Shown here: in pieces, positions 1 through 28,125 of the stretch | Position numbering within the stretch: position 1 is the stretch's first letter | Layout: the number at the start of each line of letters is the position of its first letter | DNA from: a virus | Direction: 5' to 3' (one strand) | Length of the DNA stretch: 28,125 bases | Virus record (IMG/VR): IMGVR_UViG_3300044701_000755 | Coordinates: 1 to 28,125 of that record | Translations under genes and position numbers: made by a program | The notes under the pieces: model-generated | What the model was told of the DNA's origin: nothing | What the model saw: the letters and a program-made list of their open reading frames with translations, nothing else | The model's database searches: none

Positions 1-26
1 TTCGTGGCTACGGTGTGTTTGGATAA
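1..26 (+). CDS. 3' end of an upstream gene (partial)
   Basis: The window opens inside a gene. In frame 3 the first bases read RGYGVFG followed by TAA, and that stop lies against the ribosome binding site of the next gene, as is usual in this phage. Frame 1 also closes, at position 33, so the frame is not certain. Nothing can be said about function from seven residues; position suggests a virion or tail protein. Confidence 0.35.
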
Positions 27-35
27 GGACTGATC

Positions 36-1964
36 ATGGCACTTGTCAACCCTCAGATCGCGATGTCGTACCGTCCTACGACGGAGTACCAGCCGCGTAA
101 CGCGCTGGCCGAGTACGCGCAGCTTCAAAGCATCATGGGCGGCCAGCGTCAGGCTGAAGTCGCGGACGTGCAACTTGAATCCTTGCGCCGAAAAGACCGA
201 GCCATAAGCCAAATTCAAGCCGTAGCGGCAAAGAACGGCGGCCCGACTGACCGCCGCCAAATCGCAAGAGCGTATATGCAGTCAGGCGTCCCAGAATTTA
301 TGCAATTTGGTTTGACGCTAGAAAAAGATTTGGATGAGCTAGACGCCTTCCAAAGAATTATGGGTGGCGGCGCCCCTGCTGCGCCTGCGTCTGCACCCGG
401 CGCCATTTTGGGCGGCGGCGCCCCTGCTGCTCCGGCTCCGGCACCCGCCGCTGCCGCCGCCCCGGCTGCTCCGGCTCCGGCGCCCGCCGTACCAAGGTCT
501 GGCATAGCTCAGGAAATTTTCAATGAATACGGCGATGAAGCGGCTAAATTCTTTGAAGCCAATAACTACCTGCCAGCCGGCATGTTCCCCCGGCTTGCTG
601 ACCAACAACAACAGCAATCTAGAGGAATTAGCCGCGAAGAGTACGCTACGGCTCGCAATCAATTCCGCGACGCTCTAAGAGCGCAAGGCGTTAACGTAGA
701 CGCTCCTGAGTTCAACATCCAGCCGCCAGCTCAAAGTGACATGGCCGGTCAGTTTCGCCGTGACATGGAGGCTCTTGGCATTAGGATGGCTCCTGCTGCT
801 GCCGCACCCGCTGCCGCACCCGCTGCCGCACCCGCTGCCAACGTGCTGGCCGCTCAGCAGGGCGCTACGCCGCCAGAAAACGTCAACCAGTTAGCTTCTG
901 CTGGCGCTGCTGCGGCCGTAGACCCTACTGCCGCACTTCGCGCTAAACGAGATCAGCTTATCGCGCTTGGAACTCCTCGCGCGCTACAAGCCGCTAAGTC
1001 TTTGGACGCGGACATTGCTTTGATGGCTAAACGCATCACTGCTTCGCCCGGCTCAGTTATTTACGACTCCAGCGGTAGAGTAGTTGCTACGGTGCCGGAA
1101 GCACCGCCTAAGCCATCAAATATCGCCGACTTAGAGCGTGAGATTGCAGACATCAAAAAAACCGGCGCGCCGGACTCTGATCCACGTATCGTGGCGCGGT
1201 TAAGTTCTATTGCACAAATTTCCGGCCAAAGCGACCCAATAATTCGCCAGTACGAATACGCAGTGCAAAAACAAGGCTTTAAAGGCACCTTGTTTGATTA
1301 CAAGCGTGAAATTGCTAGGGCTGGTCGATCAGTTACGCCGCCGCCTGTACCGCCGCTTGAAAAAGTCATTGACCCAAGAACTGGGCAAGCTGTGTTTGTA
1401 AGCCGCGAGGAAGCATTGCGTAACCGCATGACGCCCGCAGGCATGGGTACTGATCTATCGCCAAGAGAGATTCAAAAACGCGAGGCTGCGTTTCCGCAGG
1501 CTAAGCAATCTGTCAGTGGGTTTCAGTCTAAATCCGATCAGTTTATTACGGAGCTTGAAAGGCTTCGAGATGATCCTGGCCTAAACCAGATAACCGGCCC
1601 CATCTTTGGCCGCACACCCAGCGTGACCCGCGAAGGCAGCCGGGCGCAAGCCTTGTACGACAAGATTTTTGCTAAAGGCGGCTTTCAGGCGCTGCAAGAC
1701 ATGCGCGAGGCGTCTAAAACGGGCGGCGCGCTGGGCAACGTCTCAAACGAGGAAGGGCGCCGACTTGAGAAATCCATTGTGGGCGGCCTTGACCGCACAC
1801 AAAATATCGCGGATGTCCAGCAAGGCATCAACGATTTGATTGACGAAATCCGCTCGTCGCAAACACGAGTTCGCACGGCGTTTGATGAAACTTACGAGTA
1901 CCGCTCGCAGCGCGGTGGCGGCGGCGCTGGCGCTGGCGGGGCTGATCCGTTGGGGATTCGATAA
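36..1964 (+). CDS. Large Ala/Pro-rich probable internal virion protein
   Basis: This encodes 642 residues. The ATG follows an AAGGA ribosome binding site with normal spacing. The N-terminus (QIAMSYRPTTEYQPRNALAE) leads into a helical, Gln/Arg-rich stretch. Two low-complexity Ala-Pro linkers follow, at about residues 110-155 and 250-275. A charged helical C-terminal half ends in a Gly/Ala-rich tail. There is no signal peptide and no enzyme motif that I recognise. The next gene overlaps its stop codon (TAATG) and starts like known podophage ejection proteins, so the two are probably co-translated virion components that travel with the DNA. It could instead be a tail-associated structural protein. 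The Pro-Ala linkers are coded by tandem 12-bp units, which can slip in length. Function is inferred from position and composition only. Confidence 0.75.
   Translation: MALVNPQIAMSYRPTTEYQPRNALAEYAQLQSIMGGQRQAEVADVQLESLRRKDRAISQIQAVAAKNGGPTDRRQIARAYMQSGVPEFMQFGLTLEKDLDELDAFQRIMGGGAPAAPASAPGAILGGGAPAAPAPAPAAAAAPAAPAPAPAVPRSGIAQEIFNEYGDEAAKFFEANNYLPAGMFPRLADQQQQQSRGISREEYATARNQFRDALRAQGVNVDAPEFNIQPPAQSDMAGQFRRDMEALGIRMAPAAAAPAAAPAAAPAANVLAAQQGATPPENVNQLASAGAAAAVDPTAALRAKRDQLIALGTPRALQAAKSLDADIALMAKRITASPGSVIYDSSGRVVATVPEAPPKPSNIADLEREIADIKKTGAPDSDPRIVARLSSIAQISGQSDPIIRQYEYAVQKQGFKGTLFDYKREIARAGRSVTPPPVPPLEKVIDPRTGQAVFVSREEALRNRMTPAGMGTDLSPREIQKREAAFPQAKQSVSGFQSKSDQFITELERLRDDPGLNQITGPIFGRTPSVTREGSRAQALYDKIFAKGGFQALQDMREASKTGGALGNVSNEEGRRLEKSIVGGLDRTQNIADVQQGINDLIDEIRSSQTRVRTAFDETYEYRSQRGGGGAGAGGADPLGIR
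798..839 (+). repeat. 12-bp tandem repeat coding a Pro-Ala linker
   Basis: The unit GCTGCCGCACCC occurs three times in a row (798-809, 810-821, 822-833) plus half a copy. It encodes Ala-Ala-Ala-Pro. A related Ala-Pro run lies at about 365-495 in the same gene. Such in-frame repeats can expand or contract without breaking the gene. Confidence 0.85.
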
Positions 1965-4510
1965 TGGCAACACTTGCTCAAATCCGCACCCAATACCCTC
2001 AGTACTCCGACTTGCCGGATGCGGCGTTGGCTGACGCGCTGTACAAGAAGTTTTATTCGGACTTACCGCGAGCGGATTTTGACGCAAAAATTGGCCTAAA
2101 GCCCGCTGATAGCATCCCTCCTCCGCGCCGGACGGGCACTGCTGCTGACCGGATTCCCGGCTATGGAGGCGCCGTGCCTGCGGCTGTTGCGCCGGTTTCA
2201 ACTGCACCCGCGTCGTTTACCGAACGGCTGCTTGCGCCCGTAGAGACGGCGGTAGCCCTAGGCACCAGCACCGTCACAGCGCCGATTGTTGAGGGCGCAA
2301 AAATAATCGGCACGCTTGCGAGCGGCAAATTTGGTACGCAAGAAGGCATTCGAGCCGGCGAGGCCACTGGCCGGCGCGTGCAGCAGTTTTTCCAGCCTGC
2401 TCTTAGCCCCACAGCGCAGGCGCAAACGCAAGCAATTAGCAACGCTTTGGCAAGCACCGGCATTCAAGGTGTGCCGTTTAACGTGCTTAGCGATTTGAGC
2501 CGAGCAACTTCAGCCGCACGGCAGGCCGCGCCTCTCGTTACCGCGCCGATTGAAGCGCGTCAGCAGCGCGTGCAACAGCAGCGCGTCGCACAAAGCTACG
2601 CCAACGCACCAATGATCGATGCCGTGCAATCGGCCCAAAGGATCGGCGCGGCGGTGCCGCCAGCAATCTCTAACCCTACACCAGGAAATGTCCTAAAAGG
2701 TAAATTGGCTGGGCCGGAGCTTGAGCAGCGTTTGGTAAGAGACAACGAAGTTGCAGTGACCAACGCCGTTCGCAAAGACCTCGGCGTAAAACCTACGGAA
2801 AGGCTTATTCCTGAAGTTGATGAAGTTACCGGAAAACTAAACCCGAACAGCCCCATTTCGCGGGCGTTGGATGAAGCTAGCGCGCCGTACGAGCCGATTC
2901 GCAGGATAGCGGCGCTGAATGCACCTAAAGAATCAATTGACGCATTGACGGCGCTCAAACAGCAGGCTCCTATCGGCGGCGAAACAAAGACCGCCGCAAT
3001 CAATAGCTTGATTGACGAGGCCATAGCAAAGCTACAGCAGACTACCGCCGGGCCTTTTTCGGGTGTCGGTGGGGGTTCAATTGTTGTTGGCCGCAGCGGC
3101 GCCGCAGTGCTGGACGACATTCGGTCTTTGCGTAGAGATGCTCAAGTCATTTACCGGGCGCAAAAAGTCAACCCTGATCCACTTGCTATCGCCAGGGCCG
3201 ATACGCAGATGGGTATTGCAAACATTCTTGAGGACGTGATTGACGCTAACGCTACGTCGCCGCAAATGCTAAGCAACTTTAAAAAAGCCCGCACTCGCAT
3301 TGCTCAAATTTACGACCACGAGCGCGCGATCAATTACGGGCTGCAAAAGATTGACCCGCAAGTGTACGCAAAGTTGTTTGAGGAACGCAAAGGTTCTATG
3401 ACTGGCGTCGGCGCTGATATTGCCAGGCCCGCCGCTATGTTCCCGGACTATTTTACGTTGACGCCTGTACAAATAAAAGGTCTGCCTAGGATTACGCGCG
3501 GCGGCGCTGGCGCGGCGATTGGCGGGGCGATTCTTGCGCCGCTTGGGCCTGTTGCCGCGCTGGCCGGAACTGCTGCCGGCATGGCCCTTGGCGCTACTGC
3601 GGGCGCTCGCTCGGCCAAACAGATAGCTTCGCCTGCGTACCAGCGGGCGAACGCTATGCCGCCCGACTATCGGCCTGTGCCGATGGGCGCCACGCCCGGC
3701 GAGGTGCGGTACGGCCCGAACGCGCTTGTGCCGTACAACTACTCGCAAGAAACGTTCGTGCCGCCCAACTTTGTCATGGTGCCTGAGCAATACGGCCCGC
3801 GCGTTACCACGTCAGATTTTGTCTCCGGCCCGGCCCAGATAGGAATGGCACAAGGCCCAGTTGGCGGTCAAATGGGCGCTTTACGCATAGAAGATGCGCG
3901 GCGCGCTGCGCTGTCTCGCACAATGGGTCAGCAGGCTGAGGCGCAGCAGGCCGCAGCCGAAGCAGCAGCGCGGCGGCCGACTGCTGGCGAGACTATTCTT
4001 GAGTTTGACCCGGTCACCGGGCGCTTTCGCACTGAAAGCCAAGGCTTGCCTGGGGCGACGCCGGCTACGTTCCAAGACTTTGGCTCGTCGCTTAAGTCGG
4101 CCGCCGACAAGGCCACTGCCGGGCGCATGTTCGACATGACCGCTGCGGAAAAGGTGGCTTGGAGCAAGACCAAAGTTGATCTGGCTGAAGTTGCACCAGG
4201 CTTTAAGTCGCTCAACGACAAGGCCATCGCCGCCAAGATGATGGACCGCCAGTGGGTGGCAGAGACGGCGCAGAAGGCTCGTGAAAAAGCGGCAATGTTT
4301 GACGAGCAGTCTAAGCGTGACGTAAGCGCGCAAGCCAAGCGAGCTGCCGCTATCAACCGCGACAAGATGTTGGACACGGCTGAAATGCTAGACGAAATCA
4401 TGCAGGCGCCCCGACCCGACGTGTCGGGCAAGCAGCAGGGGCCGAAGACCCGCGAAGCTATCCGCAATCGCCTGCGCGGCGGCGACAACACAAACGCCCT
4501 TGCGCGCTGA
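1964..4510 (+). CDS. Probable DNA ejection / transfer protein
   Basis: This is an 848-residue protein whose ATG overlaps the stop of the previous gene. Its N-terminus (ATLAQIRTQYPQYSDLPDAA, then a KKFYSDLPRADFDAKIG stretch) is a short module I recognise from the start of many phage DNA transfer and tail-internal proteins. The middle is helical and charged. At about residues 510-550 lies a Gly/Ala-rich hydrophobic segment that could span a membrane, as expected for a protein forming an ejection conduit. The C-terminal third is an Ala/Gln/Lys-rich predicted coiled coil. I see no transglycosylase motif. The pairing with the preceding large gene resembles the multi-protein ejection apparatus of P22-like and T7-like phages. 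The role is inferred from the N-terminal motif, size, composition and neighbourhood. Confidence 0.75.
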   Translation: MATLAQIRTQYPQYSDLPDAALADALYKKFYSDLPRADFDAKIGLKPADSIPPPRRTGTAADRIPGYGGAVPAAVAPVSTAPASFTERLLAPVETAVALGTSTVTAPIVEGAKIIGTLASGKFGTQEGIRAGEATGRRVQQFFQPALSPTAQAQTQAISNALASTGIQGVPFNVLSDLSRATSAARQAAPLVTAPIEARQQRVQQQRVAQSYANAPMIDAVQSAQRIGAAVPPAISNPTPGNVLKGKLAGPELEQRLVRDNEVAVTNAVRKDLGVKPTERLIPEVDEVTGKLNPNSPISRALDEASAPYEPIRRIAALNAPKESIDALTALKQQAPIGGETKTAAINSLIDEAIAKLQQTTAGPFSGVGGGSIVVGRSGAAVLDDIRSLRRDAQVIYRAQKVNPDPLAIARADTQMGIANILEDVIDANATSPQMLSNFKKARTRIAQIYDHERAINYGLQKIDPQVYAKLFEERKGSMTGVGADIARPAAMFPDYFTLTPVQIKGLPRITRGGAGAAIGGAILAPLGPVAALAGTAAGMALGATAGARSAKQIASPAYQRANAMPPDYRPVPMGATPGEVRYGPNALVPYNYSQETFVPPNFVMVPEQYGPRVTTSDFVSGPAQIGMAQGPVGGQMGALRIEDARRAALSRTMGQQAEAQQAAAEAAARRPTAGETILEFDPVTGRFRTESQGLPGATPATFQDFGSSLKSAADKATAGRMFDMTAAEKVAWSKTKVDLAEVAPGFKSLNDKAIAAKMMDRQWVAETAQKAREKAAMFDEQSKRDVSAQAKRAAAINRDKMLDTAEMLDEIMQAPRPDVSGKQQGPKTREAIRNRLRGGDNTNALAR

Positions 4511-4544
4511 CCGCAATTAGCTAGAATCCACCAAGGACTAAGAC

Positions 4545-5222
4545 ATGGCCTCACTCTCTCCGCCGCCAAAGCTACAGTTTTTCGGGACTGATGGGTTGCC
4601 TCTTGTCGGTGGCAAGCTGTTCACCTACGCGGCGGGCACGACCACGCCGATCGCCACGTACACGGACCACACCCAAAACACCCTAAACACCAACCCGATC
4701 ATCTTGGACTCGGCCGGGCAGGCCAACGTGTGGCTGACCGACTCGATCACGTACAAGTACACCCTGACCACGGCCGCCAACGTGCCTCTGTTCACGGTCG
4801 ATTACGTGTCGGTGCCGGCTACCGCCAACTCGTTCGCTTCGCCCCCGCCCATCGGCAGCGACATCCCGAACGTAGGCACCTTCACCAACTTGAACGTCGT
4901 GGACCTGATGACCCTTGAGGGCACGGGCGCTGCGATCATCAACGTCGGCACCACAGGCGAGCGGCCAGCAAGCCCCGAGGAGGGCATGGTTCGCTACAAT
5001 AGCACCACGACCAAGTTCGAGGGCTACAACGGCGCGTGGGGCGCTCTGGGCGGCGGTGCGACGGGCGGCGGCTCCGACACGGTGTTCTTCGAGAACAGCT
5101 TGACCGTGACGCAGAACTACACCATCCCCGCTGACAAGAACGCCGGCACCTTCGGCCCCATCTCGGTTGCTGACAGCATCACCGTGACCGTGCCGTCCAC
5201 CAGCGTCTGGTCTATCGTTTAA
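4545..5222 (+). CDS. Tail fibre/tailspike N-terminal anchor protein
   Basis: This encodes 225 residues, with AAGGA six to seven bases before the ATG. The first 85 residues, including GGKLFTYAAGTTTPIATYTD and NPIILDSAGQANVWL, match the virion-binding module that opens many podophage tailspikes and fibres. The C-terminus (NYTIPADKNAGTFGPISVAD, then VTVPSTSVWSIV) is a beta-structured ending widespread in phage tail proteins. A full tailspike would carry several hundred more residues with a receptor-binding or polysaccharide-degrading domain. Here the anchor stands alone and is followed by three short separate fibre-like genes, which suggests a branched or split receptor-binding complex. No enzymatic motif is visible. 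Confidence 0.85.
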   Translation: MASLSPPPKLQFFGTDGLPLVGGKLFTYAAGTTTPIATYTDHTQNTLNTNPIILDSAGQANVWLTDSITYKYTLTTAANVPLFTVDYVSVPATANSFASPPPIGSDIPNVGTFTNLNVVDLMTLEGTGAAIINVGTTGERPASPEEGMVRYNSTTTKFEGYNGAWGALGGGATGGGSDTVFFENSLTVTQNYTIPADKNAGTFGPISVADSITVTVPSTSVWSIV

Positions 5223-5231
5223 GGAGCCGTC

Positions 5232-5831
5232 ATGGGCGTTAAATTAGTTTCGGCAAGCGGCGGTTCGGTTGAGATCAACCCGCCAGCCACCGCGAGCAGC
5301 TTCACGGCCACGATGCCTGCGGGCACGGGCACCGTGGTGGTCAACGGCATCAACGGCTCGATCGTCTCGGGCACTTCACAGGCATCGACGTCTGGTACGT
5401 CGATTGACTTCACCGGCATTCCATCGTGGGTGAAGCGGATTACGGTGATGTTCAATGGGGTGAGCACGAATGGAACCAGTATTCCGCTTGTTCAAATTGG
5501 GGACGCTGGAGGTATTGAAAATACAGGTTATTTAGGTTCTTCTTCTTGGATTAGAAATGGAGGAAACCCAGTGACAGCAGCATCTACTGCTGGAATGGGA
5601 CTTCAAGCAAATCCCTTAGCAACGGATGTCTTACATGGACAAGCTGTACTAGCAAGTATGGGAAGTAATACGTGGTCAATGACTTTTAACGGCTCATTAT
5701 CTAGTACAGTAATTACCATAAATTCGGCTTCTTCAAAAACATTATCGGATACATTAACTCAAGTTCGTATAACAACGACTAACGGCACTGACACCTTCGA
5801 CGCTGGCTCCATCAACATTTTGTACGAGTAA
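5232..5831 (+). CDS. Tail fibre-like protein with AT-rich C-terminal module
   Basis: This encodes 199 residues from an ATG preceded by AAGGAG. The N-terminal 60 residues (GGSVEINPPATASSFTATMP and a following TGTVVVNG) resemble a repeat common in phage fibre and baseplate-associated proteins. From about 5450 to 5780 the base composition becomes clearly AT-rich, and codons such as AAT, ATT, GGA and TCT replace the GC-ending codons used before and after. This part is rich in Ser, Thr, Gly and Asn, as in receptor-contacting beta domains. The final residues (TFDAGSINILYE) return to GC-rich coding. I infer that the distal domain was acquired from another source. Its receptor is unknown. Confidence 0.75.
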   Translation: MGVKLVSASGGSVEINPPATASSFTATMPAGTGTVVVNGINGSIVSGTSQASTSGTSIDFTGIPSWVKRITVMFNGVSTNGTSIPLVQIGDAGGIENTGYLGSSSWIRNGGNPVTAASTAGMGLQANPLATDVLHGQAVLASMGSNTWSMTFNGSLSSTVITINSASSKTLSDTLTQVRITTTNGTDTFDAGSINILYE

Positions 5832-5836
5832 ACACC

Positions 5837-6502
5837 ATGCCAACAAAAATTGACGGAAACAACGGTGTCTTGCAGTCGTATGACTTCCAAGTCCTGACGA
5901 CGGGCTTCTCGTACACCTTCGCCTCGGGCACCACGACCCTGATCGCGGAGCCCGCCGGCACGCTGGCGACGGGCACGATCACGATGCCAGGCTCCCCGGC
6001 TGACGGCATGGTGATCACCATCACCACAACGCAGCAGATCACGGCGCTCACGATCGCCGGCAACACGGGCCAGTCGATCGGCGGCACTCAGGTGTCGCTG
6101 ATGGCCGCCAACAGCGCCATGAGCTTCGTGTACCGCCAAGCCAACACCACCTGGTACCGCAACAGCGCCCCGGCGCTGGGCAACGAGGGTACGGCCCCTG
6201 TGTATGCCGCCCGCGCATGGGTCAATTTTAACGGCACGAGCACCGTGGCGATCCGGGCCAGCGGCAACGTGACTTCGATCACCGACAACGGTACTGGTGA
6301 CTACACGGTGAACTTTACAACTGCGATGCCGGATGCGAATTATGGGTACACCTTAACCTCTGAAAGTAACCTCACAACTGTTGCCAGAACCGTGTCTGCA
6401 AGAAATGGTGGTTCTGCAACAACATCCCTTCGAGTTATCGCGAGTGATGCGGGTGGGTCTTTGATTGACCAACCTGCAATCTGCGCCGCCATCCACCGCT
6501 AA
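5837..6502 (+). CDS. Modular tail fibre-like protein, copy 1 of shared module
   Basis: This encodes 221 residues. No clear ribosome binding site precedes the ATG, which begins five bases after the previous stop, so translation may be coupled. The N-terminal part (FASGTTTLIAEPAGTLATGT and a GTITMPGSPADG stretch) is a beta-rich module found in phage fibres. At about residues 125-170 it carries the module ARAWVNFNGTSTVAIRASGN followed by a SITDNGTGDYTVNFTTAMPD stretch, which is repeated in the next gene. After the anchor DANY the protein becomes unique, with an AT-leaning tail ending ICAAIHR. The arrangement suggests exchangeable receptor-binding tips on a common stalk. Confidence 0.75.
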   Translation: MPTKIDGNNGVLQSYDFQVLTTGFSYTFASGTTTLIAEPAGTLATGTITMPGSPADGMVITITTTQQITALTIAGNTGQSIGGTQVSLMAANSAMSFVYRQANTTWYRNSAPALGNEGTAPVYAARAWVNFNGTSTVAIRASGNVTSITDNGTGDYTVNFTTAMPDANYGYTLTSESNLTTVARTVSARNGGSATTSLRVIASDAGGSLIDQPAICAAIHR

Positions 6503-6511
6503 GGACTAGCC

Positions 6512-6949
6512 ATGCCAATCACGATAGACGGTAACGGGATCATCACAGGCGCTGCGACGCTGGCGACGACGGTTGCCAACCCCACGTTCACGACGCCCAA
6601 CATCAACTCGGCGCAGTTCGCCACGGTGTCGGGCACTGCGCCCATCTACCCCTGCCGTGCATGGGTCAACTTCAACGGCACCGGCACTGTTGCGATTCGT
6701 GCGTCTGGCAACGTGACGAGCATCACAGATAACGGCACGGGTGACTACACGGTGAACTTTACGACGGCGCTGCCAGATGCGAATTACAGTGTTGTTGGAG
6801 TTACTGGTGGGTGGGGATCGGGGTATAACTATGCAACAGTAAATGTTGGTGCTGGAGCAACACCAACAACAAGCGCTGTGAGAATTGCCACAAGAACCGC
6901 AGGAACTTTTAATGATGAAGCGGCGGTGTGTATTTCAGTCTTCCGTTAA
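6512..6949 (+). CDS. Modular tail fibre-like protein, copy 2 of shared module
   Basis: This encodes 145 residues. The binding site TAAGGA overlaps the preceding stop codon. A short N-terminal part (ITIDGNGIITGAATLATTVA) is typical of phage fibre proteins. It leads into the same module as the neighbour: CRAWVNFNGTGTVAIRASGN, then SITDNGTGDYTVNFTTALPD. The DNA of the two modules includes an identical 23-base stretch (6296-6318 and 6740-6762). After the shared DANY the two proteins diverge fully. This one continues in AT-rich DNA from about 6785 to 6925 and ends in VCISVFR. It probably forms an alternative or additional fibre tip. Confidence 0.75.
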   Translation: MPITIDGNGIITGAATLATTVANPTFTTPNINSAQFATVSGTAPIYPCRAWVNFNGTGTVAIRASGNVTSITDNGTGDYTVNFTTALPDANYSVVGVTGGWGSGYNYATVNVGAGATPTTSAVRIATRTAGTFNDEAAVCISVFR

Positions 6950-6961
6950 TCAGGAGCAATC

Positions 6962-7195
6962 ATGAACCAACGCATCATCTACCCCAACGACGACGGCGGC
7001 GTGTCCGTCATTGTGCCTGCTGCCGAGTGCGGCCTGACGATTGAACAGATCGCGGCCAAGGACGTACCGCCTATTGTGGTGCGTGGTCCGGAGAATTCCA
7101 TTGTTTCTTCAACATCCCGCCCGTTCAAAATCGTGGATGTCGCTGACATTCCGTCTGATCGCACTTTCCGAGGAGCATGGTCATGGGCATCGTAA
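6962..7195 (+). CDS. Small conserved tail-region protein
   Basis: This encodes 77 residues after an AGGAG site. Sequence elements MNQRIIYPNDDGGVSVIVPA and SDRTFRGAW are recurrent in small proteins placed just after fibre genes in many phages. No membrane segment or catalytic motif is visible. Its stop lies inside the start region of the next gene (13-base overlap), so the pair is probably translationally coupled. A role in fibre assembly or folding is plausible from position only. The middle (SSTSRPFKIVDVADIP) looks slightly AT-shifted. Confidence 0.7.
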   Translation: MNQRIIYPNDDGGVSVIVPAAECGLTIEQIAAKDVPPIVVRGPENSIVSSTSRPFKIVDVADIPSDRTFRGAWSWAS

Positions 7196-7407
7196 TCGAC
7201 ATCAACAAGGCGAAGGCTATCGCCCACGACGCTCGCCGCGCCGCCCGCGCTGCTGAGTTCGCGCCGCTGGACGTCAAGGCCACCATCCCCAGCGAGGCCG
7301 CTGCGGCCGAGGCTGCGCGCCAGGCCATCCGTGACAAGTACGCCGCCATGCAAACCCAGATGGACGCAGCACAGACGCCTGAGCAACTCAAGGCGTTGAT
7401 GCCGTAA
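7183..7407 (+). CDS. Small Ala-rich helical tail-associated protein
   Basis: I choose the ATG at 7183, giving 74 residues, because AGGAG at 7171-7175 lies seven bases upstream. The in-frame ATG at 7177 is too close to that site. The protein (GIVIDINKAKAIAHDARRAA and onward) is almost wholly helical and Ala-rich, ending TPEQLKALMP. Similar short proteins sit beside tail-fibre genes in other phages and are often called tail assembly chaperones, but no motif here proves that. It overlaps the previous gene and is followed after four bases by the lysis genes. Confidence 0.65.
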   Translation: MGIVIDINKAKAIAHDARRAARAAEFAPLDVKATIPSEAAAAEAARQAIRDKYAAMQTQMDAAQTPEQLKALMP

Positions 7408-7411
7408 GCGT

Positions 7412-7624
7412 ATGGAGCCGGGAGAAATCGATCCGGTGCGGTACGGCGCCATGTGGCAGCGCGTGCAGGACATGGACAAAAAGATCGACAAGATGGAACG
7501 TCAGATCGAGGAGTTGCTCGCGCTCGCCAACAAGGGCAAGGGCGGCTTCTGGATGGGCATGACCATCGCCTCTGCTGTTGGCGGCGCCGTCACCTGGGTC
7601 GCAGGGCACCTCAAAGGCAGCTAA
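7412..7624 (+). CDS. Small membrane protein, XhlA/holin-like
   Basis: This encodes 70 residues. GGAG lies just upstream of or at the start (TATGGAGCCGGGAGAAATC), so initiation may rely on coupling. Residues 8-42 form an amphipathic coiled coil (QDMDKKIDKMERQIEELL). A single hydrophobic segment at about 46-66 (FWMGMTIASAVGGAVTWVAG) follows. This layout matches XhlA-type and other one-span lysis membrane proteins. It is the first of three membrane proteins that precede the lysozyme. It could be a holin, antiholin or accessory protein; the sequence does not decide. Confidence 0.7.
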   Translation: MEPGEIDPVRYGAMWQRVQDMDKKIDKMERQIEELLALANKGKGGFWMGMTIASAVGGAVTWVAGHLKGS

Positions 7625-7625
7625 C

Positions 7626-8108
7626 ATGCTCGACCCCATCACCGCCCTTGCAGCGATCTCATCAGCCGTCGAGCTTGTCAAGAAGGTAGCTGCAACGGTC
7701 GATGATGTGACGTCGCTCGGCCCGGTGTTGGGCAAGTACTTCGACGCCAAAGCCGACGCCATCGAGGTCGTGCAGAAGTCGCAAGAAGGCGGCTTCAAGG
7801 GGTCGGCGCTGGGCAAGGCGCTTGAACTGGAGATGGCAATCGAGCAGGCCAAGCAGTTTGAAGACCAGATCAAGATGCTGTTCTTCCAGTCTAACAAGAT
7901 GGACGTCTGGCAGCGCATCGCGGCCCGCGCTCAGAAGATGGAGGCCGACGCCGCACACGCGGCCAGGCGAAAGAAGGAGGCCGCCAAGAAGCGGCAGCAG
8001 GAGATGGACGAACTGTTCGTCCTCCTGATCGGCGGCTTGGTGGTGCTCGTCGTGATCGGCGCAACCGTCTGGTTCATCATGGAAGCAACTGCACAAGGAG
8101 TTCGTTAA
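7626..8108 (+). CDS. Membrane protein of the lysis cassette, C-terminal anchor
   Basis: This encodes 160 residues. AAAGG at 7613-7617 supports the ATG at 7626 over an in-frame ATG 48 bases upstream that lies inside the previous gene. Residues 1-110 are amphipathic helices (ITALAAISSAVELVKKVAAT at the start). A highly charged coil of Arg, Lys, Ala and Glu comes next. One strong membrane span at about 132-153 (LFVLLIGGLVVLVVIGATVW) precedes a short tail. The last base of its stop is the first base of the next start (TAATG). Similar proteins accompany 3TM holins in uncultured phages. A role in lysis timing or cell-envelope disruption is inferred from context. Confidence 0.7.
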   Translation: MLDPITALAAISSAVELVKKVAATVDDVTSLGPVLGKYFDAKADAIEVVQKSQEGGFKGSALGKALELEMAIEQAKQFEDQIKMLFFQSNKMDVWQRIAARAQKMEADAAHAARRKKEAAKKRQQEMDELFVLLIGGLVVLVVIGATVWFIMEATAQGVR

Positions 8109-8611
8109 TGTTGTCACTCATCTCCACCCTCGGCGGCCTGCTCATCAGCGGCCTGCCCAAGCTGCTTGAGTACTTCCAAAACAAGGCCGACCAGAAGCAC
8201 GAGTTGGCGCTGGCGCGGATGCAAAACGAGCGCGAGTTGGCTCTGGCCGCCCAGGGGTACGCCGCGCAGCAGAAGATCGAAGAGATTCGCACCGAGCAGG
8301 TCATGATGCAGACTGAGGCGCAGATGACCGAGGCCGCGCTGCAACACGACGAAAAGGTGCTGGACAGGGCCCACAAGTGGGTCGCCTCCTACGTCGGCAC
8401 CGTGCGCCCGACCGTGACGTACATCTTTGTGCTGGAGTTGGTGCTGATCAACCTGTTCCTGTGCTACTACCTGTACACGAACCCCGGCATGATCAAGAGC
8501 ATGGACGACGTGCTGCGGTACTCGGACATCATCTTCAGCCCTGACGAGATGTCGATGCTCGGCGCAATCGTAGGCTACTGGTTCGGGTCAAGGACTTGGA
8601 GCAGGAAGTGA
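8108..8611 (+). CDS. Three-span holin (GTA_holin_3TM-like)
   Basis: This encodes 167 residues and begins at the TAATG overlap with the previous gene. It has three hydrophobic stretches: residues 2-22 (LSLISTLGGLLISGLPKLLE), about 97-120 (TVTYIFVLELVLINLFLCYY) and about 145-162 (MLGAIVGYWFGSRTW). A long charged helix of Gln, Glu and Ala lies between the first two. The VRPTVTYIFVL and IVGYWFGSR signatures fit the three-span holin family first described for gene-transfer-agent release. Holins open the inner membrane so the lysozyme can reach the cell wall, and the lysozyme gene directly overlaps its stop, which supports the call. Confidence 0.8.
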   Translation: MLSLISTLGGLLISGLPKLLEYFQNKADQKHELALARMQNERELALAAQGYAAQQKIEEIRTEQVMMQTEAQMTEAALQHDEKVLDRAHKWVASYVGTVRPTVTYIFVLELVLINLFLCYYLYTNPGMIKSMDDVLRYSDIIFSPDEMSMLGAIVGYWFGSRTWSRK

Positions 8612-9111
8612 AACTCAGCAAGGTCGGCGCTGACTTGATGCACAGGTATGAGGGCTACCGCAACCGCCCGTACCTGTGCCCGGCGCATATCTGGACGATC
8701 GGCTACGGCCACGTCTTGTATCAAGAGCAGATTCGCCTGCCGATGATGCGAACCAAAGACGACGTCCCCATGATCCGTAAGGAGATGCCGCTCAAGCAGG
8801 AGGACAGCCGTGTCTGGACGAAGAAAGAAACCGACGACTTATTCGCAGCGGACGTCGCAAGTTTTGAACGTGGTGTTTTACGACTTGTTCCCGGCGTTGT
8901 TGGCCGCCAAGGCGCTTTTGACGCTCTGGTCAGCATTTCCTTTAACTTCGGGCTAGGCAATCTTCAGCGCTCCACCATCCGAATGAAGGCCAACCGTGGC
9001 GATTGGGAAGGCGCAGCCGAGGCATTCATGCAATGGACAAAGGGCGGGGGGCGTGAACTCCCCGGCCTTGTCAAACGCCGCAAGGACGAGCGGGCGCTAT
9101 TTCTGTCGTAG
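8608..9111 (+). CDS. Endolysin, phage lysozyme (glycoside hydrolase 24)
   Basis: This encodes a 167-residue muramidase that cleaves the N-acetylmuramic acid to N-acetylglucosamine bond of peptidoglycan. I choose the GTG at 8608, which forms a GTGA overlap with the holin stop and has GGAG six bases upstream. A TTG at 8596 is less likely. The catalytic pattern is E15, C24 and T30 in EGYRNRPYLCPAHIWTIGYG. This is the E-8-D/C-5-T arrangement of phage lysozymes with cysteine in place of the aspartate of T4. There is no signal peptide or signal-arrest sequence, so release should depend on the holin. A roughly 35-residue insert follows the GYGH motif before DDLFAADVASFE. Codon use from about 8820 to 8960 is less GC-biased than in the start of the gene. 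Confidence 0.93.
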   Translation: MKLSKVGADLMHRYEGYRNRPYLCPAHIWTIGYGHVLYQEQIRLPMMRTKDDVPMIRKEMPLKQEDSRVWTKKETDDLFAADVASFERGVLRLVPGVVGRQGAFDALVSISFNFGLGNLQRSTIRMKANRGDWEGAAEAFMQWTKGGGRELPGLVKRRKDERALFLS

Positions 9112-9276
9112 CAGGCTGCGGTACGCCTCCAGCGCCGTCTTGAGGTCTTGGCGTAGCTGCTCAAGCTGCTCAGTCTGGGCCTGCATCAGGTCGTGCGCCT
9201 CCTGCGCGAATTTCACCAGGTTCTCCTGGCGCCAGCTTGCGAAGTCTGGGCCTGCCGCGAGGGTTGGTTGGGACAT
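9097..9276 (-). CDS. Small coiled-coil protein
   Basis: This encodes 59 residues. I choose the ATG at 9276 ([15 protein letters not shown]) because GAGGAA lies five bases upstream. A longer reading from 9306 starts at a TAATG overlap but has no binding site. Most of the protein is a Gln/Glu/Leu-rich predicted coiled coil ([20 protein letters not shown]). Its 3' end overlaps the convergent lysozyme gene by 15 bases. About 107 bases also overlap, out of frame, the zinc-ribbon gene. It is the last gene of the - strand block. Function is unknown. Confidence 0.6.
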   Translation of the reverse strand: MSQPTLAAGPDFASWRQENLVKFAQEAHDLMQAQTEQLEQLRQDLKTALEAYRSLLRQK

Positions 9277-9394
9277 GCTGTTCCTCGGTTGAAAATCTGT
9301 GCTCATTAGCGCACACGCGCGATCGGTGTACGCCGCCGTTCCTCGGGACTGTTCGTTCTACTTCTGTCCACGCTTGGCAGATCGGGCATTTCAT
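9170..9394 (-). CDS. Zinc-ribbon protein resembling the NrdR N-terminus
   Basis: This encodes 74 residues from an ATG with a strong GGAGG site seven bases upstream. The first 38 residues form a compact metal-binding ribbon: C3-P-I-C6, then basic residues, then C28-A-N-E-H32-R-F-S-T-E-E. This resembles the zinc ribbon at the N-terminus of the regulator NrdR, with histidine in place of the last cysteine. There is no ATP-cone domain. The rest is basic, Pro/Gly-rich and probably unstructured. It may bind nucleic acid or a protein partner. It overlaps genes on both sides out of frame, by 89 and 107 bases, which is unusually deep. Confidence 0.7.
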
Positions 9395-9491
9395 TAACGG
9401 GCCTCCATCCAAATTTGCGCCATGTTGCCTGAATGTTCGTCGCCGCTGCCGGCACGTACTTAAAGTTCGGGTCAAGAATACGGGATTTCAT
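9306..9491 (-). CDS. Small conserved phage protein of unknown function
   Basis: This encodes 61 residues. The ATG at 9491 has GGAGG seven bases upstream. The segment [20 protein letters not shown] and the following FGWRPVNE recur in small phage proteins located just before zinc-ribbon genes. The remaining 27 residues are Arg-rich and are read through the start of the zinc-ribbon gene in another frame, so they may not matter for function. No enzyme motif or membrane segment is visible. Confidence 0.65.
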
Positions 9492-9670
9492 CGTATAGCC
9501 TCCTTCAGTAGTTCCACTCGTTCTCGCGCTGCACGCAGCATCGTATACCGCTGGTGCAGGCGCTCCAAGAACGTCACGCGCCTGGCGCCTTGGCGCTCGG
9601 CCTCCAGCAACGCCAGCACTTCAGCCTCGGTTAGCATGTTTAGTTTTTGATTTAGCGATCTCCAGTTCAC
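9488..9670 (-). CDS. Small helical protein
   Basis: This encodes 60 residues if the GTG at 9670 is used, which has GGAG seven bases upstream. An ATG at 9637 would give 49 residues starting [20 protein letters not shown] but lacks a binding site. The protein is one long charged helix ([20 protein letters not shown]). Its stop overlaps the next start (ATGA). With the GTG start it overlaps the upstream gene by 50 bases, with the ATG start by 17. Function is unknown. Confidence 0.55.
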
Positions 9671-9797
9671 GCTTCTTCTCCAGTTGGTCTAGGGATTTCT
9701 TGAGTCGCTCCATCAGGCGCTGCGACTGGTTGTACTGCTTGACGGCGATGCGGAACTGCGCCTTCGTCGAGCGTATTTTCTCTTGGGTTGTGTTCAT
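9621..9797 (-). CDS. Small basic coiled-coil protein
   Basis: This encodes 58 residues. The ATG at 9797 overlaps the helicase stop codon (ATGA) and has GGAG eight bases upstream, which settles the start. The protein is Lys, Gln and Arg-rich (KAQFRIAVKQYNQSQRLMER and onward) and is predicted to form a coiled coil. It may associate with the helicase or with DNA, but that is inference from charge and coupling. Nothing in the sequence identifies a family. Confidence 0.6.
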   Translation of the reverse strand: MNTTQEKIRSTKAQFRIAVKQYNQSQRLMERLKKSLDQLEKKRELEIAKSKTKHANRG

Positions 9798-11074
9798 TTC
9801 AGACTCTCCATTGCAATGTCGCTGATCGCCCGCTTGTCGTGCAGCGCGGCCCATATTTTCTCGTCCACCGTCTGGTTGGCGAGCATCACGTAGCACCAGA
9901 CGGCGTGGCGCTGCCCGGATCGGTGCAGGCGCCCGTTGGCCTGCTCGAACAGTTCGAGGGACCAAGGCAGACTGAGCCAGACGAGGTGGTGGCCGCCGTG
10001 CTGGAGGTTAAGCCCGTGTCCGGCGGACTTGGGGTGTAGACATAGCAGGCGTACTCGTCCGGCGTTCCAGTCATCAATGCTGTCAACCGTTCGGGCGTGA
10101 GGAAAGCGTCGCTGGAGTTCATTGAGTTCTTCGATGAAGTTGTAGAAGACGATCGTGTTGGCCTGCTGGTTCTCGGCCAGCAGTTCTTCGAGCCGGTCAA
10201 ACTTGTGGCTGCTAAACCAGACCGGCTCTGGCGTGTAGACGAACCCGGCGGCCATCTGCGAGAGCTTCTGCGTCACCGCCGCCGCGTTCTGGGCGACTGC
10301 CTGCGCGTCGGGGAACTGCACGATGAAGTCCTTCTTCATGTCCTCGTAAGGCTTGCGGTCGGGCAGGTCGATCCGCACCTCGACCGTGTGCAGCGGCGGC
10401 AGCTTGTCCTTGTACTCGCCCGGCTCCAGCACGAACGTAGCCGGCTTGATGCGCTCCATCACCTGTTCCAGCGCGCCTTGGCGCGGTTGCCAGTCGCCGT
10501 ACTCGCGGTTGACGAGGTAGAAGTACTGCTGCTGGAACGCGCCCTTGCTGCGGCCCAGCAGCTTCTGGTCGATGATCTTGCACTGACCGAAGACGTCCTC
10601 CAGCCCGTTGCTCGTGAAGCTGCCGGTCAGCCCCCAGCGGATCGGGCAGTCGAGCACCTTAGCCAGCGCCTTGAACCTGGCGCCGGACGGGTTCTTCAGG
10701 CGCGTCAACTCGTCGAACACCACGCCGTCAAAGGTGCTTAAGTCTTGCCCGGCCAGCCACTGGAGGTTGTCGTAGTTGGTGACGATGATGTTGGCGTCGC
10801 TGTCGAGTGCGGCCTTACGCTGCGCTGGCGTGCCCACGGCCACGGCTAGGGTGTGGTACTCAGCCCACTTAGCCCGCTCCTGCGGCCAGACGCTGGTGGC
10901 GACGCGCAGCGGCGCGATGACGAGCCACTTGGTCGCGATGTTGTCGAAGATCATGTCGCTGATAGCCGTCAGCGTGATCGCCGTCTTGCCCGCGCCGACC
11001 GGCGCAAGGATCATGGCGCGGTCGTGCTCGTACAGAAAGTCGGCCGCCTGCTCTTGGTATGGTCTTAGTTGCAT
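9794..11074 (-). CDS. SNF2-type superfamily 2 helicase/ATPase
   Basis: This encodes 426 residues; the start MQLRPYQEQA is the usual Q-motif-like opening of phage SNF2 helicases and lies two bases after the previous stop. Walker A is APVGAGKT at 24-31. The DEAD-type box is DELT at 121-124. Motif III-like TGSFTS lies near residue 154. The second lobe contains NTIVFYNFIEELNEL, the motif V segment SAGHGLNLQ and the motif VI segment QANGRLHRSGQ. These are all needed for ATP-driven movement on double-stranded DNA. It acts in the cytoplasm on phage or host DNA. A VRR-NUC nuclease lies two genes upstream in the same operon, a pairing known in phages. Together they could act in recombination, replication-fork processing or host DNA breakdown. 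Confidence 0.92.
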   Translation of the reverse strand: MQLRPYQEQAADFLYEHDRAMILAPVGAGKTAITLTAISDMIFDNIATKWLVIAPLRVATSVWPQERAKWAEYHTLAVAVGTPAQRKAALDSDANIIVTNYDNLQWLAGQDLSTFDGVVFDELTRLKNPSGARFKALAKVLDCPIRWGLTGSFTSNGLEDVFGQCKIIDQKLLGRSKGAFQQQYFYLVNREYGDWQPRQGALEQVMERIKPATFVLEPGEYKDKLPPLHTVEVRIDLPDRKPYEDMKKDFIVQFPDAQAVAQNAAAVTQKLSQMAAGFVYTPEPVWFSSHKFDRLEELLAENQQANTIVFYNFIEELNELQRRFPHARTVDSIDDWNAGRVRLLCLHPKSAGHGLNLQHGGHHLVWLSLPWSLELFEQANGRLHRSGQRHAVWCYVMLANQTVDEKIWAALHDKRAISDIAMESLK

Positions 11075-11075
11075 G

Positions 11076-11423
11076 TCACTTGAGCCGCAGCAATTCAATG
11101 TGCGTGTCGGTGGTGCAAAAGGTGTTGCTGCCACTACCCCACAGACGGCACGCCAACGCGCTGCTAGAGCTGCCCAGCCGCGAGCGGTCGTAGTCTTGGA
11201 TGGGAATCTGCGCGACTTCGCCGGGCTGCAAATTTTCTATAAACGGCTGGATGTACTTGCTGAAGTGGCCGTACTTTTCTGTACGCGCTCGTCTCTTTGT
11301 CCTGACTACTTCCAAGTCGCCGTACTCTTCGCCGTCTTCCGTAATGATCTTAAACGACACTTTTAGCGTGCGTAAAATTTCGGCTACGTTTTCGATTGTG
11401 CGCGTCTGAATTCTGAAAGCCAT
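11076..11423 (-). CDS. Conserved hypothetical protein between nuclease and helicase
   Basis: This encodes 115 residues from an ATG with AGGAG seven bases upstream. The N-terminal half is basic (LRTLKVSFKIITEDGEEYGD, then TKRRARTEKYGHFSKYIQPF). The C-terminal half contains SRLGSSSSALACRLWGSGSN and ends in IELLRLK. It is probably a compact alpha/beta protein without membrane spans. Its place between a VRR-NUC nuclease and a SNF2 helicase suggests work on DNA, and the basic patch would allow binding. I do not recognise the family with certainty. Confidence 0.7.
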   Translation of the reverse strand: MAFRIQTRTIENVAEILRTLKVSFKIITEDGEEYGDLEVVRTKRRARTEKYGHFSKYIQPFIENLQPGEVAQIPIQDYDRSRLGSSSSALACRLWGSGSNTFCTTDTHIELLRLK

Positions 11424-11464
11424 TTCTATTCTCCTGGTTAATTTACTAAAGTTGGTTGCCAGCC

Positions 11465-11743
11465 TCAAGCACTGCGCTGGGCAATCCACTCGTCAACATG
11501 CTCTTTGCTCCATAGGCAGGCGTAGTTCTGGTTCAGCCTCGCCATCTCCGACTGAAAGTGCCGTTGCAGCGGCGAGAGCCGACCGCTTGGCGCCTTGAGT
11601 TCGACAAACCATGTGCTGCCGTCCGGCAGGCAGACGATGCGGTCGGACACGCCTCGGTTCGAGGGGCTGACGAACTTGAACGCAACGCCGCCAGCGGCCT
11701 TGACCTGGGCGACGAAGTACTTCTCGATCGTTGACTCTCTCAC
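11465..11743 (-). CDS. VRR-NUC domain nuclease
   Basis: This encodes 92 residues and consists of the nuclease domain only. The GTG start overlaps the previous stop (GTGA). The opening RESTIEKYFVAQVKAAGG is typical of this family. The catalytic signature is NRGVSDRIV, with the metal-binding aspartate, followed by WFVELKAPSG, with the E-x-K pair of the PD-(D/E)XK fold. L-S-P-L-Q-R-H-F and the end ACLWSKEHVDEW also fit. VRR-NUC proteins are structure-selective endonucleases, known from the human FAN1 protein and from many phages, where they may resolve branched DNA. Its operon partner is the SNF2 helicase. Confidence 0.9.
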   Translation of the reverse strand: MRESTIEKYFVAQVKAAGGVAFKFVSPSNRGVSDRIVCLPDGSTWFVELKAPSGRLSPLQRHFQSEMARLNQNYACLWSKEHVDEWIAQRSA

Positions 11744-11937
11744 TTGTCCACCCCGAACGCTTTGCGGATGAGATCGGCTGCTTGGTACGGCTCGGCCTTG
11801 TCAGCGATGTCGGCGCAGCGTTTGGCAGTTGCCTCGCGCTCGGCCTTCACCGCCGTCTCAAGCTCGTAGCGGTAGCACAGGGTGTCGTCGTCATCTTTCA
11901 TTCCAATGCTGTTGGCATCAGTACGGGGCTTGTTCAT
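11740..11937 (-). CDS. Small hypothetical protein
   Basis: This encodes 65 residues. AAGGA lies five bases before the ATG. The protein is acidic and helical, with a DDDD run near residue 15 and an Ala/Glu-rich helix (RYELETAVKAEREATAKRCA). It overlaps the nuclease start by four bases and the upstream small gene by 20. Two cysteines do not make a recognisable metal site. Function is unknown. Confidence 0.6.
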   Translation of the reverse strand: MNKPRTDANSIGMKDDDDTLCYRYELETAVKAEREATAKRCADIADKAEPYQAADLIRKAFGVDK

Positions 11938-12028
11938 GGTCGTCCTTGGTGGGGTCGAACTTAGCCGGCGCGGCGGGCTGGCCGGGCCGGTCGAGCGGGT
12001 TGGGGAAGGGTGGGAACGGCCAGGTCAT
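11918..12028 (-). CDS. Pro-rich micro-gene (36 residues)
   Basis: The ATG at 12028 overlaps the stop of the gene before it (ATGA), and AGGTG lies five bases upstream. The product, opening TWPFPPFPNPLDRPGQPA, is proline-rich and likely unstructured. Its end overlaps the next start by 20 bases. The start-stop coupling is the main support. It could be a peptide that only keeps ribosomes moving through the operon. Confidence 0.5.
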   Translation of the reverse strand: MTWPFPPFPNPLDRPGQPAAPAKFDPTKDDHEQAPY

Positions 12029-12198
12029 GCGGTCACCTGTTGCAGTGCAGCAATCAGTTCCTTCGCCTGCTCGTGCGTCAGCACGGTGGCGACGTTGCCG
12101 TGCCTGACGTACAGACTGAGCCACACGGTGTCCTCGTCGTAGCGGTTGACAAAAACATTCGAGCCTTCACGGCCATTGATTTGAAATCCATCGTCCAT
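12025..12198 (-). CDS. First gene of the - strand operon, 57 residues
   Basis: This is a 57-residue gene below the usual size cut-off. The ATG at 12198 has GGAG six bases upstream and lies directly behind a - strand promoter. The product starts MDDGFQINGREGSNVFVNRY, continues DEDTVWLSLYVRHGNVATVL and ends in a helix (THEQAKELIAALQQVTA). The fold is probably a small beta sheet followed by a helix. Its stop overlaps the next start. As the promoter-proximal gene it may be made early, but no function is recognised. Confidence 0.7.
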   Translation of the reverse strand: MDDGFQINGREGSNVFVNRYDEDTVWLSLYVRHGNVATVLTHEQAKELIAALQQVTA

Positions 12199-12224
12199 AG
12201 GGTACTCCAGTTGATTGGGCCGCC

Positions 12225-12253
12225 ATCATAACGAGTAAAAAACTTTCGCGCAA
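12225..12253 (-). promoter_or_regulatory. Sigma70-type promoter for the 12198-9097 block
   Basis: Read on the - strand, TTGCGC (12253-12248) and TATGAT (12230-12225) are separated by exactly 17 bases. The box lies 26 bases before the first start codon. The -35 matches the consensus in the first three positions and the -10 in five of six. Confidence 0.65.
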
Positions 12254-12265
12254 CAACTTTTTTCG

Positions 12266-12274
12266 TGCTATGAT
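12266..12274 (+). promoter_or_regulatory. Extended -10 promoter for the replication operon
   Basis: TGCTATGAT contains TATGAT (12269-12274) preceded by the TGn extension, so a weak -35 (around 12246) could suffice. It lies 28 bases before the GTG start of the nuclease gene and is divergent from the - strand promoter 44 bases away. The two share the -10 hexamer TATGAT. Confidence 0.6.
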
Positions 12275-12302
12275 GGTGGCTCAACAACTACAGGAGCGTA
12301 CA

Positions 12303-13418
12303 GTGCAACACTCAAACATCGTCGGCGGCTCTACCGCCAAGCGCGTGATCGCGTGCCCCGGCTCGGTGAAGCTGGTGCAGAAGATGCCGCCGCAGCCGTC
12401 GAGCGTCCACGCTGATCGCGGCACGATGCTGCACGACGTGATCAGCCGCGTCCTGCTCGACCAAGGCGTCGTCATCGGCCAGTACAAACACAAAGACCAA
12501 CTACTCACACAGGAGCTTTACGATGAGAAGATTGCACCTGCCTTGGACGCGCTCGACGAGATCGATCCCTACGGTCGGCTGGTATACGAGGTTGAGACAC
12601 GGGTTGGCTTCGGCGATCTTCTGCCTGGAGTGTTTGGTAGCACTGATCTTGTTGGTCGTATCGATCATCGCGCTATCGTCCTTGATTGGAAGTTTGGCGA
12701 CGGTGTTGTTGTCGATGCTGTAGAGAACGCGCAACTGATGTTCTACGCGGCAGCGGCCATGCGTACCGATGACCTCAAGTGGGCCTTCGAGGGCGCCACC
12801 GAGATCGAGTGCATCATCGTGCAGCCGCCCGTCGTGCGGCGCTGGGTGACGACCGTGGGCCGCATCAAGCAGTTCGAGCACGAGCTGGTGTCTGCGGTCA
12901 AGACCGCGCTGCGCGATGACGCGCCGCTGGCGCAGGGCGACCACTGCCGCTGGTGCGCGGCCAAGCCGATCTGCCCGCAGATGACCGGCGCTGTCGATCG
13001 GGCGCTCAAGCAGCAATTGATCAACTTGGATGTTGACATGCTTGGCCGGTATCTGCACAATGCCGACCTCTTGGAAGAATGGATTAAAGACTTGCGTGCG
13101 CTGGCTTTTGGGATGCTTGAGAAGGGCGTTAACGTGCCCGGCGTCAAGATCGTCCAGAAGCAAGCGCGACGCAAGTGGACCGATGAGAGCAAAGCCAAGC
13201 AGGCGCTGCTCGACATGGGTCTGAAAGAATCTGTCGTCGTCGAGACTACGATCATGTCCCCGGCGCAGGCCGAGAAGGCGCTCAAAAAGCGCTTTAGCGA
13301 ACTGCCCGAGGACTTGATCAAGTCCGAGTCGTCAGGTACGACGCTCGCCCCGGAGGATGACCCCCGGCCAGCGGTGCAGTCGTTCATCGGGCTGTCAAAA
13401 GCCCTTTCTAAACTGTAA
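12303..13418 (+). CDS. PD-(D/E)XK nuclease, DUF2800-like (RecB/Cas4-related)
   Basis: This encodes 371 residues. I choose the GTG at 12303, with AGGAG six bases upstream. The ATG at 12270 falls inside the promoter -10 box. The opening HSNIVGGSTAKRVIACPGSV is characteristic of the phage DUF2800 family. Nuclease motifs are GSTDLVGRIDH and the E/D-x-K element LDWKFGDG near residue 127. A helix with NAQLMFYAAAA follows, then a cysteine cluster CRWCAAKPICP near residue 215, as in RecB/Cas4-type exonucleases. It probably trims DNA ends for recombination or replication. Codons at about 12555-12722, over the catalytic core, are unlike the rest of the gene. Confidence 0.88.
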   Translation: MQHSNIVGGSTAKRVIACPGSVKLVQKMPPQPSSVHADRGTMLHDVISRVLLDQGVVIGQYKHKDQLLTQELYDEKIAPALDALDEIDPYGRLVYEVETRVGFGDLLPGVFGSTDLVGRIDHRAIVLDWKFGDGVVVDAVENAQLMFYAAAAMRTDDLKWAFEGATEIECIIVQPPVVRRWVTTVGRIKQFEHELVSAVKTALRDDAPLAQGDHCRWCAAKPICPQMTGAVDRALKQQLINLDVDMLGRYLHNADLLEEWIKDLRALAFGMLEKGVNVPGVKIVQKQARRKWTDESKAKQALLDMGLKESVVVETTIMSPAQAEKALKKRFSELPEDLIKSESSGTTLAPEDDPRPAVQSFIGLSKALSKL

Positions 13419-13428
13419 TGGAGTTCAC

Positions 13429-14067
13429 ATGTCTAATCTCGTAAAGTTCTCTGGCGCTAACCTGCCTTCCGTCACTTCCCTGTCCACCGCGCTGCGTAGC
13501 ATCGCCACCGACGTTGGTGCCTCGACCACGGCCATCATCAAGATGGACCGCACGGGGCACTGGGTCTTCGGCGCTGACCAGACCGAGGCCGAGGCCGACG
13601 CAACTTGGGCTGTCAATCCCTTCTCCTTCGTCCACGGCTTCATCGCCTGGGGCGACGGCGAGGTGCTTGGCGAGAAGCTGGTGCCTGTCACCGAGCCTCT
13701 GCCTGAGTTGGAGGCCGCGCCTCACGGCGCCAAGAAGGGCTGGGAGCCGCAGACGGGCCTGAGCCTGAAGTGCATCAGCGGCGAAGACGCCGGCATGGAA
13801 GCGCGGTTCACCACCACCAGCGTCGGCGGCCGCAAGGCCGTGCAGGCTCTGGCTGTGGAGATCGCCGCGCAGGTCGAGAAGGACCAGTCCAAGCCGGTGC
13901 CCGTCGTCAAGCTGGGCAAGGACCACTACACGCACAAGAGCTACGGCCGTATCTATACGCCGGTGTTCGAGGTCGTGGAGTGGGTCAGCATGAACGGCGA
14001 GGCTGATGAGGCTGCGCCTGCTGCTGAGGCCGCGCCTGCGGCTGGCCGTCGTCGTCGTGCGGCCTGA
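13429..14067 (+). CDS. Conserved phage protein between nuclease and polymerase
   Basis: This encodes 212 residues, with GGAG five bases before the ATG. It begins MSNLVKFSGANLPSVTSLST and contains well-conserved-looking segments such as GHWVFGADQTEAEAD, NPFSFVHGFIAWGDGEVLGE and HKSYGRIYTPVFEVVEW. It is probably a beta-rich soluble protein with an acidic Ala/Glu linker and a basic RRRRAA tail. The slot between an exonuclease and a polymerase often holds a single-strand DNA-binding protein, which is a fair guess but not shown by any motif. A terminator hairpin follows directly. Confidence 0.75.
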   Translation: MSNLVKFSGANLPSVTSLSTALRSIATDVGASTTAIIKMDRTGHWVFGADQTEAEADATWAVNPFSFVHGFIAWGDGEVLGEKLVPVTEPLPELEAAPHGAKKGWEPQTGLSLKCISGEDAGMEARFTTTSVGGRKAVQALAVEIAAQVEKDQSKPVPVVKLGKDHYTHKSYGRIYTPVFEVVEWVSMNGEADEAAPAAEAAPAAGRRRRAA

Positions 14068-14076
14068 TTGAGAACA

Positions 14077-14109
14077 GGGGCCGGCTTTCGGGCTGGCCCC
14101 GCCTTTTTT
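14077..14109 (+). terminator. Intrinsic terminator before the polymerase gene
   Basis: GGGGCCGGC (14077-14085) pairs with GCTGGCCCC (14092-14100) and is followed by six T residues at 14104-14109. The T tract touches the ATG of the polymerase gene, so read-through would be needed to express it. This would lower polymerase output relative to the upstream genes. Confidence 0.8.
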
Positions 14110-16047
14110 ATGATCCTTTGGATCGATTTCGAGACGCGCAGCCGGGTTGACCTCGGCGCCAAAGGCGTCTACAACTACGCGCAGGACATGAGCACCGAGG
14201 TGCTGTGCATGTCCTACGCCTTCGATGACGGCGAGGTCGTCACCTGGACGCCCGACCAGCCCTTCCCCGAGGCTGTGCGGCGCCACGAGGGGCCGATCTA
14301 CGCTCACAACGCCGCCTTCGAGCGGCTGATCTTCTCCTACGTGCTGCAAGTGCCGTTCAGGCTGGAGCAGTTCTACTGCACCGCCACGCAGGCCCGAGCC
14401 AACTGCGCGCCTGGCAGCCTTGAGGACGTGGGGCGCTTCGCCAGTGCGTCCATGAAGAAGGACCACCGAGGCGCGCAACTGATCCGCTTGCTGTCGATCC
14501 CGCAGGCTGACGGCAAGTTCCGCGAGGACGCCGGCCTGATGGCCGAGATGGTTGCCTACTGCGAGGCCGACGTGCGCGCCATGCGGGCTGTCTCCAAGGC
14601 CATGCGGCCGCTGTCTGAGGACGAGCTTGCCGACTACCACGTCAACGAGCGCATCAACGACCGTGGCGTGCTGGTGGACGTGGCGCTCGCCAAGGCCGCC
14701 ATGCGCTACGCCCACGACGAGTTGATCGAGATCGAGGAGCGCGTGGCCGAGCTGACTGATGGCGACATCACCAGCGTGCGCTCGCCCAAGATGCGCGAGT
14801 GGGTGCTTGAGCGCGTCGGCGGGCAGGCCAAGAAGCTGATGATGGTAAACGGCAAGTATTCGATTGACAAGACTGTGCGGGCCAACCTGCTCGCGATGGA
14901 GAACCCCGATGAGATACCGCCCGCTGTCGCCGAGGTTATACAGTGCGCCGACGACCTATGGGCGTCATCGGTTGCGAAGTTCAGCCGCATGGCAGACCTG
15001 GCAGACGACGAGGATTGTCGAGTCCGTGGAGCTTTTGTCTTCGCTGGGGGTGCCGCCACAGGTCGTGCATCGAGCTATGGACTCCAAGTGCATAACTTCA
15101 CTCGCAAGTGCGCTAAGGAACCTGACGCAGTTCGAATCGCTATGGTCCGAGGACACGCTATCGTCCCCGCTTACGGACGCCGAGTTACGGATGTTCTTCG
15201 GGGAATGCTCCGGCCCGCACTGATACCGGCCAAGGGCAAGCACCTCGTCGTCGCCGACTGGTCGGCCATCGAGGGCCGCGTCAACCCGTGGCTGGCCGCC
15301 AGCGACCAAGGCGAGGCCAAGCTGGACGTGTTCCGCAAGCGCCTAGACCCCTACAAGGTCAACGCCGCTGCGACCTACAGCGTGGCCTATGACGACGTGA
15401 CGGGCGAGCAGCGCCAGGTCGGCAAGGTGCAGGAGTTGGCCCTCGGCTTCGCCGGTGGCGTGGGCGCGTTCGCTGCGATGGGCCGCGCCTACGGCGTGCA
15501 CTTCGAGGAGGCGCAGGCCAGACGCATCGTCGAGGCGTGGCGTCGCGCCAACCCGTGGTCCGTGCGCTTCTGGCAGCAGCTAGAGGAGGCGTACACCCGC
15601 GCCATGCGTAACGTCGGGCATGAGTTCTACGCCGGGCGCGTGGCGTACATGTTCGACGGGCAGCACCTGTGGTACGCCCTGCCGTCGCGGCGCGTGCTAT
15701 GCTACCCCTACGCTCGGCTTGATGGCGATGGGGTGACTTACGCCAAAGCATCTTGGAAGCCCGCCGCCGACGCGACAGAATGGCCCCGAGCGCGCCTTTG
15801 GAAAGGGCTTGCTTGCGAGAACATCACCCAAGCCACGGCCAACGACATCTTGCGCCACTCGCTGCGCCAATTCGAGGAAAACGGCCTACAGACCGTACTC
15901 CATGTTCACGATGAAGCAGTGGTTGAAACAGACAATCCCGAAGCCGTCAAGCAGGAGATGGAGCGTATCATGTGCTCCCCGCCTGCATGGGCCGAGGGCA
16001 TCCCGCTGGCCGTTGAGGCCGAAATCATGACAAGGTATGGAAAATAA
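14110..16047 (+). CDS. Family A DNA polymerase with 3'-5' exonuclease
   Basis: This encodes 645 residues. The start MILWIDFETRS places the exonuclease I motif (D6-x-E8) at the N-terminus as in related phage enzymes. Exo II is AHNAAFERL near 67 and Exo III is YCEADVRAM near 150, so proofreading should be intact. Polymerase motif A is ADWSAIEGR near 384, motif B is KVQELALGFAGGVGAFAAMG near 440-458, and motif C is HVHDEAV near 600. There is no 5'-3' exonuclease domain. No Shine-Dalgarno site precedes the ATG, which directly follows a terminator T tract. Codon use at about 15004-15213 differs sharply from the rest. It replicates the phage genome with the primase-helicase downstream. Confidence 0.95.
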   Translation: MILWIDFETRSRVDLGAKGVYNYAQDMSTEVLCMSYAFDDGEVVTWTPDQPFPEAVRRHEGPIYAHNAAFERLIFSYVLQVPFRLEQFYCTATQARANCAPGSLEDVGRFASASMKKDHRGAQLIRLLSIPQADGKFREDAGLMAEMVAYCEADVRAMRAVSKAMRPLSEDELADYHVNERINDRGVLVDVALAKAAMRYAHDELIEIEERVAELTDGDITSVRSPKMREWVLERVGGQAKKLMMVNGKYSIDKTVRANLLAMENPDEIPPAVAEVIQCADDLWASSVAKFSRMADLADDEDCRVRGAFVFAGGAATGRASSYGLQVHNFTRKCAKEPDAVRIAMVRGHAIVPAYGRRVTDVLRGMLRPALIPAKGKHLVVADWSAIEGRVNPWLAASDQGEAKLDVFRKRLDPYKVNAAATYSVAYDDVTGEQRQVGKVQELALGFAGGVGAFAAMGRAYGVHFEEAQARRIVEAWRRANPWSVRFWQQLEEAYTRAMRNVGHEFYAGRVAYMFDGQHLWYALPSRRVLCYPYARLDGDGVTYAKASWKPAADATEWPRARLWKGLACENITQATANDILRHSLRQFEENGLQTVLHVHDEAVVETDNPEAVKQEMERIMCSPPAWAEGIPLAVEAEIMTRYGK

Positions 16048-16070
16048 AAACGCCCGGTTGCAGCCGGGCG
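16041..16070. terminator. Hairpin between polymerase and primase, possibly bidirectional
   Basis: CGCCCGG (16051-16057) pairs with CCGGGCG (16064-16070). On the + strand the following TCTTC is a poor T tract. On the - strand the hairpin is followed by TTTTTATTTT, a good one. It may end antisense transcripts or only partly stop the + operon. Confidence 0.6.
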
Positions 16071-16092
16071 TCTTCACCAAAGGAGCTAATCG

Positions 16093-18408
16093 ATGGATTT
16101 TTTGAACTTTATCACAAATCTCGCGCCCGAGGGCGAGACGTTCCTAGTTGTCAGGCAAAAGCCACAGCTAAAGGATGGACAGATGCAGTACCACGCCGAC
16201 GGCGCGGTCAAGGCCACCTGGCCGGCGTTCTTGCCCACGCACAAAATGAAGGACGGGCAGTCTTGGTACGGCAACACCGCCAGCTTCATCGTTGACCGCT
16301 TCACCGACGGCAAGGTCAGCGCCTCGGCCGCCAACTGCGAGTACGTGCTCTGCATGGTGCTCGACGACGTGGGCGACCCAGAGAAGGCGCCCAAGACGCC
16401 GCCGCTGGCCCCGACGTGGATCATGGAGACGAGCGAGGGCAGCGTCCAGTGGGGCTACGCCTTCGGCCTGGACGACCAGCCGACCAAGGCCGAGTACAGC
16501 GCGGCCATCCTAGCGATCGCCGAGGCCGGCTACAGCGACCGGGGCGCGATCAACCCGGTCCGCAACTTCCGCTTGCCTGGCTCTATCAACATGAAGCCCG
16601 GCCGCAACAGCTTCGCCTCGCGCCTGGTCGAGTTTCACCCCGAGCGGCAGTTCACCCTACCCCAGATATGCGAGGCGCTCGGCGTCACCCCGGCCGAGGC
16701 CGGCGCCAACCCCTACCGCCCGATCCGCGTGTCCGACGACGGGGCCGACGACGTGCTGGCCTGGCTCTCCGGTCAGGGGTTAGTGCTGGCCAAGCCCAAC
16801 GCGCAGGGCTGGGCCGGCGTCATCTGCCCCAACAGTGCCGAGCACAGCGACGGCAACCCGGAGGGGCGCTACAACCCGTCCATGCGGGCGTTCTGCTGCC
16901 TGCACAGCCATTGCATCGATCTGGACAGCAATACGTTCCTCGCGTGGGTGGCCGAGCAGGGCGGCCCGTCCCACGCCCCCGGCCTGCGTGATGAGCTACT
17001 GGCGTCGATGATGGCCGGCGCGCTTGACAAGCTAGAGCCGACCAAGGCGTTCCCTGACGAGGCCAAGCGCGTCATTGCTGAAGTGGAGCGCAAGGAGCTT
17101 GGCCGCACCACGATGGCCGACTGGTACAAGCGGTTTTGCTACGTCCAAGAAGGCGACCACTACTTTGACCTGCAAGACCGCCGCGAGATCAGCCGCAGCA
17201 CCTTCAACGCGCTATTTCGGCACATCGAGTGCCGGTCACGGTTCGGCAAGAAGCCCAAGATTGAGGCGTCGTATTGCTTTGACGAGAACCGCCAAGAGAT
17301 GGGCGCCCGCGCCCTGGTCGGCATCACCTACGCCGCCGGCGAGGGGGTGCTCGTGGCGCGTGATGGCGACGTGTACGGCAACCGCTGGCGCGACGCCCGG
17401 CCGCCGATCGACGCCGATGCCGGCGCCGACGTCAGCCCCTGGCTGGCCCACTGCGCGGCGCTCATCCCCGAGGCGTCCGAGCGCGAGCACGTCTGGGACG
17501 TGATGGCCTATAAAGTCCAACACCCAGAGGTCAAGATCAACCACGCCGTGCTGCATGGTGGTGATCAGGGCTGTGGCAAGGATACGCTGTGGGCGCCGTT
17601 TATATGGGCCGTGTGCGGGCCGCAATTGAAAAACCGGGGGCTGCTCGACAATGACACGCTTGGGTCACAGTGGGGCTACGCGCTGGAGTCCGAAATCCTG
17701 ATCTTGAACGAACTGAAAGAACCCGAGGCCAAGGACCGCCGCGCCCTTGCCAACAAGCTCAAGCCCGTCATCGCCGCGCCGCCGGACATGCTCACGATCA
17801 ACCGCAAGGGGCTGCACCCATATGACAGTCTGAACCGCATGTTTGTCCTTGCGTTTTCCAATGACCCCGTGCCGATTTCGCTGGATTCGCAAGACCGTCG
17901 GTGGTTCGCGATCTGGTCTACCGCGCCCCGCATGGCCCCGGACGCCGCCGCGCGGCTGTGGGGCTGGTACAAGGCCGGCGGCTATGAGGCGATCGCCGCC
18001 TGGCTGCACGCCCGTGACGTCTCGGCGTTCAATCCGTCCGCCGCGCCGGCTTGGACTGAGTTCAAAGCGAACCTGGTCGAGCATGGCATGTCGATCGCCG
18101 AGTCCTACTTGGTCGAGATGATGCGCGCGCGTCGGGGTGAGTTCGCTAGGGGCGTTGTTGGCTCGCCCTTTCACGCCCTTTGCGACCGCGTGGCCGGCTC
18201 GGCGCCGTCTGGGGTCAAAGTGCCCCAAGCCGCGCTGCTACACGCGCTTAAAGAGGCCGGTTGGGTCAACCTCGGGCGGCTGGCGTCGGGCGACTACCCG
18301 AGCAAAAAGAATGTGTACTGTCACCCGTCGATGGTCGATCACACTAAGTCGGACCTGCGCCGGCTGTGCGAGGACACGCCAGCGCCGGCGATGGTGCGGG
18401 TGAAGTAA
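16093..18408 (+). CDS. Primase-helicase (PrimPol-like domain plus SF3-type ATPase)
   Basis: This encodes 771 residues, with GGAG seven bases before the ATG. The N-terminal third carries signatures of archaeo-eukaryotic-type primases: CMVLDDVGD, METSEGSVQWGYAF near 111-124 and RNFRLPGSINMKPGR near 157-171. A cysteine/histidine cluster from about 244 to 280 (ICPNSAEH, then FCCLHSHC) looks like a zinc site. The C-terminal part is a DUF5906-like superfamily 3 helicase: Walker A GGDQGCGKDTLW near 488, Walker B LILNELKEPE near 536, and the sensor/arginine-finger segment SQDRRWFAIWS near 599. It should unwind and prime phage DNA for the polymerase just upstream. Residue numbers are approximate. Confidence 0.92.
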   Translation: MDFLNFITNLAPEGETFLVVRQKPQLKDGQMQYHADGAVKATWPAFLPTHKMKDGQSWYGNTASFIVDRFTDGKVSASAANCEYVLCMVLDDVGDPEKAPKTPPLAPTWIMETSEGSVQWGYAFGLDDQPTKAEYSAAILAIAEAGYSDRGAINPVRNFRLPGSINMKPGRNSFASRLVEFHPERQFTLPQICEALGVTPAEAGANPYRPIRVSDDGADDVLAWLSGQGLVLAKPNAQGWAGVICPNSAEHSDGNPEGRYNPSMRAFCCLHSHCIDLDSNTFLAWVAEQGGPSHAPGLRDELLASMMAGALDKLEPTKAFPDEAKRVIAEVERKELGRTTMADWYKRFCYVQEGDHYFDLQDRREISRSTFNALFRHIECRSRFGKKPKIEASYCFDENRQEMGARALVGITYAAGEGVLVARDGDVYGNRWRDARPPIDADAGADVSPWLAHCAALIPEASEREHVWDVMAYKVQHPEVKINHAVLHGGDQGCGKDTLWAPFIWAVCGPQLKNRGLLDNDTLGSQWGYALESEILILNELKEPEAKDRRALANKLKPVIAAPPDMLTINRKGLHPYDSLNRMFVLAFSNDPVPISLDSQDRRWFAIWSTAPRMAPDAAARLWGWYKAGGYEAIAAWLHARDVSAFNPSAAPAWTEFKANLVEHGMSIAESYLVEMMRARRGEFARGVVGSPFHALCDRVAGSAPSGVKVPQAALLHALKEAGWVNLGRLASGDYPSKKNVYCHPSMVDHTKSDLRRLCEDTPAPAMVRVK

Positions 18409-18439
18409 AAAGAAAGGCCCGGCTGGTAAGGCCGGGCCT
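18404..18439 (-). terminator. Intrinsic terminator of the - strand operon
   Basis: AGGCCCGGC (18415-18423) pairs with GCCGGGCCT (18431-18439) around a seven-base loop. On the - strand it is followed by TTCTTTTTACT. It lies just after the last small gene of that operon and prevents run-on into the primase gene. No T tract follows on the + strand. Confidence 0.8.
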
Positions 18440-18453
18440 GAAGGGCAACTGCG

Positions 18454-18516
18454 TTAGAGATCGAGGAAGACCACTAGCAGTGCCACTAGTGTAACAGCAA
18501 TCAATCCTGCGACCAT
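18454..18516 (-). CDS. 20-residue membrane microprotein
   Basis: This is a 63-base gene. The ATG at 18516 has GAGGAAGG upstream with about six bases of spacing. The product is a single uninterrupted hydrophobic helix (VAGLIAVTLVALLVVF) ending in LDL, long enough to cross a membrane once. It overlaps the end of the upstream gene by 16 bases in another frame and is the last gene before the - strand terminator. A second microprotein of similar design lies before the terminase large subunit gene. Possible roles are regulation of lysis or modification of a host membrane protein. None can be shown here. Confidence 0.55.
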   Translation of the reverse strand: MVAGLIAVTLVALLVVFLDL

Positions 18517-18716
18517 ATCGCGCCTTCCTCGATTTGACCTATTAGATCGTTTCCGAGCAAAGGCAGGATATCAACGCCGCCGACCCTCGCGCTAGTCAGG
18601 TACGCGGCCGGCGGAAACGGCGGGTTGATCTCATCAGCCGTCTGACCGGGGTCGTATTCAAGGGTGCAGTCCAGTTCGATCTCGCCAAAGCGGTGCAGGT
18701 GGCCTATTGTTCGCAT
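18501..18716 (-). CDS. Small hypothetical protein (71 residues)
   Basis: GGAGG stands four to five bases before the ATG. The product (RTIGHLHRFGEIELDCTLEY and onward) looks like a small acidic beta-rich protein. It has a Pro-rich middle (INPPFPPAAY) and ends GQIEEGAIWSQD. There is no membrane span. It overlaps the upstream gene by 13 bases and the microprotein gene by 16. Function is unknown. Confidence 0.65.
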   Translation of the reverse strand: MRTIGHLHRFGEIELDCTLEYDPGQTADEINPPFPPAAYLTSARVGGVDILPLLGNDLIGQIEEGAIWSQD

Positions 18717-19000
18717 ACAACCTCCGGGACAGACGGGTCCAACATGGCCGCTGGCCGGTCCGCGTGCTCGTATGTGACCGGGATCAAAGGGGTGTTTAAG
18801 GCCGCGTATCGGCGCACGTATTCGGCCGTGCTCATACCCGGCGTGAAAACCGGATACTGACGCCGCACGGCCGTCTCCCGCTTGAGCTTGCGCCCTTTGC
18901 GGCCCTTGCTCTTATCGATCAGAGCTAGTAGCTCGCGCGTCGGTTCGGCGTTTTCGGGCTTGACAGTGAAAGTGGCGCGATTGTGGGTAATGGTGATCAT
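18704..19000 (-). CDS. Small hypothetical basic protein (98 residues)
   Basis: The ATG at 19000 overlaps the previous stop (ATGA) and has AAGGA about ten bases upstream. The N-terminus (ITITHNRATFTVKPENAEPT) looks beta-structured. It is followed by a very basic patch (KSKGRKGRKLKRETAVRRQY) and a helix with STAEYVRRYAAL. The basic patch could bind nucleic acid. I do not recognise the family. Confidence 0.65.
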   Translation of the reverse strand: MITITHNRATFTVKPENAEPTRELLALIDKSKGRKGRKLKRETAVRRQYPVFTPGMSTAEYVRRYAALNTPLIPVTYEHADRPAAMLDPSVPEVVCEQ

Positions 19001-19179
19001 GTTTCAATGTTCCTTGCGATGATGTACTGGTCGACGGCATCCGCTACTGGCGTGCCGTGTAGGTAGTAGTACCGGGCCGCGTCCCAGTCTATGCGGCCGG
19101 CCAGGCGCGGTACGCGGGTTAGCAGCGCGTCGGTGAATTGCGCCAGCCAGTCGGCTTGGCGTTGGGCTTTGGTTTTCAT
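18997..19179 (-). CDS. Small hypothetical helical protein (60 residues)
   Basis: I choose the ATG at 19179 because it overlaps the stop of the membrane protein gene before it (ATGA). Another ATG lies six bases upstream, but neither has a strong binding site. The product (KTKAQRQADWLAQFTDALLT, then IDWDAARYYYLHGTPVADAV) is helical, with a YYY run. Function is unknown. Confidence 0.6.
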   Translation of the reverse strand: MKTKAQRQADWLAQFTDALLTRVPRLAGRIDWDAARYYYLHGTPVADAVDQYIIARNIET

Positions 19180-19313
19180 GGCCATAGGATGTCAAAATAG
19201 GCCAGTGCCAGCATGGCCAGCACTATCCCAATGGCCAGGGCCGTCAACACGTCCCGGACCGGCTCGGGGCGCTGCACCGGCGCCGGTTTGTAGTGCTCAC
19301 GGTGCGCGCTCAT
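19176..19313 (-). CDS. 45-residue single-span membrane protein
   Basis: This small gene is easy to miss. The ATG at 19313 overlaps the upstream stop (ATGA), and its own stop overlaps the next ATG the same way. The N-terminal 22 residues are polar and basic (SAHREHYKPAPVQRPEPVRD). Residues 23-43 form one hydrophobic span (VLTALAIGIVLAMLALAYFD). The product is probably an inner membrane protein. Chained start-stop overlaps on both sides are the main support. Confidence 0.6.
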   Translation of the reverse strand: MSAHREHYKPAPVQRPEPVRDVLTALAIGIVLAMLALAYFDILWP

Positions 19314-19447
19314 AGTCCACTCACCCGAAAGCACCGGCCGTCCGATAGGCGCTCGACGTCGACGGTCCCGGCGCGCCGAATGGCGAGAATGCGAACCCGC
19401 TCGGGGCGCCCGAATAGGTGCATGGTAAGAGTTTGATTTACTTGCAT
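19310..19447 (-). CDS. Small hypothetical protein (45 residues)
   Basis: I choose the ATG at 19447 (QVNQTLTMHLFGRPERVRIL), which follows the leader motif TAGAGTAAA also found before the 20262 gene. An ATG at 19504 would add 19 residues spanning a palindrome and has no binding site. The product looks like a short beta-rich protein ending DGRCFRVSGL. Its stop overlaps the start of the 45-residue membrane protein. Function is unknown. Confidence 0.55.
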   Translation of the reverse strand: MQVNQTLTMHLFGRPERVRILAIRRAGTVDVERLSDGRCFRVSGL

Positions 19448-19463
19448 GGCGTTTACTCTACTG

Positions 19464-19484
19464 TGGCCGGACGGATTGTCCGCA
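19464..19484. repeat. Palindrome copy A (CGGAC-N5-GTCCG)
   Basis: This 21-base element contains the inverted repeat CGGAC/GTCCG around GGATT. A copy matching at 19 of 21 positions lies at 19550-19570, inside the 3' end of the cysteine-rich protein gene. Copy A lies in the short non-coding gap between two - strand genes and could be an operator, a hairpin that adjusts downstream expression, or a duplication relic. Confidence 0.6.
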
Positions 19485-19515
19485 GCATAGCCCGATCGGG
19501 CCATGCTACTGAAAA

Positions 19516-20262
19516 TCAGACGACCGCGATCGCAATCACCCGGCGTTTATGGCCGGACGCATGGTCCGCAATCACGATATCGCGCGCCTGTATCGACGTG
19601 CCCGAGCATAGGGTGCATTTGGCGCACGTCGACCGTTTGCCCGCTTCGGCCGATGCCGGGCATGAGGCCTCGCCCGCTTGTACGTCAAGCCCGATACTGA
19701 CACGAAAAACCCGCATGCCCAACAAGTTAGCCCGCGCAGCTTCGTCGATTGTGTCGGCCGATGCCATCACAAGGGGCGCCCATGCGGCCGCATCAAAATC
19801 GGGCCTTTGCCACTGATGAGTGTAGCCCCGACGGCCGGTCGCGTAGCGGGTGATTTGCGCCCACATTGTCACTGGCGCAGCGGCCGGGTCCCCATAAGTG
19901 CCCAAGCGCACGATCTTACCGGCTAGGGCTTTGGCAATGGTTGCAGCATCGGCGCGGGTATAGCGGCCGCGCCTGTATGCTTCATAGACTGACCGGACCG
20001 AGCGACCGACGTTAACGTAACACGGCGCCTGACCGTTTTGCTTTGCCAGTAGCGGCCGGTGCGGGCAGTCACCGCAAATGGATTCGTCGGCGCCGTTTTT
20101 GAGGGCTTCGACGGGCGCGACGTCGGCGCGAATGATGAAGGACTGCACGATCGCGCCAGTCTTAGCGTTGTCGGACCCGTCGAGCTTGTTGACGATTACG
20201 ACAATGGGCGCGCCGTCGATCAGGGACGGGCCTTCGTATGCGATGTAACCTAGTGCTTTCAT
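19516..20262 (-). CDS. Cysteine-rich conserved phage protein (DUF7227-like)
   Basis: This encodes 248 residues from an ATG with AAAGG six bases upstream. It starts MKALGYIAYEGPSLIDGAPI, an opening I associate with a widespread phage family of unknown function. Cysteine motifs stand out: CGDCPHRP near residue 63, a single C in APCYVNVG near 81, and CPASAEAGKRSTCAKCTLCS near 206-225. The central segment has VRLGTYGDPAAAP, GYTHQWQRPDF and LVMASADTIDEA. The spacing suggests zinc or an iron-sulphur cluster. The conserved GTYGDP and YTHQW segments suggest an enzyme. It is the first gene of its operon, behind a promoter. The family number is from memory and should be treated as tentative. Confidence 0.8.
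   Translation of the reverse strand: MKALGYIAYEGPSLIDGAPIVVIVNKLDGSDNAKTGAIVQSFIIRADVAPVEALKNGADESICGDCPHRPLLAKQNGQAPCYVNVGRSVRSVYEAYRRGRYTRADAATIAKALAGKIVRLGTYGDPAAAPVTMWAQITRYATGRRGYTHQWQRPDFDAAAWAPLVMASADTIDEAARANLLGMRVFRVSIGLDVQAGEASCPASAEAGKRSTCAKCTLCSGTSIQARDIVIADHASGHKRRVIAIAVV
19550..19570. repeat. Palindrome copy B, within coding sequence
   Basis: This is the second copy of the CGGAC-N5-GTCCG element, with centre GCATG. It lies in the 3' end of the cysteine-rich protein gene, 86 bases from copy A. Confidence 0.6.
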
Positions 20263-20306
20263 GGTTTGCCTTTACTCTATTGCATGGCGTTGTTGCCATG
20301 TGCGAG

Positions 20307-20335
20307 ATCATAAAGGATTCTTTTACACAATGCAA
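20307..20335 (-). promoter_or_regulatory. Promoter of the 20262-18454 operon
   Basis: On the - strand TTGCAT (20335-20330) and TATGAT (20312-20307) are exactly 17 bases apart, 44 bases before the first ATG. The -10 is the same TATGAT as at both promoters near 12250. Confidence 0.65.
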
Positions 20336-20566
20336 CACCCTTACAATTTAGTCGGGATTAGGTCAGTGTGCGGTTAGGGATTGTCATGTTTGCGGGGCGA
20401 AGTGACCCAAGCGCGCCCACAGAGAAAACGGGGCTTTTGGGTCATTTTGTCATGTTAGTGTATGGTCTAGAAAGAGATAGATATATTGTATACAGTATGG
20501 TGTACAGCCTCGACTGCACCGGCGTCGCCAGCAGCCCCAAAGGGGGTCGAGCGATTTCAACTCGAT

Positions 20567-20591
20567 GACAAAATGACCTAAATGACCCAAA
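20567..20591 (+). repeat. Iteron array 2 (TGAC-family units)
   Basis: Three adjoining units read TGACAAAA (20567), TGACCTAAA (20574) and TGACCCAAA (20583-20591). The first is degenerate and shares its last base with the next. The unit TGACCCAA also occurs at 20403, 20640 and 20649, and inverted at 20437 and 20612. Confidence 0.8.
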
Positions 20592-20611
20592 GCCTGCGCG
20601 GCCCATGACTG

Positions 20612-20656
20612 TTGGGTCATCTGGGTCATGGCCCGGTCATGACCCAAATGACCCAA
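20612..20656. repeat. 19-bp inverted repeat made of iterons
   Basis: TTGGGTCATCTGGGTCATG (20612-20630) is complementary at 18 of 19 positions to CATGACCCAAATGACCCAA (20638-20656), with the seven-base loop GCCCGGT. Each arm carries two iteron units, so the hairpin is two back-to-back iteron pairs. It could extrude as a cruciform or serve as a symmetric binding site. Confidence 0.85.
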
Positions 20657-20709
20657 GCCTGCGCGGCCAGGTGCTGGCCGGCCGATCGACCCTGAGTCGC
20701 ATGACAAAC

Positions 20710-20745
20710 TGACCCAAATGACCCAAATGACCCAAATGACCCAAA
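20710..20745 (+). repeat. Iteron array 3: four perfect TGACCCAAA units
   Basis: Four identical 9-bp units stand in tandem at 20710, 20719, 20728 and 20737. A degenerate unit TGACAAAC precedes them at 20702, just as TGACAAAA precedes array 2. A 9-bp period places successive sites on rotated faces of the helix. Confidence 0.88.
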
Positions 20746-20795
20746 GCCCGTGACCGGCCGACCACCTGCCCGACCGCCTGCCCGACCGCCGACCA

Positions 20796-20829
20796 GGGGG
20801 GGGAGGGGGGAGGGGGAGGGGGGAGGGGG
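20796..20829 (+). other. Five-tract G-run, potential G-quadruplex
   Basis: The tract is G8-A-G6-A-G5-A-G6-A-G5, purine only for 34 bases. Single-base loops and tracts of at least five G make a very stable parallel quadruplex likely on the + strand. The same tract could form triplex DNA or cause sequencing errors in run length. Confidence 0.85.
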
Positions 20830-20897
20830 CCGACGGGGTGAAGGTCACAGCAGCGGAGGGGCCGATAAAACTTTTTTCTTTTTTCAAAAATTTTTGG

Positions 20898-20903
20898 TAT
20901 ATT
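20898..20903 (+). promoter_or_regulatory. Candidate -10 box of the terminase operon
   Basis: TATATT ends six bases before the ATG at 20910, behind a long A/T-rich run. Transcription would begin at or beside the ATG, giving a leaderless message, which fits the absence of a Shine-Dalgarno site. No convincing -35 is seen. Confidence 0.4.
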
Positions 20904-20909
20904 CCGCGC

Positions 20910-21374
20910 ATGTTCGAGACTTTGCCGTATGAGCCGCGTCAGTTGCGTGCGACTGAGGATCGGCTCCATCGCATATACAAGGCTGCCAAGCGCGGCCTCA
21001 AGGGCGACGCTCTCGCGTTGGCCGCCGGCATGTTGCCCAAGGAGTACCAGCTACTCAAGCAGTTCGACGAGATCGCGGAGTACGCCGAACTCAAGGGCCG
21101 CGCCGAGGGCGAGATGGAGATGAGCGAGTTGCTGCACCAGGCAGCGCAGCAGGGCGACGCCAAGGCGGCGCTGGCGATCTTGCAGAACGTCCACGGCTGG
21201 GTCGCCAAGCAGGCCATCAGTGTGGACGTCAACCAGCAGATCAGCATCACGGCGGCGCTACAAGAGGCGCAGCGCCGCGTACTGGACGTCACCGACGTAG
21301 AGGCTATCAATGAAAATACTTCTGTGGATCGCCTTATTTCTAGTGATCATCTGGCTCGTCAGCCCGCTGTTTGA
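20910..21374 (+). CDS. terS: Probable terminase small subunit
   Basis: This encodes 154 residues. The start MFETLPYEPRQLRATEDRLH fits conserved-looking coding, while a longer reading from 20838 would run through the A/T-rich promoter region. The protein is helical. Residues 12-60 could form the DNA-binding helices, including AAKRGLKGDALALAAGMLPK, and the rest includes an Ala-rich oligomerisation helix (ELLHQAAQQGDAKAALAILQ) and WVAKQAISVDVNQQISITAA, typical of phage small terminases. It would recognise the packaging site and activate the large subunit encoded next. The last 22 codons are shared, out of frame, with a membrane microprotein gene. No Shine-Dalgarno site precedes the ATG. Confidence 0.82.
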   Translation: MFETLPYEPRQLRATEDRLHRIYKAAKRGLKGDALALAAGMLPKEYQLLKQFDEIAEYAELKGRAEGEMEMSELLHQAAQQGDAKAALAILQNVHGWVAKQAISVDVNQQISITAALQEAQRRVLDVTDVEAINENTSVDRLISSDHLARQPAV

Positions 21375-21381
21375 TCTGTAA
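21310..21381 (+). CDS. 23-residue membrane microprotein overlapping terS
   Basis: This 72-base gene lies in another frame over the end of terS. The ATG has GAGG six bases upstream, and its TAA shares one base with the ATG of the large terminase (TAATG). The product is MKILLWIALFLVIIW followed by LVSPLFDL, one hydrophobic helix with a positive N-terminus. The arrangement would couple translation of the large terminase to this small gene. It may have a membrane function or may simply be a translational relay. The ending FDL resembles the LDL end of the other microprotein. Confidence 0.55.
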   Translation: MKILLWIALFLVIIWLVSPLFDL

Positions 21382-22910
21382 TGCAGACCACACGCTACAG
21401 CGCGCAGGACGAGCAGGAGCTAATGGCTCGGCTGTGGTCGCCGGCCATCAAGGACAACCCGCTCGCGTTCGTGATGTTCGCGTATCCGTGGGGCGTCAAG
21501 GGCACGCCGCTGGAGCACTTCACTGGCCCGCGCAAATGGCAGCGCGAGGTGCTCGCGACTATGGCCGAGCACATCAAGCAGAACGGCGGCCGTCTAGATT
21601 TTGACGTGCTGCGCCTGGCAGTCAGTTCAGGCCGCGGTATTGGCAAGTCGGCGCTAGTCAGTTGGATCACGGACTGGATGCTGTCTACGCGGATTGGCTC
21701 GACGACCATCATCTCGGCTAACTCAGAGTCACAGCTTAGATCAATCACCTGGGCCGAGTTGACAAAGTGGCTGGCGATGTCGATCAACAGCCATTGGTTC
21801 GAGGTCAGCGCCACGCGGCTGATGCCGGCCAAGTGGCTGACCGAGCTAGTCGAGCGCGATCTGCGAAAAGGCACCCGTTACTGGGGCGTCGAGGGGCGGT
21901 TGTGGTCGGCGGAAAACCCCGACGCCTACGCTGGCGTGCACAACTTCGACGGCGTGATGGTGATTTTTGACGAGGCGTCGGGTATTGACGACTCAATCTG
22001 GGCCGTGACGAGCGGTTTTTTCACGGAAAACACGCCGAATCGCTTCTGGCTGGCGTTTTCCAACCCGCGCCGCAACACCGGGTACTTCTACGAGGCGTTT
22101 AACAGCAAACGCGAGTTCTGGAAGTCGAAAATCGTGGATGCAAGGACGGTCGAGGGCACCGACAAGCAGGTCTACGAGCAGATCATCGCGGAATACGGGC
22201 CCGACAGCAGCCAAGCGCACGTCGAGGTGTACGGTCAGTTCCCGAACGAGGGCGACGACCAGTTTATCAGCATCGGCATCGTGGACGCGGCGATGAAGCG
22301 CCAGCCCTACAAGGACGAATCGGCGCCGATCGTGGTGGGCGTGGACCCGGCGCGGTTCGGGGCGGACGCAACTGTCATCGCCGTGCGTCAAGGGCGGGAC
22401 ATTTTGAAGCTGATCAGGCATCGGGGCGACGACACCATGACGGTGGTCGGGCACGTCATCGACGCGATCGAAGAGTTTAAGCCGACGCTCGTCAACATCG
22501 ACGAGGGCGGGCTAGGGGCAGGGGTCGTGGACCGGCTCAAGGAGCAGCGGTACAAGATCAGGGGTGTGAACTTCGGCAACAAGGCCAAGAACCCGATCAT
22601 GTACGGCAACAAGAGGGCGGAAATCTGGGGTGAGATGCGCGACTGGCTCAAGTCGGCGAGCGTGCCCAACGACAGGTTCTTGAAGTCTGACCTGATTTCG
22701 CCTAAGATGAAGCCCGATTCTCGTGGTACGATCTACCTAGAGTCCAAAAAGGACATGAAAGCCCGTGGTTTGGCAAGCCCCGACGCAGCCGATGCAATAG
22801 CGTTGACGTTTGCCTTTCCTGTGGCGCACCGCGAGATGCGCGAAGACAAGCAGCGCACCGCGCGGTCAATGGGCTACGGTACTGTCTCAACGAGTTGGAT
22901 GGGTGCTTGA
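21381..22910 (+). CDS. terL: Terminase large subunit
   Basis: This encodes 509 residues, the packaging motor ATPase and nuclease. Walker A is SSGRGIGKSAL near 82-92. Walker B with the catalytic glutamate is VMVIFDEASG near 192-201. The nuclease domain shows RNase H-fold acidic motifs: VVGVDPARFGADATVIAV near 317-335, VNIDEGGLGAGVVDRL near 371-386 and SPDAADAIALTFAFP near 466-480. The start ATG overlaps the microprotein stop. It should act at the portal to pump DNA into the prohead and cut it at the end of packaging. Length and motif order are normal for the family. Confidence 0.95.
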   Translation: MQTTRYSAQDEQELMARLWSPAIKDNPLAFVMFAYPWGVKGTPLEHFTGPRKWQREVLATMAEHIKQNGGRLDFDVLRLAVSSGRGIGKSALVSWITDWMLSTRIGSTTIISANSESQLRSITWAELTKWLAMSINSHWFEVSATRLMPAKWLTELVERDLRKGTRYWGVEGRLWSAENPDAYAGVHNFDGVMVIFDEASGIDDSIWAVTSGFFTENTPNRFWLAFSNPRRNTGYFYEAFNSKREFWKSKIVDARTVEGTDKQVYEQIIAEYGPDSSQAHVEVYGQFPNEGDDQFISIGIVDAAMKRQPYKDESAPIVVGVDPARFGADATVIAVRQGRDILKLIRHRGDDTMTVVGHVIDAIEEFKPTLVNIDEGGLGAGVVDRLKEQRYKIRGVNFGNKAKNPIMYGNKRAEIWGEMRDWLKSASVPNDRFLKSDLISPKMKPDSRGTIYLESKKDMKARGLASPDAADAIALTFAFPVAHREMREDKQRTARSMGYGTVSTSWMGA

Positions 22911-23171
22911 ATGGCGAAAAAAAGCGTGTCTCTTAGCGTTGGACGGGGCGAGAAGCTACCCGTCAGCAAAGGCGCGGGCCTGACCGCCAAGGGCCGCGCC
23001 AAGTACAACGCAGCCACCGGCTCCAACCTCAAGCCGCCGGCACCCAGCCCCAAGACCAAGGCGGACGCTGGCCGCAAGGCGAGCTTCTGTGCCCGCATGG
23101 AAGGGGTCGTCAAGAACGCCAAAGGCGACGCCGAGCGCGCTAAGGCATCACTTAAACGATGGAAGTGCTGA
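22911..23171 (+). CDS. Small basic protein, DUF6321-like
   Basis: This encodes 86 residues and starts immediately after the large terminase stop (TGAATGG). It is strongly basic: SVGRGEKLPVSKGAGLTAKG, then AKYNAATGSNLKPP, with a helical end SFCARMEGVVKNAKGDAERA and KASLKRWKC. I recognise the pattern as a small family found near terminase and portal genes in podophages, probably DUF6321. It could bind packaged DNA or head proteins. Function is not established. Confidence 0.75.
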   Translation: MAKKSVSLSVGRGEKLPVSKGAGLTAKGRAKYNAATGSNLKPPAPSPKTKADAGRKASFCARMEGVVKNAKGDAERAKASLKRWKC

Positions 23172-23172
23172 C

Positions 23173-23316
23173 ATGAAAAAGCCCGGACTCTACGCTAACA
23201 TCCACGCCAAGCGCGAGCGCATCAAAGAAGGCTCGGGCGAAAAGATGCGTAAGCCCGGCTCGCCTGGCGCGCCGACCAACAAGGCGTTTAAGCAGTCGGC
23301 CAAGAAGGGCAAGTAA
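23173..23316 (+). CDS. Small basic protein, 47 residues
   Basis: The ATG lies one base after the previous stop and the TAA overlaps the next ATG (TAATG). The product opens MKKPGLYANIHAKRERIKEG and continues SGEKMRKPGSPGAPT. It is rich in Lys, Arg and Gly. The LYANIHAKRERIK motif recurs in small phage proteins next to the terminase. It is likely a DNA-associated head or packaging accessory, by charge and place only. Confidence 0.7.
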   Translation: MKKPGLYANIHAKRERIKEGSGEKMRKPGSPGAPTNKAFKQSAKKGK

Positions 23317-23468
23317 TGCCGCTCGTCAAGTCTGCTAGTAAGGAAGCCTTCCGCAAGAACGTGAAGGCCGAGCTTGCCAGCGGCAAAAAACCAGCCCAAG
23401 CCGTGGCAATTGCCTACTCGGTCAAGCGCGAAGCCGCTAAAAAACCGGCCATGAAAGGTAAAAAATGA
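23316..23468 (+). CDS. Small basic protein, 50 residues
   Basis: This is a short gene between TAATG and ATGA overlaps. The product opens MPLVKSASKEAFRKNVKAEL and continues ASGKKPAQAVAIAYSVKREA, ending in a Lys-rich tail. The VKAEL...KPAQAVAIAYSVKR pattern is common in small phage proteins from this neighbourhood. It probably folds into two helices. With the two genes before it, it makes a cassette of three basic proteins. Function is unknown. Confidence 0.7.
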   Translation: MPLVKSASKEAFRKNVKAELASGKKPAQAVAIAYSVKREAAKKPAMKGKK

Positions 23469-24691
23469 GTTTCCTTGGCGTTAGAAACGCTGTTTCGCTA
23501 GGCGTATCACCACACGTAACACTGGGTGGCTCAAACTTGTTGAGCAGGCTGTCGCCCTCACTAATTTTGCAATTTGCTGGAGCACAAACCCTCGACCCCC
23601 GCATCACCTTCACGCGCAGCACCACAGCCACGTTTACCGGCTCCGACGGGCTGATCCAAACGGCTGCCATCGACGCACCACGGTTTGACTACAACCCCAC
23701 TACGCTTGCCCCGCTGGGCCTGTTGATTGAGGAGCAGCGAGTGAATCTGCTGCTCTACAGCACAGATTTAAGCACTGGCTGGAGTAAAGGAACGGCAGCG
23801 ACTTGGACTGCCAACGCTGCAACTGCCCCTGATGGGACAATGACCGCACTTGGCGTGGACGGACTTAGCGGTACAAGCCGAATCAGTACGAATGCAGCTC
23901 TATACACAGCTGGGCCATCTATAACTGGGGGTTCGGCAGTCACAGTAAGTGTGTATGTTCGAGCAAAAACTGGCACGGCATCAAACGTATGTTTGCGAAT
24001 TCAGGAGACAGGCGGGAACAACACAATCGGCCCCGGAAACACAATTGGCACTGCGTGGCAGCGAATATCTCTTACGGTGACAACAGCCGCTGGCGCAACT
24101 GCTGCCTCTTTTACATTAGGAACCACTACTGGCACAGCAGACATTTTCATCTGGGCTGCGCAGCAGGAGGTTGGAGCCTTTGCCACCAGCTACATCCCTA
24201 CAGTGGCAAGCCAAGTGACCCGTGCGGCTGATGTGGCAGTGATGACGGGGACAAACTTCAGTAGTTGGTATAACGCGACTGAGGGGACGTTGTACGGCCA
24301 AGCTGATTGGATGGGTTTGTCAAATAACGACTACTTCTTTGCCATCAACAACGGAACTTCCTCAAATCTTATTGCAATTGGTGTTTCAAATACACCCTTG
24401 ACCAGATTTATTGTGATTGATGGCGGAGTGACCCAAGCATCAGTTAGTGGCCCAACACCCGTGGCAAACGTTGCTTTTAAAATTGCTGGAGCCTACCAAG
24501 CCAATAGCTTTGCAGCAGCGACAAACGGCACACTTGGAACAGTTGATACATCAGGGACTGTTCCATCAGTAAATCAGGTTTCTTTGACTTCATCAAGTGG
24601 CACTACAAACCAGTTTAACGGCCACATCCGTCAAATCGTCTACTACCCCCGCCGCCTTGCCAACAGCGAGTTGCAGGCCATCACAGCTTAA
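23465..24691 (+). CDS. Lectin-like (concanavalin A fold) surface protein
   Basis: This encodes 408 residues. The segment LDPRITFTRSTTATFTGSDG and the following APRFDYNPTTLAPLGLLIEE form an N-terminal module widespread in phage fibres and decoration proteins. The rest is Ser/Thr/Gly/Ala-rich beta structure, with two probable carbohydrate-binding lobes at about residues 95-265 and 275-405. The end FNGHIRQIVYYPRRLANSEL is the usual close of laminin G/concanavalin-like domains. Its DNA is less GC-rich than that of its neighbours, notably 23755-24620. A receptor- or glycan-binding protein between terminase and portal is unusual. It may be a head decoration protein or a fibre gene moved in as a cassette. 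Confidence 0.75.
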   Translation: MSFLGVRNAVSLGVSPHVTLGGSNLLSRLSPSLILQFAGAQTLDPRITFTRSTTATFTGSDGLIQTAAIDAPRFDYNPTTLAPLGLLIEEQRVNLLLYSTDLSTGWSKGTAATWTANAATAPDGTMTALGVDGLSGTSRISTNAALYTAGPSITGGSAVTVSVYVRAKTGTASNVCLRIQETGGNNTIGPGNTIGTAWQRISLTVTTAAGATAASFTLGTTTGTADIFIWAAQQEVGAFATSYIPTVASQVTRAADVAVMTGTNFSSWYNATEGTLYGQADWMGLSNNDYFFAINNGTSSNLIAIGVSNTPLTRFIVIDGGVTQASVSGPTPVANVAFKIAGAYQANSFAAATNGTLGTVDTSGTVPSVNQVSLTSSSGTTNQFNGHIRQIVYYPRRLANSELQAITA

Positions 24692-24700
24692 GGACACATC

Positions 24701-24931
24701 ATGGACTATTACCTGAAGTTCACAAGCGAAGTCCAAGCCACTACTGCGATGGAAGGATACGAAGGCAGCGTTGACACCATTGGCGTCATCTACGAACGCA
24801 CAGGCGGCACAGACGAGGAGCCAGTAATGACTGCGCTGCCCGGCTGGCATGTCAATGTCCGTGGGCCTCAGAGTGATACACTGACGCCGTTTGCGGTTCA
24901 AGTAAGTAGCCCGCATCGCGTGTGGGCGTAA
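24701..24931 (+). CDS. Small protein paired with the lectin-like gene
   Basis: This encodes 76 residues after TTAAGGA. It opens MDYYLKFTSEVQATTAMEGY and contains IGVIYERTGG and PGWHVNVRG, which are recurrent in small proteins found directly after fibre-type genes. It is probably a compact alpha/beta fold. It may be a partner or chaperone of the preceding protein and may have moved with it. No enzymatic motif is visible. Confidence 0.7.
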   Translation: MDYYLKFTSEVQATTAMEGYEGSVDTIGVIYERTGGTDEEPVMTALPGWHVNVRGPQSDTLTPFAVQVSSPHRVWA

Positions 24932-24947
24932 ATTTTAAAGGCAAAAA

Positions 24948-25133
24948 ATGAGCAAAATCCTTGCACCCATTGGCAAACTCAACGCCCGTGAGCCGAAGAT
25001 GTCCGGCGGCGGGATGCCCGACCGCAACAAGGAGACGTACTCCAAGATGCCCGGCATGGGCTGCCACGGTAGCATTCCCGCAGGCAACAACGTCAAAGCG
25101 ACCGTTGCCAAGGTTCTGAGCAAGATTAAGTAA
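24948..25133 (+). CDS. Small basic protein before portal
   Basis: This encodes 61 residues with AAAGG before the ATG. The product, opening MSKILAPIGKLNAREPKMSG, has a flexible Gly/Met/Pro-rich middle and a short helical end (NVKATVAKVLSKIK). It has the same basic character as the three genes after terL, from which the lectin-like pair separates it. That supports the idea that the lectin-like pair was inserted into a once-continuous cassette. Function is unknown. Confidence 0.65.
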   Translation: MSKILAPIGKLNAREPKMSGGGMPDRNKETYSKMPGMGCHGSIPAGNNVKATVAKVLSKIK

Positions 25134-25135
25134 TC

Positions 25136-27304
25136 ATGGACTACACAGGAATCGCCGCTGCTGGCGCGGTCAGCGAAGGCGGCTCGGCCAAGGACAAGAG
25201 CGACTCCGAGGTGCTTTCGACGGCCCGCAGCCGCCTGAACATGGCGATTTCTGCGCTGTCTGAGTCGCGTGAGGACGAGCTAGACGACCTGCGTTTTTAC
25301 GCAGGCTCGCCCGACAACCACTGGCAGTGGCCGGCCGACGTGCTCGCTACTCGCGGTGCGGTGCAGGGCCAGACGATCAACGCCAGGCCGTGCCTGACCA
25401 TCAACAAGCTGCCGCAGCACGTCCATCAGGTGACCAACGAGCAGCGGCAAAACAGGCCGCAGCCCAAGGTGATCCCGGCCGACGACGGCGCTGACGTCGA
25501 GGTAGCGGAAATCTTCAACGGCATGATCCGGCACATCGAGTACATATCGGACGCCGACGTGGCCTACGACACCGCCTGCGAGAACCAAGTGTCTTACGGC
25601 GAGGGCTACGCCCGTATTCTGACCGAGTACTGCGACGACAACACGTTCGACCAAGACATCAAGATCGGGCGCATCCGCAACTCGTTTAGCGTCTACATGG
25701 ACCCGCTGATCCAAGACCCGTGCGGCTCCGACGCCCGCTGGTGCTTTATCACCGAGGACATCCCCAAGGACGAGTACGAGCGCCAGTACCCGGACGCCGC
25801 GCCCATCACCACGCTGCAAACGCTGGGTGTGGGCGATCAAGGCTTTAGCCAGTGGATGAACGAAAACACGGTGCGTATCGCCGAGTATTTCTACATCGAG
25901 AACACCAAAGAGACGCTCAACCTGTACCCCGGCAACGTCACAGCGTTCCAAGGCACGCCCGAGGACAAGATGCTGCGGATGCAGTTCGGCAAGCCCCTGC
26001 GCTCGCGCCCGTCTGACCGCAAGAAGGTCAAGTGGCTCAAGATCAACGGCTACGAGGTGCTGGAGCGGTCCGACTGGGCTGGCTCGCACATCCCGGTGGT
26101 GCGCTGCGTGGGCAACGAGTTTGAGGTTGAGGGCCGGCTGTACGTCAGCGGCCTCGTGCGTAACGCCAAAGACGCGCAGCGCATGTACAACTACTGGACG
26201 AGCCAAGAAGCTGAGATGCTGGCCTTGGCCCCCAAGGCACCGTTCATCGGCTACGGCGGCCAGTTCGAGGGCTACGAGATGCAGTGGAAGACTGCAAACA
26301 CCCAGAACTGGCCCTACCTTGAGGTCAACCCAGACGTCACCGACGGCGCAGGCGCCGTGCTGCCGCTGCCCCAGCGCGCAGCCCCGCCGCTGCCGCAGAC
26401 TGGCCTGATCCAAGCCAAGATGGGTGCGTCTGACGACATTAAGAACACGACCGGCCAGTACAACGCATCGCTGGGCCAGACGTCCAACGAGCGCAGCGGC
26501 AAGGCCATCCTAGCCCGTCAGCGTGAGTCGGACACCGGCACGTACCACTACGTGGACAACTACGCTCGGTTCATCCGCTACATCGGCCGGCAACTGATCG
26601 ACCTGATCCCGAAAATCTACGACACGCAGCGCATTGCCCGCATCGTCGGCGAGGACGGCCAGTCTAAGATGGTCAAGATCAACCCGATGCAGCCCGAGCC
26701 GGTCAAAAAGATCGTCAACGAGCAAGGCATCGTGGTCGAGAAAATCTACAACCCCGGCGTCGGCAAGTACGACGTCATGGTCATCACTGGCCCCGGCTTT
26801 GCCACCAAGCGCCAAGAGTCGCTTGAAGCAATGGCCCAGCTACTGCAAGGCAACCCAGACCTCTGGCGTGTGGCTGGCGACCTGTTCGTCAAGAACATGG
26901 ACTGGCCGGGCGCTCAGGAAATGTCGCAACGCTTTGCCAAGGTGATCGATCCGGCCATCCTTGGCGACGACGAGGACAACCCGGCACTGGCAGCGGCCAA
27001 GCAGCAGATGGAGGCCATGAACCAAGAGATGCAGCAGATGGCCGGCATGTTGCAGAACGTGCAGAAGTCGATGGAAGCGCGTGATCTGTCGATCAAGGAG
27101 TTTGAGGCCGAGATCAAGGCGTACCAGGCTGAGACGCAGCGCATTAGCGCCGTGCAAGCCGGCATGACCGAGCAGCAGATTCAAGACATCGCTATGGGCG
27201 TTGTGGCTGCTGCGATGGAGAGCAACGACAACATGGTCATGATGACCGAGCAACGTGAAATGCCCGAAATGCAGCCAGAGATGCAACCAGGAGCTATGCA
27301 ATGA
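25136..27304 (+). CDS. Portal protein, P22-type
   Basis: This encodes 722 residues, close to the length of P22 gp1. It starts two bases after the previous stop without a clear binding site, so coupling is likely. Recognisable parts are DNHWQWPADV near 60, INARPCLTINKLPQHVHQVT near 80-100, NEQRQNRPQPKVIPADD, ACENQVSYGEGYARILTEY near 145 and FSVYMDPLIQDPCGSDARW near 185. The segment SNERSGKAILARQRESDTGT lies near 450. The C-terminal 120 residues are a long Gln/Glu/Met-rich coiled coil, matching the barrel helix seen in P22-type portals. The portal forms the dodecameric ring through which DNA enters and leaves the head. Confidence 0.92.
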   Translation: MDYTGIAAAGAVSEGGSAKDKSDSEVLSTARSRLNMAISALSESREDELDDLRFYAGSPDNHWQWPADVLATRGAVQGQTINARPCLTINKLPQHVHQVTNEQRQNRPQPKVIPADDGADVEVAEIFNGMIRHIEYISDADVAYDTACENQVSYGEGYARILTEYCDDNTFDQDIKIGRIRNSFSVYMDPLIQDPCGSDARWCFITEDIPKDEYERQYPDAAPITTLQTLGVGDQGFSQWMNENTVRIAEYFYIENTKETLNLYPGNVTAFQGTPEDKMLRMQFGKPLRSRPSDRKKVKWLKINGYEVLERSDWAGSHIPVVRCVGNEFEVEGRLYVSGLVRNAKDAQRMYNYWTSQEAEMLALAPKAPFIGYGGQFEGYEMQWKTANTQNWPYLEVNPDVTDGAGAVLPLPQRAAPPLPQTGLIQAKMGASDDIKNTTGQYNASLGQTSNERSGKAILARQRESDTGTYHYVDNYARFIRYIGRQLIDLIPKIYDTQRIARIVGEDGQSKMVKINPMQPEPVKKIVNEQGIVVEKIYNPGVGKYDVMVITGPGFATKRQESLEAMAQLLQGNPDLWRVAGDLFVKNMDWPGAQEMSQRFAKVIDPAILGDDEDNPALAAAKQQMEAMNQEMQQMAGMLQNVQKSMEARDLSIKEFEAEIKAYQAETQRISAVQAGMTEQQIQDIAMGVVAAAMESNDNMVMMTEQREMPEMQPEMQPGAMQ

Positions 27305-27666
27305 GCACCGCCGCCAACTTCATGGGTGTCTTGTTCTTGGCCCGCGACGTGGCCCATTCGGTGCATCTGAACACGCGCAGTTTCTCCAAGCACATGGCGC
27401 TCAACACGTTTTACGACGAGGTGATTGACTTGGCCGACAAGTTTGCCGAGGCGTACCAAGGCCGTCATGGTCTAATTGGACCCATCAGCCTGATGAGCGC
27501 CAAGAAGAACGGCAACATCATTGAGTTTCTGGAGCAGTCCCTCAAAGACATTGAAGGTATGCGGTACGAGGTGGTGGAGAAAAATGACACCCCAATCCAG
27601 AACATCATTGACGAAATCGTCGGGCTTTACCTTTCTGTGCTGTATAAACTAAAATTCTTGGCATAA
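27301..27666 (+). CDS. DUF5856-like four-helix protein
   Basis: This encodes 121 residues. The ATG overlaps the portal stop (ATGA). The sequence ARDVAHSVHLNTRSFSKHMA, then LNTFYDEVIDLADKFAEAYQ, resembles a phage family with a predicted four-helix, ferritin/Dps-like layout. The His, Asp and Glu residues in helices 1 and 2 are placed as in such bundles. Whether it binds metal cannot be told. Known relatives lie in packaging or structural neighbourhoods of large phages. The function is open. Confidence 0.7.
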   Translation: MSTAANFMGVLFLARDVAHSVHLNTRSFSKHMALNTFYDEVIDLADKFAEAYQGRHGLIGPISLMSAKKNGNIIEFLEQSLKDIEGMRYEVVEKNDTPIQNIIDEIVGLYLSVLYKLKFLA

Positions 27667-27676
27667 AGGAACCATC

Positions 27677-27979
27677 ATGGAACTTCTCAACGCTCTCACC
27701 AAAGCAGGTTTTCCTGCCCAAACTGCATCTTTCACAGGTACAGCAGCCAACACTGCTGGCTGGCCCGCTGGCCCTGAGGGCGTCATGGTTTGGTCCGACC
27801 AACCCTGTTACGTTGAAGTGGGCGAAGGCGCTGTGGCAACCACTGCCAGCACCCCAATCCCATCGTTCACACCCATCGCATTCAAAGTGCCAATCAACAC
27901 CAGCGGTCTGTGGCGAGTTAGCGCCATCCAGATTTCATCTGCTGGCGTGATTTACTGCAAACCAATCAACACTAAATAA
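27677..27979 (+). CDS. Small beta-rich protein, possible head decoration protein
   Basis: This encodes 100 residues, with AAAGGA before the ATG. The segment GVMVWSDQPCYVEVGEGAVA and the following TTASTPIPSFTPIAFKVPIN, then WRVSAIQISSAGVIYCKPIN, look like a small beta sandwich. Similar proteins occur between portal and scaffold in podophages. No membrane span is seen. A role as a head or connector accessory protein is inferred. Confidence 0.7.
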   Translation: MELLNALTKAGFPAQTASFTGTAANTAGWPAGPEGVMVWSDQPCYVEVGEGAVATTASTPIPSFTPIAFKVPINTSGLWRVSAIQISSAGVIYCKPINTK

Positions 27980-28041
27980 ATTTTTAGGTGTAATATTCAA
28001 CTGTACTGGCCCAGTAGACCAGGGTTCCTACGGAACATGAA

Positions 28042-28125
28042 ATGACTGAAGAAGTCCAGCAAGCCTTAGCGGAAGTTGAATCCGCGCCAGCACCCGAGGC
28101 GACGGCCGCCCCGGAAAGTGCACAA
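28042..28125 (+). CDS. Scaffold protein, 5' end only (partial)
   Basis: The gene runs off the window. The first ATG at 28037 closes at once, and the ATG at 28042 opens MTEEVQQALAEVESAPAPEA and more Ala/Pro/Glu-rich sequence. An acidic Ala/Pro start just after portal genes is typical of phage scaffolding proteins, which guide coat assembly and then leave. Only 28 residues are visible, so the call rests mainly on position. Confidence 0.55.
   Translation, partial: MTEEVQQALAEVESAPAPEATAAPESAQ

Follow-up and report, generated by a model that had tools for sequence, protein, structure and literature searches.

The alpha protein of phage P4 is a single protein that combines a primase and an SF3-type helicase with a winged helix, through which it binds the repeats of its origin, ori/crr (PMC4234260). 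The Rep proteins of SaPIs (SaPIbov1, SaPI5) and Cch2 of SCCmec are self-loading helicases whose C-terminal domains bind their own iterons (PMC7581432). In the RepA protein of PLE satellites, the DNA-binding domain covaries with the origin, and the two are exchanged as a module (PMC8263062). In geminiviruses, the position and pattern of the iterons are conserved and their sequences differ among close relatives, matched to the cognate Rep (PMC12548392). The locus described here, in a group of uncultured tailed phages, is best read as an iteron origin that would be opened by a self-loading primase-helicase similar to P4 alpha and SaPI Rep, and that appears to have switched its specificity repeatedly.

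The window, a stretch of 28,125 bp that constitutes an entire IMG/VR virus record, is probably a fragment of a 36-38-kb phage genome, and it contains the tailed-phage genes for an exonuclease (DUF2800), DNA polymerase A and a primase-helicase together with terS, terL and tail genes (Table 1). The preliminary description had placed eight forward and at least two inverted exact copies of one word in a non-coding region, and all ten were confirmed as TGACCCAA. They occupy 342 bp (20403-20744) in the gap that separates terS from minus-strand gene 19516-20262, with forward copies starting at 20403, 20583, 20640, 20649, 20710, 20719, 20728 and 20737 and inverted copies at 20437 and 20612. The whole window contains 14 copies, versus 0.72 expected and a maximum of 3 in 100 shuffles, and 10 of these 14 fall within the 342 bp. 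An additional inverted copy, TGGGTCA, imperfect in its last base, lies at ~20622. Tandem copies are spaced 9 bp apart (TRF period 9, 20705-20745), the repeat having the form TGACCCAAA in the window. The degenerate TGACAAA units said to open both forward arrays are real (20566 and 20702), and a third, on the minus strand at 20446, opens the left inverted group. The order of the array is thus an inverted group at the left, a palindrome in the middle and forward arrays at the right. As in iteron origins, short tandem direct repeats lie in non-coding DNA, and an A+T-rich element adjoins them.

Table 1. Positions of features in and around the repeat array of the window.
Feature	Position	Strand	Comment
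Primase-helicase	16093..18408	+	771 aa; DUF5906 / DNA primase PHROGs; proposed initiator and iteron reader
C-terminal domain, residues 645-771	18025..18405	+	winged-helix-like in AlphaFold models
Wing tip, codons 731-738 (ASGDYPSK)	18283..18306	+	beta-hairpin turn; residues covary with iteron bases
Small genes	18501-20262	-	between primase-helicase and array; include gene 19516-20262
Lone forward iteron TGACCCAA	20403..20410	+	left edge
Left inverted group	20430..20454	-	exact TGACCCAA at 20437-20444; opener TGACAAA at 20446-20452, ahead on the minus strand
A+T-rich segment	20445..20510	.	separates the inverted from the forward iterons; 67% AT; candidate duplex-unwinding element
First forward array	20566..20591	+	TGACAAA-A-TGACCTAA-A-TGACCCAA
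Palindrome	20612..20656	.	two inverted and two forward iterons; 22-nt arms; 40/45 positions symmetric
Second forward array	20702..20745	+	opener TGACAAAC, then four TGACCCAA, 9-bp period
G-rich run (GGGGGGAGGGGG...)	20796..20831	+	between array and terS; kept in 137/187 relatives
terS candidate	20910..21374	+	ATG at 20910; excluded as specificity reader
terL	start 21381		

DnaA boxes are usual but not universal at plasmid iteron origins, and to our knowledge they are not required in P4-type systems. None was found inside the array, and the one match to TTWTNCACA in the window (1.2 expected) lies outside it, at 20321. Cumulative GC skew, which the preliminary description had proposed as a check, was uninformative, with extrema that were not consistently at the array in the window or in longer relatives. 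The array region folds better than its shuffles (z -5.2), and this extra folding results from the occurrence of iterons in both orientations; a large, pRN1-like stem-loop origin was rejected on these grounds, the main palindrome having a counterpart in just 31 of 154 relatives. A LexA-box-like palindrome, CTGT-N8-ACAG, was present in the array region of 42 of 187 relatives and in none of 202 primase 3' regions of comparable size; the window carries a degenerate version (20490-20510).

Relatives were gathered through TerL matches, and ~200 related uncultured phages were compared, all of the close ones being metagenomic contigs. The primase was matched by 77 phage-collection records, every one at <60% identity, among which only the environmental record MW202483.1 aligned over most of its length. 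In bacterial genomes, a single-sequence query returned no close relatives and a profile query returned 10 relatives, nearly all of them lake metagenome bins; such bins, Rhodoferax included, are the nearest hints of a host. One contig (L003; G001, L439-L441) is 53.6 kb long, versus 36-38 kb in full-length relatives, which may reflect either additional sequence or a misassembly.

Of ~190 related phages, all uncultured, most have a repeat cluster at the same position upstream of terS. In the 187 phages with terS in view, a spacing of 9 bp between neighbours on the same strand was counted 331 times, and no other spacing came near this figure. The median forward copy has, on average, 88% of the inverted copies on its left. 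In 115 of 142 relatives, as in the window, the 50-mer richest in A+T (mean 79% AT, versus 44% overall) separates the inverted from the forward copies. The unit is also largely restricted to the array site in relatives; the preliminary description had named equal frequency elsewhere in the genome as an outcome that would refute its reading. Its expectation of conservation next to terS held for the position and the 9-bp period but not for the unit sequence, which has diversified. The word is TGACCCAA in the window, L003 and L012, TTGTCCAC in L004 (repeat form TTGTCCACA) and L009, TGACCCAT in L008, TAGCCCAC in L018, TGACTCAC in L024, TTGCCTAC in L078 and TAGCCAAC in L081, with others elsewhere, and it can differ even between phages with 100% identity in both TerS and TerL. 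Unit calling relied on a set pattern plus the most frequent 8-mer, so that phages with two words are assigned a single one. The architecture of the array therefore appears to be constrained while its word is diversified. Six relatives (L016, L037, L061, L062, L066 and L067) have a second mini-array, of the GCCCACATGACCCACATG type, in the terS start region ~450 bp upstream of terL, possibly for autoregulation.

The helicase core of the primase-helicase is of the SF3/D5 type, with a Pfam match to DUF5906 and Foldseek matches to the NrS-1 helicase, SaPI5 Rep (7ola), PriRep1 (7pds) and D5-type structures. NrS-1 polymerase (6k9c) is both the best structural match of the helicase part and its only PDB sequence match (residues 460-664, E 2e-12), and is followed structurally by D5-type, AEP primase-helicase and SaPI5 Rep chains. 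The PHROGs label of DNA primase comes via the helicase part, whole-chain alignments to AEP primase-helicases have low TM-scores, and no match to the TOPRIM family was found in the protein. Searches with the C-terminal domain found no Pfam or PDB sequence match, and its winged-helix name rests on topology, since Foldseek with the isolated domain gave no significant PDB match (best E 0.075, MarR-type winged helices). In the AlphaFold model (51 sequences, mean pLDDT 84.9), residues 731-738 lie in the turn that joins strand 725-730 to strand 739-743, and this wing hairpin (725-743) follows a helix at 712-721; the domain modelled alone gave the same structural elements. In L012 and L136 the primase frame departs from that of relatives after residue ~761 and extends past the usual stop, with the wing intact. 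In the records behind L018, L062 and L029 (G006, G014 and G008) the primase match is broken by one TAA, and the L018 frame stops shortly after the wing.

Comparison of primases with iteron units shows that the primase-helicase, through wing tip residues 731-738, tracks the unit in a repeated joint change resembling that of lock and key. Within clades, the primase columns most informative on the unit were 749, 733 and 736, then 734 and 731; column 749, despite its high score, falls outside the wing. In a training set of 112 phages, Arg733 occurred with C at unit position 8 (C8) in 38 of 40 cases and C8 never occurred without Arg733; Gly733 occurred with A8 in 41 of 41; and Asp736 occurred with T4 in 21 of 25, T4 never occurring without Asp736. 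The Arg733/C8 and Asp736/T4 rules were fixed on these 112 phages before three further scans fetched new loci. Among the new non-redundant phages, the first rule was correct in 105 of 106, a set composed mostly of Arg733 phages (90/106), and C8 was absent from all 16 phages that lack Arg733; the second was correct in 94 of 106, with Glu736 alongside T4 in 4 of the 12 misses. Over 202 non-redundant phages, Arg733 and C8 agree in 199 and Asp/Glu736 and T4 in 190 (counting Glu like Asp), compared with maxima of 191 and 178 in 2000 within-clade shuffles of the units. The position-4 rule is broken in the other 12 phages, and some Arg733 phages have mixed units, such as TGACCCAC alongside TAGCCAAC. 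A TerL tree has 27 changes of residue 733 and as many of base 8, of which 26 coincide on a branch; a tree built from the primase body has 18 changes, 16 of them coinciding in branch and also in direction. When used to predict shared bases 4 and 8, residues 731-737 gave an AUC of 0.87, versus 0.73 for the rest of the primase, 0.65-0.66 for TerS, TerL and PolA, and 0.52-0.66 for the small genes.

Switches between near-identical genomes point to the same residues. L004 has TerS and TerL 100% identical to those of the window and TTGTCCAC iterons, and 22 of the 35 differences between the two primases in the compared part lie within the last ~45 residues. The spacer between primase-helicase and array (18409-20262) is a hotspot of variable small minus-strand genes that differ among near-identical phages. 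In L137 the spacer genes are retained (18501-20262, 76-91% DNA identity), but the primase C-terminus on one side and the array on the other have been replaced. L003, L135, L139 and L178 show the converse, with much of the spacer exchanged and these two segments kept, indicating that two segments ~2 kb apart switch jointly and that the intervening DNA need not. Near-identical switches in two clades (that of the window and that of L019, L020, L048, L050 and L070) pair a KSR..D wing with TTGTCCAC, and L447, from another collection, has a KSRRHD wing and 10 copies of TTGTCCAC. The same wing and word in two clades may reflect convergence or recombination of a shared module. In the open-access literature, we did not find this wing/iteron covariation described; similar switching was found on a small scale only in PLE satellites, and in unrelated plant viruses.

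Repeats located directly upstream of terS could instead form a cos- or pac-type packaging site recognized by the product of the neighbouring gene, the small terminase subunit; other phages do have repeated terminase-binding sites close to terS (e.g., R sites, lambda cosB). TerS does not set the specificity of the array, however, as L004 and the window have 100% identical TerS proteins and entirely different repeats; among phage pairs with a TerS identity of 97% or more, just 54% have bases 4 and 8 in common; and assembled relatives begin at varying positions relative to the array, so that no fixed end is visible there. We regard packaging as a highly improbable function of the array. TerL, identical in L004 despite the different word, is likewise excluded as the source of specificity. 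An operator array, through which a small minus-strand regulator would control divergent promoters on both sides, would fit a location between divergent transcription units with small genes adjoining, but many array-bearing relatives lack the small genes, and these genes do not predict the array sequence (m18704 has an AUC of 0.52, and m19516 is present in 37 of 202). In addition, no sigma-70-like promoter was found in 20200-20990, although this is a weak test, and such a role seems very unlikely. The preliminary description had named both the primase-helicase and the small minus-strand proteins as candidate readers; the covariation favors the former, while the latter are gained and lost independently with the unit unchanged, making them unlikely readers if not excluded ones.

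A further possibility is that the primase-helicase reads the array mainly for sequence-specific priming of a single-stranded template, autoregulation or copy-number control rather than for origin melting. NrS-1 polymerase, the closest solved relative, begins synthesis at the template motif TTTGGTTA or GTGG (PMC8718748), the complements of the window and L004 units are TTTGGGTCA and GTGGACAA, and some relatives have the extra mini-array at the terS promoter. The NrS-1 motif, however, is read by a helix-bundle domain near the N-terminus, whereas specificity here maps to the C-terminal wing, and an A+T-rich core flanked by an inverted array on one side and direct arrays on the other suits the binding and opening of double-stranded DNA. 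We therefore consider a use other than melting unlikely, if less so than packaging or an operator. That iterons are bound by a phage initiator, as the preliminary description proposed, is the best explanation and is supported by the wing-tip covariation.

The repeat cluster is very probably the replication origin of the phage, and a reading in which its 9-bp iterons are bound by the winged-helix-like C-terminal domain of the primase-helicase is, in our judgment, likely to be correct. The covariation supports iteron-binding specificity of this domain well, and would be explained by physical binding. Wing tip 731-738 would read the variable bases of the unit: Arg733 would select C8, probably by touching the opposite G, a contact suggested by the general preference of Arg for G; A8 goes with Gly733, T4 with Asp or Glu736, and C4 with other residues at 736. 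By analogy with P4 alpha, SaPI Rep and Cch2 (PMC4234260, PMC7581432), subunits would bind the left (inverted) and right (forward) groups in opposite orientation, flanking the A+T-rich core, and two helicase rings would assemble in a head-to-head loading layout and melt the A+T-rich segment; the primase-helicase would then prime and the phage polymerase A extend. The 9-bp period differs from the helical repeat, which counts against this arrangement because adjacent subunits would be rotated relative to one another.

The proposed system would share with P4 alpha the union, in one protein, of a putative primase, an SF3-type helicase and a winged-helix-like binder of origin repeats. The two differ in that P4 has a primase of bacterial TOPRIM type, and in that the present protein comes from tailed phages that encode a PolA of their own, with different repeats and many reader specificity types. 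Recognition of iterons through the C-terminus would be shared with SaPI Rep and Cch2, but in SaPIs and SCCmec the origin follows immediately after the helicase gene, whereas here it would lie ~2 kb away, past a variable spacer and beside terS, its 9-bp units set out in a mirrored layout; a base-by-residue relation was not found described for those proteins in the open-access literature. NrS-1, with a genome of 37 kb, has a Tail domain of novel fold that is important for hexamer assembly, and origin reading by this domain is not reported in that work (PMC7102993). RepA of PLEs differs in having a RepA_N fold and no enzyme domains, with two groups among five PLEs and ~30-bp semi-palindromic iterons, and geminivirus Rep is an unrelated rolling-circle Rep of plant single-stranded DNA viruses.

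It is conceivable, though somewhat short of probable, that these phages fall into replication-specificity types, in which matched wing tip/iteron pairs under diversifying selection are swapped between near-identical genomes and keep co-infecting relatives, satellites or origin-targeting nucleases from using or attacking each other's origin, the wing tip providing a base-by-base code readable from sequence. One origin type of PLE satellites is attacked by an origin-directed phage nuclease (PMC8263062), and by analogy, switching could plausibly be driven by an advantage in escaping parasites, nucleases or cross-use among co-infecting relatives. An abundant, uncultured and mostly freshwater phage group thereby gains a proposed origin, initiator and recognition code from sequence alone, and a C-terminal domain without a family name gains a proposed function. 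The dozens of natural joint switches would allow direct study of how and why a replicon changes its origin specificity.
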